This document shows, in pieces, positions 1-64,000 of a stretch of 64,000 nt of DNA (positions are counted from its first letter, which is position 1; the number at the start of each line of letters is the position of its first letter). The DNA lies in contig NZ_CP160402.1 in assembly GCF_040730185.1 (NCBI RefSeq), positions 6,820,001 through 6,884,000 of the forward strand, given 5' to 3'. The DNA comes from Streptomyces sp. Je 1-332. Lineage in GTDB: Bacteria; Actinomycetota; Actinomycetes; Streptomycetales; Streptomycetaceae. The position numbers were made by a program, and so were the translations under genes. A model generated the notes under the pieces. The model did no database searches, was not told the origin of the DNA, and saw only the letters and a list, made by a program, of their open reading frames with translations.

Positions 1-459
1 GTAGTTGTAGCCCTCTCCCGACGCGTGCGTCAGCTTGGCCACCATGCCGAGCACGATCGCCGCGAACAGCACGAGATACATCAGCTTGTCGTTGGCGGTC
101 GTCGCCCGGAACACCGGCGCGTTCGTGCGCCGCCGGTAGAGCAGCAGCAGGATGCCGAGCACCAGCAGAATCCCCGCCGCCGTGCCGCCGTACAGCGAGA
201 ACAGGTGGTACGTGTGCTCGCTCACGCCCACCTTCTCCGTCCACGACTCCGGGACGAAGAGCCCCACCAGGTGTCCGACGATCACGAACAGGATCCCGTA
301 ATGGAACATCGGCGAGGCGATGTTGAGCAGCTTCGACTCGTAGACCTGCGAAGAGCGCGTCGTCCAGCCGAACTTGTCGTAGCGGTAGCGCCACAGGAGG
401 CCCGCCACAAGGAGGACGAAGGCCACGTACGGGATGACGCCCCACAGCAGCGTTCTCAT
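1..459 (-). CDS. narI: Respiratory nitrate reductase gamma subunit, partial (3' end beyond window)
   Basis: This is the membrane cytochrome b subunit that takes electrons from menaquinol and passes them to NarH. Reading from the ATG at 459, 153 codons are present, whereas NarI is usually about 240 residues, so the C-terminal third lies outside the window. Hydrophobic segments begin right after the MRTLLWGVIPY start. Two histidines in the segment around PMFHYGILFVIVGHLVG fit the first pair of haem b ligands; a further histidine-bearing segment (HTYHLFSLYGG) follows. The ATG overlaps the narJ stop as TGATG, which implies translational coupling. It is the last gene of narGHJI. Identification is firm; only the missing end is unknown. 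Confidence 0.95.
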   Translation of the reverse strand, partial: MRTLLWGVIPYVAFVLLVAGLLWRYRYDKFGWTTRSSQVYESKLLNIASPMFHYGILFVIVGHLVGLFVPESWTEKVGVSEHTYHLFSLYGGTAAGILLVLGILLLLYRRRTNAPVFRATTANDKLMYLVLFAAIVLGMVAKLTHASGEGYNY

Positions 460-1028
460 CAGTGCTCCCCGATCAGTGCGAAGGGTTCAAGGCCGACGTC
501 CTCCCGCGGTGGCCCCGACCGGGCAAGCGCCTGTGCCTCGGCCCGGTCCTTCGGCGAGGGGCCGGGCAGCGTCGAACAGACCGCCTGGAGGACGGACGCG
601 TAGGGCGTGCCGAAGTCGGTGAGGGCAAGCCGCAGCAGCTCAAGGCCCGGTCGATGTTCCTCCAGGAGGACAGGGCCCGCGTGCGCGGAGAACTCCAGGA
701 CCGCGGGCAGGAAGTCCGGCAGCTCCTCGCCGGTGAACTCCAGGCCGTGCTGCCGGTAGACCTCCTTGAAGCGCACCAGTGCCATGCCGCGCCGCCGCGT
801 GTCACCGTCGCGCCACCAGCTCAGATAGAGGCTGTGGCGGTTCTTGAAGTCGAAGACCTGGACGTAGTGCGCGGCAAGGTCGGAGGGTTCGGTCGCCGCC
901 GCGTGCGTCAGGAAGCCCTGCAACTCCGGTGCCGCAGCCGTCAGTTGCGGCAGCAGGCCACGAAACTCCTCGTCCGGGTAGGCCAGGCAGTGCGCGGCTG
1001 CCTGGTAGAGCACGGCGTGGTCGCTCAC
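459..1028 (-). CDS. narJ: Nitrate reductase molybdenum cofactor assembly chaperone
   Basis: A 189-residue NarJ chaperone, which in known systems holds apo-NarGH in the cytoplasm until the molybdenum cofactor and the proximal iron-sulfur cluster are inserted. The start chosen is GTG (VSDHAVLYQAAAHCLAYPDE), because it overlaps the narH stop as GTGA and gives the usual family length; a longer upstream reading would run into narH. The TorD/NarJ-like helical body includes the segment YVQVFDFKNRHSLYLSWW, typical of actinobacterial NarJ. The stop overlaps the narI start. No odd features. Confidence 0.95.
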   Translation of the reverse strand: MSDHAVLYQAAAHCLAYPDEEFRGLLPQLTAAAPELQGFLTHAAATEPSDLAAHYVQVFDFKNRHSLYLSWWRDGDTRRRGMALVRFKEVYRQHGLEFTGEELPDFLPAVLEFSAHAGPVLLEEHRPGLELLRLALTDFGTPYASVLQAVCSTLPGPSPKDRAEAQALARSGPPREDVGLEPFALIGEH

Positions 1029-2638
1029 AGAGTGTCCTTGTCGGTCGCGGAGGGCTGCTCGTCGGCGGTCTGCCGGTCCCGCAGGGTGTGGAAGTTCTCG
1101 ATGGTCACGAGCGGCAACTGCTTGCGGCCCGAGTCCTGCCCGAACGGGCCGTCCCCGCCCGCCCCCGGACCGCCCTCGAAGTCGAGGCTGCACGAGTCCG
1201 GCAGCGCGGACTCCTCCAGACGCTGCGCGTCACCGACCGCCGCGGTCGGAATCACGTAACGGTCCTCGTACTTGGCGATGGCGAGCAGCCGGTACATCTC
1301 CTCGATCTCCTGGCCCGACATGCCCACGGCCTCGGCCACCGAACTCTCGGGCCGGTCACCGAGGTTGATGGCCCGCATGTGCGCCCGCATCGCCGCCAGC
1401 TTCTCCAACGAGGCCCGCACCGGGCCCACATCACCGGCCGTGAAGATCTCCGCCAGGTATTCGAGCGGGATGCGCAGGGTGTCGATCGCGCCGAAGAGGT
1501 TGTCCAGGTCCTCGCCGTCGTGCCCGGTCTCGCTCAGCGCGTCCACGACCGGGGAGAGCGGCGGGATGTACCAGACCATCGGCATCGTCCGGTACTCCGG
1601 ATGCAGCGGGAGCGCCACCTTGTACGTGCTGATCAGCGCGTGCACGGGGGAGCGGCGTGCCGCCTCGATCCAGTCGTGGCCGATCCCGGCTCGCTCGGCC
1701 TCGCGCCGCACCTCGGGATCCTCCGGGTCGAGGAAGACCCCCAACTGGGCCTCGTACAGAGCCTTGTCGTCCTGCACGGATGCCGCTTCCGTCACCTTGT
1801 CGGCGTCGTAGAGGATCACGCCGAGGTACCGGAGGCGTCCCACGCACGTCTCCGAGCAGACGGTGGGCAGGCCCACCTCCAGGCGCGGGTAGCACATCGT
1901 GCACTTCTCGGCCTTGCCGGTGCGGTGGTTGAAGTACACCTTCTTGTACGGGCACCCCGTCACGCACTTGCGCCAGCCGCGGCAGCTGTCCTGGTCGACC
2001 AGGACGATGCCGTCCTCCTCGCGCTTGTACATCGCGCCGGACGGACACGACGCCACGCATGACGGGTTCAGGCAGTGCTCGCAGATCCGCGGCAGATAGA
2101 ACATGAAGGTCTGCTCGAAGGCGAACTTCACCTTCTCCGCGGCTTTTTCACGGGTCTTGGCGACCATCGGGTCGAGGTCGCCGTACTCGGTGGCGCCGCC
2201 CAGGTTGTCGTCCCAGTTGGACGACCACTCGATCTTCATGGGCTTGCCGCTGATCAGCGAGCGCGGCTCCGCCACCGGGTAGTCGTCGCCCAGCGGGGCG
2301 TCGGTGAGGTTCTTGTACTCGTACGTCCAGGGCTCGTAGTAGTCCTTGATCTCCGGCAGCTTCGGGTTGGAGAAGATCTCCAGGAGGGCCTTGATCCGGC
2401 CGCCGTTCTTGAGCTTCAGGGCGCCCTTCTTGTTCAGCTCCCAGCCACCGCGCCACTTCTCCTGGTCCTCGTAGCGGCGAGGGTAGCCCTGGCCCGGACG
2501 GGTCTCGACGTTGTTGAACCAGACGTACTCCATGCCGTCGCGGTTGGTCCACGCCTGCTTGCAGGTGACGGAGCAGGTGTGGCAGCCGATGCACTTGTCG
2601 AGGTTCATGACCATCGCGATCTGTGCCATAACGCGCAT
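1025..2638 (-). CDS. narH: Respiratory nitrate reductase beta subunit
   Basis: A 537-residue iron-sulfur electron-transfer subunit that links NarI haem to NarG. Starting at ATG 2638 (MRVMAQIAMVMNLDKC), which overlaps the narG stop, the first cluster motif has Cys16, Cys19, Cys22 and Cys26 (CIGCHTCSVTC). Further clusters are visible in CEHCLNPSCVASC, in CRGWRKCVTGC (tryptophan in place of a cysteine, the NarH [3Fe-4S] signature) and in CTMCYPRLEVG. An alternative ATG lies nine bases downstream at 2629, but the upstream one matches the conserved N-terminus of actinobacterial NarH. There is no signal peptide, consistent with a cytoplasm-facing complex. Confidence 0.97.
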   Translation of the reverse strand: MRVMAQIAMVMNLDKCIGCHTCSVTCKQAWTNRDGMEYVWFNNVETRPGQGYPRRYEDQEKWRGGWELNKKGALKLKNGGRIKALLEIFSNPKLPEIKDYYEPWTYEYKNLTDAPLGDDYPVAEPRSLISGKPMKIEWSSNWDDNLGGATEYGDLDPMVAKTREKAAEKVKFAFEQTFMFYLPRICEHCLNPSCVASCPSGAMYKREEDGIVLVDQDSCRGWRKCVTGCPYKKVYFNHRTGKAEKCTMCYPRLEVGLPTVCSETCVGRLRYLGVILYDADKVTEAASVQDDKALYEAQLGVFLDPEDPEVRREAERAGIGHDWIEAARRSPVHALISTYKVALPLHPEYRTMPMVWYIPPLSPVVDALSETGHDGEDLDNLFGAIDTLRIPLEYLAEIFTAGDVGPVRASLEKLAAMRAHMRAINLGDRPESSVAEAVGMSGQEIEEMYRLLAIAKYEDRYVIPTAAVGDAQRLEESALPDSCSLDFEGGPGAGGDGPFGQDSGRKQLPLVTIENFHTLRDRQTADEQPSATDKDTL

Positions 2639-5600
2639 CAGTACTGAACCTCCTGGCTGCGGCGGCGGATGACCGTCACCTCGTCGCGCTGGTTGCCCGT
2701 CGGGCCCAGGTAGTTGAAGGCCCACGACAACTGGGCGTATCCGCCGATGAGATGGGACGGCTTGAGGATGAGACGGGTCAGGGAGTTGTGGATGCCGCCG
2801 CGCTTGCCGGTGGTTTCGGTCTTGGGGACGTTGACCGTGCGTTCCTGCGCGTGGTGCATGTAGACCGTGCCGGCCGGCATCCGGTGCGAGACGACCGCCC
2901 GCGCGACCACCACGCCGTTGCGGTTGACCGCCTCGATCCAGTCGTTGTCCTTCACGCCGATCGCCTCGGCGTCCTGCGGCGACATCCAGATGCACTGCCC
3001 GCCCCGGGAGAGCGACAGCATGAAGAGGTTGTCCTGGTACTCGGAGTGGATGGACCACTTGTTGTGCGGGGTGAGGTAACGGACCGTCACCTCTGCCTCA
3101 CCGTCCGGGCCGAGCTGTGGCTCCCCGAACAGGCGGTTCATGTCCAGGGGCGGCCGGTAGACGGGCATCGCCTCGCCCAGCTCGTGGATCCAGTCGTGGT
3201 CGAGGAAGAAGTGCTGGCGCCCGGTGAGTGTGTGCCAGGGCTTGAGGTGCTCGGTGTTGAGCGTGAACGCCGTGTAGCGCCGCCCGCCCGCCTCGCTGCC
3301 CGACCACTCGGGGGAGGTGATCACGGGAACGGGCGCCGCCTGCGTGTCGGCGTACGTGATCCGCTTGCCCTCGTGCTCGGCGGCCAGGTGCGCCATCTCC
3401 TGGCCCGTACGCGCCTCCAGGGTGTGGAAGCCCTGCGTGGCGAGGCGCCCGTTGGTCGTGCCGGACAGCGCGAGGATGGTGTTCGCCGCCTTCACCGCCG
3501 TGTCCAGGGCGGGGCGTCCGTCCGCGGGCCCGCCGCGTACGACGCCGTTGCGTTCGCGCAGCTCGTCGACCTCCTGGTCGGGCCGCAGGGCGATGCCCTT
3601 CGCGGGCAGGCCCAGCTTCTCCGCCAGCGGGCCGAGCGCCGCGAACTTCGCGCCGATCGCCGTGTAGTCACGCTCGACCACCGTCAGGCCCGGCATCGTC
3701 TTGCCGGGGATCGCCTCGCACTCGCCCTTGCGCCAGTCCAGGACGACACCGCCGGGCTGGGCCGTCTCGCCGGGGGTGTCGTGCTGGAGGGCGGTGGCGA
3801 CGACGTCCTTGCGTACGCCGAGATGGTCCACGGAGAGCTCGCTGAGCCGTTCCGCGATCGCCTTGAACGTGTCGAAGTCGGTGCGGGCCTGCCAGGGCGG
3901 GTCGACCGCCGGAGTGAAGGAGTGGACGTAGGGGTGCATGTCCGTGGAGGACAGGTCGTGCTTCTCGTACCAGGTCGCCGCGGGCAGGACCACGTCCGAG
4001 AGCAGCGTCGACGACGTCTGGCGGAAGTCGAGGGAGACGAGCAGGTCGAGCTTCCCCTCGGGCGCCTCGTCGTGCCAGGTCACCGTCGAGGGCCGCTCGT
4101 CGGGCGCCGCCTCCTCCGCCCGCAGCGAGGAGTGCGTGCCGAGCAGATGCTTGGTGAAGTACTCGGCGCCCTTGGCCGACGAGCCGAGCAGGTTGGCGCG
4201 CCACAGGGTCAGGACGCGCGGCCAGTTCTCGGGGGCGTCCGGGTCCTCGCAGGCGAAGTTGAGGGTGCCGGCCTTGAGCTCGTCGACGACATTGGCGACC
4301 GGGTCGCCGGAGGCACCCGAAGTGTCGCCCAGGTCAAGGGAGTTGCGGTCGAAGGTCGGGTAGGAGGGCATCCAGCCCGTGCGCGCCGACAGGGCCAGGC
4401 AGTCGGCGCCCGTCATCCCCGCGAACCGTCCCTCGCCGAGGGGCGAGGCGAGCACGTCCGCCGCGAACTTGTCGTAGCGCCACTGGTCGGTGTTCAGGAA
4501 CCAGTACGCGGCGCCGATCATCTGCCGTGGCGGCCTGCTCCAGTCGTTGGCGCTGGCCAGCGTCGCCCAGCCGGTCGCCGGGCGGCACTTCTCCTGCCCC
4601 ACGTAGTGCGCCCAGCCGCCGCCGTTGCGGCCCTGGCAGCCGGTCAGCTGGAGCAGCGCCAGGAAGGCGCGGTAGATCGTCTCGGAGTGGAACCAGTGGT
4701 TGGTCCCCGCGCCCATCAGGATCATGCAGCGTCCGCGTGACTTCTCGGCGGTCTGCGCGAATTCCCGCGCGATCTTCACCGCCTTCGCGGCCGGGACCGA
4801 GGTGTGCGCCTCCTGCCAGCCCGGGGTGCCGGGCGCGTCGGCGTCCTCGTACGAAGAAGGCCACTCGCCCGGGAGGCCCTCGCGTCCGACGCCGTACTGC
4901 GCGAGCAGCAGGTCGAAGACCGTCGTGACCAGCGGTCCGTCCTGGCCGCCGAGCCGCGTGGCGGGCACCCCGCGGCTGACGATCTCGCCCCGCCCCTGGC
5001 CGTGCGTGCCGCCCTCGGTGTCGAAGCGGGGGAGCAGCACCTCGACGCCGGTCGCCACCTCGGAGTCGTGCAGGGTGAGTTGCGGCTTGATGTTGCCGAG
5101 CTCCAGATTCCACTTGCCCTTGCCGGAGTCGGTCCAGCGGAAGCCGAGCGAACCGTTCGGGACGGCGGGTTGCCCGGTGTTCTCGTCCAGGACCGCCGTC
5201 TTCCAGTCGCCGCCCTCACCGCTCTGGCCGAGGTCGGTCGCGCGCAGGAACTTCGACGGGACGTACGCGCCGTCCCGCTCGGTCAGTGTCACCAGGAACG
5301 GCAGGTCGGTGAACTTGCGCACGTAGTCCGTGAAGAAGTCCGTCTGCCGGTCGACGAAGAACTCCTTGAGGATGACGTGGCCCATCGCGATGGCCAGGGC
5401 GCCGTCCGTGCCGGGGTGCGGGTGCAGCCACTCGTCGGCGAACTTCGTGTTGTCCGCGTAGTCGGGGGACACGGCCACGACCTTCTGGCCGCGATAGCGC
5501 GCCTCGGCCATCCAGTGCGCGTCCGGCGTTCGCGTCACCGGGACGTTCGAGCCCCACATCATCAGATACGCCGCGTCCCACCAGTCACCCGACTCCGGTA

Positions 5601-6330
5601 CGTCGGTCTGGTCGCCGAAGACCTGCGGCGATGCGACCGGAAGGTCCGCGTACCAGTCGTAGAAGGACAACATGGGCGCGCCGATCAGCGACATGAAGCG
5701 GGCGCCCGCCGCGTGCGACACCATCGACATCGCGGGGATGGGGGAGAAGCCCGCCACCCGGTCGGGGCCGTGCGTCTTGATCGTGTGGACGTGCGCCGCC
5801 GCGATGATCTCCACGGCCTCGTCCCAGGTCGCCCGCACGAGCCCGCCCTTGCCGCGCGCCTGCTGGTATCTGCGGCGCCGCTCAGGGTCGCTCTGGATGT
5901 CGGCCCACGCGAGCACCGGGTCCTTGAGCCGGGACTTCGCCTCCCGGTACATCTCCAGGAGCACGCCGCGCAGGTACGGGTAGCGCACGCGGGTCGGCGA
6001 GTACGTGTACCAGGAGAACGCGGCGCCGCGGGGGCAGCCGCGCGGCTCGTACTCGGGCCGGTCGGGGCCGACGCTCGGATAGTCCGTCTGCTGGGTCTCC
6101 CAGGTGATGATGCCGTCCTTGACGTACACCTTCCAGCGGCAGGAGCCCGTGCAGTTCACGCCGTGCGTCGAGTTCACGACCTTGTCGTGGCTCCACCGGT
6201 CCCGGTAGAAGGCGTCCGCGTCCCGGCCGCCGACGAGACCGATGCTGTGCAGGTCGGGGGCGGCGGTGCCGCGGCGGAAGAACTTTCCCGCACGCAGCAG
6301 CGCGGCGCCGGGCTCGGTCGTCTCTGTCAC
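2638..6330 (-). CDS. narG: Respiratory nitrate reductase alpha (catalytic) subunit
   Basis: The 1230-residue Mo-bis-MGD subunit that reduces nitrate to nitrite. The start is GTG at 6330. The N-terminal FS0 cluster ligands are visible as His56, Cys60, Cys64 and Cys99 (STHGVNCTGSC ... RGCPRG). The molybdenum-ligand aspartate is in the conserved segment FYDWYADLP. There is no twin-arginine signal, so this is the cytoplasm-facing NarG type rather than periplasmic NapA. It heads narGHJI, with every junction in the operon overlapping. Streptomyces are known to carry several nar operons used at different developmental stages; which one this is cannot be decided from sequence alone. Confidence 0.97.
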   Translation of the reverse strand: MTETTEPGAALLRAGKFFRRGTAAPDLHSIGLVGGRDADAFYRDRWSHDKVVNSTHGVNCTGSCRWKVYVKDGIITWETQQTDYPSVGPDRPEYEPRGCPRGAAFSWYTYSPTRVRYPYLRGVLLEMYREAKSRLKDPVLAWADIQSDPERRRRYQQARGKGGLVRATWDEAVEIIAAAHVHTIKTHGPDRVAGFSPIPAMSMVSHAAGARFMSLIGAPMLSFYDWYADLPVASPQVFGDQTDVPESGDWWDAAYLMMWGSNVPVTRTPDAHWMAEARYRGQKVVAVSPDYADNTKFADEWLHPHPGTDGALAIAMGHVILKEFFVDRQTDFFTDYVRKFTDLPFLVTLTERDGAYVPSKFLRATDLGQSGEGGDWKTAVLDENTGQPAVPNGSLGFRWTDSGKGKWNLELGNIKPQLTLHDSEVATGVEVLLPRFDTEGGTHGQGRGEIVSRGVPATRLGGQDGPLVTTVFDLLLAQYGVGREGLPGEWPSSYEDADAPGTPGWQEAHTSVPAAKAVKIAREFAQTAEKSRGRCMILMGAGTNHWFHSETIYRAFLALLQLTGCQGRNGGGWAHYVGQEKCRPATGWATLASANDWSRPPRQMIGAAYWFLNTDQWRYDKFAADVLASPLGEGRFAGMTGADCLALSARTGWMPSYPTFDRNSLDLGDTSGASGDPVANVVDELKAGTLNFACEDPDAPENWPRVLTLWRANLLGSSAKGAEYFTKHLLGTHSSLRAEEAAPDERPSTVTWHDEAPEGKLDLLVSLDFRQTSSTLLSDVVLPAATWYEKHDLSSTDMHPYVHSFTPAVDPPWQARTDFDTFKAIAERLSELSVDHLGVRKDVVATALQHDTPGETAQPGGVVLDWRKGECEAIPGKTMPGLTVVERDYTAIGAKFAALGPLAEKLGLPAKGIALRPDQEVDELRERNGVVRGGPADGRPALDTAVKAANTILALSGTTNGRLATQGFHTLEARTGQEMAHLAAEHEGKRITYADTQAAPVPVITSPEWSGSEAGGRRYTAFTLNTEHLKPWHTLTGRQHFFLDHDWIHELGEAMPVYRPPLDMNRLFGEPQLGPDGEAEVTVRYLTPHNKWSIHSEYQDNLFMLSLSRGGQCIWMSPQDAEAIGVKDNDWIEAVNRNGVVVARAVVSHRMPAGTVYMHHAQERTVNVPKTETTGKRGGIHNSLTRLILKPSHLIGGYAQLSWAFNYLGPTGNQRDEVTVIRRRSQEVQY

Positions 6331-6339
6331 CCTTGAGCT

Positions 6340-6370
6340 CCCTAGGTCTGCCTTTCAACGAACCTAGGTC
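6340..6370. promoter_or_regulatory. Paired CCTAGGTC sites upstream of narG
   Basis: CCTAGGTC occurs twice in direct orientation, at 6341-6348 and 6363-6370, 22 bp apart, which is about two helical turns. Each contains the palindrome CCTAGG. They lie 10-40 bp upstream of the narG start, inside the 230-bp spacer between divergent narG and the gene at 6561. The phasing suggests a dimeric regulator bound on one face of the DNA; the regulator is unknown. Confidence 0.4.
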
Positions 6371-6560
6371 CGGGGCGGCGGGGGCACACGGCGGCGACCG
6401 CCGTACGGGTTGCGGGGACGCTCGTGGCGTCGGCGCTTACGTCCGAGGTAATCGACCCCCGCATGCGGTCCCGGCAGGGTGGTCCCACCGGACCCGGTCC
6501 GGCGCACTCCGGACCGGTTCCGGCCCCCCTTTCCCTGTAGCTGCCTGGAGGCCACCCGTC

Positions 6561-6980
6561 ATGTCCACGTACTCCGCGCACCCCCTCACCGCACTGGCCC
6601 GCACGAACGACCCGAAGACGATGCTGCGCCGCTTCCTCGCCCTCGACGCGGTCGTGACCACCGGGAACGGCCTCGCGTACACCGCGGCCTCGGGCCCGCT
6701 CGGCCGCTTCCTCGGGGTCGACGCGGGGCTCCTGCTCGGCCTCGGTATCTTCCTCACGCTGTACGGCGCGGGCGTCGGCTGCCTCGCGGCACGCAAGAGC
6801 CCGCCCGCGCTGCCCGTCCGGGCGGTGATCGAGGCGAACGCCGCCTGGACGGTGCTCAGTGTCGTCGCCCTGATCGCCTGGCTGACGCCCAGCACCGCGG
6901 GCGCCGTGTGGATCCCTCTTCAGGCCGTGACGGTCGGAGGCTTCGCCGCCCTGCAGTACGCGGCGCTGCGGTCGGTCTGA
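6561..6980 (+). CDS. Small integral membrane protein, unknown function
   Basis: A 139-residue protein with about four hydrophobic segments (around residues 25-45, 50-72, 85-108 and 112-135), starting MSTYSAHPLTAL. The start is fixed by a good ribosome-binding site, CTGGAGG, ten bases before the ATG. A family of short actinobacterial four-helix membrane proteins looks like this, but I do not recognise a named function. It is divergent from narG and converges with the regulator at 6982, with only one base between the two stop codons. Nothing in it links it to nitrate respiration beyond position. Confidence 0.75.
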   Translation: MSTYSAHPLTALARTNDPKTMLRRFLALDAVVTTGNGLAYTAASGPLGRFLGVDAGLLLGLGIFLTLYGAGVGCLAARKSPPALPVRAVIEANAAWTVLSVVALIAWLTPSTAGAVWIPLQAVTVGGFAALQYAALRSV

Positions 6981-6981
6981 C

Positions 6982-7800
6982 TCAGGACGCCGACTGGAGG
7001 TACTTGACCGTCGCGGGGTCGGCCGGGAGCAGCGTCTCGATGGCCAGCTCGGCGACCGTCACGTCCATGGGGGTGTTGAAGGTGGCGATCGACGAGATGA
7101 AGGACAGCAGCCGCCCGTCGTGCTCGATGCGCAGGGGCAGCGCGAAGTACGGAACGCCGCTCTGCGGCCCGTCGGCCTCGAACACGTCGACACCGGGGTC
7201 CTCCACCGGGTACGCCGCCACCTCCTCGTACACCGCACGCAACGCGTCCGAACGCTGCAGCGCGATCTGCCGCTCCATCTGGTGCAGCAGATGCCCGCGC
7301 CACTCGCGCAGATTGCGGATCCTGGGGGCGAGGCCCTCCGGGTGGAGCGTGAGCCGCATGGCGTTGAGCGGCGGCTTGAGGAGGTGCTCGGGGATGCCGT
7401 CGAGGATCATGGCGATGCCACGGTTCGCCGCGATCACGTCGTACGTCGCGTCGATGACCAGGGCGGGGTAGGGCTCGTAGCCGCGCAGGAGCTGCTCAAG
7501 GCCCTCCCGCAGGGCGCCCATCGAAGGGTCGTCCATCGGGGTCTCGCGGAACCGGGGCGCGTAACCGGCCGCGAGGAGCAGCGAGTTGCGGTCCCGTACG
7601 GGGACGTCGAGGTGCTCGGCGAGGCGCAGCACGATCTCCTCGCTCGGGCGTGACCTGCCGGTCTCGATGAAGCTGATGTGCCGTGCCGAGGAGCCGGCGC
7701 GCAACGCGAGCTCCAGCTGGCTCACCTTGCGCCGCTCGCGCCAACCGCGCAGCAGCGGGCCGATGCCGGTACTTTCCTTGGTGGACGCGGCAGTTGTCAT
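6982..7800 (-). CDS. Helix-turn-helix regulator with MmyB-like ligand-binding domain
   Basis: A 272-residue cytoplasmic regulator. Residues 14-72 form an XRE helix-turn-helix (VSQLELALRAGSSARHISFI), followed by the MmyB-type ligand-binding domain (PAS-like, about residues 95-270; PALVIDATYDVIAANRG, YFALPLRIEHDGRLLSFIS). Members of this family in Streptomyces usually control an adjacent oxidoreductase or act in antibiotic clusters, and ligands are mostly unknown. The start is the ATG at 7800 (MTTAASTKES); a longer reading to 7917 would overlap the spacer and has a poor context. The gene is divergent from the pterin dehydratase at 7945, so that 144-bp spacer probably carries both promoters. Confidence 0.88.
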   Translation of the reverse strand: MTTAASTKESTGIGPLLRGWRERRKVSQLELALRAGSSARHISFIETGRSRPSEEIVLRLAEHLDVPVRDRNSLLLAAGYAPRFRETPMDDPSMGALREGLEQLLRGYEPYPALVIDATYDVIAANRGIAMILDGIPEHLLKPPLNAMRLTLHPEGLAPRIRNLREWRGHLLHQMERQIALQRSDALRAVYEEVAAYPVEDPGVDVFEADGPQSGVPYFALPLRIEHDGRLLSFISSIATFNTPMDVTVAELAIETLLPADPATVKYLQSAS

Positions 7801-7944
7801 ACCCAGACAGTAATCCACGGCTCCTTGCCCGGCGGCGGCTTGATCAGGGTCTCGCGCAGGGTGCTGTGGCAGGCTGAGGCACAAGGGATACAGACACATG
7901 CGCCGCGCCGTACGCACACCACTCGGAAGGGAAGGGGCGCGGCC

Positions 7945-8250
7945 ATGCCGGTCGAACCACTGTCACAGAAGGACGTCGAGGAGCGGCTCGCGGAGCTGCC
8001 CGGCTGGTCACTCGAAGGCGACCGGATCACCCGCTCCTTCCAGCTGGGCTCCCACTTCGCGGCGACCGCGATGGTGGTGCACATCGCGCAGATCCAGGAG
8101 GACCTCGACCACCACTCCGATCTGACGCTGGGCTACAACACCGTCTCCCTGTCCGTGCACACGCACAGCGTGGGCGGCGCCCTCACCGCGCTCGACTTCG
8201 AACTGGCCCGCCGGGTGGAAGAGCTGGCGGCCGGACACCGGGCGGCCTGA
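7945..8250 (+). CDS. 4a-hydroxytetrahydrobiopterin dehydratase (pterin-4a-carbinolamine dehydratase)
   Basis: A 101-residue PCD/DCoH-family protein that dehydrates 4a-hydroxytetrahydropterin to quinonoid dihydropterin, recycling pterin cofactor. The active-site signature is visible as EDLDHHSDLTLGYNTV, with the paired histidines, followed by SVHTHSVGGALTALD. Length is normal for the family. The start ATG follows GGAAGGGG. No aromatic amino acid hydroxylase is visible nearby, so a role in molybdopterin or folate-type pterin metabolism is possible but only inferred. The methyltransferase at 8257 follows after six bases and is probably co-transcribed. Confidence 0.92.
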   Translation: MPVEPLSQKDVEERLAELPGWSLEGDRITRSFQLGSHFAATAMVVHIAQIQEDLDHHSDLTLGYNTVSLSVHTHSVGGALTALDFELARRVEELAAGHRAA

Positions 8251-8256
8251 GCGAGC

Positions 8257-9012
8257 ATGCTGGACTACGGCAAGGAAGCGGACCGCTATGACGCGTCGCG
8301 CGGCGGCGAGCCGCGCGCCGACGCCGCTGCCGCAGCGGTCCTGGGCCTGCTGCCGCCGGACGCCCGCACTCTCCTGGACGTCGCCTGCGGCACGGGCCTC
8401 GTCACCCGACGCCTGGCGGGGACGGGCCTGCGGGTGACCGGAGTGGACTCGGCGCACAACATGGCGCGCATGGCGTCGGGCCGGCTGCCGGGAGCCGTCG
8501 TCCTGGGCGACAGCCGCCGGCTCCCCTTCCCCGATGCCTCGTTCGACGCGGTGTGCACGGTGTGGCTGCTCCATCTGCTCTCCGGCGCGCAGGAGACGAG
8601 GGCGGTGGTCGCCGAGTGCGCGCGGGTGCTGCGGCCCGGCGGCGTGTTCGTCACGACCGTCGACAAGGCCGCGGCGCACGACGTCGGCAGCGACATCGAC
8701 GCCGTGCTCGCCCCACGTCCGGTGCGCCCCGCGGTCGACCGCGGCCGGGCGGTCGAGGCGTACGCGGCCGCCCATGGCCTGGCACCGTCCGGCGAGGCCT
8801 GCTTCCGGGGCCACGGCCAGGGCCGTACGCCCCGCTCCACGATCGAGGACCTCCACCGGGGATGGTTCACCAGCATCCCACCGGACGGCCCCCTGGCGGC
8901 ACGCCTCACGGAGGGCCTGGCCGCCCTCCCCGACCAGGAAGTACCGCGCGCCGACCCACGGTTCACGCTCAGGGCGTTCCGGATGCCGTCCCCGAGGCCG
9001 CCCGTCGCGTGA
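8257..9012 (+). CDS. Class I SAM-dependent methyltransferase
   Basis: A 251-residue Rossmann-fold methyltransferase. Motif I is LLDVACGTG (residues 39-47), the acidic post-I strand is VTGVDSAHNM, and the motif around PFPDASFDAVCTVWLLHLL is typical of the Methyltransf_11 group. The starting segment LDYGKEADRYDASRGG is the usual N-terminal substrate-cap helix. The substrate is unknown. It follows the pterin dehydratase by six bases and has no clear ribosome-binding site, which argues for coupling. Confidence 0.88.
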   Translation: MLDYGKEADRYDASRGGEPRADAAAAAVLGLLPPDARTLLDVACGTGLVTRRLAGTGLRVTGVDSAHNMARMASGRLPGAVVLGDSRRLPFPDASFDAVCTVWLLHLLSGAQETRAVVAECARVLRPGGVFVTTVDKAAAHDVGSDIDAVLAPRPVRPAVDRGRAVEAYAAAHGLAPSGEACFRGHGQGRTPRSTIEDLHRGWFTSIPPDGPLAARLTEGLAALPDQEVPRADPRFTLRAFRMPSPRPPVA

Positions 9013-9148
9013 ACCTGCCTCGGCCGGCCCGTCGAGTTTGCCGAAACCGCAAGGCGACTGGCCGACGGGAAGGCACCGGAGCAAGGTGGACACGACCCAG
9101 GACCCCAGGGACCCGACCGATCCCGGACAACAAAGGCGGCGCCACCCG

Positions 9149-10066
9149 ATGACTCACGACGACGGACAAGGCCCGGACCACGGCCCCAAGCGCGCCCACG
9201 GCCACGACCGCGCCCACGGCCACCACCACGAGGACATCGACTGGGCCGCCATGGGCCCGATGCTGGAGCGGAACGCGGAGCTCGCCGCCCCGCAGAACCG
9301 TGAGATCGCCGAGTGGCTGCGCACCTGGCAGCTGGAACCGAAGCTGATCGCGGATGTGGGCAGCGGCTCGGGGAGCACCTCCTTCCTCCTCGCCGAGATC
9401 TTCCCCAACGCATGGGTGACGGCGGTGGACCCGGCGGAGCCGCTTCTGGAGCGCGCGAGGGAGCGGGCCGCCCGCGAGGGCCTGTCGGACAGGATCCGCA
9501 CGCTCCACGCGGAACTCCCTGCAGGGATCGCCGAGTTGCCGTCCGCCGACCTCCTGTGGATCGGCAGGGCCCTGCACCACGTCGGCGACCAGGAGGCGGC
9601 ACTGACCGCCCTCGCCGAGCGCCTGGCACCCGGCGGCGCGATCGCGCTCCTGGAAGGCGGCCTGAACCAGCGCAGCCTGCCCCGCGACATCGGCTTCGGC
9701 CGCCCCGGCCTCCAGACGCGCTTCGACCTGGCGGACGACATGTGGTTCACGCGGATGCGCGCGGAGCTCCCGGGCGCGAAGTCAGTCACGGAGGACTGGC
9801 CCACGCTCCTCACCGAGGCGGGCCTGCGCCACGCGGGCACCCGAACGTTCCTCCTGGACCTGCCGTCCCCGGTCTCCGCCACGGCCCGCGCCCACCTGAT
9901 CTCGGAACTCGCCCGCCGCCGCGAAATGCACGAGGAAACCCTGGACGCCGACGACTTGACCACGATCGACCGCCTCCTGAACGAGAACGACCCCCAGAGC
10001 CTGCACCACAGGCCGGACGTGTTCTTGTTGTCGGCGCAGACGGTGCATGTGGGGGTCAGGGCGTAG
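9149..10066 (+). CDS. SAM-dependent methyltransferase with histidine-rich N-terminus
   Basis: A 305-residue methyltransferase. Motif I is IADVGSGSG (residues 67-75), followed by VTAVDPAEPLLERAR. The first 30 residues are strikingly rich in His, Gly and Asp (RAHGHDRAHGHHHEDIDW), which looks like a metal-binding tail. The remainder resembles Methyltransf_12/25 members with a C-terminal helical cap. It is not closely similar to the neighbouring methyltransferase at 8257, so the pair is not a recent duplication. Its last 11 bases overlap the 3' end of the convergent glycosyltransferase gene at 10056. Substrate unknown. Confidence 0.87.
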   Translation: MTHDDGQGPDHGPKRAHGHDRAHGHHHEDIDWAAMGPMLERNAELAAPQNREIAEWLRTWQLEPKLIADVGSGSGSTSFLLAEIFPNAWVTAVDPAEPLLERARERAAREGLSDRIRTLHAELPAGIAELPSADLLWIGRALHHVGDQEAALTALAERLAPGGAIALLEGGLNQRSLPRDIGFGRPGLQTRFDLADDMWFTRMRAELPGAKSVTEDWPTLLTEAGLRHAGTRTFLLDLPSPVSATARAHLISELARRREMHEETLDADDLTTIDRLLNENDPQSLHHRPDVFLLSAQTVHVGVRA

Positions 10067-11468
10067 GCGGGCAGTGGCCGGGGTGGGCGTAGAGGGTGAG
10101 GCGTGCTCCGTGCACGCGTCGGCTCTCGCACGGCGCGAAGTGTTCCCCGAGGACCGTTCGCTTCACGGCGGCGACGTCGGCGGGGTCGGCCGGGGCGCCG
10201 GTCGGATCGCCGACGGCGAGTACGCGGGTGTGCCCGAGCATCCGGGCCCGTAGGACGGACGCCGGCACTTCGGTGCCGTACAGCGTGTGGGAGGCGGCCG
10301 GGCTCCGGTCGGCGGCAAGATCGTCGAAGCCGTCGGGAACCGTGAGGCCGGGCAACAGGGAGGTGATCCTTCGCCATCCGGGCAGGTACAGCACGCCGTC
10401 ACCCGGCCTGCCGAGGCTCCGCATCTCCCGCGCGACGGCCGTGACGTTGTCGGAACGGCTCTGCGGTGATCGCAGCTGTGTGGCAGTGGGGATCAGTGAG
10501 AGCAGGGTCGTCGCGGCGGCCACCGCTGCCAGAGCGATCCGCGGCCGTCCGCCCCGCGCCACACGGTCGAGCGCCCCGCCGAGCAGCAGCGCGAGACCGG
10601 CCGTGCAGTACAGGACGTAGCGCTCCACGTAGAGCGGCTTGAAAAGCGAGAGCAGCATCAGAGCAGCCGCAGGCACGACGAGCAGCGGGAGAGCGACTCT
10701 GGGCAGACCGGTCGCGGGCCGTACTCCCGTGCGCCCCTTGAGGAGTAGGAGCACGGTGCAGGCGGCCCCGATCAGCCACACCCTGGCGGCGCCCGTGAAG
10801 GCGCTGCCGCCGACCTCGATCCAGCTCACCTGCGTGGCCTGCGCCCGGCTCAGTGCGGCGAGCGGGGCGACGACGATGACGACGACCGCCGCGGCGACAG
10901 CCCATCGGCGGCGTTCCGCCCGCGGCACCGCGACGGCGTGCGCGAGCAGTGCGAGCACGGCGAACTCGTGCAGCAGACAGGCCGCGAGGACCAGCCCGCC
11001 GTACCCCGCCCACAGCCGGGGGCGGCGCGTCTGCGCCGCACGCACCAGCAGCCAGGTGGCCCAGACGACGAGTGCGCACACCATCGCGTACGAACGGCCC
11101 TCCTGCGCGAATCGCTGGACCTCCGGGAGCAGTGCGAACACCACTCCGGAGAAGAGTCCCGCGCGCGGCCCCGCGAGTCGCCCTCCGATGAGCGTCACGC
11201 CCACCGCGGCGGCGCACATCGCGAGTACCGAAGGCAGCCGCAGGACGAGCAACGGGTCGACGTCGTGGAAGATCGCGTAGAGCCCGTGCACGCACACGTA
11301 GTAGAACCCGTGCACGGCGTCCACAGTGCCCAGCGTGTGCCAGATGTCGGCGAGACCGCGGTGCGTCACGTCGTACGTCACCGCCTCGTCCCGCCACATG
11401 GCGCCGCCGCGCCGTATGCCCCACAGGCCGAGGGCGAGGGAGAGGAGCACGGAAGGCAGGACGGACAT
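10056..11468 (-). CDS. Polytopic membrane glycosyltransferase, PMT/ArnT-like (GT39/GT83 type)
   Basis: A 470-residue membrane protein with about ten hydrophobic segments. The first luminal loop holds the acidic motif MWRDEAVTYDVTHRG, the D-E pair typical of GT-C glycosyltransferases that use polyprenyl-phosphate sugars. The family transfers mannose, arabinose or similar sugars to protein or lipid acceptors on the outer membrane face. A soluble C-terminal domain follows the last membrane span. It starts at ATG 11468 and is divergent from the STAND protein at 11725. Donor and acceptor cannot be read from the sequence. Confidence 0.82.
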   Translation of the reverse strand: MSVLPSVLLSLALGLWGIRRGGAMWRDEAVTYDVTHRGLADIWHTLGTVDAVHGFYYVCVHGLYAIFHDVDPLLVLRLPSVLAMCAAAVGVTLIGGRLAGPRAGLFSGVVFALLPEVQRFAQEGRSYAMVCALVVWATWLLVRAAQTRRPRLWAGYGGLVLAACLLHEFAVLALLAHAVAVPRAERRRWAVAAAVVVIVVAPLAALSRAQATQVSWIEVGGSAFTGAARVWLIGAACTVLLLLKGRTGVRPATGLPRVALPLLVVPAAALMLLSLFKPLYVERYVLYCTAGLALLLGGALDRVARGGRPRIALAAVAAATTLLSLIPTATQLRSPQSRSDNVTAVAREMRSLGRPGDGVLYLPGWRRITSLLPGLTVPDGFDDLAADRSPAASHTLYGTEVPASVLRARMLGHTRVLAVGDPTGAPADPADVAAVKRTVLGEHFAPCESRRVHGARLTLYAHPGHCPPTP

Positions 11469-11633
11469 CGGCCACTGGGTGAAGACGGGTGGCCTACCGG
11501 CGTCCCGGACCGTGGTCGGCGACGAGGCGGGACGGCTGGGCTGAAGGGTGTCGATGACAGGCTCCCCGTGGCTGAACGTCGGCTCGAAGTGGGCCCCTCA
11601 AGGACCCGAAAGCACGAGTTCAGCCGCCCGCGG

Positions 11634-11669
11634 ATTGATAGGCAGCCCTGTCCCGCCCCGCCTATCAAT
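11634..11669. promoter_or_regulatory. 10-bp inverted repeat operator upstream of the STAND-WD40 gene
   Basis: ATTGATAGGC (11634-11643) and GCCTATCAAT (11660-11669) form a perfect inverted repeat with a 16-bp spacer. Just downstream, TTGCTAGCGT could serve as part of a -10 region, so the palindrome sits where a repressor or dimeric activator would act on the gene starting at 11725. It lies 56 bp before that start. The binding protein is unknown; the HTH domain of the STAND protein is one candidate. Confidence 0.6.
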
Positions 11670-11724
11670 TGCTAGCGTGGGCCCGGATCTTGACCGGCGA
11701 GGGCCGGGGGAGGGGGACCGGGGG

Positions 11725-14700
11725 ATGGGGCGACGGGAGAAGCCGCTGGAGCCGGCGGCCGGCCCCGTCCAGCGCCTGGCGCACGAACTCCGCAAGCTCC
11801 GGGTGGAAGCGGGCAGCCCCACCTACCGGTCGATGGCCGAGCGCGTGCCCTACTCGGCGCCCACACTCTCCGCGGCAGCCGCGGGGGAGCGGCTGCCGAC
11901 CCTGCCCGTGCTGCTCGCCTACGTGTCCGTGTGCGCCGGGGACCCGGAGGCGTGGACCAGACGCTGGTACGAGACGGTCGCCGAGGACGCCGAACGCGAC
12001 AGGGAGGGAGGAGATTCGCCCTATCCGGGGCTCGCCCGATTCGGCACCGACGAGCGGGAGCACTTCCACGGGCGCGGTGATCTCGTGGCCGAACTGCTGC
12101 GGCTTGTTTCGCAGCACCGCGTCACGGCAGTGATCGGCGCATCGGGCAGCGGCAAGTCCTCGCTGCTGCGGGCCGGTCTCATCCCGGCATTGCGAGAGAC
12201 CGTCGACGCCCGGCGCCCCGCGGCGATCCGCATCCTCACTCCGGGCGACCGGCCGGCCCGCACGCATCAGGGTCTCCTCACGCCCTCCGACGGCGAGGGC
12301 GACACGCTCCTCGTGGTCGACCAGTTCGAGGAGGTCTTCTCGCTCTGTCACGATCCGGCCGAACGGGATCAATTCCTGGCCCGGTTGCTGGTGGCCCGCG
12401 CCCCCGAGAGCCGCCTGCGCGTGATCGTCGCCGTACGGGCCGACTTCTACGGCCGGTGCGCCGAACACGGCCCCCTCGCCGAAGCACTGTCCGAGGCCGG
12501 TCTCCTCGTCGGGCCCATGTCGCCGAGCCGTCTGCGCGAGGCCATCGTCAGGCCCGCGGCGGCCGAAGGCCTCATCGTCGAGCGGGCGTTGACGGCCAGG
12601 ATCGTCGCCGACGTGGCGGACGAGCCGGGCGGCCTGCCCCTCATGGCGCACGCCTTGCGCGAGGTGTGGCGGCGCCGCACAGGCAAGACGCTGACGGAGG
12701 CGGCGTACGAGGCGATCGGCGGGGTACGCGGCGCGATCGCGCACACGGCGGAGGAAGCGTTCGCACGCTTCACCGAGCCGGAGGCCATGACGGCCCGCAC
12801 ACTCCTTCTGCGGATGGTCGCGCCGGGGGACGGCACGCAGGACACCCGCCGCCCCGTCGACCGCGCCGAACTCCCGGCCGGCTGCGACGACGTACTGGAG
12901 GCCCTGATCGGGGCCCGCCTGCTCACCGTCGACGGCACGACGGTCGACCTCGCGCACGAGGCCCTGCTCAGCGCCTGGCCCAGACTGCGCGGCTGGATCG
13001 AGGGGGACCGGGAACGGCTGCGGCTGCATCGCGCACTGACCGAAGCGGCCGTCATATGGCGCGAGTTGGGGAGCGATCAGGGAGCGGTGTACCGAGGGAC
13101 GCGGCTCACCGCGGCGCGCGAGACCTTCGGCGAAGACCCGGACACGGCCGAACTGACCCGTCTTGAGCGGCAGTTCCTGGAAGCGAGCGTCGCGGCGCAC
13201 GACGAAGGGGTGCGCGCGAAGGCGCGCGCGGCTCGCCGCACACGTTCGCTGCTGTCCGGCCTCGTCGTGCTCCTGTGCCTCGCGGTCGTCGCGGGAGTGG
13301 CCGCCTGGCAGCAGAACCGTGACGGGGAGCGGCGCCGGGCGGAGGCGGAGGCTCGCCGGATCGTCGGCGTCGCGCGGACGCTGCGTGCGTCGGACCCGGC
13401 GACCGCGATGCGGCTGAGCGTGGCGGCCTGGCGCGTGGCGGACCTGCCCGAGACCAGGGAGGCGGTGCGCGGCGCCGCCGCGTGGCGGGAGCGGGACGCG
13501 TTCTCCGGCCTCGACGACGGCACCGCGCCGGGCGCCCCCCGCTTTCTGAGCGCGGACGGCCGCACGCTGACGTCGATGGCCCGTGACCGTGTGGTGCGCT
13601 GGGACATGCGCGACCGGCGCCGCATCGACGCGCACACCAGGCCGGGCAGCTACGAAAGAAGCATGGACGTCAGCGCCGAGGGGAGGCTGATCGCGCAGCA
13701 CGGCGAAGACGGCGTTCAGGTGTGGGACATGCAACGGAAGCGAGCACTCGGCCGACCCTTCGGGCCAGGTGAATGGCGCGACACGGAAGGGGAGTTCGGG
13801 CCCAGTGGGCGGACCTTCGTCCTCCGCTCGGGGACCCGGGGTGGAGCCACGGTTCAGGTGTGGGACGTCCGGCGCCACGAGCTGCTCGACGAGATCTCCG
13901 GCCGAGCGACCGACAGCCCGGCCCCGGCGCTCAGCCCCGACGACCGGCTGCTCGCGACCTGTTCCGCCAAGGACGGCCGCCTCTCCCTCAGGGACACGGT
14001 GAAGGGACGGGAGATGCGACGGACGTGGCCGCGTGAGGTGGACGAACAGGCCTGCGGCGCTCCGGGGCTGATGTTCACGCCCGACAGCCGCGCGCTGGCG
14101 TTCGACGGGAAGGGCGGGCTCCGGACCTGGGAGCCGCGAACCGGACGGGAACGTCCGAAGATCAAGGTGCCGGGTCTCGACGAAGACAACCTGTCCTTCA
14201 GTGCGGACGGTGACACGGTGGCTGCCCTCGGGGACGGGGACATCACACTGTGGCGGACCGAGGCGCCCGGCACTCCACTGCTGCGCCACCCCGTCCCCGA
14301 CCGCGGGGCCACCGACGTGCGGTGGGACGCGGAGGCAGGCGTGATCCGCTACATGGCCAATGCGGAGGTCGTCAGAACCATCGAGGTCGGCAAGGCTCTC
14401 TCGACGCACCGCCTGAAGCAGCCCCTCGCCGCGGCGCGCTTCAGCCCTGACGGGCGGACCCTGGCGTCCGTCGAAACCGGCGGCGACGGAGCCGAGTTCA
14501 GGCTGCGTGACGCGCGCGACGGCACGGTGTCCCGGGCGCTGCCGGGCCAGGGATGCCAAGACTGCGGAGCACCGGCGTGGGCGTTCTCACCGGACGGCCG
14601 CAGATTCGCGTACGGGGTCGCGGGCCGGCACGGCACCACCGTGCGGCAGTGGGACGTCGGACGCGGCAAGGGGGCGTCCCGCACTCGAGTGCCGTCGTGG

Positions 14701-15426
14701 GTCGAGAGCCTTGTCGTCCCGGCCGAGGGGGCGGACGTGGTGACCGGGGGCGCGCCCCTGGAGGTGCAGGACAACGACAACTGGCACGTCGAGGTCTGGA
14801 AGGTGGAGGGCACGACCCGCACCAAGGCGCTGCGCCGCCGGACCGCCGGTCATTCCGGCACCCTGGCTCCCGACGGCCTCTCGCTGCTCACCTGGGACGG
14901 TGTGCTGACCGACCTCGAGACGGGCCGGTCGGTCAGTGCGCTGCGCGGCGAGGACATGCTTGCCGCCGCTGTCTACAGCCCCGACGGCCGCCATCTCGCG
15001 GTGTCCGACACCAACGGCAGGCTCACCTTGTGGGATGCGCGAGGCACCCGCGTCCTCGGAGTGCTCTCGCCGGGTTCGTACGACAGGGGCAGTGCGAGCG
15101 AGCCACTCGGCTCCGTCCTGTCCTTCTCCGAGGACGGCCGCTACGTCGCGGCGGGCGGGGAGGACGGCACCGTACGCGTCTGGGAGACCGGCACGCCACG
15201 TCTGCAAGGCACCGAGTACCCCGGGACCGACGGCCCCGTCCTGGCCCTCGGCTTCGCGGGCTCCCAACTGCGCGTGGCCACACCGCGCGTTCCCACCCGT
15301 TCCCTGGCCATCGATCCCGAGCGGGCGGCGCAGGCCGTGTGCGACAGGGCCCGCGGCGGCCTCACGCGGGAGCAGTGGCGGACGTACCTGCCCGGCCTCG
15401 GCCATCGGGAGACCTGCACGGACTGA
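11725..15426 (+). CDS. HTH-STAND NTPase with WD40 repeat domain
   Basis: A 1233-residue signal-transduction NTPase. In order: a helix-turn-helix-like domain (residues about 12-75, HELRKLRVEAGS), a linker with YPGLARFGTDEREHFHGR, a STAND-type NTPase with Walker A GASGSGKSSLLRAGL near residues 138-152 and Walker B-like LLVVDQFEEVF, a winged-helix region, a single membrane helix near residues 507-528 (LLSGLVVLLCLAVVAGVAAW), and a C-terminal beta-propeller (about 580-1210) with repeats such as FSPDGRTLASVE and YSPDGRHLAVSD. STAND proteins oligomerise on a trigger and are known in signalling and in phage defence. The ATG at 11725 follows a purine-rich GGGGGA stretch. No effector or partner gene is adjacent. 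Confidence 0.9.
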   Translation: MGRREKPLEPAAGPVQRLAHELRKLRVEAGSPTYRSMAERVPYSAPTLSAAAAGERLPTLPVLLAYVSVCAGDPEAWTRRWYETVAEDAERDREGGDSPYPGLARFGTDEREHFHGRGDLVAELLRLVSQHRVTAVIGASGSGKSSLLRAGLIPALRETVDARRPAAIRILTPGDRPARTHQGLLTPSDGEGDTLLVVDQFEEVFSLCHDPAERDQFLARLLVARAPESRLRVIVAVRADFYGRCAEHGPLAEALSEAGLLVGPMSPSRLREAIVRPAAAEGLIVERALTARIVADVADEPGGLPLMAHALREVWRRRTGKTLTEAAYEAIGGVRGAIAHTAEEAFARFTEPEAMTARTLLLRMVAPGDGTQDTRRPVDRAELPAGCDDVLEALIGARLLTVDGTTVDLAHEALLSAWPRLRGWIEGDRERLRLHRALTEAAVIWRELGSDQGAVYRGTRLTAARETFGEDPDTAELTRLERQFLEASVAAHDEGVRAKARAARRTRSLLSGLVVLLCLAVVAGVAAWQQNRDGERRRAEAEARRIVGVARTLRASDPATAMRLSVAAWRVADLPETREAVRGAAAWRERDAFSGLDDGTAPGAPRFLSADGRTLTSMARDRVVRWDMRDRRRIDAHTRPGSYERSMDVSAEGRLIAQHGEDGVQVWDMQRKRALGRPFGPGEWRDTEGEFGPSGRTFVLRSGTRGGATVQVWDVRRHELLDEISGRATDSPAPALSPDDRLLATCSAKDGRLSLRDTVKGREMRRTWPREVDEQACGAPGLMFTPDSRALAFDGKGGLRTWEPRTGRERPKIKVPGLDEDNLSFSADGDTVAALGDGDITLWRTEAPGTPLLRHPVPDRGATDVRWDAEAGVIRYMANAEVVRTIEVGKALSTHRLKQPLAAARFSPDGRTLASVETGGDGAEFRLRDARDGTVSRALPGQGCQDCGAPAWAFSPDGRRFAYGVAGRHGTTVRQWDVGRGKGASRTRVPSWVESLVVPAEGADVVTGGAPLEVQDNDNWHVEVWKVEGTTRTKALRRRTAGHSGTLAPDGLSLLTWDGVLTDLETGRSVSALRGEDMLAAAVYSPDGRHLAVSDTNGRLTLWDARGTRVLGVLSPGSYDRGSASEPLGSVLSFSEDGRYVAAGGEDGTVRVWETGTPRLQGTEYPGTDGPVLALGFAGSQLRVATPRVPTRSLAIDPERAAQAVCDRARGGLTREQWRTYLPGLGHRETCTD

Positions 15427-15466
15427 AGGGCGCCCCCACCGGCCCGAGCCGGTGAAGGCGCCCTTC
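15425..15466. terminator. Bidirectional hairpin terminator
   Basis: GAAGGGCGCC (15425-15434) pairs with GGCGCCCTTC (15457-15466), and an inner CACCGGC/GCCGGTG stem extends it. It lies between the stops of the convergent genes at 11725-15426 and 15496-16329, so it can serve both. Confidence 0.85.
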
Positions 15467-15495
15467 GTCTCGTTCAGTGGCTTGGGGCGACCGAC

Positions 15496-16329
15496 TCAGG
15501 ACACGTCGAACGAAGCCGGGTCCGGGCCCAGGCGTCGGTCCTCGTTCAGGGCGCTGATCGCCGCCATGTCCTCGGGGTCGAGTTCGAAGCCGAAGACGTC
15601 GATGTTCTCCTTGATCCGGGACGGGGTCACGGACTTGGGGATCACCACGTTGCCGAGCTGGATGTGCCAGCGCAGGACGACCTGGGCCGGCGTGCGGCCG
15701 TGCTTCTGGGCGATTGCGATGATCGCCGGGACCTCGAGGAGGCCCTTGCCCTGGCCGAGCGGGGACCAGGCCTCCGTGGCGATGCCCTGTTCCGCGTGGA
15801 ACTCGCGGGAGGCGCGCTGCTGGAGGTGCGGGTGGAGCTCGATCTGGTTGACCGCCGGGATGACCGACGTCTCGGCGAGCAGCTGCTCCAGGTGCTCGGG
15901 CAGGAAGTTCGAGACACCGATGGACTTCGCGCGGCCGTCGGCCTGGATCTTCTCGAAGGCCTTGTACGTGTCCACGGCGAGGCCCTTGGAGGGCAGCGGC
16001 CAATGGATCAGGTACAGGTCCACGTAATCGAGGCCGAGCTTGTCCAGGGACGCGTCGAAGGCGCGCAGCGTCGAGTCGTATCCCTGGTCGGTGTTCCAGA
16101 GCTTCGTCGTGACGAAGAGCTCCTCGCGGGCGATGCCGGAGGAGGCGATGGCCTTGCCGGTGCCCTCTTCGTTGCCGTAGACGGCAGCGGTGTCGATGCT
16201 GCGGTACCCGGCCTCCAGCGCCGTCGCGACGGCCGACCGGGCCTCGTCGTCCGGGACCTGCCAGACGCCGAAACCGAGCTGCGGCATCTCGACGCCGTTG
16301 TTCAGGATGATCGGGGGGACCTTGCTCAC
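15496..16329 (-). CDS. Aldo/keto reductase
   Basis: A 277-residue NADPH-dependent reductase of the AKR5-like group (2,5-diketo-gluconate reductase type). The catalytic tetrad is present: Asp46 and Tyr51 (SIDTAAVYGNE), Lys76 (TTKLWNT) and His109 (YLIHWPLP). The NADPH-binding C-terminal segment is VIPKSVTPSRIKENIDVF. The GTG at 16329 (MSKVPPIILNNG) is chosen because AAGGA precedes it by about ten bases and it gives the normal family N-terminus; a longer reading to 16380 lacks conserved sequence. It stands alone, convergent with the STAND gene. Physiological substrate is unknown. Confidence 0.92.
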   Translation of the reverse strand: MSKVPPIILNNGVEMPQLGFGVWQVPDDEARSAVATALEAGYRSIDTAAVYGNEEGTGKAIASSGIAREELFVTTKLWNTDQGYDSTLRAFDASLDKLGLDYVDLYLIHWPLPSKGLAVDTYKAFEKIQADGRAKSIGVSNFLPEHLEQLLAETSVIPAVNQIELHPHLQQRASREFHAEQGIATEAWSPLGQGKGLLEVPAIIAIAQKHGRTPAQVVLRWHIQLGNVVIPKSVTPSRIKENIDVFGFELDPEDMAAISALNEDRRLGPDPASFDVS

Positions 16330-16487
16330 GAGCTTTCGATCCTTAAGTCGTCGGGTGGTACTCCCATGGTCAACGAACACGTGCGGTGCCGCATTCCTTG
16401 ACCACTCCCATGTGCACGACTCTATTGCACATCTTTGAACTCGGAATACTTATGTGAACGACCGGTAAATGCTCGGATGTGCGGTGG

Positions 16488-17260
16488 CTAAGCCGCCGTC
16501 GTGCCGAGATACGCGTCCCGCACCCTCGGGTCCGCGCGTACCTCGGCCGCCGTGCCCTCGGCCAGGACGGTGCCGAGGTCGAGGACCACGACGCGGGCGC
16601 AGAGTTCCATCACGAACGCGACGTTGTGCTCCACGAGGAGCACGGCGCAGTCCTCCTCGTCCGCGAGGTGCCGGATGACGGCCGACAGCTGGCCTCGCTC
16701 GTCGGCCGTCATCCCGGAGGCGGGTTCGTCCAGGAGGAGCACCCTGGGCGGGTCCGCCACCGCGCGTGCCAGTTCCACCATGCGGGCCCGGCCGACCGGG
16801 AGAGCGCCCGCGTAAGCCTGGGCCAGGTGCTCAAGTCCGCACTCACGCAGCACGGTTGAGGCCCGAGCGCGTCGGTCCTTCTCGTACGTACGCCGGGTGG
16901 GCGCCGCGAGGAGGTCCGCGCCGAACCCGCCACCGCCGCCGCGCCACTCCTGCGCGACGAGCAGATTGTCGGCGACCGTGAGCTGCCCGAAGAGCTGCTG
17001 GCGCTGGAAGGTGCGGCGCATGCCGTGGCGGGCGCGCCAGACGGGCGAGCGGCGGGTGACGTCGGCGCCGTCGAGCAGGACGCGCCCCCGGTCGGGGCGG
17101 CGGATGCCGGAGACGACGTCGAACAGGGTGGTCTTTCCTGCTCCGTTGGGGCCGATGAGGCCGCAGACCTCGCCGGGGCGCAGGCTCAGGTCCACGCCGT
17201 CGAGTGCGTGGATTCCGCCGAAGCGGACGCCGATGCCGGACGCTTCGATGACGTTCTCGC

Positions 17261-17264
<4 letters not shown>
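16488..17264 (-). CDS. ABC transporter ATP-binding protein, LivG type
   Basis: A 258-residue ATPase of the hydrophobic amino acid (HAAT/LIV) uptake family. Walker A is GPNGAGKT (residues 38-45), the C-loop is LPVGRARMVELARA (the LP.G variant common in LivG), and Walker B is VLLLDEPASG near 175-184. The C-terminal DAYLGTTAA tail is typical of LivG. It is the last gene of the fadD-livJ-livHMF-livG run, overlapping the fusion permease stop as ATGA. It supplies the second ATPase; the first is fused to the permeases. The substrate may be a branched-chain amino acid or another carboxylate. Confidence 0.93.
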
Positions 17265-20095
<2,831 letters not shown>

Positions 20096-20110
20096 GAGTG
20101 GCCCGCCCTT

Positions 20111-21373
20111 CTACTTGAAGGGGATGGGTTCGTAGCACCTGAAGGGCGACGACACCGAGTACGTGCCGTCCTTCAGCTGCACGAGGGCGCCGCAGCCGAA
20201 CGACTCCTTCTGTCCCTTGGGCAGACTGCGGTCGCCGACCATCGTGTCCTTGTCCGAGAAGCCGTTCGCCGCCGCCTGGAAGGCGTTTACGGTCAGGTCC
20301 TTGCCCGCCTTCTCGGCGATCGAGAGGAAGAGGTCCGCCGACATATAGCCGGTCATCATGTGCATGTTGAGCGGGACATCCTCGCCCGCCGTCTTCCTGA
20401 TGTCCGCCTTGAACTGCTTCATCGCCGCCGTCTTCTGCTCGAAGGGCTGGAAGGACAGCAGGATGTGCACGCCGTCGAGCGCCTTCCTCGTCGCGCTCTT
20501 GGCGAGCAGACCGGGGTCGTAGTCGGTCGGGTCCGTGATCACGCCCTTGAACCCGGAGCGCTTGACGGCCGTGAACAGGCCGATGTTGTACGGGGTCTGC
20601 ATCACGGAGACAACGACGTCCGGCGCCTTGCCGCCGTCGGAGCGCAGGATCTCCTTGGTGTACGCCGACCAGTCGCTCGGCACGGAGGTCGCGGGCACGG
20701 TCGACTTGGCGTACGTGACCTGGTAACCGGCGGCAGCGAAGCTCTGCTTGTAGGTGCGGATGGCGAAGGTGCCCGCGTCGTTGTCGTTGGCGAGGATGGC
20801 CACGGACTTGCCCTTCGAGCCGTCCGTGACCTTCTTCAGGCCCTCGGGCCAGCTCTGGGTGATGGTGCCGCCCGGCATCGGGACCATGCAGCCGCCGAAG
20901 CCGTACATGTAACTCGGTCCGCAGAAGGGCGGGATGGTGCCCCAGCCGAACGTCGGCACCTTCTGCTTCTGGAGGAAGTCGGCGCCGGAGAAGGTGACCG
21001 AGCTCATCGGCGAGATCGCGAACACCTTGTCCTGCTGGACGAGTTTGCGCGCCGCCGCGAGATTCTTGCCGGGGTCCTGGCCGTCGTCCTCCGCGCCCAG
21101 GTAGTCGATCTTCCGCCCGTGTACGCCGCCTTCGGCGTTCGCGCGGTCGAAGCGGGCCTTCGCGCCGAGGTCGGTGTCCTTCTTGCTGTAACCGCTCGCG
21201 GTCGTCATGGAGACGATGCCGCCGACCTTGATGGAGTCGGCGCTCACGCCACGTACGGAACCGCCTGCCTTGTCTCCGCCGCTCGAATCACTGCTGTTGG
21301 AGGCGGAGTTGCAGGCGGTGGCGAGCAACAGCGCGGCCACGGCGGCGGTGATGGTGCGGATCGATCGCGACAC
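20111..21373 (-). CDS. ABC transporter substrate-binding lipoprotein, LivJ type
   Basis: A 420-residue type I periplasmic-binding-type protein (Peripla_BP_6). The N-terminus has a lipoprotein signal with lipobox LATAC, placing the modified cysteine at residue 21, so it should be anchored to the outer face of the membrane. The mature part begins IKVGGIVSMTTASGYSKKD, typical of branched-chain amino acid/amide binding proteins. Start is GTG at 21373, preceded by AGGGGG. Its stop is 15 bp before the fused permease gene, so it feeds that importer. Cys residues near CGPSYMYGFGGC may form a disulfide. Ligand unknown. Confidence 0.92.
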   Translation of the reverse strand: MSRSIRTITAAVAALLLATACNSASNSSDSSGGDKAGGSVRGVSADSIKVGGIVSMTTASGYSKKDTDLGAKARFDRANAEGGVHGRKIDYLGAEDDGQDPGKNLAAARKLVQQDKVFAISPMSSVTFSGADFLQKQKVPTFGWGTIPPFCGPSYMYGFGGCMVPMPGGTITQSWPEGLKKVTDGSKGKSVAILANDNDAGTFAIRTYKQSFAAAGYQVTYAKSTVPATSVPSDWSAYTKEILRSDGGKAPDVVVSVMQTPYNIGLFTAVKRSGFKGVITDPTDYDPGLLAKSATRKALDGVHILLSFQPFEQKTAAMKQFKADIRKTAGEDVPLNMHMMTGYMSADLFLSIAEKAGKDLTVNAFQAAANGFSDKDTMVGDRSLPKGQKESFGCGALVQLKDGTYSVSSPFRCYEPIPFK

Positions 21374-21419
21374 GGGTCAGCCCCCTGAAGTCGAAGTGGG
21401 GCTGATTCTGTGCGGGACC

Positions 21420-21465
21420 TGATGAACCGTCAATAACTGGCACGGCAGTAATTGATGAACCGTCA
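21420..21465. promoter_or_regulatory. Direct repeat TGATGAACCGTCA before the liv genes
   Basis: TGATGAACCGTCA occurs at 21420-21432 and again at 21453-21465, 33 bp apart, which is close to three helical turns. Each copy has TGA/TCA ends. The pair lies between the fadD stop (21486) and the livJ start (21373), where an internal promoter for livJ-livHMF-livG would be. Probably an operator; the binding protein is unknown. Confidence 0.55.
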
Positions 21466-21485
21466 GAAACTCCGCCCCGGCACCC

Positions 21486-23309
21486 TCAGGCCCGGTACAG
21501 GGCCTCGACCTCAGCCGAGTAAGCCGTCTCGATCGCCTTGCGCTTGAGCTTCAGCGAGGGAGTGAGCAACCCGTGCTCCTCGGAGAACTGATGCGCCAGT
21601 ATCCGGAACGTACGGATCGACTCGGCCTGTGAGACAAGGGTGTTGGCGGCCACCACAGCCCGACGCACCTCGGTCTCCAGATCCGGGTCCCGCACCAGGT
21701 CCGTCGGGGACATCGGCGGCTTGCGGCGCATGTTCAGCCAGTGCTCGACGGCCTCCCCGTCCAGCGTGACGAGCGCCGCGATGTAGGGGCGGTCGTTGCC
21801 CACCACGATGCACTGCGCGACCAGCGGATGGTCGCGCACCCGCTCCTCCAGCTGCCCCGGCGAGACGCTCTTGCCGCCGGAGGTCACCAGGATCTCCTTC
21901 TTGCGCCCGGTGATCGTGAGGTAGCCGTCCTCGTCGAGCGCGCCCAGGTCGCCGGTGGCGAGCCAGCCCTCATGCAGGGTCGCGTCGGTGGCCTTGGGGT
22001 CGTTGAGGTAGCCCTGGAAGACGTTGCCGCCGTTCAGCCACACCTCGCCGTCCTCCGCGATGTACACGGTGGTGCCGGGGATGGCCTGGCCGACCGTGCC
22101 GTAGCGGGTGCGCTCGGGCGGGTTGGCGGTCGCGGCGGCCGTCGACTCCGTGAGGCCGTACCCCTCGTAGATCTCGACGCCCGCGCCGGAGAAGAACAGG
22201 CCGAGGCGCCGGTCCATCCCGGAGCCACCCGACATCGCGTGCCGGACGCGACCGCCCATCGCGTCGCGCACCTTGGCGTAGACGAGCTTCTCGAAGAGCG
22301 AGTGCTGCATGCGCAGGGCCGCCGAGGGCCCGGGGCCGGTGCCGAAGGCCTTGGCCTCCATCGCGTCCGCGTACCGCACGGCGCACTCCACGGCCTTGTC
22401 GAAGGGGCCGGTCTTGCCGTCCTTCTCGGCCTTGCGCCGCGCCGCGTTGAAGACCTTCTCGAAGATGTACGGCACGGCCAGGATGAAGGACGGGCGGAAC
22501 GCGGCCAGGTCCGGGATGAGCGCCGCCGCGTTCAGGCTCGGCTGATGGCCCAGCTTGACCCCGCCACGGACCGCCGCGACCTGCACCATGCGCCCGAAGA
22601 CGTGCGCGAGCGGCAGGAAGAGCAGCGTGGTCGCCTCGTCGCCGCGCCGGGAGTGGAAGACCGGCTCCCAGCGCTGGATGACCGTGTCCGCCTCGAACAT
22701 GAAGTTCGCGTGCGAGATCAGGCACCCCTTGGGGCGGCCCGTGGTGCCCGAGGTGTAGATGATCGTGGCGATCGAGTCGGGCGTGACGGCGCGGCGGTGG
22801 CGGTTGACCACCTCGTCGTCGACGTCCTGGCCCGCCCGGTACAGCTCCTCCACGGCGTCGGCGTCCAGCTGCCACAGCCTGCGCAGCTGCGGCAGCCGGT
22901 CGATCACCGAGCCGATCGTCATCGCGTGGTCCTCGTGCTCGACCATGGCGGCCGACACCTGCGCGTCGTGCAGCATCCAGAAGACCTGCTCGGCGGAGGA
23001 CGTGGGGTAGACCGGCACCACCTGGGCGCCGACCGTCCAGAGCGCGTAGTCGAAGAGCGTCCACTCGTAGCGGGTGCGGCACATGATGGCGACACGGTCA
23101 CCGAAGCGCACGCCCTGGGCGAGCAGCCCCTTCGCCAGCGCCATCACCTGGTCGCGGAATTCCGCCGACGTGACGTCACGCCACTCGCCGTCGGTCTTGC
23201 GGCCGAAGGCGACGTGGAGCGGATCCCCAAGGGCATGGTCGAACACGACGTCGGCAAGGCCGCCCACCAGCGGCGCCGACGCCAACGGAGGGTTCGTGAA
23301 CTCGCGCAA
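21486..23309 (-). CDS. Long-chain fatty acid-CoA ligase
   Basis: A 607-residue AMP-forming acyl-CoA synthetase of the FadD15-like group. The P-loop AMP-binding motif IIYTSGTTGRPKG is at residues 183-195, the A5-type motif is YEGYGLTEST, and the ATP-binding loop is GWLATGDLG with the hinge GRKKEILVTSGGK. It activates a carboxylic acid to its CoA thioester. The start is a TTG at 23309 (MREFTNPPL), chosen because AAGGAG lies eight bases upstream and because the family often begins MREF. Upstream of the liv cluster, it may activate a carboxylate imported by that transporter, but this is inference from position. Confidence 0.93.
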   Translation of the reverse strand: MREFTNPPLASAPLVGGLADVVFDHALGDPLHVAFGRKTDGEWRDVTSAEFRDQVMALAKGLLAQGVRFGDRVAIMCRTRYEWTLFDYALWTVGAQVVPVYPTSSAEQVFWMLHDAQVSAAMVEHEDHAMTIGSVIDRLPQLRRLWQLDADAVEELYRAGQDVDDEVVNRHRRAVTPDSIATIIYTSGTTGRPKGCLISHANFMFEADTVIQRWEPVFHSRRGDEATTLLFLPLAHVFGRMVQVAAVRGGVKLGHQPSLNAAALIPDLAAFRPSFILAVPYIFEKVFNAARRKAEKDGKTGPFDKAVECAVRYADAMEAKAFGTGPGPSAALRMQHSLFEKLVYAKVRDAMGGRVRHAMSGGSGMDRRLGLFFSGAGVEIYEGYGLTESTAAATANPPERTRYGTVGQAIPGTTVYIAEDGEVWLNGGNVFQGYLNDPKATDATLHEGWLATGDLGALDEDGYLTITGRKKEILVTSGGKSVSPGQLEERVRDHPLVAQCIVVGNDRPYIAALVTLDGEAVEHWLNMRRKPPMSPTDLVRDPDLETEVRRAVVAANTLVSQAESIRTFRILAHQFSEEHGLLTPSLKLKRKAIETAYSAEVEALYRA

Positions 23310-23456
23310 TGATGCTCCTTGTGGCGCTCCGCACAGCGCCGGTGACGGTACCCCACCGCGCGGCCCGGCGGGAGAGGGGTGACCGACCCGTCGGTACGTA
23401 CCATCGACGCTGGTCAGCCGGTGAAATCCGGCCACAAGGGGGAGAGGCGGGACAGA

Positions 23457-23500
23457 TTACTTACGGTTGAGTAAGTTTCGGTGGCGTAATCTCCACCGAA
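23457..23500. promoter_or_regulatory. Inverted repeat and hairpin upstream of fadD
   Basis: Two elements sit side by side. ACTTAC (23459-23464) and GTAAGT (23471-23476) form an inverted repeat within TTACTTACGGTTGAGTAAGT, similar in layout to TetR-type operators of fatty acid genes. Immediately after it, TTCGGTGG (23477-23484) and CCACCGAA (23493-23500) form a perfect 8-bp stem with an 8-nt loop. Both lie about 150-190 bp before the fadD start and just past the end of the LysR gene, so the hairpin could also terminate that gene. Confidence 0.5.
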
Positions 23501-23557
23501 TCTGTACGCAGCGGTTACGGCTGTGGCTCCGCCGCAGGGACTCTCGCGGAGGACCGC

Positions 23558-24433
23558 CTACCCCCGCTGACGCCGCCGGTGCAGCCGGTCGCCGCCCGCG
23601 AGGATCGAGGCCGCGAGCGCGTCCGCCGCGCCCTGCGCCGAGGCCCGCCGCTCCCCGTGCAGGAGGACGAAGTCGACCGCGCCGAGCTCCGGAAGGCCCG
23701 CCCGCTCCGGGACGCGGACCAGGCCCGGCGGGATCAGGCCATGGGAGTGCGCCATCACGCCGAGTCCCGCCCGGGCGGCGGCCACGAGGCCGTTCAGGCT
23801 GCCGCTCGTGCAGGCGATCCGCCAGGCACGGCCCCGCCGCTCCAGGGCCTCGAGGGCCAGCGCGCGGGAGATGCCGGGTGGCGGGAACACGATGAGCGGC
23901 ACCGGCTTCTCGGGGTCGAGGCGCAGCCGCTGCGCGCCGATCCAGACCAGCTCGTCATGCCAGACCAGCTCGCCGCGTGGGTCCTCCGGACGCCGCTTGG
24001 CCAGGACCAGATCGAGCTTGCCCGAGTCCAGCTTCTCGTGCAGCGTGCCGGACAGCTCGACCGTCAGCTCCAGATCCACGTCGGGGTGGTCGTGCCGGAA
24101 CGACTCCAGGATGTCGGTGAGCCGGGTCAGGACGAAGTCCTCCGACGCCCCGAACCGCAGCCGCCCGCCGAGCCGCGTCCCGGTGAAGAACGCCGTCGCC
24201 TGCTCGTGCACCTCCAGGATCCGCCGCGCGAAGCCGAGCATCGCCTCGCCGTCCTCGGTCAGCTCCACGGAGTGCGTGTCCCGCGCGAAGAGCTGGCGTC
24301 CGGTGGCGTCCTCCAGGCGGCGCACGTGCTGGCTCACCGTGGACTGGCGGAGCCCGAGCCGCCGCGCGGCCTGCGTGAAGCTCAACGTCTGGGCCACGGC
24401 GAGAAACGTACGGAGCTGGGCGGGGTCGTACAT
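23558..24433 (-). CDS. LysR family transcriptional regulator
   Basis: A 291-residue LTTR. Residues 1-60 are the winged helix-turn-helix (LRTFLAVAQTLSFTQAARRL then LRQSTVSQHVRRLE), followed by the LysR substrate-binding domain (RFGASEDFVLTRLTDILESF). The ATG at 24433 (MYDPAQL) gives the standard N-terminus; a GTG six bases upstream at 24439 is an alternative. It is divergent from the transporter at 24550, with about 115 bp between, the classical arrangement in which an LTTR controls its neighbour and itself. The ligand is probably related to the transported solute. Confidence 0.92.
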   Translation of the reverse strand: MYDPAQLRTFLAVAQTLSFTQAARRLGLRQSTVSQHVRRLEDATGRQLFARDTHSVELTEDGEAMLGFARRILEVHEQATAFFTGTRLGGRLRFGASEDFVLTRLTDILESFRHDHPDVDLELTVELSGTLHEKLDSGKLDLVLAKRRPEDPRGELVWHDELVWIGAQRLRLDPEKPVPLIVFPPPGISRALALEALERRGRAWRIACTSGSLNGLVAAARAGLGVMAHSHGLIPPGLVRVPERAGLPELGAVDFVLLHGERRASAQGAADALAASILAGGDRLHRRRQRG

Positions 24434-24549
24434 GGTCACGAGCTTATCGCGGAACGTGATGACAGTCAGAGCGGTATCCGGGATTCCCGATCGCGGTGAA
24501 CGGGAGGATCATCGAGAGGGCACGACATGCACCGAACCGTTGGAGCGAA

Positions 24550-25599
24550 GTGAAACGCCCGAGCTGGCCCACCTGGATGCCGATCGACCCCTACATCCTG
24601 GCGTTGCTCGGCACGGTGGGCATCGCCGCGCTGCTGCCCGCGCGCGGCACCGGAGCCGACATCGCGGGCGGGGCGTCGACCGGGGCCGTCGCGCTCCTGT
24701 TCTTCCTCTACGGGGCACGGCTCTCCACCCGTGAGGCCCTGGACGGGCTCAAGCACTGGCGGCTTCATGTCACCGTCCTCGCCTGTACGTTCCTGCTCTT
24801 CCCACTGCTCGGACTCGCGGCCAAGGGGCTCGTTCCGTACGTCCTGACGCCCGCCCTCTACAGCGGGTTCCTCTTCCTGACGCTCGTGCCGTCCACGATC
24901 CAGTCGTCGATCGCCTTCACCTCCATGGCACGCGGCAACGTCCCCGCGGCGATCTGCGCGGGCTCCTTCTCCTCGCTCGCCGGCATCGTCCTCACGCCGC
25001 TGCTCGCGGCGGCCCTGCTCGGCAACAGCGGGGGCGGTTTCTCCGCGGACTCCGTCCTGAAGATCGTGCTCCAGCTCCTGGTGCCGTTCCTCGCGGGGCA
25101 GTTCCTGCGCCGGTGGGTCGGCGCTTTCATCGCCCGGAACAAGAAGGTGCTGAGCCTCGTCGACCGCGGCTCGATCCTGCTCGTCGTCTACACCGCGTTC
25201 AGCGAGGGCATGGTGCAGGGCATCTGGCACCAGGTGACGCCACTGCGGCTCGGCGCGCTGCTCGGCGTGGAGGCGGTGCTGCTCGCCGTGATGCTCACCC
25301 TCACCTGGTACGGCGCCAAGAAGATGGGCTTCGGCCGCGGGGACCGTATCGCCATCCAGTTCGCCGGGTCGAAGAAGTCCCTCGCGGCCGGACTGCCCAT
25401 GGCGAGTGTCCTGTTCGGTGCCCACGCCTCGCTCGCCGTACTGCCGCTGATGCTCTTCCACCAGATGCAGCTGATGGTCTGCGCGGTGATCGCCAAGCGC
25501 CGTTCGCGGGACCCGGAGAACGCCGAGGACTTCGTCACCGAGCCGTCGCGATCCGAAGCGACACGAACCGCGGTCGGTACAGGGACACGTTCCGGCTGA
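24550..25599 (+). CDS. Bile acid:sodium symporter family transporter (SBF-like)
   Basis: A 349-residue membrane protein with about ten hydrophobic segments, of the SBF-like family (YfeH/PF13593 type). Conserved family segments include FLTLVPSTIQSSIAFTSMA and QFAGSKKSLAAGLPMASV, which hold the two crossover regions that bind sodium and organic anions in homologues. The start is GTG at 24550, preceded closely by GGAG; an in-frame GTG at 24496 would add 18 non-conserved residues. It is divergent from the LysR regulator, its likely controller. Its last 65 bases overlap the 3' end of the opposing DUF4185 gene. Substrate unknown. Confidence 0.88.
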   Translation: MKRPSWPTWMPIDPYILALLGTVGIAALLPARGTGADIAGGASTGAVALLFFLYGARLSTREALDGLKHWRLHVTVLACTFLLFPLLGLAAKGLVPYVLTPALYSGFLFLTLVPSTIQSSIAFTSMARGNVPAAICAGSFSSLAGIVLTPLLAAALLGNSGGGFSADSVLKIVLQLLVPFLAGQFLRRWVGAFIARNKKVLSLVDRGSILLVVYTAFSEGMVQGIWHQVTPLRLGALLGVEAVLLAVMLTLTWYGAKKMGFGRGDRIAIQFAGSKKSLAAGLPMASVLFGAHASLAVLPLMLFHQMQLMVCAVIAKRRSRDPENAEDFVTEPSRSEATRTAVGTGTRSG

Positions 25600-26794
25600 C
25601 GTTGGCCGCCGCGCTCGCGGGCGCCGCGTCCAGCCAGTTGACGTCGTAACTGAGCAGCAGCCGCCCGTTCTCGCTGAGCGCGGGATGCGCCTGGGGGTTG
25701 TACGCGGCCATGTCCTGCTCGGCCGAACCGTCCTTCGGAAGAGGCGGCGCGAAGCCCTTCGCGGGCCCGTGCCAGGGGCCGGTGGGCGAGCACGACCAGT
25801 ACGACGTCACGGTCGTCAGGCCCTCGGCTCCCGCGGCCATCGTGAACAGGACGTACGTCCCCTTCATGCGCACCACGGTGAACGCGCTGCCCACGCCCTT
25901 GCGTTTCCCGTCGCCGAGCACGGCTTCCGGTTTCCCCGTCTCCGTCCAGTCCTCGCCGTCCCAGTACCGCCACGCGCCGGGCTCCGCCAGCCTGCCCTTG
26001 GGCACGCGCGCCACATACGCGTGCGAGGCGGGGCGGGATACCGCCTTGCCGTCGTTGCCGCCGAAGACGTACGTCCAGTCGCCGTCGTCCACCGTCGTCG
26101 TGCCGTACAGGACCCGCTGGTCCAGGTCTCGCACGGCGCTCTGGTCGGAGACCTTGACGATGCCCTCGACGCGCAGGTCGGGCAGCGAGAGCGTGGCGAC
26201 CTCGGTGGCGTGCGGCACTCCGTAGATCCACGGGCCCGTGCCGGTGGAGCGGGTCCACAGCAGGACGCGCACGACCTTCTCGGACGAGCCGGGGGAGCGG
26301 GGCTCCACCTTCGCGGCGACCGGCCAGCGCCACTGCTGCGGCGCGGGGTCGGGGAAGAGCGGGGTGGGCAGGGTGCGCTCCAGGGTGCCCGAACGCGACA
26401 TGACCACCGCCGAGTTGCGCACCATGGGAGCGGTCGCGTCGCGCCAGGTGTGCGGCTGGCCCACCGGGTTGGGCGGGGCGTGCACCTGGCCGAGGAAGGT
26501 GTCGGAGAACAGCCAAAGGAGACGTCCGTCCGGCAGGCGCACCGAATGCGTGCCGTCGCCGCCGGTCCAGTCGTCCGCCCGCTCGGTGTCGTCGCCGTAG
26601 CGGGCGAACGCTCCGGTGACCTCGTCGTCGGCGGTCCAGGATGAGACGGTGCGCGCCTGACATGCGTCGCCGCCCTCCCGGTCGTCTTCCGGGAGGGCGG
26701 TGAGCAGCACGGCCGCGCAGGTCAGGGCGAGCAGCAGGACGATCCAGGTCCTGCGCGCGCTCCAGCCTCGGCGTCGACCTTGGTCGGCGGACAC
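25535..26794 (-). CDS. Membrane-anchored or secreted DUF4185 protein
   Basis: A 419-residue protein. Residues 15-34 (TWIVLLLALTCAAVLLTAL) form a signal anchor after an arginine-rich start. The rest matches the DUF4185 layout, a five-bladed propeller of glycoside-active type, with LLWLFSDTFLGQV, NSAVVMSRSG and YVFGGNDGKA as recognisable blades. Function is not established, though a role in carbohydrate binding or hydrolysis is likely. Start GTG at 26794. The next gene upstream, the sialidase, ends 10 bp away and is also on this strand, so the two may form one transcript. Its 3' end overlaps the opposing transporter by 65 bp. Confidence 0.8.
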   Translation of the reverse strand: MSADQGRRRGWSARRTWIVLLLALTCAAVLLTALPEDDREGGDACQARTVSSWTADDEVTGAFARYGDDTERADDWTGGDGTHSVRLPDGRLLWLFSDTFLGQVHAPPNPVGQPHTWRDATAPMVRNSAVVMSRSGTLERTLPTPLFPDPAPQQWRWPVAAKVEPRSPGSSEKVVRVLLWTRSTGTGPWIYGVPHATEVATLSLPDLRVEGIVKVSDQSAVRDLDQRVLYGTTTVDDGDWTYVFGGNDGKAVSRPASHAYVARVPKGRLAEPGAWRYWDGEDWTETGKPEAVLGDGKRKGVGSAFTVVRMKGTYVLFTMAAGAEGLTTVTSYWSCSPTGPWHGPAKGFAPPLPKDGSAEQDMAAYNPQAHPALSENGRLLLSYDVNWLDAAPASAAANVSRNVSLYRPRFVSLRIATAR

Positions 26795-26804
26795 GTGCGG
26801 GACG

Positions 26805-28703
26805 TTAGTTGCTCCCGTGGACGTGGTCCATGGGGAGCCATGCGACGGTGTCCCGCGTCACAGGGGCCTTGGCCGCCCCGCTCCTGCCGAGTGCGGTCAG
26901 CTGGTCGTCGCTCAAAGCGCGGTCGTAGACCCGCACTTCATCGATGGAGCCGGTGAAGTGGGCTCGGCTGTCGACCCGTTGACCGACATGGAAGCCGAAC
27001 CCGGAGGTGCGGGTGACCGTGCCGGGAACGTCCGCCGTGGTAACCCGCGTACCGTCGACGGACAGCGTCAGCTCCCCGCCGCCGCGCCGCAGCGCGATGT
27101 GATGCCACTGGCCGTCGTTGTAGGCACCGGTGGTGCGCACGGAGGCGGACCTGGGGGGAGAGGAGCCCTCACGCGTGGTGATCAGACCCGTGACGCGGTT
27201 GCTGGCGGGTTCGCCGCGCAGCCACACCTGAGGCTGGTTGGTGCCGATGCCGCCCATCCAGAGCAGCGGCTGCTCACCACTGGTCGCGGAGTACCGGAAC
27301 CACAGGGAGGCAGTGAAGTCCTTCGTCCCTAGCGGGAGTTGGCTGCGGTAGGGCAGCCGTACGGCATCATTCGAGCCGTCGAAGGAGAGGGCCTTGCCGA
27401 ACCGTCCCTCGGAGGTGGACGCCCCGCCCAGCACGGCCGCGGGCTTCGCGTGCGGCGCGCGGTCGTTGGTCCTCGGGTCAGGGCCCCGGCGCGGCTGCAG
27501 CCAGTCCTCGGTGAAGCGCGCGAAGCGGATCTCGTCACGGGCGTCGACCGCCCCGCCCTCGTACATCAGGCCCACGTGCTCGTCGTCGGCCCGCACCATG
27601 TCCGAGTAACCGGACCAGTCCGTGGTGACCGTCGTGCCACGGTCCACGCTGTCCCAGGTGCGGCCGCCGTCGTACGAGGAGCGGATCTGCATCGTGCGGC
27701 GGCGGTCCGGGTCGCCGGGGCAGGCGAGCAGCATCCGCTTGCCGAACTGGAGCGTGGAGCCCTGTACTTGGGGTGTGTAGAGGTCGGGAATGGCCTGGAA
27801 CGGCGCGGCATAGGAATCACCCCCGTCACGGCTGATCGTGTGCGTGCGATGCCCGAGGTCGGTGCCGTCCTGCTCGCGCCCGCTGACGTAGACCGCGCCG
27901 TCCGGGCGCTCCGTGATGGTCATCTCGGACGGCTTCTGCCGGAACATGCCGTCCTGCGCTATCGGGTACGAGGCCTTGGCGCCGATCCTCCAGTTGTCGC
28001 CGCCGTCGTCGCTGACGATCAGGGACGCGTGGTTCGCGGTGACCCGCCTGCCGTCCCACGTCTCGGTGTTGGCGGTGAAGACGAGCCTCCCGGCGTGCCG
28101 GCCGCGGGTCAGCTGGAGGCCGTGCACGGGCCCGGTCGCGTACCAGGAGTTCCAGTCCTTCGGCAGGATCTGGTCGCTCAGGTCACGCGGCGCCGACCAG
28201 GTGCGGCCGTCGTCGTCGCTGTACTGGAGGTGCGGGGTGCGGTCGCAGGGGACGGTGCAGTTCCCGCTGTCCGTGCGGCCGGTGTTGTAGGTCTCCGCCA
28301 GGAGGATGCGGCCGGTCCTGCGGTCCACGATCGGCGCGGGGTTGCCGTGCGTGTCACCGGCGCCCTCGTTCACCACCTGCAGCGGGCTCCAGGTGCGGCC
28401 GCCGTCGTGCGACCGTTTGACGACGATGTCTATGTCGCCCGCGTCACCGCAGTCGTTCACACGCCCCTCGGCGAAGGCGAGGAGGGTGCCCTTGACCGTC
28501 TTCACCACGGCGGGAATGCGATAGCAGGCATACCCGGCATCCTGCGAGGCCTTGAAAAGCACCTGCTGCTCGAACCCCGCAGTGCGGACGTCCGGCGCCG
28601 CCTGCGCGGCGGGCCCGGGAAGCAGGGCCCCGACGGCGACGACGGTCAAGGCGGCCGTGGCGGTGCGCAGGGATCTGAGGCGTACATGGAGAGCTGATGG
28701 CAT
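26805..28703 (-). CDS. Secreted exo-alpha-sialidase with LamG-type C-terminal domain
   Basis: A 632-residue secreted glycoside hydrolase of the GH33 type. Residues 1-36 are a signal peptide ending AAQAA. The sialidase motif YRIP is at residues 61-64, and five Asp-box repeats are visible: SHDGGRTW, SDDDGRTW, SDDGGDNW, SRDGGDSY and SYDGGRTW. Residues about 430-610 form a concanavalin-like/LamG domain (FTASLWFRYS, HIALRRGGGELTLSVDG). It should release terminal sialic acid from glycoconjugates outside the cell. The ATG at 28703 (MPSALHVRL) is taken because AAGGGTGG lies at suitable distance; a GTG at 28715 overlaps that site. No sialic acid catabolic genes are seen in the window. Confidence 0.92.
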   Translation of the reverse strand: MPSALHVRLRSLRTATAALTVVAVGALLPGPAAQAAPDVRTAGFEQQVLFKASQDAGYACYRIPAVVKTVKGTLLAFAEGRVNDCGDAGDIDIVVKRSHDGGRTWSPLQVVNEGAGDTHGNPAPIVDRRTGRILLAETYNTGRTDSGNCTVPCDRTPHLQYSDDDGRTWSAPRDLSDQILPKDWNSWYATGPVHGLQLTRGRHAGRLVFTANTETWDGRRVTANHASLIVSDDGGDNWRIGAKASYPIAQDGMFRQKPSEMTITERPDGAVYVSGREQDGTDLGHRTHTISRDGGDSYAAPFQAIPDLYTPQVQGSTLQFGKRMLLACPGDPDRRRTMQIRSSYDGGRTWDSVDRGTTVTTDWSGYSDMVRADDEHVGLMYEGGAVDARDEIRFARFTEDWLQPRRGPDPRTNDRAPHAKPAAVLGGASTSEGRFGKALSFDGSNDAVRLPYRSQLPLGTKDFTASLWFRYSATSGEQPLLWMGGIGTNQPQVWLRGEPASNRVTGLITTREGSSPPRSASVRTTGAYNDGQWHHIALRRGGGELTLSVDGTRVTTADVPGTVTRTSGFGFHVGQRVDSRAHFTGSIDEVRVYDRALSDDQLTALGRSGAAKAPVTRDTVAWLPMDHVHGSN

Positions 28704-28873
28704 GGCGCGGCCCACCCTTCAAGGTGACTGGACATCCTGACATCCCACGTCCAACGTTCGCGCCTGAGACGCTACTTGGATGGCTCGACACCCCACAAGA
28801 AGCGTGCGTGGCACGAATGGACGCGGCCTGGTCAGGGGCCGGAACCCGTTCAGGGCAGCTGACGGAGCGGTAC

Positions 28874-28920
28874 CGGGACCCCGCCGGCGCAGGGGGCGCT
28901 CCCCGCCGGTCGGGGTCCCG
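28874..28920. terminator. Hairpin terminator after fdhD
   Basis: CGGGACCCCG (28874-28883) pairs perfectly with CGGGGTCCCG (28911-28920), with an inner CCGGCG/CGCCGG stem. It lies 26 bp past the fdhD stop on the minus strand and before the sialidase promoter, so it probably ends the formate dehydrogenase transcript. Confidence 0.75.
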
Positions 28921-28945
28921 CCGCCGTGCAGCGGGGAGTGGCCGG

Positions 28946-29794
28946 TCAGCCCTGGGAGGCCGCGGCCCGCACGGCGATCCGGTGCTCGCCCGCGTACACG
29001 TTCATGGAGGAGCCGCGCAGGAAGCCGACCAGCGTCAGGCCCGTCTCGGCGGCCAGATCGACGGCGAGTGACGACGGCGCGGAGACGGCGGCGAGCACCG
29101 GAATGCCCGCCATCACCGCCTTCTGTGCCAGTTCGAACGAGGCGCGCCCCGAGACGAGGAGCACCGCCCGGGACAGGGGCAGCCCGCCCTCCTGGAGGGC
29201 GCGCCCGACGAGCTTGTCGACCGCGTTGTGGCGGCCCACGTCCTCACGTATGTCGAGGAGCGCGCCGTCCTCCGAGAAGAGCGCCGCCGCGTGCAGGCCA
29301 CCGGTCCGGTCGAAGACGCGCTGCGCCGCACGCAGCCGGTCGGGGAGGCACGCGAGCAGGTCGGACCCCAGCCGGACCGGGGGAGTGTCGGCGATCGGGA
29401 ACCGAGCCGTCGTCCGGACCGCGTCCAGGCTCGCCTTGCCGCACAGGCCGCAGGACGAGGTGGTGTAGACGTTGCGTTCGAGGTTGATGTCGGGCAGGAG
29501 GAGCCCCGGGGCGGTCTTCACGTCGACCACGTTGTACGTGTTCGAGCCGTCCGCCGTGGCCCCGGCGCAGTAGACGATGGACTGGAGTTCGTCCGCCGAG
29601 CCGAGCACCCCCTCGCTCACCAGGAAGCCCGCCGCGAGCGCGAAGTCGTCACCCGGCGTGCGCATGGTGATGGCAAGCGGCTTCCCGTTGAGTCTGATCT
29701 CCAGAGGTTCCTCCGCGACCAGGGTGTCCGGCCGCTCGGTGACGGCCCCGTCCCTGATGCGGATGACGCGGCGGCGCTCCGTGACTCGTCCCAT
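28946..29794 (-). CDS. fdhD: Formate dehydrogenase accessory sulfurtransferase
   Basis: A 282-residue FdhD protein, which moves sulfur from a cysteine desulfurase to the molybdenum cofactor and is needed for formate dehydrogenase activity. The redox-active pair Cys115/Cys118 is visible in SSCGLCGKAS. Other family segments are LNGKPLAITMRTPGDDFALA, VGRHNAVDKLVG and LVSGRASFELAQKAV. It follows the iron-sulfur subunit by five bases and closes the operon. Its presence strongly supports assignment of the upstream molybdoenzyme as a formate dehydrogenase. Start ATG at 29794. Confidence 0.96.
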   Translation of the reverse strand: MGRVTERRRVIRIRDGAVTERPDTLVAEEPLEIRLNGKPLAITMRTPGDDFALAAGFLVSEGVLGSADELQSIVYCAGATADGSNTYNVVDVKTAPGLLLPDINLERNVYTTSSCGLCGKASLDAVRTTARFPIADTPPVRLGSDLLACLPDRLRAAQRVFDRTGGLHAAALFSEDGALLDIREDVGRHNAVDKLVGRALQEGGLPLSRAVLLVSGRASFELAQKAVMAGIPVLAAVSAPSSLAVDLAAETGLTLVGFLRGSSMNVYAGEHRIAVRAAASQG

Positions 29795-29799
29795 GTCGA

Positions 29800-30660
29800 T
29801 CAGTCCCGGTTCTGTACGTGCTGGTAGCCGAAGCGGCCCTTGATGCAGAGGTTGCCGTGGGTCACCGGATTGTCGTGCGGCGAGGTGACCTTCACGATGT
29901 CATTGTCCTGCACGTGCAGGGTCAGATTGCAGCCGACTCCGCAGTACGCGCACACCGTCGTCGTCTCGGTCTGCCGCTCCTCGTCCCAGGTCCCGGCGGC
30001 CCGCATGTCGAACTCGGACTTGAAACTGAGGGCGCCGGTCGGGCAGACCTCGATGCAGTTCCCGCAGTACACGCACGCGGAGTCGGTCAGCGGACCGTCG
30101 TGCTCGACGGCGATCCTGGCGTCGAAGCCGCGGCCCACCACGGAGATGGCGAAGGTGTTCTGCCACTGATCACCACAGGCGTCGACACACTTGTAGCAGA
30201 GGATGCACTTGTCGTAGTCCCGGACGTACAGGTCGTTGTCGACCCTGGGCTCTTCGTCGAGCCGCGCGGCGTCCGGACCGAAACGGTCGGGCTTGGCCTC
30301 GTACTCCTTGAGCCAGCCCGCGACCTTCGGCGTCGTCGACATGTCGACGGATGAGGCGAGGAGTTCGAGCACCACCTTGCGGCTGTGGCGGGTGCGCTCG
30401 GTGTCGGTCAGGACGGTCATGCCCGGATCGGCCCGGCGTGAGCAGGCCGGGGCGAGCGTACGGGCGCCCTCCACCTCGACGACACAGACCCGGCAGGCGT
30501 TCTTCGGGGTCAGGGTGTCGCCCTCGCAGAGGGTCGGGACGTCCTTGCCCGCGGCCCGGCAGGCGTCCAGGATGGTGGACCCTTCGGGCACCCGGGTGGC
30601 CTGCCCGTCCAGCGTGAACTCGACGAGACGGCGCGGGATTCCCAGCGGTACGGCTGTCAC
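29800..30660 (-). CDS. Iron-sulfur subunit: N-terminal module of formate dehydrogenase alpha (FdsA-N/HoxU-like)
   Basis: A 286-residue electron-transfer protein. It has a [2Fe-2S] ferredoxin domain with cysteines in PTLCEGD, KNACRVCVVEV and LAPACSR, two [4Fe-4S] motifs (CILCYKCVDAC and CVYCGNCIEVCPTGA), and a final CAYCGVGCNL ... GNLCIKG motif that in other enzymes is the N-terminal Fe4S4 domain of the molybdopterin subunit itself. It ends GRFGYQHVQNRD, exactly where FdsA-type proteins continue into RLT.PLVR. It is therefore the detached front half of an FdsA-type alpha subunit; the back half is the gene at 32739. The GTG start at 30660 overlaps the upstream stop as GTGA. Confidence 0.92.
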   Translation of the reverse strand: MTAVPLGIPRRLVEFTLDGQATRVPEGSTILDACRAAGKDVPTLCEGDTLTPKNACRVCVVEVEGARTLAPACSRRADPGMTVLTDTERTRHSRKVVLELLASSVDMSTTPKVAGWLKEYEAKPDRFGPDAARLDEEPRVDNDLYVRDYDKCILCYKCVDACGDQWQNTFAISVVGRGFDARIAVEHDGPLTDSACVYCGNCIEVCPTGALSFKSEFDMRAAGTWDEERQTETTTVCAYCGVGCNLTLHVQDNDIVKVTSPHDNPVTHGNLCIKGRFGYQHVQNRD

Positions 30661-32720
30661 TTGTACGCCCCCAGACGGTCGATGGCGGATTCCACGGCGT
30701 TCCACGCGGTCTGGCCGAGCCCGCATATGGAGGCGTCCCGCATGGTTCTCCCCACCTCGCGCAGGAGAGCGATGTCACCGGCGGCATCGGCCCCCGTCCG
30801 CTCGACGATGCGGTGCAGGGCTTCCTCCTGGCGGACGGTGCCGACCCGGCAGGGCACGCACTGACCGCAGGACTCGTCGCGGAAGAACTCGGCGATGCGC
30901 AGCAGGACGCGGGGGAGCGGCACGGTGTCGTCCAGGGCGAGCACGACGCCGGAGCCGAGGGTGGTGCCCGCCTCCCTCGTCCCTTCGAAGGTGAGCGGGA
31001 TGTCGAGCTCGTCGGGCCGTACGAAGCCGCCGGCCGCGCCGCCCAGGAGGACCGCGCGGAGGTTGTCCGGCTTCCCGGAGAGGGTGAGGAGTTCGGCGAG
31101 GGTGGCGCCGAAGGGGAGCTCGTAGATGCCGGGGCGTTCGACGCTGCCGGAGACGCAGAAGAGCTTGGGTCCGGTGGATGTGGCGGTGCCGATGGCGGCG
31201 TAGGCCTGGGCTCCCATGGTGAGGATGGGGAGGACGTTGACGAGGGTCTCGACGTTGTTCTCGGCGGTGGGCTTGCCGAAGAGTCCCTTCTCCACGGGGA
31301 AGGGCGGCTTGGACCGCGGCTCTCCCCTGTACCCCTCGATGGAGTTGAAGAGGGCGGTCTCCTCACCGCAGATGTAGGCGCCGGCGCCGCGCCTGATCTC
31401 GATGTCGAAGGCGTACCCCTGCCCGAGGACGTCGTCCCCGAGGAAGCCGCGGGCGCGGGCCTGTGTAATGGCGTGCTGGAGCCTTTGGAGGGCGCGGGGG
31501 TACTCGCCGCGGAGATAGAGGTAGCCGAGGTGGGCGCCCGTCGCGTACCCCGCGATGGTCATCGACTCGATGAGGGAGTACGGGTCGCCCTCCATGATCA
31601 CGCGGTCCTTGAAAGTGCCGGGCTCGGACTCGTCCGCGTTGCAGACGAGGTAGTGGGGATGGTCCGGCTGGGCCGCGGTGGCCTGCCACTTCTTTCCCGT
31701 GGGGAAGGCGGCGCCTCCTCGGCCGAGGAGGCCGGAGTCCGTGACTTCGCGGATGACTTCGGCGGGGCCGATGGCGAAGGCCTGCCGCAGGGCGGTGTAG
31801 CCGCCGTGGGCGCGGTAGTCGTCCAGGGATGTGGGGTCCACGGTGCCGATTCTGCTGAGCAGCAGGAGTCCTTCTCGGCCTGCCTGGGGGACGGCCAGGG
31901 CCGCGGGGGGCTCTGGCGGGGCGGACTCGGGGGCGAGGGCGGCTTTGGTGAGGGTGTCGGGGGTGGCGGGGGCGAGGGTTGCGGTGACGTAGGTTTTCTC
32001 CCCGCTCCCACCCCTACCCGAATCCCCCGGCTCCGCCGCCACCCGTGGCCGTAGATCACCGGCTCCGCCGAGTTCGTCCTCAAACACCGGACGGGCTGAG
32101 ACCCCCTCGCCCGGCCGTGGTCTCTCAGCCCGTCCGGCGTTTGAGGACGAGCCGTCAAGGCGATCGGTGGTGAGCTCAGGCCCTCGCGCCAGCGAGTTTT
32201 CGGGAAGGGGCGGGGTTGGGGAAGAAGGCGCCGCAGGCACACCGGCCCGCACCACCAACCCGGCGGGAGCCCTCTCGCACAACCCCAGGCAGGGCGAGGC
32301 CTCCACCGCCACCCCGGACCCGGGGCCAAGCCGCGACGAAACCTCCCCGCACAACTCCGCCCCACCCCCACAAGCAAGGTCCGTACACACCCGCACCACC
32401 GTCGCGGCCCGCGGCCGCACCGAGAACATGGAGTAGAAGGTGGCCACCCCGTACGCCTCGGCGGGCGGCACCGTCAGACGACGGCAGAGATAGTCGAGGC
32501 CCCCCTCACTCACCCACCCCACGCGATCGTTCAGCGCGTGCAACCCCGGCAACAGCTCATCCCGCCGCTCCCGCGCCGCACGCCCTCCCCGGGCCCACCG
32601 CAGATCCGCGTCGCTGCGGTCATCGGCACCCTCCCAGGCGGACTCCGGCGGCCCGAGCACCGCGTCGACCGCCGCCCGCTCCTCGTCCGTCGGCTTGCTG
32701 TCACCGAAGTGCAGATCCAT
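30657..32720 (-). CDS. NuoE-NuoF (FdsG-FdsB) fusion subunit of NAD-linked formate dehydrogenase
   Basis: A 687-residue diaphorase-type subunit. Residues about 25-155 are NuoE-like with [2Fe-2S] ligands Cys112, Cys117, Cys144 and Cys148 (CTDLAC and CLGLC). Residues about 265-687 are NuoF-like: NAD/FMN segments GRGGAAFPTGKKW and CNADESEPGTFKDR, then the [4Fe-4S] motif CGQCVPC and ASICGLGQ. It should pass electrons from formate to NAD. Residues about 162-241 are not enzyme sequence: they are encoded by a palindromic repeat (31996-32221) and are Pro/Ser/Gly-rich. The start ATG at 32720 follows the catalytic gene by 18 bp and a GAGGTGGGG site. Confidence 0.92.
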   Translation of the reverse strand: MDLHFGDSKPTDEERAAVDAVLGPPESAWEGADDRSDADLRWARGGRAARERRDELLPGLHALNDRVGWVSEGGLDYLCRRLTVPPAEAYGVATFYSMFSVRPRAATVVRVCTDLACGGGAELCGEVSSRLGPGSGVAVEASPCLGLCERAPAGLVVRAGVPAAPSSPTPPLPENSLARGPELTTDRLDGSSSNAGRAERPRPGEGVSARPVFEDELGGAGDLRPRVAAEPGDSGRGGSGEKTYVTATLAPATPDTLTKAALAPESAPPEPPAALAVPQAGREGLLLLSRIGTVDPTSLDDYRAHGGYTALRQAFAIGPAEVIREVTDSGLLGRGGAAFPTGKKWQATAAQPDHPHYLVCNADESEPGTFKDRVIMEGDPYSLIESMTIAGYATGAHLGYLYLRGEYPRALQRLQHAITQARARGFLGDDVLGQGYAFDIEIRRGAGAYICGEETALFNSIEGYRGEPRSKPPFPVEKGLFGKPTAENNVETLVNVLPILTMGAQAYAAIGTATSTGPKLFCVSGSVERPGIYELPFGATLAELLTLSGKPDNLRAVLLGGAAGGFVRPDELDIPLTFEGTREAGTTLGSGVVLALDDTVPLPRVLLRIAEFFRDESCGQCVPCRVGTVRQEEALHRIVERTGADAAGDIALLREVGRTMRDASICGLGQTAWNAVESAIDRLGAYK
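31996..32221. repeat. Long palindromic repeat element, copy B, inside a coding sequence
   Basis: Related to copy A at 17993-18144. The core is a near-perfect inverted repeat: GTCCTCAAACACCGGACGGG (32076-32095) faces CCCGTCCGGCGTTTGAGGAC (32129-32148). The right end, TTTTCGGGAAGGGGCGGGGT, matches the copy A end closely and is followed in both copies by TTGGGGAAG. The left end is degenerate here and the element is longer, with extra sequence between core and ends. It lies in the linker between the NuoE and NuoF domains and keeps the frame open. Confidence 0.85.
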
Positions 32721-32738
32721 ACGTCACCCCACCTCACC

Positions 32739-34661
32739 TCACGTCGTCGGCACGGCCAGCTTGTCGATACGTATCGCCGACGCCTTGAACTCCGCCGTGC
32801 CCGCGATCGGGCAATTGGCCTCGATCGTGAGCTGGTTGGTGTCGACCTCGTCGGGAAAGTGCATGGTCATGAAGGCCAGACCGGGGCGGAGCCCGGGGTC
32901 CACCCACACCGGTGCCGTCACCGTGCCGCGCCGGGAGGACACGCGGACCTCCTCGCCGACCACGACCCCGTAACGCTCCGCGTCCTCCGGACACAGCTCG
33001 ACGTACTCGCCCCGCCGCAGCGGCGAGGCGAAACTCCCGCTCTGCACACCGGTGTTGTAGGAGTCGAGCCGCCGCCCCGTCGTCAGGCGGATCGGGTAGG
33101 AGTCGTCGGTGAGGTCGACCGGCGGGTCGTGCGCGACGAGCCCGAAGGGCGCGAGCACGCCACGCCGTTCCGGGTCCGCTTCCCACAACCGGCCGTGCAG
33201 GTACGTCGGTTCGACCCGCTCCTGAGAAGGGCAGGGCCACTGGATGCCCTGCAAGGACTCCAGGCGGTCGTACGTCATGCCCCAGTGGTCCGGCGACACC
33301 GACCTCAGCTCGTCCCACACCGCCTGCGCGTCCGCGTACTTCCAGTCGTGGCCGAGCCGTTCGGCGAGGTCGCAGAGGATGTCGATGTCCTCGCGCGCCT
33401 CACCGGGCGGCCGCACGGCCTTGCGCACCCGCTGGACCCGCCGCTCGCTGTTGGTCGTCGTGCCGTCGGTCTCCGCCCAGGCGGCGGTCGCGGGGAGCAC
33501 GACATCGGCGAGTTCGGCTGTCTTCGTGAGGAAGATGTCCTGGACCACGAAGAAGTCCAGGGCCCGCATCCGCCGCATCGCCTGCTCGCTGTCCGCCTCC
33601 GACTGTGCGGGGTTCTCGCCGATGCAGTAGACGGCCTTGAGCGCGCCCTCCTCCATCGCCTCGAACATCTCCGTCAGATTCAGCCCGTAGCGCGGCTGGA
33701 TGACCGTGTCCCAGGCCGTCTCGAACTTCATCCGCGAGGCAGGGTCGAGGATGTCCTGGAAGCCGGGCAGGCGATTGGGGATCGCGCCCATGTCGCCGCC
33801 GCCCTGCACGTTGTTCTGCCCGCGCAGCGGCTGCAGGCCCGAGCCGTAGCGCCCGACGTGGCCGGTCAGGAGCGAGAGGTTGATCAGGGCGCGGACGTTG
33901 TCCGTGCCGTTGTGGTGCTCGGTGATGCCGAGTGTCCAGCACAGCTGCGCCCGTTCGGCCCGGGCGTAGGCGTGCGCCAACTCCCTGATCGCGGCGGCCG
34001 GTACGCCCGTCACCTTCTCGGCGAGCGAGAGGGTCCATGGCTCGACCAGGGCCGCGTACTCATCGAAGCCGGACGTCGCCCGCTCGATGAACGCCCGGTT
34101 GGCCAGGCCCGCGTGGATGATCTCGCGGCCGATCGCGTGCGCCATCGGGATGTCCGTGCCGACGTTCAGGCCGAGCCAGCTCTCCGCCCACTCGGCGGTC
34201 TTGGTGCGGCGCGGGTCGACGGCGTACATGCGGGCGCCGTTCCTGATCCCCTTCAGGACGTGCTGGAAGAAGATCGGGTGCGCGAAGCGGGCGTTGGAGC
34301 CCCACATCACGATCAGGTCCGTGTGTTCGACCTCCTCGTACGAGGACGTGCCGCCGCCCGAGCCGAAGGCCGCGGAGAGGCCCGCGACGCTCGGCGCGTG
34401 ACACGTGCGGTTGCAGGAGTCGACGTTGTTCGTGCCCATCACCACACGGGCGAACTTCTGGGCCACGTAGTTCATTTCGTTGGTCGCGCGAGCGCAGGAG
34501 AACATCCCGAACGCGCCACGTGCCGCATCAAGGCCCGCCGCCGTACGGGCCAGCGCCTCGTCCCAGGTGGCCCGGCGGAACGGCTCGTCGCGCGAGTCGC
34601 GGACGAGGGGGTGGGTGAGCCGGGTGTACGTCGTGGGCACCCGGTCCCGTTTCCTGCTCAT
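32739..34661 (-). CDS. Formate dehydrogenase catalytic subunit lacking its N-terminal Fe-S domain
   Basis: A 640-residue molybdopterin oxidoreductase. It starts MSRKRDRVPTTYTRLTHPLV, where RLTHPLVRD is the point at which full-length FdsA-type alpha subunits leave their N-terminal iron-sulfur modules. The active-site segment is DSCNRTCHAPSVAG, with the cysteine before HAPS as likely Mo ligand (Sec or Cys in formate dehydrogenases) and the following His/Arg features expected. GQNNVQGGGDMGAIPNRLPG binds cofactor, and the C-terminal MopB_CT domain holds HFPDEVDTNQLT. The missing Fe4S4 domain is encoded at 29800. ATG 34661 is chosen for its GGAG site and its ATGA overlap with a 9-codon frame; ATG 34673 is an alternative. 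Confidence 0.92.
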   Translation of the reverse strand: MSRKRDRVPTTYTRLTHPLVRDSRDEPFRRATWDEALARTAAGLDAARGAFGMFSCARATNEMNYVAQKFARVVMGTNNVDSCNRTCHAPSVAGLSAAFGSGGGTSSYEEVEHTDLIVMWGSNARFAHPIFFQHVLKGIRNGARMYAVDPRRTKTAEWAESWLGLNVGTDIPMAHAIGREIIHAGLANRAFIERATSGFDEYAALVEPWTLSLAEKVTGVPAAAIRELAHAYARAERAQLCWTLGITEHHNGTDNVRALINLSLLTGHVGRYGSGLQPLRGQNNVQGGGDMGAIPNRLPGFQDILDPASRMKFETAWDTVIQPRYGLNLTEMFEAMEEGALKAVYCIGENPAQSEADSEQAMRRMRALDFFVVQDIFLTKTAELADVVLPATAAWAETDGTTTNSERRVQRVRKAVRPPGEAREDIDILCDLAERLGHDWKYADAQAVWDELRSVSPDHWGMTYDRLESLQGIQWPCPSQERVEPTYLHGRLWEADPERRGVLAPFGLVAHDPPVDLTDDSYPIRLTTGRRLDSYNTGVQSGSFASPLRRGEYVELCPEDAERYGVVVGEEVRVSSRRGTVTAPVWVDPGLRPGLAFMTMHFPDEVDTNQLTIEANCPIAGTAEFKASAIRIDKLAVPTT

Positions 34662-34723
34662 GCCGCGCTCCATGTGTTCTCGTTCATGGCGCGCTCCTCG
34701 TTTTCTCGCTCATGCCGCGCTCC
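34646..34723. repeat. Triplicated 26-bp RBS/start-codon module between panE-like gene and fdhA
   Basis: On the minus strand three consecutive 26-bp units begin at 34723, 34697 and 34671. Each starts GGAGCGCG, then G/C, CATGA. Each unit thus holds a ribosome-binding site and an ATG. Because the unit is 26 bp, each ATG opens a 9-codon frame that ends in the ATGA of the next unit: MSEKTRSAP, then MNENTWSAA, then the catalytic subunit. The upstream gene's own stop overlaps the first unit's ATG (34713) in the same way. Confidence 0.8.
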
Positions 34724-35687
34724 TCATGCGGTCGGCCAGCAGGTCCGAGATGGCGTGGACGGTGTGGAGCGTCGGCACCGGGACCCCGGTGATCTCCGCG
34801 AGTTCGACGACGGCCGCGAGCAGCACGTCGAGTTCAAGGGGTTTGCCGCGCTCCAGGTCCTGGAGTGTGGAGGTGCGGTGGTCTCCGACGCGCTCGGCGC
34901 CTGCGAGGCGCCGCTCGACGGAGATGTCGGGGCGGCAGCCGAGCGCCGCCGCGACGGCGAGCGTCTCGTTCATCATGATCTCGATGACGCGGCGCGTGCC
35001 GCCGTGCAGACACATCTCGCGCATCGTGGCGCGGGAGAGCGCGCTGATCGGGTTGAAGGAGATGTTGCCGAGCAGCTTGATCCAGATGTCGCCGCGCAGG
35101 TCGGGCTCGACGGGACACTTCAGGCCGCCCGCCCGCATGGCCTCGCTGAAGGCGAGACAGCGCTCGGAACGCGAGCGGTCGGGCTCCCCGACGGAGAACC
35201 GTGTGCCCTCCAAGTGCCGTACGACGCCCGGCCCTTCGAGCTCGGTCGCCGCGTACACCACACAGCCGATGGCCCGTTCGGGCGCGATCACCGCACTGAC
35301 CGCGCCCTCGGGGTCCACGCTGCTGACGCGGTGGCCGTCGTGCGGGCCGCCGTGCCGGTGGAAGTACCACCAGGGGATGCCGTTCTGGGCGGCTATCACC
35401 GCCGTCCTGTCGTGCAGGAGCGGCTCGATCAGCGGCCCGCACGCCGCGTACGAGTTGGCCTTCAGGCCCAGGAAGACGTAGTCGACGGGGCCGATGTCGG
35501 CCGGGTCGTCGGTGGCGTGGGCGCGCGCGGTGAAGTCGCCGCGCGGGCTGTGGACACGTACTCCGTGCTGCCTCATGGCCGCCAAATGCGGTCCACGGGC
35601 GACGAGATGGACGTCGGCACCGGCGCGGTGCAGCGCGGCTCCGACGTAGGCGCCGATCGCACCGGCGCCGAGGACTGCGACTTTCAC
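34710..35687 (-). CDS. 2-dehydropantoate 2-reductase-like protein (ApbA/PanE family)
   Basis: A 325-residue NADPH-dependent reductase. The N-terminal Rossmann motif is VAVLGAGAIGAYVGAAL, followed by a C-terminal helical domain with the catalytic lysine region IWIKLLGNISFNPISAL. The family reduces ketopantoate or similar 2-keto acids. It is the first gene of the formate dehydrogenase run, coupled to the catalytic gene through the 26-bp repeats, so a housekeeping role in pantothenate synthesis is unlikely; reduction of a small keto acid is a guess. Start GTG at 35687. The GntR-type palindrome at 35786 lies about 100 bp upstream. Confidence 0.88.
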   Translation of the reverse strand: MKVAVLGAGAIGAYVGAALHRAGADVHLVARGPHLAAMRQHGVRVHSPRGDFTARAHATDDPADIGPVDYVFLGLKANSYAACGPLIEPLLHDRTAVIAAQNGIPWWYFHRHGGPHDGHRVSSVDPEGAVSAVIAPERAIGCVVYAATELEGPGVVRHLEGTRFSVGEPDRSRSERCLAFSEAMRAGGLKCPVEPDLRGDIWIKLLGNISFNPISALSRATMREMCLHGGTRRVIEIMMNETLAVAAALGCRPDISVERRLAGAERVGDHRTSTLQDLERGKPLELDVLLAAVVELAEITGVPVPTLHTVHAISDLLADRMRSAA

Positions 35688-35785
35688 GGTGGCGCGCTCC
35701 GTTCGGTCGAGGGATCCGAAGAAGGCTCAGGATCGACACCGCATGCTCGTGACGGACTACTTCGCATGCCATAACGGTCGATGGA

Positions 35786-35801
35786 ATATTGTCTACAGTA
35801 T
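35786..35801. promoter_or_regulatory. FadR/GntR-type operator between formate dehydrogenase and OFA antiporter genes
   Basis: ATATTGTCTACAGTAT is a near-perfect palindrome with the GT-N2-AC core (TGTCTACA) typical of the FadR subfamily of GntR regulators. It sits about 100 bp from both divergent starts, 35687 and 35905. The 11-mer TTGTCTACAGT recurs inverted at 38481-38491, before the GntR gene itself, which makes that regulator the probable binder. Confidence 0.7.
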
Positions 35802-35904
35802 GGAAGTTGGCCCAGCAAGGGGTCGCGCGGCACATTGCATACCGTCGACGCAATCGCGCTCGCCTCTTCCCAACTCCCCGCCCCGCTTCCTACTGTTCGG
35901 GATC

Positions 35905-37239
35905 ATGAGGCCCCCCGTCGCACCCCCGGGCTGGAGCCGCTGGCTCGTACCGCCCGCCGCCCTGTCCGTCCACCTCTCCATCGGCCAGGCCTACGCCTGG
36001 AGCGTCTTCAAGCCCCCACTCGAATCAGCCCTCGACCTCAGCGGCACCCAGAGCGCGCTCCCCTTCCAGCTCGGCATCGTGATGCTCGGCCTCTCGGCGG
36101 CCTTCGGTGGCACGCTCGTCGAGCGCAACGGACCGCGCTGGGCGATGACGGTCGCCCTCGTCTGCTTCTCGTCCGGCTTCCTGATCGCGGCCCTCGGCGC
36201 GGCGATCAGCCAGTACTGGCTGATCGTCTTCGGTTACGGCTTCGTCGGCGGCATCGGCCTCGGCATCGGCTACATCTCGCCCGTCTCGACCCTGATCAAG
36301 TGGTTCCCGGACCGCCCCGGCATGGCGACCGGCATCGCGATCATGGGCTTCGGCGGCGGCGCGCTCATCGCCTCGCCGTGGTCCGCGCAGATGCTGGACT
36401 CGTTCGGCACGGACTCCGACGGCATCGCGCTCGCCTTCCTCGTGCACGGCCTCACCTACGCCGTCTTCATGGCGCTCGGCGTGCTCCTGGTGCGCGTGCC
36501 GCGTACGGAGGGGGCGCGCAAGCCCGGGGTTCCCGGCGCCCTGGACGGGCCGCAGGTCTCCGCGCGGGCGGCCGTTCGGACACCCCAGTTCTGGTGTCTG
36601 TGGATCGTGCTCTGCATGAACGTGACGGCGGGCATCGGCATCCTGGAGAAGGCGGCGCCGATGATCACCGACTTCTTCTCCGACACCTCGACGCCGGTCT
36701 CGGCCGCCGCCGCGGCGGGCTTCGTCGCCCTGCTCTCCGCGGCGAACATGGCCGGGCGCATCGGCTGGTCATCGACGTCCGACCTGATCGGGCGCAAGAA
36801 CGTCTACCGCGTCTACCTGGGCGTCGGCGCGCTGATGTATCTGCTGATCGTCCAGTTCGGGGACACGTCGAAACCGCTCTTCATCGTCTGTGCGCTCGTG
36901 ATCCTCTCCTTCTACGGAGGCGGCTTCGCGACGATCCCGGCGTATCTGAAGGACCTCTTCGGCACCTATCAGGTGGGCGCGATCCACGGCCGCCTGCTGA
37001 CCGCCTGGTCGACGGCCGGTGTTCTCGGCCCGCTGATCGTCAACTGGGTCGCCGACCACCAGGAGGAGGCGGGCAAAAGCGGGGCGGGGCTCTACGGCCT
37101 CTCCCTCACGATCATGATCGGGCTCCTTGTCATCGGTTTCGTGGCGAACGAGTTCGTCCGCCCTGTCCACGCCCGCCACCACATCCCCGCCCCGAGGGAG
37201 GCAGCCCATGACGGCACCGACCAGCACGCCGCCAAGTGA
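35905..37239 (+). CDS. OFA-family MFS transporter (oxalate/formate antiporter type)
   Basis: A 444-residue major facilitator with about 12 membrane helices. Early helix QAYAWSVFKPPLE and the loop WFPDRPGMATGIAIMGFGGGA are hallmarks of the oxalate:formate antiporter family, as is YLKDLFGTYQVGAIHGR in the second half. In this context formate or a related small carboxylate is the likely substrate, but family members carry varied monocarboxylates. The ATG at 35905 gives a standard N-terminus; no strong ribosome-binding site is seen, and a longer in-frame reading is possible. Divergent from the formate dehydrogenase operon. Its 3' end overlaps the next small gene by 32 bp. Confidence 0.9.
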   Translation: MRPPVAPPGWSRWLVPPAALSVHLSIGQAYAWSVFKPPLESALDLSGTQSALPFQLGIVMLGLSAAFGGTLVERNGPRWAMTVALVCFSSGFLIAALGAAISQYWLIVFGYGFVGGIGLGIGYISPVSTLIKWFPDRPGMATGIAIMGFGGGALIASPWSAQMLDSFGTDSDGIALAFLVHGLTYAVFMALGVLLVRVPRTEGARKPGVPGALDGPQVSARAAVRTPQFWCLWIVLCMNVTAGIGILEKAAPMITDFFSDTSTPVSAAAAAGFVALLSAANMAGRIGWSSTSDLIGRKNVYRVYLGVGALMYLLIVQFGDTSKPLFIVCALVILSFYGGGFATIPAYLKDLFGTYQVGAIHGRLLTAWSTAGVLGPLIVNWVADHQEEAGKSGAGLYGLSLTIMIGLLVIGFVANEFVRPVHARHHIPAPREAAHDGTDQHAAK

Positions 37240-37351
37240 TCCGCCCCGCCGTCGGCCGCTGATCGTCGCCGCCTGGCTCTGGGTGGGGGTTCCGCTCGGA
37301 TATGGGCTGTATGAACTCGTACACAAGGCCACCCAGCTCTTCACCGGGTGA
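37208..37351 (+). CDS. Small single-helix partner of the OFA transporter
   Basis: A 47-residue protein (MTAPTSTPPSDPPRRRP start) with one hydrophobic helix around IVAAWLWVGVPLGYGLYEL. The ATG follows GAGGGAGG, and the gene overlaps the transporter 3' end by 32 bp in another frame, implying coupled translation. Short proteins of this shape are recurrent partners of OFA-family transporters, annotated as an MFS small subunit. It probably binds the transporter in the membrane. Confidence 0.8.
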   Translation: MTAPTSTPPSDPPRRRPLIVAAWLWVGVPLGYGLYELVHKATQLFTG

Positions 37352-37473
37352 CGCCATGATGAGAAGTGGCCAAACACCACGCCCGATTCCTGTCGCTTTA
37401 CGTGTCCTGTTACTGGTGAGTCGCTGAGCAGACTGGACGGTCCCGCATCTCCGGCAACAAGGGGGACCCGTTC

Positions 37474-38421
37474 ATGCACGGCTCACGCATCGCCGCCGTC
37501 GGCCACTATCAGCCCGCCAAGATCCTCACCAACGAGGACCTGGCGGGCATGGTCGACACCAGCGACGAGTGGATCCGCTCCCGCGTGGGCATCCGCACCC
37601 GTCACATCGCCGGACCCGACGAGCCGGTCGACGAGCTCGCCGCGCAGGCCGGGGCCAAGGCCCTCGCAGCCGCGGGCCTCGCGCCCGACGCCGTCGACCT
37701 CGTCCTGGTCGCCACCTCCACCGCGATCGACCGCTCACCGAACATGGCGGCCCGGGTGGCGGCCCGCCTCGGCATCCCCTCGCCGGCCGCCATGGACATC
37801 AACGTGGTCTGCGCGGGCTTCACCCACGCGCTCGCCACGGCCGACCACGCCGTGCGGGCCGGGGGCGCCACCCGCGCCCTGGTGATCGGCGCGGACAAGA
37901 TGTCCGAGGTGGCCGACTGGACGGACCGCACCACGTGCGTCCTGGTCGGCGACGGCGCCGGTGCGGCGGTCGTCGAGGCGTGCGGCCCGGGCGAGGAGCC
38001 CGGAATCGGACCCGTGCTCTGGGGCTCGGTGCCCGAGATGGGCAACGCCGTACGGATCGAGGGCACGCCCCCGCGGTTCGCGCAGGAGGGCCAGAGCGTC
38101 TACCGGTGGGCGACGACGCAGCTGCCGCCGCTCGCCCGCAAGGCCTGCGAGAGGGCCGGCCTCACGCCGGAGGACCTGGCCGGTGTCGTCCTGCACCAGG
38201 CCAACCTGCGCATCATCGAGCCGCTCGCCGAGCGGATCGGCGCGGTCAACGCGGTCGTCGCGCGCGACGTCGTGAACTCGGGCAACACCTCCGCGGGCAG
38301 CATCCCGCTCGCCCTGTCCAAGCTGGTGGAGCGCGGCGAGATCAACCACGGGGACCCGGTGCTGCTCTTCGGCTTCGGCGGGAACCTGTCGTACGCGGGC
38401 CAGGTCATCCGCTGCCCGTAG
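37474..38421 (+). CDS. 3-oxoacyl-ACP synthase III family protein (FabH-like)
   Basis: A 315-residue thiolase-fold condensing enzyme. The catalytic triad of KAS III is complete: Cys113 (NVVCAGFTHAL), His241 (VVLHQANLRI) and Asn271 (NSGNTSAGS). The C-terminal glycine-rich GFGGNLSYAG is normal. Family members condense a short acyl-CoA with malonyl-ACP, or catalyse related acyl transfers. There is no other fatty acid synthase gene nearby, so this is an extra, pathway-specific copy rather than the housekeeping fabH. It lies between the OFA transporter and the GntR regulator; whether it serves their pathway is unknown. ATG 37474 follows AAGGGGG at about ten bases. Confidence 0.92.
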   Translation: MHGSRIAAVGHYQPAKILTNEDLAGMVDTSDEWIRSRVGIRTRHIAGPDEPVDELAAQAGAKALAAAGLAPDAVDLVLVATSTAIDRSPNMAARVAARLGIPSPAAMDINVVCAGFTHALATADHAVRAGGATRALVIGADKMSEVADWTDRTTCVLVGDGAGAAVVEACGPGEEPGIGPVLWGSVPEMGNAVRIEGTPPRFAQEGQSVYRWATTQLPPLARKACERAGLTPEDLAGVVLHQANLRIIEPLAERIGAVNAVVARDVVNSGNTSAGSIPLALSKLVERGEINHGDPVLLFGFGGNLSYAGQVIRCP

Positions 38422-38480
38422 CGCGATCGCCCCATGTGACCGGACCGACTCCCCCTGGTGCTGGCCATTGTGCTCAGTAG

Positions 38481-38491
38481 ACTGTAGACAA
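38481..38491. promoter_or_regulatory. GntR operator at the regulator's own promoter
   Basis: ACTGTAGACAA is the exact reverse complement of the TTGTCTACAGT found at 35789-35799. It lies 28 bp before the GntR start codon, where binding would block transcription or its own initiation, so autoregulation is likely. Confidence 0.7.
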
Positions 38492-38518
38492 AAGGCAATC
38501 GTCGAGGAGGGGACCGCG

Positions 38519-39199
38519 ATGTTGTCCACAGGACTGCCGCAGGGGGCGGTGCCCAAGCTGGAACGCCCTGGTCCGCTCCGTGAGCGGGTCTACGAGGCGC
38601 TGCTCGAACTCATCACGACCCGCGCGCTCCAGCCGGGCCAGCATCTCGTGGAGAGCGAACTGGCCGGGCACCTGGGCGTTTCGAGGCAGCCGGTGCGCGA
38701 GGCCCTGCAGCGGCTGAACACCGAGGGCTGGGTCGATCTGCGGCCCGCGCAGGGCGCGTTCGTGCACGAGCCCACCGAACAGGAGGCGGACCAGCTGCTC
38801 ACGGTCCGCACGCTCCTGGAGGCGGAGGCCGCCCGGCTCGCCGCGGCCAACACGGGCACCGCGGGGATCACCGCCCTGGAAGAACTGTGCGCCAAGGGGG
38901 AGAAGGCCGTTGCCGACGGTGAGGTGGACCTGGTGGTGGCCACGAACGCGGCCTTCCACGCCAAGGTCATGGAACTCGCCGGCAATGTCGTCCTCGCCGA
39001 ACTCGCCGGGCAGGTGGACCGCCGCGTGCGCTGGTACTACACACCGGTGGCCCGCCAGCGCGGCAAGCAGTCCTGGATCGAGCACCGCCAGCTGATCGCG
39101 GCGATCGCGGAACGCGACGAGAGCCGGGCCACGGAGATCATGCGCGCGCACACGGAACACACGCGGGAGACCTACCACCGGCGCCAGCGCGACGCCTGA
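38519..39199 (+). CDS. GntR family regulator, FadR subfamily
   Basis: A 226-residue regulator. The winged helix at residues about 18-78 includes LVESELAGHLGVSRQPVREAL, and the all-helical FCD ligand-binding domain follows (about 88-220), with putative metal-binding residues in NAAFHAKVMEL, EHRQLIAAI and AHTEHTRE. FCD regulators usually sense small carboxylic acids, often through a bound metal. The ATG at 38519 has an excellent GAGGAGG site. Shared operators at 38481 and 35786 suggest that it controls itself, the OFA transporter and the formate dehydrogenase operon. Confidence 0.93.
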   Translation: MLSTGLPQGAVPKLERPGPLRERVYEALLELITTRALQPGQHLVESELAGHLGVSRQPVREALQRLNTEGWVDLRPAQGAFVHEPTEQEADQLLTVRTLLEAEAARLAAANTGTAGITALEELCAKGEKAVADGEVDLVVATNAAFHAKVMELAGNVVLAELAGQVDRRVRWYYTPVARQRGKQSWIEHRQLIAAIAERDESRATEIMRAHTEHTRETYHRRQRDA

Positions 39200-39242
39200 C
39201 GAGCACCCCGAGGGTCATGCGTGGGACACGCCTGTCCCCACC

Positions 39243-39321
39243 TTTGTCCTGTGACTGGAGAAAGTCATGGGTAATTCGTGCGCAACTTCTTCCCACTCCC
39301 GGCACGCGCTGCTACGTTCCC
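39243..39321 (+). promoter_or_regulatory. 79-bp promoter block before the ROK regulator
   Basis: Starts TTTGTCCTG at 39243; 32 bp further TT..TG.GCAA (39275-39285), then CTT.C and GCTAC..TCCC ending 39321. The block at 46651-46729 repeats the same landmarks at identical spacing. It carries TGACT/AGTCA arms at 39252-39256 and 39263-39267. Likely a promoter plus operator; GCTAC is a plausible -10 region. Confidence 0.6.
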
Positions 39322-39393
39322 CTCGAAAGCCCGGCGAGCTGAACGAAAGCCGGGCGTGACGACATGAGTTGCCCACGAGGCGGGGAGGGGCGC

Positions 39394-40584
39394 GTGAGAC
39401 GTATGACGGCTCGACCCGCCAATGCGCACCAGGCGCGACTGCTGCGGCTGCTGCGTGACGGAGGGCCCAACTCCCGTGCCCAGCTGGGCGATCAGGTCGA
39501 CCTCTCGCGGTCGAAGCTGGCCGTCGAGGTGGACCGGCTCCTGGAGACTGGACTCGTGGTCGCCGACGGACTCGCCGCCTCGCGCGGCGGCCGCCGCTCT
39601 CACAACATCCGCCTGGCCCCCGCCCTCCGTTTCCTCGGCGTGGACATCGGCGCGACCTCGGTCGACGTAGCGGTGACCAATGCCGAGCTGGAGGTCCTCG
39701 GCCATATCAACCAGCCCATGGACGTGCGCGAGGGCCCTGTCGCGGTCTTCGAGCAAGTCCTCGCCATGGCGGCCAAGTTGAAGGCCTCCGGGCTCGCGGA
39801 AGGGTTCGACGGCGCCGGTATCGGTGTCCCGGGTCCCGTCCGCTTTCCCGAGGGCGTCCCGGTCGCCCCGCCGATCATGCCGGGGTGGGACGGCTTCCCC
39901 GTACGGGAGGCCATCAGCCAGGACCTGGGCTGCCCCGTCATGGTCGACAACGACGTGAACCTGATGGCGATGGGGGAACAGCACGCGGGCGTCGCACGCT
40001 CCGTGGGCGACTTCCTCTGCGTCAAGATCGGTACGGGCATCGGCTGTGGAATCGTCGTCGGCGGTGAGGTCTACCGAGGGGTGACCGGCAGCGCGGGCGA
40101 TATCGGCCACATCCAGGTCGAACCGGACGGGCGGCCCTGCGCCTGCGGAAACAAGGGCTGCCTAGAGGCGTACTTCAGCGGCGCGGCACTCGCCCGCGAC
40201 GCGGAGGACGCCGTCGGTTCCGGGCTCTCGATGGAGCTCGCCACCCGCCTGGAGGCGGCCGGGAAGCTCAGCGCGGTCGACGTCTCCGCGGCGGCCGCCG
40301 CGGGGGATTCCACCGCACTCGACCTGATCCGCGCGGGCGGCAACCGCACCGGCCAGGTCATCGCGGGACTCGTCAGCTTCTTCAACCCGGGCCTCGTGGT
40401 GATCGGCGGCGGTGTGACCGGCCTCGGCCATACGCTGCTCGCCGCCATCCGCACCCAGGTCTACCGCCAGTCGCTGCCCCTGGCGACCGGCAACCTCCCT
40501 ATCGTCCTGGGCGAGTTGGGGCCCACCGCCGGAGTCATCGGCGGCGCCCGGCTCATCAGCGACCACCTGTTCTCGCCGGCCTGA
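39394..40584 (+). CDS. ROK family transcriptional regulator
   Basis: A 396-residue ROK (repressor, ORF, kinase) protein. The N-terminal winged helix (ARLLRLLRDGGPNSRAQLGD, LSRSKLAVEVDRLLE) is followed by an actin-like fold with the phosphate motif DIGATSVDVAVTN and the ROK signature GVTGSAGDIGHIQVE. The zinc site CACGNKGCLE is intact. ROK regulators bind sugars or sugar phosphates. The GTG at 39394 is taken for its GGGAGGGG site; ATG 39403 (MTARPANAH) is the alternative. It sits directly before a sugar ABC operon and probably controls it and, by shared promoter block, the dehydrogenase at 46838. Confidence 0.92.
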   Translation: MRRMTARPANAHQARLLRLLRDGGPNSRAQLGDQVDLSRSKLAVEVDRLLETGLVVADGLAASRGGRRSHNIRLAPALRFLGVDIGATSVDVAVTNAELEVLGHINQPMDVREGPVAVFEQVLAMAAKLKASGLAEGFDGAGIGVPGPVRFPEGVPVAPPIMPGWDGFPVREAISQDLGCPVMVDNDVNLMAMGEQHAGVARSVGDFLCVKIGTGIGCGIVVGGEVYRGVTGSAGDIGHIQVEPDGRPCACGNKGCLEAYFSGAALARDAEDAVGSGLSMELATRLEAAGKLSAVDVSAAAAAGDSTALDLIRAGGNRTGQVIAGLVSFFNPGLVVIGGGVTGLGHTLLAAIRTQVYRQSLPLATGNLPIVLGELGPTAGVIGGARLISDHLFSPA

Positions 40585-40716
40585 CCGGCACGTACGACCC
40601 CTGCGTCACCTCCGTACGACCCCGTACGACCTTGAGTACACCTCACCCAGCACAGCGCCCTGCTCTGCCCTGCCCTGCCCGAAAACCGTCGGCCGCACCC
40701 GCCCAAGGGAACCGTC

Positions 40717-42234
40717 ATGGCACCAGAACCACCGCTGCTCACCATGTCCGGCATCACCAAGTCGTTCCCCGGCGTCCGCGCCCTCGACGGCGTCGACCTC
40801 CAGGTCCTGGCCGGCGAAGTGCACTGCCTCCTCGGCCAGAACGGCGCCGGGAAGTCCACGCTCATCAAGGTCCTCGCCGGGGCCCACCAACCCGACGACG
40901 GCGAGATCGCCTGGCGCGGCGAGCGCACCACGCTGAAGTCGCCCATCGCCGCCATGCGCCTCGGCATCGCCACCATCTACCAGGAGCTCGACCTGGTGGA
41001 GGGTCTGTCCGTCGCCGAGAACGTCCACCTCGGACACGAGCCGACGGCGGCCGGTTTCGTCGTGAAGGGGCGCGTGGCAAAGACCTCAACCGCCGCGCTG
41101 CTCAAGCGGCTTGGGCACGGTGAGATCGACCCGGGCACGCTCGTCGGTGATCTCTCCGCCGCCCAGCAGCAGATCGTCTCGATGGCCCGCGCGCTCTCCC
41201 ACGAAGTGCGCCTCATCGTCATGGACGAGCCGTCGGCCGCCCTCGACCCGGACGAGGTCGACAACCTCTTCCGCATCGTCGGCGACCTCACCGCCGAAGG
41301 CGTCGCCGTCGTCTACATCTCCCACCGCCTCGAAGAGATCCGCCGCATCGGCGACCGCGTCACCGTCCTCAAGGACGGCCGCGCGGTGGCGGGCGGACTC
41401 CCGGCCAAGGAGACCCCGACCCGCGAGGTCGTCGCCCTGATGACGGGCCGCAACGTCGAGTACGTCTTCCCTGACCGGCCGAGCGAACCACCCCTCACCG
41501 AACCGGTGTTGAAGGTGACGGGCCTCGCCCGCGAGGGCGAGTTCGCACCCCTCGACCTCGAACTGCGCCCCGGAGAGATCGTCGGCCTCGCCGGACTCGT
41601 CGGCTCCGGACGCTCCGAGATCCTGGAGACCATCTACGGCGCCCGAAAGCCTTCCCGCGGTCAAGTGACGGTGGAAGGGCGGGTGCTGAAGCCCGGCAGT
41701 GTCCGCGCCGCCGTCCGCGCGGGGCTCGGGCTCGCCCCCGAGGAGCGCAAGGCGCAGGCCCTGCTGATGCTGGAGTCCGTCACCAACAACGTGTCGGTCT
41801 CCTCCATGTCCCGTTTCTCGCGCGGCGGTTGGCTGGACAGGGGAGCGGAGAGGAAGGCCGCGCAGTCCGCGACCCGCGAGCTCTCCTTGCGCCCCGACAA
41901 CCCCGGCGCCCCCGTGCGCACGCTCTCCGGAGGCAATCAACAAAAGGCCGTCCTGGCCCGCTGGCTGCTCCGCGGCTGCCGCGTCCTGCTGCTCGACGAG
42001 CCGACCCGCGGTGTGGACATCGGCGCCCGCGCCGAGCTGTACGCCGTGATCCGCAGGCTCGCCGACGACGGCCTCGCCGTCCTGCTCGTCTCCAGCGAAG
42101 TGCCCGAAGTCCTGGGCCTCGCCGACCGTGTCCTGGTCCTCCGCGAGGGCCGCGTCGTCCATACGGCGCCCGCCCGCGACCTCGACGAACACCGCGTACT
42201 CGACCTCGTACTCGAAGGGAGCCCGGCGTCATGA
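40717..42234 (+). CDS. Sugar ABC transporter ATP-binding protein (RbsA/MglA type)
   Basis: A 505-residue tandem ATPase. The first half has Walker A GQNGAGKST and signature LSAAQQQIVSMARAL; the second half has the degenerate P-loop LVGSGRSE and signature LSGGNQQKAVLARWL, as in the ribose/galactose (CUT2) family where one half is catalytically weak. Both Walker B segments (LIVMDEPSAALD and LLLDEPTRGVD) are present. It energises uptake by the permease at 42231, whose start overlaps its stop as ATGA. The 132-bp spacer upstream holds repeated CCGTACGACC-like sequence but no copy of the ROK promoter block. Confidence 0.95.
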   Translation: MAPEPPLLTMSGITKSFPGVRALDGVDLQVLAGEVHCLLGQNGAGKSTLIKVLAGAHQPDDGEIAWRGERTTLKSPIAAMRLGIATIYQELDLVEGLSVAENVHLGHEPTAAGFVVKGRVAKTSTAALLKRLGHGEIDPGTLVGDLSAAQQQIVSMARALSHEVRLIVMDEPSAALDPDEVDNLFRIVGDLTAEGVAVVYISHRLEEIRRIGDRVTVLKDGRAVAGGLPAKETPTREVVALMTGRNVEYVFPDRPSEPPLTEPVLKVTGLAREGEFAPLDLELRPGEIVGLAGLVGSGRSEILETIYGARKPSRGQVTVEGRVLKPGSVRAAVRAGLGLAPEERKAQALLMLESVTNNVSVSSMSRFSRGGWLDRGAERKAAQSATRELSLRPDNPGAPVRTLSGGNQQKAVLARWLLRGCRVLLLDEPTRGVDIGARAELYAVIRRLADDGLAVLLVSSEVPEVLGLADRVLVLREGRVVHTAPARDLDEHRVLDLVLEGSPAS

Positions 42235-43250
42235 CGCAGCCCGCATCGCCGCCACGGCCCGCCGCATCGAAGAGCCAACCGGCGGACAGTGCAAGCCCGT
42301 TGCGGACACTCACCGCGCGTGTCGACGTGCGGACGCTGTCCCTTCTCGGTGTGCTCGCCGCCTTGGTCCTGATCGGCGGCATCACTCAGCCCGACTCGTT
42401 CCTGGACACCGACAACGTCCAGCTGATCCTCACCCAGGCGTCCGTCATCGGTGTCGTCACGGTGGGCATGACCTTCGTGATCATCTCCGGCGGCATCGAC
42501 CTGTCGGTCGGCGCGATCGTCGCCCTCGCCTCGGTGTGGGCGACGACGGTCGCCACCCAGGAGTACGGCTTCGCGGGCATCCTGTTCACCGCGGTGATCG
42601 TCGGCATGGCCTGCGGTCTCGTCAACGGAATGCTCATCGCGTACGGCGCGATGGTGCCGTTCATCGCGACGCTCGCGATGCTGGCCGCCGGCCGTGGTCT
42701 CGCCCTGCAGATCACCGACGGCAAGACGCAAATGGTCACCGTGGACAGCGTGTTGAAGCTCGGTGAGCGCGACTCCTACATCCTCGGCATACCGCCGCTC
42801 GTGCTGGTCTTCGCGGCCGTCACCGTCGTCGGCTGGCTGCTCCTGAACCGCACCACCTTCGGGCGGCGCTCGGTCGCGGTCGGCGGCAACGCGGAAGCGG
42901 CACGCCTCGCCGGCATCGACGTACGCAGGCAGCGCCTCTACCTCTACCTGCTCTCCGGGCTCTGCTGCGGGATCGCGGCCTTCCTGCTGATCATCCTCTC
43001 CGGGTCCGGCCAGAACACGAACGGCAACCTCTACGAGCTCGACGCGATCGCCGCCGCGATCATCGGCGGCACCCTGCTCAGCGGCGGCCGGGGCACCATC
43101 ACCGGCTCCGTGCTCGGCGTACTGATCTTCATGACGATCCAGAACATCTTCGCGCTGAACAACCTCCAGAGCGACGTCCAGCAGATCGCCAAGGGAGCGA
43201 TCATCGTCGCCGCGGTGCTCGTCCAGCGGCGCACGTCATCCCATACCTGA
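42231..43250 (+). CDS. Sugar ABC transporter permease (RbsC type)
   Basis: A 339-residue CUT2-family permease with about nine to ten membrane helices. The conserved segment GGIDLSVGAIVALASV and the EAA-like loop GGNAEAARLAGIDVRR are characteristic, as is AAIIGGTLLSGGRGTITG near the C-terminus. Starts at ATG 42231, translationally coupled to the ATPase. It is followed 39 bp later by the binding protein gene. Substrate class is sugar or cyclitol; the exact ligand is unknown. Confidence 0.95.
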   Translation: MTQPASPPRPAASKSQPADSASPLRTLTARVDVRTLSLLGVLAALVLIGGITQPDSFLDTDNVQLILTQASVIGVVTVGMTFVIISGGIDLSVGAIVALASVWATTVATQEYGFAGILFTAVIVGMACGLVNGMLIAYGAMVPFIATLAMLAAGRGLALQITDGKTQMVTVDSVLKLGERDSYILGIPPLVLVFAAVTVVGWLLLNRTTFGRRSVAVGGNAEAARLAGIDVRRQRLYLYLLSGLCCGIAAFLLIILSGSGQNTNGNLYELDAIAAAIIGGTLLSGGRGTITGSVLGVLIFMTIQNIFALNNLQSDVQQIAKGAIIVAAVLVQRRTSSHT

Positions 43251-43289
43251 CCTGACCCGCAGACCCGCAGACCCGAAGGGTTCACCGCC

Positions 43290-44339
43290 ATGCCAGACAC
43301 ATCCCCATTCGCGAGCCGCAGAGGCCTGCTCTTCGGAGCGGCGGCCCTGTCGACCGGTGCCCTCATCACCGGGTGCACCAGCAATGAGCCCAAGGACGAC
43401 GACTCGGACGACAAGAGCCAGCAGGTCGCCGACGACAAGCCCGGCAAGAAGGTCACCATCGGCTTCGCGGGCCCGCAGGCCGACCACGGCTGGCTGAACG
43501 CGATCAACGACAACGCCAAGGAGCGGGCGAAGAAGTACTCGGACGTCACGCTGGAGTCCACCGAGGGCTCGAACGACACCGCCGCCCAGATCGGCCAGGT
43601 CGAGACGCTGATCAACAAGAAGGTCGACGTCCTGGTGGTCCTGCCGGCCGACGGCAAGGCGCTCACCCAGGTCGGCCTGAAGGCGATGCGGGCGGGCATC
43701 CCCGTCGTCAACCTCGACCGGGTCTTCGCGTCGCCGCAGGCCTACCGCTGCTGGATCGGCGGCGACAACTACGGCATGGGCCTCAGCGCCGGTCACTACA
43801 TCGGCGAGAAGCTCAAGGACAAGAAGAACGCCAAGGTCGTCGAACTGGCCGGACTCGACAACCTGGAGCTCACCAAGCAGCGCACCAAGGGCTTCGACGA
43901 CGCCCTGAAGAACTACTCGAACATCGAGAAGGTCGCCCGGCAGGCCGCCGAGTTCACCGTCGAGTCGGGCCAGTCGAAGATGTCCCAGCTCCTGCAGGCC
44001 CAGAAGAACTTCGACGCCCTGTGGAACCACGACGACGACCAGGGTGTGGGCGCCCTGCGCGCCATCAAGCAGGCCGGGCGCGACGACTTCCTGATGGTCG
44101 GCGGCGCGGGCGCGCTCTCCGCCATGCAGGCCATCGAGTCCGACGACAGCGTGCTCAAGGCCACCGTCCTGTACCCGCCGTCGATGGCCGCGTCGGCGAT
44201 CGACCTGGCCCGCGCACTGGGCCAGAGCAAGGGTGTCAGCGGGATGGCGGAGTTCGAGATCCCTGCCTTCATCACGCTCTACTCGGCCGTGGTCGACAAG
44301 GAGAACATCAGCAAGTACATGTCCACCGGCTTCAAGTGA
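43290..44339 (+). CDS. Sugar-binding lipoprotein of CUT2 ABC transporter
   Basis: A 349-residue Peripla_BP_4 protein. The N-terminus MPDTSPFASRRGLLFGAAAL carries a paired-arginine signal that could be Tat or Sec, and the lipobox LITGC places the lipid-bearing cysteine near residue 29. After an Asp-rich linker the domain starts VTIGFAGPQADHGWLNAIND, and NLDRVFASPQAYRCWIGGDN is the typical hinge and sugar-contact region. It binds the solute for the permease at 42231. Ribose/galactose-like or inositol-like ligands are plausible. Confidence 0.94.
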   Translation: MPDTSPFASRRGLLFGAAALSTGALITGCTSNEPKDDDSDDKSQQVADDKPGKKVTIGFAGPQADHGWLNAINDNAKERAKKYSDVTLESTEGSNDTAAQIGQVETLINKKVDVLVVLPADGKALTQVGLKAMRAGIPVVNLDRVFASPQAYRCWIGGDNYGMGLSAGHYIGEKLKDKKNAKVVELAGLDNLELTKQRTKGFDDALKNYSNIEKVARQAAEFTVESGQSKMSQLLQAQKNFDALWNHDDDQGVGALRAIKQAGRDDFLMVGGAGALSAMQAIESDDSVLKATVLYPPSMAASAIDLARALGQSKGVSGMAEFEIPAFITLYSAVVDKENISKYMSTGFK

Positions 44340-44387
44340 TGCGCGCGTCCGCACCCCCCACCGAGCGTCGACGAGGAGGAGTACCGC

Positions 44388-45605
44388 ATGCGTGAGACGG
44401 AACACGAGGCCGGGACAGGGAAGCGGCGGCTGGGGGTGGGCATGGTCGGATACGCCTTCATGGGCGCCGCCCACTCCCAGGGCTGGCGCACGGTCGGACG
44501 TGTCTTCGACCTGCCGGTGCAACCGGTCCTCTCTGCGGTCTGCGGGCGCGACGCGGTCGCCGTGCGCGCCGCGGCGGACCGCCTCGGGTGGGCGGGCGCC
44601 GAGACCGACTGGCGCGCGCTCGTGGCCCGTGACGATGTCGACCTCATCGACATCTGCACCCCCGGTGACAGCCATGCGGAAATCGCGATCGCCGCGCTCG
44701 AAGCGGGCAAGCACGTGCTGTGCGAGAAGCCCCTGGCCAACACCGTCGAAGAGGCCGAGGCGATGGTCGAGGCCGCCGAGCGGGCGCGCGCACGGGGGCA
44801 GGTGGCGATGGTCGGCTTCAACTACCGGCGCGTCCCCGCCCTCGCGCTCGCCCGGCAGATGGTCGCCGACGGGCGCCTCGGCACGCTGCGGCACGTCCGG
44901 CTCACGTACCTCCAGGACTGGCTGGTCGACCCCGGCTTCCCGCTGACCTGGCGGCTGCTCAAGGAACGCGCGGGTTCGGGCGCGCTCGGCGACCTGGGCG
45001 CGCACATCGTGGACCTCGCGCAGTATCTGGTGGGGGAGCCGGTGGCGGGTGTCTCGGCGCTGACGGAGACGTTCGTACGGGAGCGGCCGTTGCTCGACGG
45101 GGCGTCGAGCGGGCTCACCGCGGAGGGCGGCAGCGCCACCGGTCAGGTGACGGTGGACGACGCGGCTGTCTTCACGGGCCGCTTCTCGTCGGGCGCCCTC
45201 GCCTCCTTCGAGGCGACCCGTTTCGCCGCGGGGCGCAAGAACGCCCTGAAGGTCGAACTCAACGGCTCGGACGGTTCGTTGGCCTTCGATCTGGAGCGTC
45301 TGAACGAGCTCTCCTTCCACGATCACACGGAGCCGGCCACCTCATCGGGCTTCCGCCGCATCCTGGTGACCGAGCCGGGCCATCCGTACCTGGAGGCCTG
45401 GTGGCCGCCGGGGCACGGACTCGGCTACGAGCACACGTTCGTGCACCAGGCCCGCGACCTGCTGCACGCGATCGCCACGGGGGAGCAGCCCGAACCGTCC
45501 TTCGCCGCGGGTCTTTCGGTGCAGCGGGTGCTCGCCGCGGTGGAGGAGAGCGCGGCGAAGAACTCGGTCTACACCCCGATAGCCGCCAACCCCGTCACGG
45601 TCTGA
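44388..45605 (+). CDS. Gfo/Idh/MocA family oxidoreductase
   Basis: A 405-residue NAD(P)-dependent oxidoreductase. The dinucleotide motif GVGMVGYAFMGAAHSQGW is at the N-terminus and the conserved EKP motif is present in LCEKPLANTVEEAEAMVEA. The C-terminal alpha/beta domain has GALGDLGAHIVDLAQYLVGE, with the usual D-x3-H. Such enzymes oxidise or reduce sugars and cyclitols, often at C3 of a glycoside or at an inositol hydroxyl. It follows the binding protein by 48 bp after GAGGAGG and precedes the isomerase at 45618 by 12 bp, so all belong to one operon. Confidence 0.93.
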   Translation: MRETEHEAGTGKRRLGVGMVGYAFMGAAHSQGWRTVGRVFDLPVQPVLSAVCGRDAVAVRAAADRLGWAGAETDWRALVARDDVDLIDICTPGDSHAEIAIAALEAGKHVLCEKPLANTVEEAEAMVEAAERARARGQVAMVGFNYRRVPALALARQMVADGRLGTLRHVRLTYLQDWLVDPGFPLTWRLLKERAGSGALGDLGAHIVDLAQYLVGEPVAGVSALTETFVRERPLLDGASSGLTAEGGSATGQVTVDDAAVFTGRFSSGALASFEATRFAAGRKNALKVELNGSDGSLAFDLERLNELSFHDHTEPATSSGFRRILVTEPGHPYLEAWWPPGHGLGYEHTFVHQARDLLHAIATGEQPEPSFAAGLSVQRVLAAVEESAAKNSVYTPIAANPVTV

Positions 45606-45617
45606 GGAGGCCTGTCC

Positions 45618-46619
45618 ATGCCCCGCGACTTCACGCTCTTCACCGGCCAGTGGGCCGACCTGCCGCTCGAAGAGGTCTGCCGCCTCGCCCGCGACTTCGG
45701 TTACGACGGCCTCGAACTCGCCTGCTGGGGAGACCACTTCGAGGTCGACAAGGCGCTGAGCGACAGCTCCTACCTGGACTCGCGCCGCCAGCTCCTCGAC
45801 AAGTACGGCCTCAAGTGCTGGGCCATCTCCAACCACCTGGTCGGGCAGGCCGTCTGCGACGCGATCATCGACGAGCGGCACCAGGCGATCCTGCCCGCCC
45901 GCATCTGGGGCGACGGGGACGCCGAGGGCGTACGGCAGCGGGCCGCCCGCGAGATCGAGGACACGGCGCGGGCGGCGGCCGCCTTCGGCGTCGACACGGT
46001 CGTCGGCTTCACGGGCTCGGCGATCTGGCATCTGGTGGCGATGTTCCCGCCCGTGCCGGAGTCGATGATCGAGCGCGGCTACGACGACTTCGCCGAACGG
46101 TGGAACCCGATCCTCGACGTCTTCGACGTGCAGGGCGTGCGCTTCGCCCATGAGGTGCATCCCTCGGAGATCGCGTACGACTACTGGACGACGCAGCGTG
46201 CCCTGGAGGCCGTTGACCACCGCACGGCCTTCGGTCTGAACTTCGACCCCTCGCACTTCGTGTGGCAGGACCTGGACCCGGTCGGCTTCCTCTACGACTT
46301 CCGGGACCGCATCTACCACGTCGACTGCAAGGAGGCGCGGCGCCGTCTGGACGGCCGCAACGGCCGCCTGGGCTCGCACCTCCCGTGGGGTGACCCCCGC
46401 CGCGGCTGGGACTTCGTGTCGGCCGGCCACGGCAACGTCCCCTGGGAGGACGTGTTCCGGATGCTGGGCTCGATCGCGTACGAGGGCCCGATCTCGGTGG
46501 AGTGGGAGGACGCGGGGATGGACCGCCTCCAGGGTGCGCCGGAGGCGCTGAAGCGTCTGAAGGCGTACGACTTCGAGCCGCCGACGGCGTCGTTCGACGC
46601 GGCGTTCGGCGGCAACTGA
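45618..46619 (+). CDS. Sugar phosphate isomerase/epimerase-type TIM barrel protein
   Basis: A 333-residue AP-endonuclease-2-like TIM barrel. Metal ligand candidates occur in [33 protein letters not shown] and SVEWEDAG, the E-D-H-E pattern of xylose-isomerase-like enzymes. The family includes inosose dehydratases, 3-ketosugar isomerases and C-glycoside-cleaving enzymes. Paired with the Gfo/Idh enzyme immediately upstream, it probably acts on the oxidised sugar. ATG 45618 follows GAGGAGG. The operon seems to end here: the next 218 bp hold a new promoter block. Confidence 0.92.
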
Positions 46620-46650
46620 GCCGCCACGGCAGGCGGCCGGGCTGAGCCAC

Positions 46651-46729
46651 TTTGTCCTGGGCAAGGAAAAAGCTGAACTCTATTGCTGTGCAAGGGCTTT
46701 CCGTCCAAGACAAACGTGGCTACCGTCCC
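46651..46729 (+). promoter_or_regulatory. 79-bp promoter block matching that of the ROK gene
   Basis: Starts TTTGTCCTG at 46651, has GGAAAAAG nearby, TT..TG.GCAA at 46683-46693, CTTTCC, and GCTACCGTCCC ending 46729. Every landmark has the same spacing as in 39243-39321. It lies about 110 bp before the sugar dehydrogenase start, so the two units are probably under one regulator. Confidence 0.6.
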
Positions 46730-46837
46730 TGATGTGTACAGGACATGAACCTGCCCGGGGTGACGGCGCACCCCGGCGCCCAGCGCCCACCCCCGCACCA
46801 CACCCGCGTACGACCGTCCCCCTTCCGGAGGAACTCC

Positions 46838-49327
46838 GTGCACAGGAAACGCCTCAGACTCCGCAAGTCCCTCGCGCTCCTCACCGGCACCCTGCTGGCC
46901 GGCGCCACCCTCAGCCTCACCGCCCCCACCGCGAACGCCGCCGACCCGGAGGCCGTCCGCGCCGCCCAGGAGCAGGCCGCCGAGGAAGCGGCGGCTCCGG
47001 CGGCCGAAGACTTCCAGCAGGTGACGCTCGCCAAGGGCGAACCCGAGACGGGCGAGCCCATGACACTCGCCGTCCTGCCCGACCGCTCGGTCCTGCACAC
47101 GTCCCGTGACGGAACGCTCCGCCTCACGGACGCCGCGGGCAACACGAAGATCGCGGGCAAGATACCGGTCTACTCGCACGACGAAGAGGGCCTCCAAGGC
47201 GTGGGCCTCGACCCGAAGTTCAGCGAGAACCGCGCGATCTACCTCTACTACGCGCCCCCGCTCGACACCCCGGCGGGCGACGCCCCGGAGACCGGCACGG
47301 CCGAGGACTTCAAGAAGTTCGACGGCGTCAACCGCCTCTCCCGCTTCGTCCTGAAGACCGACGGCACCCTGGACAACGCCAGCGAGAAGAAGGTCCTCGA
47401 CGTCCCCGCGACCCGCGGCATGTGCTGCCACGTCGGCGGTGACATCGACTTCGACAAGGACGGCAACCTCTACCTCTCGACGGGCGACGACTCCAACCCC
47501 TTCGCCTCGGACGGCTTCACGCCCATCGACGAGCGCGCGGACCGCAACCCCGCCTTCGACGCCCGCCGCAGCGCCGGCAACAGCAATGACCTGCGCGGAA
47601 AGATCCTGCGCATCAAGGTCGCCGACGACGGCACGTACACCGTCCCGGACGGCAACCTCTTCGCGCCGGGCACCGAGAAGACCCGTCCCGAGATCTATGC
47701 GATGGGCTTCCGCAACCCCTTCCGCATGAGCGTCGACAAGCCCACCGGCACGGTCTACGTCGGTGACTACGGCCCCGACGCGGGCGCCGCCGACCCCAAG
47801 CGCGGACCCGCGGGCCAGGTCGAGTTCGCCCGTGTGACGAAGCCGGGCAACTTCGGCTGGCCGTACTGCACCGGCAAGAACGACGCGTACATCGACTACG
47901 ACTTCGCCACGCAGACCTCCGGCGCCGCCTTCGACTGCGCAGCGCCGAAGAACGACTCGGTGCACAACACCGGCATCACCGACCTGCCGGCCGCGCAGGA
48001 AGCCTGGATCCCGTACGACGGCGGCTCCGTCCCCGAGTTCGGCACCGGCTCCGAGTCCCCGATGGCGGGCCCCGTCTACCGCTATGACGCGGCGAACACC
48101 TCCCCGGTGAAGTTCCCGGAGGCCTACGACGGCGACTTCTTCGCCGGTGAGTTCGGGCGGCGCTGGATCAAGCGCATCGAGCAGGGCGCGGACGGCGCGG
48201 TCTCGAAGATCAACCCGTTCCCGTGGACCGGCACGCAGATCATGGACATGGAGTTCGGCCCCGACGGCGCGCTGTACGTCCTCGACTACGGCACCGCCTG
48301 GTTCGGCGGCGACGAGAACTCCGGGCTCTTCCGCATCGAGAACGCCACCGAAGGCCACTCCCCGGTCGTCGAGGCGAGCGCCTCCGTGACCAGCGGCCAG
48401 GCCCCCCTCAAGACCAAGTTCACGGCGAAGGCCACCGACGCCGACGGCGGCACGCTGACCTACGCGTGGGACTTCGGTGACGGCGGCAAGTCGACGCAGC
48501 AGAACCCCTCGTACACGTACAAGAAGAACGGCGTCTACACCGCGACGGTGACCGTCAAGGACTCCACCGGACGCACTGGCTCGGCCAGCGCGCATGTCAC
48601 CGTCGGCAACACCGCGCCCAAGGTGACCCTGGAACTCCCGGGTGACGGGCAGCTGTTCACCTTCGGCGACAAGATTCCCTTCAAGGTCAAGGTGACCGAC
48701 AAGGAAGACGGCCCGATCGACTGCACGAAGGTCAAGGTCACCCACATCCTCGGCCATGACAGCCACGGTCACCCGGTGACATCGGCCAACGGCTGCGAAG
48801 GCACCCTCCAGACGTCGGCGGACGGCGAGCACGACCCGAACGCCAACATCTTCGGGGTCTTCGACGCCGAGTACACCGACAAGGGTGCCAATGGCCAGCC
48901 CGCGCTGACCACCCACGACCAGAACGTCGTCCAGCCCAAGCACCGCCAGGGCGAGCACTACAACGACTCCAAGGGCGTCTCGGTGGCCAACCACACCCCG
49001 GCGCACGGCGGAAAGACGGTCGGTGACATCAACAACGGCGACTGGATCTCCTTCAAGCCCTACATCCTCGGCAACGCCACCAAGCTGACCGCGCGCGTCG
49101 CGTCGGCCGGCGAGGGCGGCACGCTGGAGGTCCGCAGCGGATCGGCCAAGGGCACCCTGCTCGGCAAGGCCAAGGTCGCGCCGACCGGTGGCTGGGAGAC
49201 GTACAAGGAGGTGAGCGCCGCCCTCAGCAAGGCACCCAAGAAGACGACGACGCTCTTCCTGGTCTTCAGGGGCAAGGGCACCGGCGCCCTGTACGAGGTC
49301 GACGACTTCACGTTCACCACGAGCTGA
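46838..49327 (+). CDS. Secreted PQQ-type sugar dehydrogenase with PKD and C-terminal carbohydrate-binding-like domains
   Basis: An 829-residue secreted protein. A signal peptide ends near ANAAD. Residues about 50-500 form a glucose/sorbosone dehydrogenase-type beta-propeller (EGLQGVGLDPKF, GGDIDFDKDGNLYLSTGDD, RNPFRMSVD), residues about 510-590 a PKD domain (YAWDFGDGGKSTQQNPSYTY), and residues about 690-829 a CBM6-like jelly roll (GDINNGDWISFKPYIL). It should oxidise sugars at the cell surface, with PQQ as likely cofactor. Start is GTG at 46838 because CGGAGGAA precedes it. The ThuA-DUF1080 gene follows after 18 bp. An upstream promoter block matches that of the ROK gene. Confidence 0.9.
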   Translation: MHRKRLRLRKSLALLTGTLLAGATLSLTAPTANAADPEAVRAAQEQAAEEAAAPAAEDFQQVTLAKGEPETGEPMTLAVLPDRSVLHTSRDGTLRLTDAAGNTKIAGKIPVYSHDEEGLQGVGLDPKFSENRAIYLYYAPPLDTPAGDAPETGTAEDFKKFDGVNRLSRFVLKTDGTLDNASEKKVLDVPATRGMCCHVGGDIDFDKDGNLYLSTGDDSNPFASDGFTPIDERADRNPAFDARRSAGNSNDLRGKILRIKVADDGTYTVPDGNLFAPGTEKTRPEIYAMGFRNPFRMSVDKPTGTVYVGDYGPDAGAADPKRGPAGQVEFARVTKPGNFGWPYCTGKNDAYIDYDFATQTSGAAFDCAAPKNDSVHNTGITDLPAAQEAWIPYDGGSVPEFGTGSESPMAGPVYRYDAANTSPVKFPEAYDGDFFAGEFGRRWIKRIEQGADGAVSKINPFPWTGTQIMDMEFGPDGALYVLDYGTAWFGGDENSGLFRIENATEGHSPVVEASASVTSGQAPLKTKFTAKATDADGGTLTYAWDFGDGGKSTQQNPSYTYKKNGVYTATVTVKDSTGRTGSASAHVTVGNTAPKVTLELPGDGQLFTFGDKIPFKVKVTDKEDGPIDCTKVKVTHILGHDSHGHPVTSANGCEGTLQTSADGEHDPNANIFGVFDAEYTDKGANGQPALTTHDQNVVQPKHRQGEHYNDSKGVSVANHTPAHGGKTVGDINNGDWISFKPYILGNATKLTARVASAGEGGTLEVRSGSAKGTLLGKAKVAPTGGWETYKEVSAALSKAPKKTTTLFLVFRGKGTGALYEVDDFTFTTS

Positions 49328-49345
49328 GGAAGGGGCCACTCCACC

Positions 49346-50740
49346 ATGCGGGCATCCGCACGTATCACCATCGCCACCGCTACGGCCGCCTTGCTCATCG
49401 GCTGCGTATCGGGCCCGGCGGTCTCCAGGCCGGAGCCAGCGGGTTCGGCGGCGGGTTCGAAGGCGAGTTCTAAGGCGGGCGAGAAGGTCCTGGTCTTCTC
49501 CAAGACCGCGGGCTTCCGCCACGACTCGATCCCCGACGGCATCGCGGCCATCAAGGAACTCGGCGCGGCGAACGGCTTCACCGTCGACGCCACCGAGGAC
49601 GCGAAGGCCTTCACGGCCAAGAACCTCGCCCAGTACGACGCCGTGATCTGGCTCTCCACGACCGGTGACGTCCTCGATGGCAAGCAGCAGGCGGCGTTCG
49701 AGGGCTACATCAAGAAGGGCGGCGGGTACGTGGGCGTGCACGCCGCCGCCGACACCGAGTACGACTGGCCCTTCTACGGCGGACTCGCGGGCGCCTACTT
49801 CCAGTCGCACCCCGCGATCCAGCCCGCGAAGGTGCAGGTCGAGGACCACGGGCACCCGTCCACGGCGCATCTGCCGGGGATCTGGGACCGGACCGACGAG
49901 TGGTACAACTACCGCTCCAATCCCCGAGACCGCGCCCACGTCCTCGCCTCGCTCGACGAGTCGTCCTACTCGGGCGGCTCCATGTCGGGCGACCACCCCA
50001 TCGCCTGGTGCCAGGACTACCAGGGAGGCCGCTCCTTCTACACGGGCAGCGGCCACACCAAGGAGTCGTTCGCCGACCCCGCGTACCGCACGCATCTGCT
50101 CGGCGGAATCCGCTGGGCGGCGGGCGCCTCGCAGGCCGACTGCCGTCCGGAGAAGGGCTACACGCCGATCTTCGACGGCAGGGCCAAGTCGCTCGAGGCC
50201 TGGAAGCAGGCTGGCCCGGGCTCGTTCGAGCTGAACGAGGGCGAGGGGACCCTGACAACCGTCGGCGGCATGGGCATGCTCTGGCACGACGGGGCGAAGG
50301 AGCTCGGCTCCTACTCCCTCAAGCTGGACTGGCGCATGGACGGCGACGACAACTCCGGGATCTTCGTGGGCTTCCCGGCCTCCGACGACCCCTGGTCGGC
50401 CGTGGACAACGGCTATGAGATCCAGATCGACGCCACCGACGTCCCGGAGAAGACCACGGGCTCCGTCTACGGCTTCAAGTCCGCCGACCTGAAGAAGCGC
50501 GACAAGGCGCTGAATCCGGTGGGGGAGTGGAACACGTACGAACTCCGGGTCGAGGGTGAACGCCTTCGGATCTATCTCAACGGAGTGAAGATCAACGACT
50601 TCACCAACACGGATCCGGCGCGGAGCCTGAAGGACGGTCACATCGGCATCCAGAACCACGGTGCCGATGACCAGGTCTCCTTCCGCGACATCCGGGTGAA
50701 GGACCTGCCGGCCCGCACCGCGTCGGGCGTGGGCCGCTAG
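49346..50740 (+). CDS. Secreted ThuA-DUF1080 two-domain protein (putative 3-keto-glycoside hydrolase)
   Basis: A 464-residue lipoprotein-like or secreted protein (signal LLIGCVSG). Residues about 45-265 are a ThuA-like domain (VLVFSKTAGFRHDSIPDGI, GGYVGVHAAADTEYDWPFYG) and residues about 270-458 are DUF1080 (YTPIFDGRAKSLEAWKQAG, DNSGIFVGFP, YEIQIDATD). DUF1080 proteins have been identified as 3-keto-disaccharide hydrolases, and ThuA-like proteins are often found in trehalose or keto-sugar clusters. Following a sugar dehydrogenase by 18 bp, it probably cleaves the oxidised glycoside outside the cell. A strong terminator follows directly. Confidence 0.9.
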   Translation: MRASARITIATATAALLIGCVSGPAVSRPEPAGSAAGSKASSKAGEKVLVFSKTAGFRHDSIPDGIAAIKELGAANGFTVDATEDAKAFTAKNLAQYDAVIWLSTTGDVLDGKQQAAFEGYIKKGGGYVGVHAAADTEYDWPFYGGLAGAYFQSHPAIQPAKVQVEDHGHPSTAHLPGIWDRTDEWYNYRSNPRDRAHVLASLDESSYSGGSMSGDHPIAWCQDYQGGRSFYTGSGHTKESFADPAYRTHLLGGIRWAAGASQADCRPEKGYTPIFDGRAKSLEAWKQAGPGSFELNEGEGTLTTVGGMGMLWHDGAKELGSYSLKLDWRMDGDDNSGIFVGFPASDDPWSAVDNGYEIQIDATDVPEKTTGSVYGFKSADLKKRDKALNPVGEWNTYELRVEGERLRIYLNGVKINDFTNTDPARSLKDGHIGIQNHGADDQVSFRDIRVKDLPARTASGVGR

Positions 50741-50742
50741 AC

Positions 50743-50780
50743 GACGGCGGGCGGAGGACGCCGGACCTCCGCCCGCCGTC
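50743..50780 (+). terminator. Strong hairpin terminator after the ThuA-DUF1080 gene
   Basis: GACGGCGGGCGGAGG (50743-50757) pairs perfectly with CCTCCGCCCGCCGTC (50766-50780), with an 8-nt loop and TTAT after it. It separates the glycoside block from the ebo-type cluster. Confidence 0.9.
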
Positions 50781-50869
50781 TTATCCCTGCCTGCCGCTCT
50801 ATCCCCGCCCGCCGTCTCTTTCCCTGTTTCTTCCCTGCGCGTTCGCCGCGTTTACGACAGGAGGCAGCC

Positions 50870-52039
50870 ATGTCCAACTCTTCCGCTACCGGTTCCTCTG
50901 GTTCACCCGGCTCCTCGGGTGGCGAGCTGACCGGGGTGTGGCTGATCGGGGCGCGCGGTTCGGTCGCCACGACGGCTGTCGCGGGGTGCGCTGCCGTGAC
51001 GGCCGGTCTGCACCCGCCGACCGGCATGGTCACGGAGACCTCGGCGTTCGCGGACTGCGGTCTGCCAACGTTGTCGTCGCTGGTCTTCGGCGGCCACGAC
51101 GTGATGGAGTGCCCGCTGCCCAAGCGCGCGGAGCAACTGGCCGCCGGGGGCGTGCTCCCGCACGGCGTCCCCTCGGCGGTGGGCGCGGAACTGGCCGCGG
51201 CGGACGCGGAGATCCGCATGGGCGGGCCGCGCCGCGGGGACTCGGACACCAGGACGGACGAGGAGCTGATCGACTCGTTCGCCGCCGACCTCCGCGATTT
51301 CGTACGCCGCCGGGGGCTCGCCCGTGCGGTGGTGGTGAACGTGGCGTCGACGGAACCGGTGCCGGTGGAGGGCGAGGACCGGCTGCCCGCCAGCTCCCTC
51401 TACGCCGCGGCGGCGCTGCGGGCGGGCTGCCCGTACGTGAACTTCACCCCGTCGGCGGGCCTGCACCACCCGGCGCTCGCTTCTGCGGCCGCCTCGTCCG
51501 GGCTTCCCTACGCGGGCCGGGACGGCAAGACGGGCCAGACTCTCCTCCGCTCGGTTCTCGGCCCGATGTTCGCCCAGCGTGCGCTGGCCGTCCGCGCCTG
51601 GTCCGGCACCAACCTCCTGGGCGGCGGTGACGGCGCTGCCCTCGCGGACCCGGCCGCAGCCGCGGCGAAGAACGCGGGCAAGGAACGGGTCCTCGCCGAC
51701 ACGCTGGGCTCCGCCCCGGAGGGCGAGGTCCACATCGACGACGTCCCGTCGCTCGGCGACTGGAAGACCGCGTGGGACCACATCGCGTTCGACGGCTTCC
51801 TCGGCGCGCGCATGGTCCTCCAGACGACCTGGCAGGGCTGCGACTCGGCCCTGGCCGCCCCGCTGATCCTGGACCTGGCCCGCCTGACGGCCCGCGCCCA
51901 CGAGGCGGGTCTGACCGGCCCGTTGGGCGAGCTGGGCTTCTACTTCAAGGACCCGGACGACGGCTCCTCATCGGCCCTGGCCGAACAGTACGAGGCACTC
52001 GTGGGGTTCGCTGGGCGGCTTCGGGGGGTGGGTGCGTGA
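50870..52039 (+). CDS. Inositol-3-phosphate synthase-like protein, first gene of ebo-type cluster
   Basis: A 389-residue protein of the myo-inositol-1-phosphate synthase family. The NAD-binding motif GVWLIGARGSVATTAVAGC follows a Ser/Gly-rich tail of about 20 residues. Central motifs are VNFTPSAGLHHPAL, GRDGKTGQTLLRSVLGPMF (with a lysine where the family keeps a catalytic one), WSGTNLLGGGDG and DHIAFDGFLGARM. The true enzyme cyclises glucose-6-phosphate to inositol-3-phosphate. It is more divergent than the housekeeping Ino1, so the product may be another cyclitol. Its stop overlaps the prenyltransferase GTG as GTGA. In known ebo clusters the cyclase position is held by the unrelated EboD. 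Confidence 0.88.
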   Translation: MSNSSATGSSGSPGSSGGELTGVWLIGARGSVATTAVAGCAAVTAGLHPPTGMVTETSAFADCGLPTLSSLVFGGHDVMECPLPKRAEQLAAGGVLPHGVPSAVGAELAAADAEIRMGGPRRGDSDTRTDEELIDSFAADLRDFVRRRGLARAVVVNVASTEPVPVEGEDRLPASSLYAAAALRAGCPYVNFTPSAGLHHPALASAAASSGLPYAGRDGKTGQTLLRSVLGPMFAQRALAVRAWSGTNLLGGGDGAALADPAAAAAKNAGKERVLADTLGSAPEGEVHIDDVPSLGDWKTAWDHIAFDGFLGARMVLQTTWQGCDSALAAPLILDLARLTARAHEAGLTGPLGELGFYFKDPDDGSSSALAEQYEALVGFAGRLRGVGA

Positions 52040-53433
52040 GGGACTCCGGGGTGGAAGCTGAGGGGGCTGCGGGGGCTGGCATGGGTGTGGGTGTGGGTGT
52101 GCGCGTGGGTGGTGAGGCTTCTCGCGGTGGGGTGGGGGCTGGCGTCGGTGCTGAGGCTTCTCGCGACGGGCAGGAGGCCGGCGTAAGTCGTGAGGCTTCT
52201 CGCGGTGGCCTGCGTCTGGGCACGGGCCGCGACTGGGCCGAGCTGCTACGCGTCTCCGCTCTGTTCACCGTCCCCGGGGACGCCCTCGCAGGCGCGGCGG
52301 CGGCAGGGCTGAGCCCCAACCGCCGCACACTCCTCGCCATTGCCGCCTCGCTCTCCCTCTACGAGGCGGGCATGGCCCTCAACGACTGGGCGGACCGGGC
52401 GGAGGACGCGATCGAACGCCCGCACCGCCCGCTGCCGTCCGGCCGCATCGCCCCCTCGGCCGCACTGGGCGCGGCAGCGGCTCTGACGGCAGGGGGCCTG
52501 GCCCTGGCAGCCGGCGCGGGGCGCCCTGCCCTGGCGGTGGCGAGCGGCTTGGCGGCCACGGTGTGGGCCTACGACCTGGGCCTGAAGCACACCCCCGCGG
52601 GCCCGGCAGCCATGGCCACGGCCCGCGCCCTGGACTTGCTCCTGGGGGCGGCGGCTACTTCGGCGGGGGTTGCTGCGGCCGGGGCTGCGTCGGCGGGGAG
52701 CGCTTTTCGCGGTCTCAGGTCCGGCCATGCTCTGGGTGACGCCCCCCGGCTTCTCGCTGCCGTGCCCGCCGCCCTGGTACTGGGCGCCCATACCCTCGCG
52801 GTGACGGCGGTCTCGCGACGAGAGGCGCAGGGTGGTTCGACGGCGGTCCCGCTGGGCGCACTCGCCGCGACAGTCGCGCTCGCGCAACTGCTGGCCCGAA
52901 GCGGTGGGGCTGCCGGCGGCCCTGGCGGCATGGACGGCTTTGGCGGTACCGGTAGCCCTGGCAGCACCGGCGCGGACGCCGGCGCCGGAACCTCTCAACT
53001 CCCGGCAGGCCGCGGCGGAGCAGCCACCCGCGGCCTGCCGGGCTTCACCCCGGGGGAGTCGACGGGTGCCCGCCTGGTAGGCCTGGCGGGCCGGGTGGGA
53101 GGGCGGACGGAAGGTCGGCGCAGGCGCAACGGTGGCCTGCTGGGCTTCGCTGCGGCGAGCTCCGGCGGTGTCGCTCGGCGAGCCGGAGCCCGCGGCGTTG
53201 TTCAAGCCGCGCTCGCCGTCACCTACGCGGCCACCGCAGCCCGCCCCCTCTTCCACGCCGCGCTCAACCCCTCGCCGCAGCTCACCCAGCGGGCGGTGGG
53301 CGGCGGCATCCGGGCCATGATCCCGCTCCAGGCCGCACTCTCCGCCCGGGCTGGGTCCCTCGTGCCCGCCCTCCTGGCCGCCGCTCTGGCCCCGGCGGCC
53401 CGCAAGTTCGGCCGGAAGGTGAGCGTCACATGA
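52036..53433 (+). CDS. UbiA-type prenyltransferase, SCO3242/EboC-like, with low-complexity inserts
   Basis: A 465-residue membrane prenyltransferase. The aspartate-rich motif NDWADRAEDAIERPHRPLPS is the UbiA polyprenyl diphosphate site, and YDLGLKHTPAGP matches the second conserved loop. EboC-type enzymes would attach a prenyl chain to a small acceptor. Two regions are abnormal: an N-terminal tail of about 60 residues with a 13-residue tandem repeat (GGEASRGGVGAGV-like), and a Gly/Arg-rich insert of about 100 residues near 295-400 (GGPGGMDGFGGTGSPG). UbiA proteins are usually 280-320 residues. The GTG at 52036 overlaps the upstream stop; a later start within the tail is possible. Confidence 0.87.
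   Translation: MRDSGVEAEGAAGAGMGVGVGVRVGGEASRGGVGAGVGAEASRDGQEAGVSREASRGGLRLGTGRDWAELLRVSALFTVPGDALAGAAAAGLSPNRRTLLAIAASLSLYEAGMALNDWADRAEDAIERPHRPLPSGRIAPSAALGAAAALTAGGLALAAGAGRPALAVASGLAATVWAYDLGLKHTPAGPAAMATARALDLLLGAAATSAGVAAAGAASAGSAFRGLRSGHALGDAPRLLAAVPAALVLGAHTLAVTAVSRREAQGGSTAVPLGALAATVALAQLLARSGGAAGGPGGMDGFGGTGSPGSTGADAGAGTSQLPAGRGGAATRGLPGFTPGESTGARLVGLAGRVGGRTEGRRRRNGGLLGFAAASSGGVARRAGARGVVQAALAVTYAATAARPLFHAALNPSPQLTQRAVGGGIRAMIPLQAALSARAGSLVPALLAAALAPAARKFGRKVSVT
52113..52209 (+). repeat. 39-bp tandem repeat inside the prenyltransferase gene
   Basis: TGAGGCTTCTCGCG begins at 52113, 52152 and 52191, exactly 39 bp apart. The first two units match along most of their length; the third only in its first half. 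The period is a multiple of three, so it encodes a 13-residue repeat in the N-terminal tail. A run of GTGGGT repeats precedes it at about 52082-52110. Confidence 0.85.
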
Positions 53434-54398
53434 CGGAGACAACGGACCGGACGGACCTGACCGACCGGGCGAGTACCCCGCAGCCGCAGGCGGGACCGGC
53501 AGCTTCGTCCCCCCTCCGCTTCGGATACGGCACCAACGGCCTGACCGACCTCCGGCTGGACGACGCCCTGGGCCTCCTCGCCGACCTCGGTTACTCCGGC
53601 GTCGGACTCACTCTCGACCACATGCACCTCGACCCCCTCGCCCCCGACCTCGCCGCCCGCACCCGCCACGTGGCCCGTGGCCTGGAACGCCTCGGTCTGA
53701 CGGCGACGATCGAGACCGGCGCCCGCTACGTACTCGACCCGCGCCGCAAACACGGCCCCTCCCTCCTGGACCCGGACCCGGACGCCCGCGCGGCCCGCGT
53801 CCGCCTGCTGATCCGTGCCGTGCAGGTCGCCGCCGACCTCGGTGCCCACGCAGTGCACTGCTTCAGCGGCATCACCCCCGAAGGCACCCCCGAGGACACC
53901 GCCTGGCAGCGGCTGGCCGAAGCGCTCGGTCCCGTACTGGACGCCGCGCTCGGAGTCGGCGTCCCCCTGGCCATCGAACCCGAACCCGGCCACCTCCTCT
54001 CCACACTCGCCGACTTCCACCGGCTCCGTCACGAACTGGGCGACCCTCCGCTGCTCGGCCTCACCCTCGACATCGGCCACTGCCAATGCCTCGAACCGCA
54101 GTCCCCCGCCGACTGCGTACGCGCCGCCGCCCCCTGGCTACGGCACGTCCAGATCGAGGACATGCGCCGCGGCGTCCACGAACACCTCCCGTTCGGGGAC
54201 GGAGAGATCGACTTCCCGCCCGTCCTCGAAGCCCTGGCCTCCACCGGCTACCAAGGCCTCACCGTCGTCGAACTGCCCCGCCACTCCCACGCGGGCCCCC
54301 AACTCGCCTCCCAATCCATCGAGTTCCTCAACAAGGCAGCGACCGAAGCTCTTCGCCAAGGTCCGACCCCCATCCCGGCCGGAGGAGGAGCACCGTGA
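53430..54398 (+). CDS. TIM-barrel sugar phosphate isomerase/epimerase in ebo-type cluster
   Basis: A 322-residue AP-endonuclease-2-like TIM barrel. The barrel starts LRFGYGTNGLTDLRLDDALG after about 30 non-conserved residues, and metal-ligand candidates are in LAIEPEPGHLL, LTLDIGHCQCLE, HVQIEDMRRGVHEHLPFGDG and TVVELPRHSH. The last segment, with G-E-I-D-F, is common to this group. A hydroxypyruvate-isomerase-like or inosose-type reaction is possible. ATGA overlap with the prenyltransferase, GTGA overlap with the EboA gene. It is distinct from the EboE-like barrel at 55906, so this cluster has two TIM-barrel enzymes. Confidence 0.88.
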   Translation: MTETTDRTDLTDRASTPQPQAGPAASSPLRFGYGTNGLTDLRLDDALGLLADLGYSGVGLTLDHMHLDPLAPDLAARTRHVARGLERLGLTATIETGARYVLDPRRKHGPSLLDPDPDARAARVRLLIRAVQVAADLGAHAVHCFSGITPEGTPEDTAWQRLAEALGPVLDAALGVGVPLAIEPEPGHLLSTLADFHRLRHELGDPPLLGLTLDIGHCQCLEPQSPADCVRAAAPWLRHVQIEDMRRGVHEHLPFGDGEIDFPPVLEALASTGYQGLTVVELPRHSHAGPQLASQSIEFLNKAATEALRQGPTPIPAGGGAP

Positions 54399-55054
54399 CC
54401 GAAGGCCCCGTCATAGACGACCTCCGCACCCGCCTCGAAGCCGCCCTCGGCGGAGCCGCCCGCGCATGGTTGGACCAGGCCACCGCGGAGGCCACCGCCC
54501 ACCGCGGGCGACCGGAGCAGAACGACACCCCCACCTGGGAGTTGCGCTTCGCCGAAGCCGGGCGACGCTGCGGCCAGGACCACGCCGACGCCGCCCGGGT
54601 GCTGCTCCTGCACGCGGCCGACGCGGCCCCAGCCACTCTCACCCGCGTCTACGAACAAGGCACCGCGGCCGAACGCCGCGCCGTCCTGCACGCCCTGCCC
54701 CACCTGGTCCAGGGCCCTGAGGCGCTGCCCCTGGTCGAGGACGCCCTGCGTACCAACGACACGCGCATCGTCGCCGCCGCCGTCGGCCCGTACGCCGCCT
54801 GGCACCTCCCCCCGCACGACTGGCGCCACGCGGTGCTCAAGTGCCTGTTCACCGGCGTCCCCGTGGAAGCCGTCGCCGACCTGGACCGCCGCGCCCGCGC
54901 CGACGCCGAGCTCGCCCGGATGCTCGGCGACTACGCCGCCGAACGCACCGCCGCCGGCCGCCCCGTCCCCAGCGACCTGCACCGCGTCCTGGCCCTGACC
55001 AACGCCCCTACGGCCCCCGAGACCCCTTCCACCGGCGAGGAGCAGGAGTCCTGA
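54395..55054 (+). CDS. EboA-like protein
   Basis: A 219-residue helical protein without signal or membrane segments. The motif WELRFAEAGRRCGQDHADAA and the later YAAWHLPPHDWRHAVLKCLF followed by GVPVEAV match EboA-domain proteins; HEAT-like helices are likely. Biochemical role is unknown; in cyanobacteria eboA is part of a set needed for export of scytonemin precursor. The GTG at 54395 follows GGAGGAGGAG and overlaps the upstream stop; the stop TGA overlaps the next ATG as TGATG. The recognition rests on cluster context as well as on sequence. Confidence 0.85.
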   Translation: MTEGPVIDDLRTRLEAALGGAARAWLDQATAEATAHRGRPEQNDTPTWELRFAEAGRRCGQDHADAARVLLLHAADAAPATLTRVYEQGTAAERRAVLHALPHLVQGPEALPLVEDALRTNDTRIVAAAVGPYAAWHLPPHDWRHAVLKCLFTGVPVEAVADLDRRARADAELARMLGDYAAERTAAGRPVPSDLHRVLALTNAPTAPETPSTGEEQES

Positions 55055-55902
55055 TGCGCATCTTCGACCCCCACATCCACATGACGTCCCGTACCACCGA
55101 CGACTACCAGGCCATGTACGCCGCGGGCGTCCGTGCCGTCGTCGAGCCCGCGTTCTGGCTCGGCCAGCCCCGCACCTCACCCGCCTCCTTCTTCGACTAT
55201 TTCGACTCCCTCCTCGGCTGGGAGCCCTTCCGCGCGGCCCAGTACGGAATCGCCCACCACTGCACCATCGCCCTCAACCCCAAAGAGGCGAACGACCCCC
55301 GCTGCACCCCGGTTCTGGACGCCCTGCCCCGGTATCTCGTCAAGGACAACGTCGTCGCCGTCGGCGAGATCGGCTATGACTCCATGACGCCCGCCGAGGA
55401 CGCCGCGCTCACCGCCCAGCTCCAGCTCGCCGCGGACCACGGGCTGCCCGCGCTCGTCCACACCCCGCACCGCGACAAGCTCGCCGGTCTGCGCCGCACC
55501 ATCGATGTCATCCGGGAATCCGCGCTGCCCCTGGACCGGGTCCTCATCGACCATCTCAACGAGACCACGGTCAAGGAGGCCAAGGACAGCGGCTGCTGGC
55601 TCGGGTTCTCCGTCTATCCCGAGACCAAGATGGACGAAAACCGGATGGTGGCCATCCTGCGCGACCACGGACCCGAGAAGGTCCTGGTCAACTCCGCCGC
55701 CGACTGGGGCAAGAGCGACCCGCTCAAGACCCGCAAGGTCGCCGACACCATGCTCGAGTCCGGCTTCAGCGAGGACGACGTCGACCTGGTGCTGTGGCGC
55801 AACCCGGTCGCCTTCTATGGGCTCAGCGGCCGCCTCGCACTCGACGTCACGGACACCGAAGGCACCCACGAGGGCAACTCCATCCTCCGCGGCGGGGAGT
55901 GA
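55054..55902 (+). CDS. EboB-like TatD-family metal-dependent hydrolase
   Basis: A 282-residue TIM-barrel amidohydrolase. Metal-binding elements in order: HIH (FDPHIHMTSRT), Glu in VGEIGYDSM, His in LVHTPHRDK, His in IDHLNE and Asp in NSAADWGKSD, the TatD/EboB pattern. Loop residues such as EPAFWLGQPRTSPASFFDYF are characteristic of the EboB branch rather than of DNA-nuclease TatD. Substrate is unknown. It overlaps EboA by one base (TGATG) and is followed by EboE after three bases. Confidence 0.9.
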   Translation: MRIFDPHIHMTSRTTDDYQAMYAAGVRAVVEPAFWLGQPRTSPASFFDYFDSLLGWEPFRAAQYGIAHHCTIALNPKEANDPRCTPVLDALPRYLVKDNVVAVGEIGYDSMTPAEDAALTAQLQLAADHGLPALVHTPHRDKLAGLRRTIDVIRESALPLDRVLIDHLNETTVKEAKDSGCWLGFSVYPETKMDENRMVAILRDHGPEKVLVNSAADWGKSDPLKTRKVADTMLESGFSEDDVDLVLWRNPVAFYGLSGRLALDVTDTEGTHEGNSILRGGE

Positions 55903-55905
55903 GCC

Positions 55906-57075
55906 ATGCGCTTCCGGCACCCCGACGGCAGCGTCGTCCACCTCGCGTACTGCACCAACGTCCACCCCGCCGAGACTCTCGACGGCGTCCTGGCGCAACT
56001 GCGCGACCACTGCGAACCCGTGCGCAAACGGCTCGGCAGGGACCGCCTCGGCATCGGCCTGTGGCTCGCCAAGGACGCCGCGCTCGCCCTGGTCACCGAC
56101 CCGGCCGCCCTTCGCGGGCTGCGCTGCGAACTCGACCGGCGCGGCCTCGAAGTCGTCACCCTCAACGGCTTCCCGTATGAGGGCTTCGGCGCCGAAGAGG
56201 TCAAGTACCGCGTCTACAAGCCGGACTGGACCGACCCCGAGCGCCTCTCCCACACGACCGACCTGGCCCGCCTCCTTGCGGCCCTCCTCCCGGACGACGT
56301 CACCGAAGGCACCATCTCCACCCTTCCTCTCGCCTGGCGCACCCCCTTCGACACCCACGACGCAGAGGCCGCCCGCGCCGCCCTCACCGCACTCGCACAA
56401 CGCCTCGACGCCCTGGCGGAGTTGACCGGCAAGTCGATCCGCATCGGCCTTGAACCGGAACCGGGCTGCACCGTGGAGACCACGGGCGACGCGATCGCCC
56501 CCCTCACCGCGATCGGCCACGACCGCATCGGTGTCTGTGTCGACACCTGCCACCTCGCCACCTCCTTCGAGGACCCGCGGACCGCGCTCGACGCGCTCGC
56601 CATTGCGGGCATCCCCGTCGTCAAATCCCAGCTCTCCGCCGCCCTGCACGCCCAACACCCCCATCTCCCCGAAGTCCGCGAAGCCCTCGCCGCCTTCGAC
56701 GAACCCCGCTTCTTGCACCAGACCCGCACCCGCACCGCAGCCGGACTACGAGGCACCGACGACCTTGGTGAATCACTCGCCGGCGGCGCCCTGCCCGAGA
56801 CGTCACCCTGGCGCGCCCACTTCCACGTCCCTCTGCACGCCGCTCCCGCGCCGCCGCTCACCTCCACCCTCCCTGTACTCAAGGACACGCTCGCCCACCT
56901 GGTCGGCGGGCCCGAACCCCGCACCCGTCACCTCGAGGTCGAGACCTACACGTGGCAGGCGCTGCCGCCCGAACTGCGACCGCGCTCCCGCCCCCAGCTC
57001 GCCGACGGCATCGCCGCCGAACTCACCCTCGCCCGCGATCTCCTGACGGACCTCGGCCTGAAGGAACTCCCATGA
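55906..57075 (+). CDS. EboE-like metabolite traffic protein (xylose-isomerase-like TIM barrel)
   Basis: A 389-residue protein with the EboE start LAYCTNVHPAETLDGVLAQL and barrel segments TLNGFPYEGFG, IGLEPEPGCTVE, VCVDTCHLATSFEDP and FHVPLHAAP. Metal-ligand candidates are the Glu, Asp and His of these strands. EboE is one of the most distinctive members of ebo clusters and its recognition here is the best single evidence for the cluster. The specific reaction is unknown. Its stop overlaps the next gene as ATGA, and EboB lies three bases upstream. Confidence 0.9.
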   Translation: MRFRHPDGSVVHLAYCTNVHPAETLDGVLAQLRDHCEPVRKRLGRDRLGIGLWLAKDAALALVTDPAALRGLRCELDRRGLEVVTLNGFPYEGFGAEEVKYRVYKPDWTDPERLSHTTDLARLLAALLPDDVTEGTISTLPLAWRTPFDTHDAEAARAALTALAQRLDALAELTGKSIRIGLEPEPGCTVETTGDAIAPLTAIGHDRIGVCVDTCHLATSFEDPRTALDALAIAGIPVVKSQLSAALHAQHPHLPEVREALAAFDEPRFLHQTRTRTAAGLRGTDDLGESLAGGALPETSPWRAHFHVPLHAAPAPPLTSTLPVLKDTLAHLVGGPEPRTRHLEVETYTWQALPPELRPRSRPQLADGIAAELTLARDLLTDLGLKELP

Positions 57076-58454
57076 GCCCCACACCCCTCCTCGTCCTGGA
57101 CGTCGTCGGCCTCACCCCCCGTCTCCTCGACCACATGCCGCACCTCAAGTCCCTCGGCCAGTCCGGCTCCCGGGCGCCGCTGGGCACCGTCCTGCCCGCG
57201 GTCACCTGCGCCGCCCAGTCCACCTTCCTCACCGGCACCACGCCCGCCGAGCACGGCATCGTCGGCAACGGCTGGTACTTCCGCGAGCTCGGCGACGTAC
57301 TCCTGTGGCGGCAGCACAACGGCCTTGTCGCCGGAGACAAGCTGTGGGACGCCGCCCGTCGCGCGCACCCCGGCTACACCGTCGCCAATATCTGCTGGTG
57401 GTACGCCATGGGCGCCGACACCGACATCACCATCACCCCCCGTCCCGTCTACTACGCCGACGGCCGCAAGGAACCCGACTGCTACACCCGGCCCCCGGCC
57501 CTGCACGACGAACTCACCGAGAAATTCGGCACGTTCCCCCTCTTCCACTTCTGGGGCCCCGGCGCCGACATCGTCTCCAGCCGCTGGATCGTGAACGCCA
57601 CACGCCACATCATCAGCACCCGCCACCCCGACCTGGCCCTGTGCTACCTCCCTCACCTTGACTACGACCTGCAGCGCTTCGGCCCCGACGACCCGCGCTC
57701 CTTCCAGGCCGCAGCCGAACTCGACGCGACCATCGCGCCCCTCCTCGACGACGCGAAGGCAGAGGGCCGCACCGTCGTCGCCCTGTCCGAGTACGGCATC
57801 ACCCGCGTGGACCGCCCCGTCGACATCAACCGTGCCCTGCGCCGTGCCGGCCTGCTCGAAGTGCACACCCAGGACGGCATGGAGTATCTCGACCCGATGG
57901 CTTCGCGCGCCTTCGCCGTAGCGGACCACCAGATCGCCCACATCTACGTGCGCAGGCCCGAGGACCTGGAAGTCACCCGCCAGGCACTCGCCGACCTTCC
58001 CGGAATCGAGCAGCTCCTCGACGACGAGGGAAAGAAGACCCACCACCTGGATCACCCGCGCTCCGGCGAACTCGTCGCCGTCGCGGAGCCGGACGCGTGG
58101 TTCACGTACTACTACTGGCTCGACGACGACCGCGTGCCCGACTTCGCGCAGCTGGTCGAGATCCACCGCAAGCCCGGCTACGACCCTGTCGAGCTCTTCA
58201 TGGACCCCGAGGACCCGTACGTCCGCGTCAAGGCCGCGTCCGCACTGGCCCGCAAGAAGCTCGGCATGCGCTATCGCATGGCAGTCGTGCCCCTGGACCC
58301 GTCACCTATTCGCGGCAGCCATGGCCGCCTCCCCACGAGCGAGGACCCCGACTCCGGACCGCTCATCCTGTGCTCCACCCCCCGCGCTGTCGGTGACCGC
58401 GTCGCGGCCACCGATGTGAAATCGCTGTTGCTCCAACTCGCGGGCCTGCACTGA
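57072..58454 (+). CDS. EboF-like alkaline phosphatase-superfamily hydrolase (nucleotide pyrophosphatase type)
   Basis: A 460-residue member of the alkaline phosphatase superfamily, nucleotide pyrophosphatase/phosphodiesterase branch. The first metal segment is LLVLDVVGLTPRLLDHMP, the nucleophile threonine is in PAVTCAAQSTFLTG, TPAEHGIVGNGW is the family motif, and CYLPHLDYDLQRFGP supplies Asp and further ligands. The segment that reads S-D-H-G in classical members is LSEYGITRVDRP here, so two metal ligands appear altered. It has no signal peptide and should act in the cytoplasm, perhaps removing phosphate or a nucleotide from a cyclitol intermediate. Last gene of the overlapping cluster. Confidence 0.88.
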   Translation: MSPTPLLVLDVVGLTPRLLDHMPHLKSLGQSGSRAPLGTVLPAVTCAAQSTFLTGTTPAEHGIVGNGWYFRELGDVLLWRQHNGLVAGDKLWDAARRAHPGYTVANICWWYAMGADTDITITPRPVYYADGRKEPDCYTRPPALHDELTEKFGTFPLFHFWGPGADIVSSRWIVNATRHIISTRHPDLALCYLPHLDYDLQRFGPDDPRSFQAAAELDATIAPLLDDAKAEGRTVVALSEYGITRVDRPVDINRALRRAGLLEVHTQDGMEYLDPMASRAFAVADHQIAHIYVRRPEDLEVTRQALADLPGIEQLLDDEGKKTHHLDHPRSGELVAVAEPDAWFTYYYWLDDDRVPDFAQLVEIHRKPGYDPVELFMDPEDPYVRVKAASALARKKLGMRYRMAVVPLDPSPIRGSHGRLPTSEDPDSGPLILCSTPRAVGDRVAATDVKSLLLQLAGLH

Positions 58455-58477
58455 GCCCTGGCGGGCCCGCATCGCCG

Positions 58478-58512
58478 AATTGGAATTGCTGGAATCTGCT
58501 TGATCTCCAATT
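58478..58512. promoter_or_regulatory. Inverted repeat in AT-rich promoter of the secreted TIM-barrel gene
   Basis: AATTGGA (58478-58484) and TCCAATT (58506-58512) form an inverted repeat with a 21-bp spacer in the only AT-rich stretch of the area. Downstream, the motif CATCCCTGATC recurs in tandem (about 58550-58610), just before the start at 58620. Probably a promoter with operator; weak evidence. Confidence 0.35.
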
Positions 58513-58619
58513 AACCAGACGGCTCGGACCGTGCCATCAGGGTCCGCCCCTGATCCATCCCTGATCCGTTGCTCGAACCCATCCCTGATCCATCCCTGAC
58601 TCGATCCCGGGAGACCCGC

Positions 58620-59681
58620 ATGACCCGCAACCACACCTCAGCCGACCCCGAACTGGCCCAGAGGCTCAGCAGACGCGGAGTGCTCGGCGTCGCGGCCGGC
58701 GCCACCGCCGCGGCCCTGATCGGCACCGCCGCCACCGCGACGACCGCCACGGCCGCCCCCGCCACCGACGCGGCGGGGAAGGGCCGCGGCCGAGCCGTCC
58801 TGCCTCCGGGCCGACTCGGCATCCAGCTCTACAGCCTCCGCGACAAGGTCTCCACCCTCGGATTCGCGCCGGTCTTCGCCGAGTTGGAGAAGTACGGCTA
58901 CGACGAGATCGAGTTCGCCGGATACACCCAGGGCTCGGCGGGCGACATCACCCTCGCCCAGCTCAAGAGGCTGGCCCACGACCACGGGCTGAACCCGATC
59001 GGCAGCCACGTCGGCTACTACGACGACAACAACCCGAACGCGTACACCTTCGCGCAGAACCTCACGAAGGTCCTCGACGACGCCGAGGCGCTCGGGCTCA
59101 AGCACATCGGAACCGCGGCTGGCCCCTTCCGTTATGGATCGACCGTCGACGGCTGGAAGCGCGCCGCCGAGGACTTCAACACGTACGGAGAAGCCGCCCG
59201 CAAGCGCGGCATGAAGTTCTACCAGCACAACCACGCTGAGGAGTTCTCCTTCGCCACCGACAAGCCGAAGGTCCGCCTCTACGACGTGCTGCTCGCGGAG
59301 ACGGACCCCGACTTCGTCTTTCTGGAGATGGACATCTACTGGGCGTTCTCGGCGCAGTTCCGCTTCGGCAAGCGGGCGGACGGCACGCCGGCGCCGTTCG
59401 AGCCGATCAGCTACGTCCTCAAGCAGCCGCACCGTTATCCGCTGTTCCATGTCAAGGACGGCATACGTGACGAGACCACCCGCGACGGCTTCCGCATGTC
59501 GGACGTCGGGGACGGCGACATCGACTACAAGAAGTTCCTTTCCAAGGTGACCGCGCGGACCCATAACGGCCGCCGCTACCACCACTGGCAGACGGAGCAC
59601 GACAACCCGGTCGAGTCCTTCGCCTTCGCCCGCAAGTCCAGTGCGCACCTGCACTCGCTCCGCGAGCGCTGCGGGGACTGA
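58620..59681 (+). CDS. Tat-exported sugar phosphate isomerase/epimerase-type TIM barrel
   Basis: A 353-residue secreted protein. The N-terminus has a twin-arginine signal (LSRRGVLGVAAGATAAAL) and a cleavage region near ATAAPATDA, so a folded metalloprotein is exported. The barrel starts LGIQLYSLRDKVSTLGFAPV and metal ligands are suggested by FYQHNHAEEF, FLEMDIYWAF, LFHVKDG and HHWQTEHDNP. Secreted members of this family are often found with sugar dehydrogenases and DUF1080 proteins, so it may belong functionally with the genes at 46838-50740 rather than with the ebo-type cluster before it. Start ATG at 58620 after GGGAGAC. Confidence 0.9.
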   Translation: MTRNHTSADPELAQRLSRRGVLGVAAGATAAALIGTAATATTATAAPATDAAGKGRGRAVLPPGRLGIQLYSLRDKVSTLGFAPVFAELEKYGYDEIEFAGYTQGSAGDITLAQLKRLAHDHGLNPIGSHVGYYDDNNPNAYTFAQNLTKVLDDAEALGLKHIGTAAGPFRYGSTVDGWKRAAEDFNTYGEAARKRGMKFYQHNHAEEFSFATDKPKVRLYDVLLAETDPDFVFLEMDIYWAFSAQFRFGKRADGTPAPFEPISYVLKQPHRYPLFHVKDGIRDETTRDGFRMSDVGDGDIDYKKFLSKVTARTHNGRRYHHWQTEHDNPVESFAFARKSSAHLHSLRERCGD

Positions 59682-59715
59682 CCCGGGCCCCGGCGCAACT
59701 GAGCGCGGAACACAA

Positions 59716-59757
59716 CAGCGGCCGCCCCGTGCACCTGAGTGCACGGGGCGGCCGCTG
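59716..59757. terminator. Bidirectional 19-bp hairpin terminator
   Basis: CAGCGGCCGCCCCGTGCAC (59716-59734) pairs perfectly with GTGCACGGGGCGGCCGCTG (59739-59757) around a CTGA loop. It separates the convergent genes ending at 59681 and 59788. Confidence 0.92.
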
Positions 59758-59787
59758 GTCCTACGGCACTTGACGGGGCTCGTGCGA

Positions 59788-61176
59788 TCAGGCCATCTCC
59801 TCACCGAGGGGTTGCGGATTGGGTTTGATGCCTTTGTCCTTCGGCCTTCCGGGCTGGGACAGGAAGAGCGCGATGAATCCCGCGAACAGGGAGATCGAGC
59901 CCGCCAGTGTGAAGGCCCCGGTGTGGCCCCAGTTGCTCACCACGACCGCGCCCATTCCGGAGCCGAGAAGACCGGACACCAGCTTGGAGCTGTAGACCAG
60001 GCCGTAGTTGGAGGCGTTGTTGTTCTCGCCGAAATAGTCCGCCGTCATCGCCGCGAACATCGGGAAAATGGCGCCGCCTCCGAAACCGGAGATACTGGAG
60101 AAGACCAGGAACAGCGGGAGGTTCTTGATGTCCGCGGCCCACAGGATTCCGTACTGGGAGAGGCCGAGGACGATGCAGACGAAGATCAGGCAGCGTTTGC
60201 GTCCGTAGAGGTCCGAGAGCCAGCCGATGACACCTCGGCCCGTGCCGTTGACGATGGCCTTCAAGGACATGGCCGTGGCGACGATTCCGCCGGCGAATCC
60301 GGCTTCCTTTCCGATGTCCACCTGGAAAGCGATGCCGAAGATGTTCACGCCGGATGTGCACAGCAGACAGAACCACATCAGCGCGACGCGCCCGGTCTGC
60401 CACGCCTCCTTGGGCGTGTACTGCCGCACGGCGGGCGGGTTCATCGCCAGCGCGCGCCTGGCCCGCGGGTCGTCCGGCGGCCGCAGCGGGTCCACGTCGG
60501 CCGGCCACCAGTTCTTCGGCGGGTCACGGAAGAAATAACCGGCCACGGCGACCATCGCCGCCAGGAAGAGGCCGACGCTCACCAGCACCCAGCGGAAGTT
60601 CGTCAGGTCCATGTAGCCGGTGAAGAGGAACACGAACGGCACCGAGCCGTAGGCGAATCCGCCGTTGACGAATCCGGTCTTCCCTCCCTTCCGTTCGGGA
60701 TACCACTTGCCGACCATGTTCACGCAGGTCGCGTACACCATGCCGGCGCCCATACCGCTGAACATGCCGAAGCCGATATAGGCGACGATGACATGCGGCG
60801 CGAACGCCAGTGACAGATAGCCGAGCAGCGTTCCGACAGCGCCGCACATCATCGCCCAGCGTGCCGGAAGCTTGCCGCTCTCGCGCAGCTTGCCCGCCGG
60901 GAAGGCCACCGCTGCCTGGAAGAAGACCCAGACTCCCAGCATCCAGAAGATGTGGGTGTCGCCCCACGAATGCGCGGTGTGCAGGGTGTCCTCGGCCGAC
61001 GCGAACGCGTACTCGGCCGAGCTGATGCCCATCATGCCGATCCACGGCAGGATGACCATCCACTTGCGTTTGCGGCCCATGATGTCGATGTCGGTCTCAC
61101 CGACTCGGTACATCCGGCCGTTGGCGTCCGTCACCTCCCGGTACGGGACGGCGGTAAGTATGTCGGTTGTCGTCAT
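59788..61176 (-). CDS. OFA-family MFS transporter, likely oxalate/formate antiporter
   Basis: A 462-residue major facilitator with about 12 helices. Family segments include VYATCVNMVGKWYPERKGGKTGFVN read around 61.0-60.7 kb, and FGGGAIFPMFAAMTADYFGE. The N-terminus is longer than in the paralogue at 35905 and includes the unusual cytoplasmic stretch YRVGETDIDIMGRKRKW. It follows an acyl-CoA synthetase and formyl-CoA transferase on the same strand, so oxalate uptake in exchange for formate is the best guess. A 120-bp spacer with a hairpin separates it from the synthetase. It differs from the 35905 copy enough to suggest an old divergence. Confidence 0.88.
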   Translation of the reverse strand: MTTTDILTAVPYREVTDANGRMYRVGETDIDIMGRKRKWMVILPWIGMMGISSAEYAFASAEDTLHTAHSWGDTHIFWMLGVWVFFQAAVAFPAGKLRESGKLPARWAMMCGAVGTLLGYLSLAFAPHVIVAYIGFGMFSGMGAGMVYATCVNMVGKWYPERKGGKTGFVNGGFAYGSVPFVFLFTGYMDLTNFRWVLVSVGLFLAAMVAVAGYFFRDPPKNWWPADVDPLRPPDDPRARRALAMNPPAVRQYTPKEAWQTGRVALMWFCLLCTSGVNIFGIAFQVDIGKEAGFAGGIVATAMSLKAIVNGTGRGVIGWLSDLYGRKRCLIFVCIVLGLSQYGILWAADIKNLPLFLVFSSISGFGGGAIFPMFAAMTADYFGENNNASNYGLVYSSKLVSGLLGSGMGAVVVSNWGHTGAFTLAGSISLFAGFIALFLSQPGRPKDKGIKPNPQPLGEEMA

Positions 61177-61255
61177 GTTGGTTCAGCACCCCTTGCGTCG
61201 AAAAGATCCTGGCCAGCGCCCCCTGTCCAATTCCTTTCGTGTGCGCACGGGTCCC

Positions 61256-61288
61256 GGGGCCGGCCGGCGCGCACCGCCGACCGGCCCC
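61256..61288 (-). terminator. GC-rich hairpin after the acyl-CoA synthetase gene
   Basis: GGGGCCGGCCGGCG (61256-61269) faces CGCCGACCGGCCCC (61275-61288) with one mismatch and a 5-nt loop. It lies just past the synthetase stop and before the transporter promoter. No T-run; probable terminator or attenuator. Confidence 0.6.
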
Positions 61289-61296
61289 CGCACCGG

Positions 61297-63462
61297 TCAC
61301 CTCATGGGCCGCCCCCCCAACAGACCGGCCGCTCGGGCCCACCGGTACTTCGCGCCGAGCGCGGCCACCGGCTTCTCCGTCGTGTACGGGTACGCCACGA
61401 CACCCCGCTCGAAGAGGTACTGGCAGGCCTCCTCCACCTCGACATCGCCCGCCAGGGATGCCACGACGGGCTTCTCGATGCCGCGCTCCCGGAACTCCGC
61501 GATCACCCGGGCCGTTAGTTCGGCGAAGACCATGGGAGGGGTGACGATGGTGTGCCAGTAGCCCAGGACGAGTGCGTGAATGCGGGGATCCTCGAGGCCG
61601 AGCCTGATCGTCGCCTCGTACGTCGACGGGGGCTCGCCCCCGGTGATGTCGACAGGGTTTCCCGCCGCCCCGAAGGGCGGAATGAACGCCCGGAAGGACG
61701 CGTCCAGGTCGTCGGGGATCTCCATCAGCCGCAACCCGTTGTCGGTCACCGCGTCCGAGAGCAGCACCCCGGACCCGCCCGCCCCCGTGATGATCACGAT
61801 GTTGTCGCCCTGTGGTGTGGGAAGCACCGGCAGCGCGCGAGCGTACTCCAGCATCTCGTTGAGACCGGGGGCTCTGATGACGCCCGCCTGCCTGAGGATG
61901 TCGTCGTACACGGCGTCATCGCCCGCCAGGGCGCCCGTGTGCGATCCCGCGGCCTTCGCTCCGGCAGCCGTGCGTCCGGCCTTCAGGACCACGACCGGCT
62001 TCTTCGGGACGGTCGCCCGCGCGGCCTCCACGAAGGCACGGCCGTCCTTGAGGTCCTCCAAATGCATGGCGATGCACTGGGTGTTGGGGTCCTCACCGAA
62101 CCACGTGAGGAGATCGTCCTCGTCGAGGTCGGACTTGTTGCCGAGTCCGACGATCGCCGAGACGCCCGTCTTCGTGGTGCGGGCGAAGCCGAGGATGGCC
62201 ATCCCGATGCCGCCGGACTGACTCGTCAGAGCGACCCCGCCCTTGACGTCGTACGGCGTGCAGAACGTCGCGCAGAGGTCCTGCCAGGTCGAGTAGTAGC
62301 CGTAGATGTTCGGGCCGAGCAGCCGTACGCCGTGCCGCTCGCCGATCGCCACGATCTCGTCCTGGAGGGCCTGTTCACCGGTCTCGGCGAACCCGGAGGG
62401 GATCAGGACCGCGTTGGGGATGCCCTTGCGACCCACCTCCTCCAAGGCCGAAGCCACGAACTTGGCGGGGATCGCGAAGACCGCCACATCCACCTCACCG
62501 GGAACGTCCGTGACACTCTTGTACGCCTTGCGGCCCAAGATGTCATCGGCCTTCGGGTTCACCGGATGGATCTCGCCGGAGAAGCCGCCGTCGATGAGGT
62601 TGCGCATCACCGAATTGCCGATCTTGCCCTGCTCGTTGGAGGCACCGATCACGGCGACGGAGCGGGGCTCCATCAGCCGCCTCATCGACGTGAGCATCTC
62701 CTCGCGCGTGTACGTACGGCGCGGTTTCGTGACCCCTTCGGAGAGGATGACGCGGATGTCCGCGGCGATCGCGCCCTCCGGGGTGGCGATCACCGGGTTG
62801 AGGTCCACCTCCGCGATCTCCGGGAAATCGGTGACCAGTTGGGAGGCCCGGCGTATCTGCTCGGCGACGGCCCACCGGTCCACCGCCGGCGCGCCCCGCA
62901 CCCCTCGGAGGATCTCCGCGGCACGGATCGAGTCGAGCATGGAGGCGGCCTCGTCCGCGTCGACCGGCGCGAGACGGAACGTGACGTCCTTGAGGACCTC
63001 GACGAGTACGCCGCCGAGCCCGAAGGCGACGACCTTCCCGAACGTCGGGTCGGTCACCGCCCCGACGATCACTTCCTGGCCGGAGGGCAGCAGCTCCTGC
63101 ACCTGCACGCCCTCGATCCGTGCCTCCGGCGCGTACGCACGCGCGTTGTCGACGATCTCGCAGAAGGCGGCCCGTACGTCGGTGGCGCCTTCCACGCCGA
63201 CCATGACGCCGCCCGCGTCGGTCTTGTGCAGGATGTCGGGGGAGACGATCTTCATGACGACGGGCCCTTCGAAGCGTGCCGCGTAAGCGACCGCCTCGTC
63301 CACGTCCGTCGCCAGCTCCTCGCCCGGCACGGCGATCCCGTACGCGTCAGCGAGGATCTTGCCCTCCGGCGCCGTCAGCGAGGTGCGTCCCTCGGCGCGC
63401 ACGGCGTCGAGGAGCGCCCGCACCGTCAGTGCGCGGTCTTCGGCCATCAAGTCTTCGGCCAT
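61297..63462 (-). CDS. ADP-forming acyl-CoA synthetase family protein (acetate-CoA ligase type, Acd)
   Basis: A 721-residue protein in which the ATP-grasp domain comes first (about 1-225, VVMKIVSPDILHKTDAGGVM), followed by the CoA-binding domain (SVAVIGASNEQGKIGNSVM), the succinyl-CoA-ligase-like domains, and the phosphohistidine motif GSHTGALAG. The order is permuted compared with archaeal single-chain enzymes. The reaction is reversible carboxylate + CoA + ATP = acyl-CoA + ADP + phosphate. Lying between formyl-CoA transferase and the antiporter, it may charge oxalate, formate or another acid with CoA. The start region is a 15-bp duplication (ATGGCCGAAGACTTG then ATGGCCGAAGACCGC); ATG 63462 is used, with 63447 as alternative. 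Confidence 0.88.
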   Translation of the reverse strand: MAEDLMAEDRALTVRALLDAVRAEGRTSLTAPEGKILADAYGIAVPGEELATDVDEAVAYAARFEGPVVMKIVSPDILHKTDAGGVMVGVEGATDVRAAFCEIVDNARAYAPEARIEGVQVQELLPSGQEVIVGAVTDPTFGKVVAFGLGGVLVEVLKDVTFRLAPVDADEAASMLDSIRAAEILRGVRGAPAVDRWAVAEQIRRASQLVTDFPEIAEVDLNPVIATPEGAIAADIRVILSEGVTKPRRTYTREEMLTSMRRLMEPRSVAVIGASNEQGKIGNSVMRNLIDGGFSGEIHPVNPKADDILGRKAYKSVTDVPGEVDVAVFAIPAKFVASALEEVGRKGIPNAVLIPSGFAETGEQALQDEIVAIGERHGVRLLGPNIYGYYSTWQDLCATFCTPYDVKGGVALTSQSGGIGMAILGFARTTKTGVSAIVGLGNKSDLDEDDLLTWFGEDPNTQCIAMHLEDLKDGRAFVEAARATVPKKPVVVLKAGRTAAGAKAAGSHTGALAGDDAVYDDILRQAGVIRAPGLNEMLEYARALPVLPTPQGDNIVIITGAGGSGVLLSDAVTDNGLRLMEIPDDLDASFRAFIPPFGAAGNPVDITGGEPPSTYEATIRLGLEDPRIHALVLGYWHTIVTPPMVFAELTARVIAEFRERGIEKPVVASLAGDVEVEEACQYLFERGVVAYPYTTEKPVAALGAKYRWARAAGLLGGRPMR

Positions 63463-63465
63463 CAA

Positions 63466-64000
63466 TCAGATCACTCCGTTCGACTTGAGCAGGCGCAGTT
63501 CCTCGTCGCCGAGGCCCAGCTCACCGACGAAGACCTCCGCGTTGTGCTCGCCGAGGAGCGGCGAACTGACCACGTCGACGGGGGAGTCCGACAGCTTCAG
63601 GGGGGAGCCGACCGTGGTGAAGGAGCCGCGCCGCGGATGCGCGACCTCGACGACCATCTCGTTCGCGGACAGCGAGGCGTCCTCGATGATCTCCTTGGTG
63701 GAGAGGATCGGGCCGCACGGGATGTTGTGTGCGTTGAGCCGCTCGAGGACGTCCCACTTGGGGAGCGTCGCGGACCACTCCTCGATCAGCTGGAACATCT
63801 TGCCGAGCTTGGGAAGCCGGGCCTCCGGGGTGGCCCATTCGGGGTCCTCGGCGAGCTCGGGGCGCCCGATGAGCTCGGTGAGCGGCTGCCAGCCCACGGG
63901 CTGCACGATGACGTACACGTAGTCGTTCGGGCCACCCGGCGCGCACTTGACCGCCCAGCCGGGCTGCCCGCCGCCGGACGCGTTGCCGGAGCGCGGCACC
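63466..64000 (-). CDS. frc: Formyl-CoA:oxalate CoA-transferase, partial (5' end beyond window)
   Basis: The C-terminal 177 or so residues of a family III CoA transferase. The sequence GNASGGGQPGWAVKC is the glycine-rich loop of formyl-CoA transferase, and VGSPLKLSD and PLLGEHNAEV match its C-terminal part. Frc moves CoA from formyl-CoA to oxalate, giving oxalyl-CoA for decarboxylation. The N-terminal half and start codon lie to the right of the window. It leads into the acyl-CoA synthetase with a three-base gap. The assignment to Frc rather than another CaiB-type transferase rests on this loop plus the adjacent OFA antiporter. Confidence 0.9.
   Translation of the reverse strand, partial: VPRSGNASGGGQPGWAVKCAPGGPNDYVYVIVQPVGWQPLTELIGRPELAEDPEWATPEARLPKLGKMFQLIEEWSATLPKWDVLERLNAHNIPCGPILSTKEIIEDASLSANEMVVEVAHPRRGSFTTVGSPLKLSDSPVDVVSSPLLGEHNAEVFVGELGLGDEELRLLKSNGVI

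Follow-up and report, generated by a model that had tools for sequence, protein, structure and literature searches.

BIMEs and REPINs are mosaics of modules arranged in inverted pairs, their numbers vary strongly between genomes, and REPINs depend on RAYTs. The repeat considered here resembles them in being a module mosaic in inverted pairs, present in variable numbers. The tagged REPs of the GTAG and CGTC kinds offer a second comparison. According to the sections of Di Nocera et al. (2013, PMC3733652) that we draw on, they lie in convergent and unidirectional gaps at less than 20 bp from 3' ends, GTAG units supply stop codons, some REP copies are found inside proteins, and the CGTC type has no transposase of its own. 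The same sections suggest that REPs are tolerated in flexible linkers or loops, and they report different REPs at about one site in two Xanthomonas recB genes. Inside genes, the Rickettsia palindromic elements (RPEs) are described, in the portions of the articles used here, as palindromic repeats that form part of conserved but unrelated genes and are translated in frame with them (PMC10969869, PMC2229807), nearly half of the first RPEs being in genes (PMC10969869). For ERIC and the Yersinia RU-2 MITEs, one of these portions describes repeat ORFs fused in frame with host ORFs (PMC2229807).

The window that we analysed is a stretch of 64,000 nucleotides (positions 6820001-6884000) of an 8.27 Mb genome in a single contig, hereafter the home genome, whose closest named relatives by the NuoE-NuoF protein are Streptomyces. 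Its repeat is, in the broad sense, a REP/BIME-like palindromic repeat of Streptomyces: high copy, mostly intergenic and found in inverted pairs. As far as the tagged REPs are described in the sections cited above, it shares with the GTAG and CGTC families the high-copy palindromes, mostly in head-to-head pairs and near 3' ends, but its units measure about 70-105 bp with several hairpins, where theirs measure 20-40 bp, and unlike them its core has a loop of 9 nt and no CCA tail. A CGTC-REP is defined by an unpaired tag, a stem of 8-9 bp, a loop of 4-5 nt and a CCA tail; here the CGTC is paired in the predicted fold of one half from the home genome, the loop is 9 nt in both halves folded, and the end reads GGGCTGA. 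With the RPEs, within the same limits of the sources, the Streptomyces repeat has in common that a palindromic repeat is read in frame inside genes, where it would work as they do; its in-frame copies were seen in two gene families, 2 of the 158 places examined lie in genes, a far smaller share than among the first RPEs, and both TGA-free frames of its core are used. The likeness to ERIC and RU-2 lies in the in-frame fusion, by description in the part of the source used and with no sequence relation implied. The repeat is REP-like by its placement, seems RPE-like by its in-gene behaviour, and is outside the CGTC definition by its loop and tail.

Neither "Streptomyces" nor "Actinobacteria" occurs in the main text of PMC3733652, and "Streptomyces" is absent from PMC6006769. 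REP counts are tabulated for three other Actinomycetota in PMC12306157, the consulted portions of which do not mention Streptomyces, and the repeat is not among the stable palindromic 3'-UTR transcripts compared between Streptomyces coelicolor and E. coli in the portion of PMC4681348 that we used. Rfam returned no match at gathering score for window positions 31900-32300, and we read its sub-threshold miRNA matches as chance matches to hairpins. In the open-licence literature we found none of three strings of the core letters and, in its accessible portions, no description of a Streptomyces REP of this kind or of its linkers. What appears to be new, as judged from sequence, is that the linkers of NuoEF and of a fused transporter are recurrent sites of insertion of the repeat.

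Two in-frame copies in the window

The features concerned are the following, in window coordinates:

30657-32720, minus strand: fused NuoE-NuoF subunit, 687 aa (Pfam PF01257, PF01512, PF10531, PF10589)
31986-32231, minus strand: coding insert, approximate, residues about 164-245 (separate matches and alignment)
31999-32099, plus strand: half-element, type A, core at its 3' end (32077-32099, 1 mismatch); local alignment score 51.3, profile model R1 E 1.5e-17
32125-32223, minus strand: inverted half-element, type A with altered middle module, exact core at 32125-32147; local alignment score 61.8, R1 E 2.5e-18
17261-20095, minus strand: ORF of 944 aa, fused branched-chain amino-acid-type permease and ABC ATPase (PF02653, PF00005)
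17985-18054, plus strand: half-element, type B, in the transporter linker; local alignment score 58.7
18061-18153, minus strand: inverted half-element, type B with an extra inner module, exact core at 18061-18083; score 46.2 plus core match

The original prediction, made from the letters of the window, had placed a two-armed element between the two domains of the NuoE-NuoF fusion and a related one in the transporter. Both are there: the first is read in frame at 31999-32223, and the second occupies 17985-18153, between the permease and ABC ATPase domains. The core pattern matches the window four times at up to 3 mismatches, and never in 100 dinucleotide shuffles. The frames were also called correctly, as codon reading confirms. 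In the transporter the forward core gives PQTP (CCT CAA ACG CCG), in NuoEF SSNA (TCC TCA AAC GCC); for the reverse arm the two proteins share one frame (..CCG GYG TTT GAG GA.., P-A/V-F-E). One of the three core frames on each strand runs into a TGA, and linkers make use of both TGA-free ones. Across the linkers the forward core yields SSNAG or PQ(T/S)P, and the reverse core ARPAFEDE, or QPVRRLR in L260.

As predicted, the NuoEF frame in use has no stop: it forms one single ORF, with a NuoE-type domain at residues 51-156 and a NuoF-type part from residue 326 (Pfam). The single ORF of relatives matches residues 1-163 and 246-687 separately, and the insert is absent from most NuoEF orthologs examined by alignment. 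The label of formate dehydrogenase subunit given to this gene is one that we take, by eye, from the neighbouring ORFs. Within window positions 28946-37239 there is an ORF that is presumably FdhD-like, as judged by eye from the translations of the ORFs and from familiar protein families; the formate dehydrogenase catalytic chain seems, again by eye, to be split between 29800-30726 and 32739-34673, which flank nuoEF, and the ORF at 35689-37239 likewise looks like an OFA-type transporter. The codon-usage script scored the NuoE part (32232-32720) as non-coding and the NuoF part high; the NuoE part is clearly homologous to that of relatives despite this score. Elsewhere in the window, at 52090-52206, there are 39-nt repeats, three in tandem, that share GAGGCTTCTCGCG.

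The repeat family and its genomic placement

The unit of the family is a half-element of about 70-105 bp, made of a conserved 26-nt core, TCGTCCTCAAACGCCGGACGGGCTGA, and lineage-specific hairpin modules. It is laid out as an outer arm (TTCCCCAACCCCGCCCCTTCCCGAAA), a middle module A or B, and the core, and a half-element may stand by itself or face an inverted partner core to core. The NuoEF insert had been presented as a second copy; a related copy it is, but the term understates the family, as the home genome, with 2 mismatches or fewer allowed, has 86 core matches, of which 42 are forward and 44 reverse (0 for the pattern read backwards). The half-element profile gives at least 98 matches there at E ≤0.1, with 150 of 14224 first-look candidates scored, so that weak copies may be missed. 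Core and profile matches were merged into 78 places, the weakest of which (e.g. L086, L113), at 21-22, do not exceed the highest control score of 22.4. The core is found in 139 of 199 Streptomyces genomes (at up to 1 mismatch, 0-254 matches per genome, control 0) and, outside the genus, in 1 of the 20 genomes of an order-wide sample.

The Streptomyces genome with 254 matches, G051, has the same core with different hairpin modules. Inverted pairs of 140-260 bp number 24 in the home genome and 54 in G051. Outside the core, identity is 0.92 within the home genome, 0.86 within G051 and 0.66 between them, against 0.95 between them for the core; the sample consisted of 20 halves from the home genome and the first 25 of 115 from G051, chosen by score to the consensus of the respective genome, a choice that raises the within-genome figures. 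This pattern fits amplification within each lineage, as far as sequence comparison can tell, and gene conversion could also produce the likeness within genomes. Among the exact matches listed for G051, 25 of 26 at 1.77-3.21 Mb lie on the plus strand and all 6 at 3.24-3.57 Mb on the minus strand. A replication-strand bias is only a guess here; many of these strand-skewed matches have an inexact partner with which they form an inverted pair, and by eye no comparable skew of core matches was seen in the home genome.

As the original prediction had proposed, we sorted the copies into intergenic and in-frame ones, and this in two genomes. In the home genome the two places of the window and 76 others were examined, and in G051 80 of at least 83 places, which were built from the exact core matches listed, with mismatched copies excluded; the surrounding genes were called with the codon-usage script. 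In the home genome 66 of the 78 places are intergenic, 10 overlap the end of a called gene and 2 are in genes; the corresponding numbers for G051, among the matches listed, are 71, 9 and 0 of 80. One of the ten edge places of the home genome, L088, lies entirely within 52 bp of the start of a called gene, and that start may be wrong. Both genomes together thus have 137 of 158 examined places between genes and 2 of 158 counted in genes, both in the window. The latter is a lower bound: one in-gene copy was counted from the gene caller and the other from homology, a strict spanning-frame test found neither and a relaxed one recovered only that of the gene caller, which failed on the NuoE part of the home NuoEF and could miss others. 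Since about 86% of the sampled DNA was called coding, coding DNA is strongly avoided by the repeat.

Between genes, the repeat favours convergent gaps (31/66 in the home genome and 32/71 in G051, against 62/440 and 54/416 background gene pairs; Fisher p 7e-9 and 3e-9), whereas divergent gaps are depleted (2/66 and 5/71, against 88/440 and 80/416; p 2e-4 and 0.011). Tandem, or unidirectional, gaps are frequent (33/66 and 34/71), yet below their background share (p 0.014 and 0.002). In these backgrounds a few gene pairs are counted twice and some of the fetched stretches overlap (e.g. L121, L122). In convergent gaps the median distance from stop codon to element is 14.5 bp in the home genome and 9 bp in G051. 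Four G051 genes (L161, L202, L207, L218) stop 19 bp inside the element, and by coordinates this stop is the core TGA, which gives them short C-terminal tails encoded by the repeat.

The element had been proposed to be free of stops in several frames, which did not hold. Counted over six frames, the 24 paired elements of the home genome and the 54 of G051 both average 5.0 stops, where their dinucleotide shuffles average 3.35 and 2.94, and the core itself has its TGA in one of three frames per strand; open frames number 2.88 per paired element against 3.37 when shuffled in the home genome, and 2.22 against 3.65 in G051. As stops exceed and open frames fall below those of shuffles, the element is not unusually stop-free, and a special lack of stops was discarded on this comparison. 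Open frames are common in any case because the G+C content is 69-73%. Other intergenic pieces of 180 bp hold 6.15 stops in the home genome and 5.18 in G051.

Insertion in the two interdomain linkers

Linker DNA was scored against the half-element consensus sequences of the home genome and of G051. Element-derived sequence was found in 21 of 86 NuoEF linkers (score ≥24), one of them from Actinacidiphila (L260). The other linkers reach at most 17.7, the reversed linkers 19.3 and the NuoE/NuoF coding DNA of the same genes 20.0, none of these controls attaining 24. Among 30 distinct transporter linkers, 7 carry element-derived sequence; the domains (scores under 24) and the reversed sequences give none, and four further linkers, at 19-21, fall in a grey zone and were left uncounted. 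The 86 NuoEF rows are not all independent, for the numbered and the named genomes may have members in common (the tree shows L035 and L276 as identical); 12 of 80 loci were dropped for want of linker anchors, as was L246, whose linker duplicates that of L041, and L050-L060 were not used. For the transporter, at least 30 loci were listed from 67 of 392 genomes matched, and from the 43 loci taken 9 anchorless ones and 4 duplicates were removed. The original prediction had asked for a check on whether in-frame copies prefer domain boundaries, and in these two families an excess is found there, with none in the flanking domains; both families were picked because the window shows an insert in them, so that the figures are those of two families and not a genome-wide rate.

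That linkers rich in G+C, Pro and Gly simply converge on similar DNA would be suggested by their high G+C and low complexity and by the four grey-zone transporter linkers. We give this next to no credence: the counted linkers score 24.2-66, well apart from the controls above, several matches extend over about 100 bp, and for the high-scoring linkers the score gap rules a compositional resemblance out.

The central proposal of the original prediction was that a stop-free element had acted as a gene-fusing linker and had created both the NuoE-NuoF and the permease-ATPase fusion. It has in its favour that both in-gene copies counted in the home genome sit between two domains. We nevertheless hold it to be highly improbable, as both fusions exist in relatives without the element, and the element has more stops than its shuffles. 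In a first search of the genus, NuoEF is fused through a short, element-free linker in orthologs including L035-L040, L042, L044 and L045, with ..RAG(D/E)PVRTAV.. in most; there are element-free orthologs with a 43-aa linker, and the set of named genomes contributes many further cases; the fusion is likewise element-free in other actinobacterial families, in Nocardiopsis, Herbidospora and Acrocarpospora, with longer and unrelated linkers. The transporter orthologs L062, L063, L064 and L074 are fused at 87-91% identity, with linkers of 28-42 aa and no element. Gene fusion by the element was rejected on these fused orthologs. Of the statement that both genes are fused at the element, the position stands and the cause does not, and of the two observations named in advance as speaking against the proposal, the usual stop density was found but the lack of an excess at junctions was not. 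From the sequences compared, the repeat appears to have entered linkers between domains that were already joined. More generally, repeat DNA between the domains of a fused ORF need not mean that the repeat fused them.

The insertions seem to have recurred. A quick tree was built from the NuoE and NuoF parts alone (80 rows, 19 with an insert; six more rows, two with inserts, were left out; SH-aLRT support only), and on it 10 gains or losses are counted, at least 7 of them forced by well-supported branches; the tree counts changes without distinguishing gains from losses, and some could be losses. Insert type, orientation and frame differ between NuoEF clades. The nearest ortholog of the home NuoEF, that of S. 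longisporoflavus (L241; 95% over 543 columns), has an insert with the same first half, whereas its second half is B-like where that of the home genome is type A, which suggests, from the two sequences, that half-element modules were later exchanged in place at a shared site.

One linker filled in many lineages, and half-elements that differ at a shared site as if swapped, are also what would be expected if linkers were preferred targets, their DNA being recognised by an insertion machinery or by recombination. Selection against insertions elsewhere in genes predicts an identical pattern, and we regard such targeting as unlikely. We think it distinctly less probable still that element-derived linkers were kept because longer linkers rich in Pro, Gly and Glu improve the enzymes. 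Recurrence in two proteins would agree with such a benefit, as would the length of the NuoEF linkers, which is 44-139 aa with an insert against a median of 43 aa without; but sequence, length, orientation and frame vary freely among species, and 65 of the 86 NuoEF linkers do without an insert. A broader formulation, somewhat less doubtful than either although still tentative, is that the repeat repeatedly supplies and remodels interdomain linkers, through independent colonisation of the same linkers in several lineages, with both orientations and both TGA-free frames in use, and through later swapping of half-modules, and would thereby be a source of linker variation that is possibly useful. 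In the transporter linkers L070, L322 and L350 the element is accompanied by tandem Gly/Ala/Pro-rich repeats, for a linker of up to 197 aa.

Proposed spread and persistence of the repeat

The reading that we prefer, with a probability of about 0.86, is that of a non-autonomous REP-like repeat, mostly intergenic, which is tolerated in already-fused interdomain linkers and fused no genes. The repeat would spread within genomes via some agent, and this movement can only be inferred because no transposase could be tied to the family. Most copies would end up in intergenic DNA, in convergent gaps and at a typical distance of 9-15 bp from the stop codons, and at these sites the hairpin probably influences the 3' ends of transcripts; they may survive there because they do little harm, or because they shape the transcript ends. 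The rare copy that falls in a gene would survive where an additional disordered peptide is tolerated, for example in an interdomain linker, with the core read in either of its two TGA-free frames. The linkers provide a natural protein series, in which one linker carries a like repeat in several lineages, so that the neutrality of linker inserts can be asked about, and the family makes a case for asking by what means a palindromic repeat that has no obvious transposase spreads through an industrially important genus.

The home genome gave no Y1_Tnp match, and a RAYT/Y1 transposase as a necessary agent there was rejected on this result. Over the genus, Y1_Tnp is matched in 66 of 199 genomes and absent from 26 of the 54 that have at least 20 core matches. 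In contrast with the RAYT-dependent REPINs, 5 of the 9 Streptomyces genomes with at least 100 core matches have no Y1_Tnp: among those with the most matches, G051 (254) and G002 (224) lack it and G079 (229) has it. The median number of core matches is 8.5 with Y1_Tnp and 3 without (p 0.005), a weak genus-wide association by which Y1_Tnp may be linked to the repeat in other genomes.
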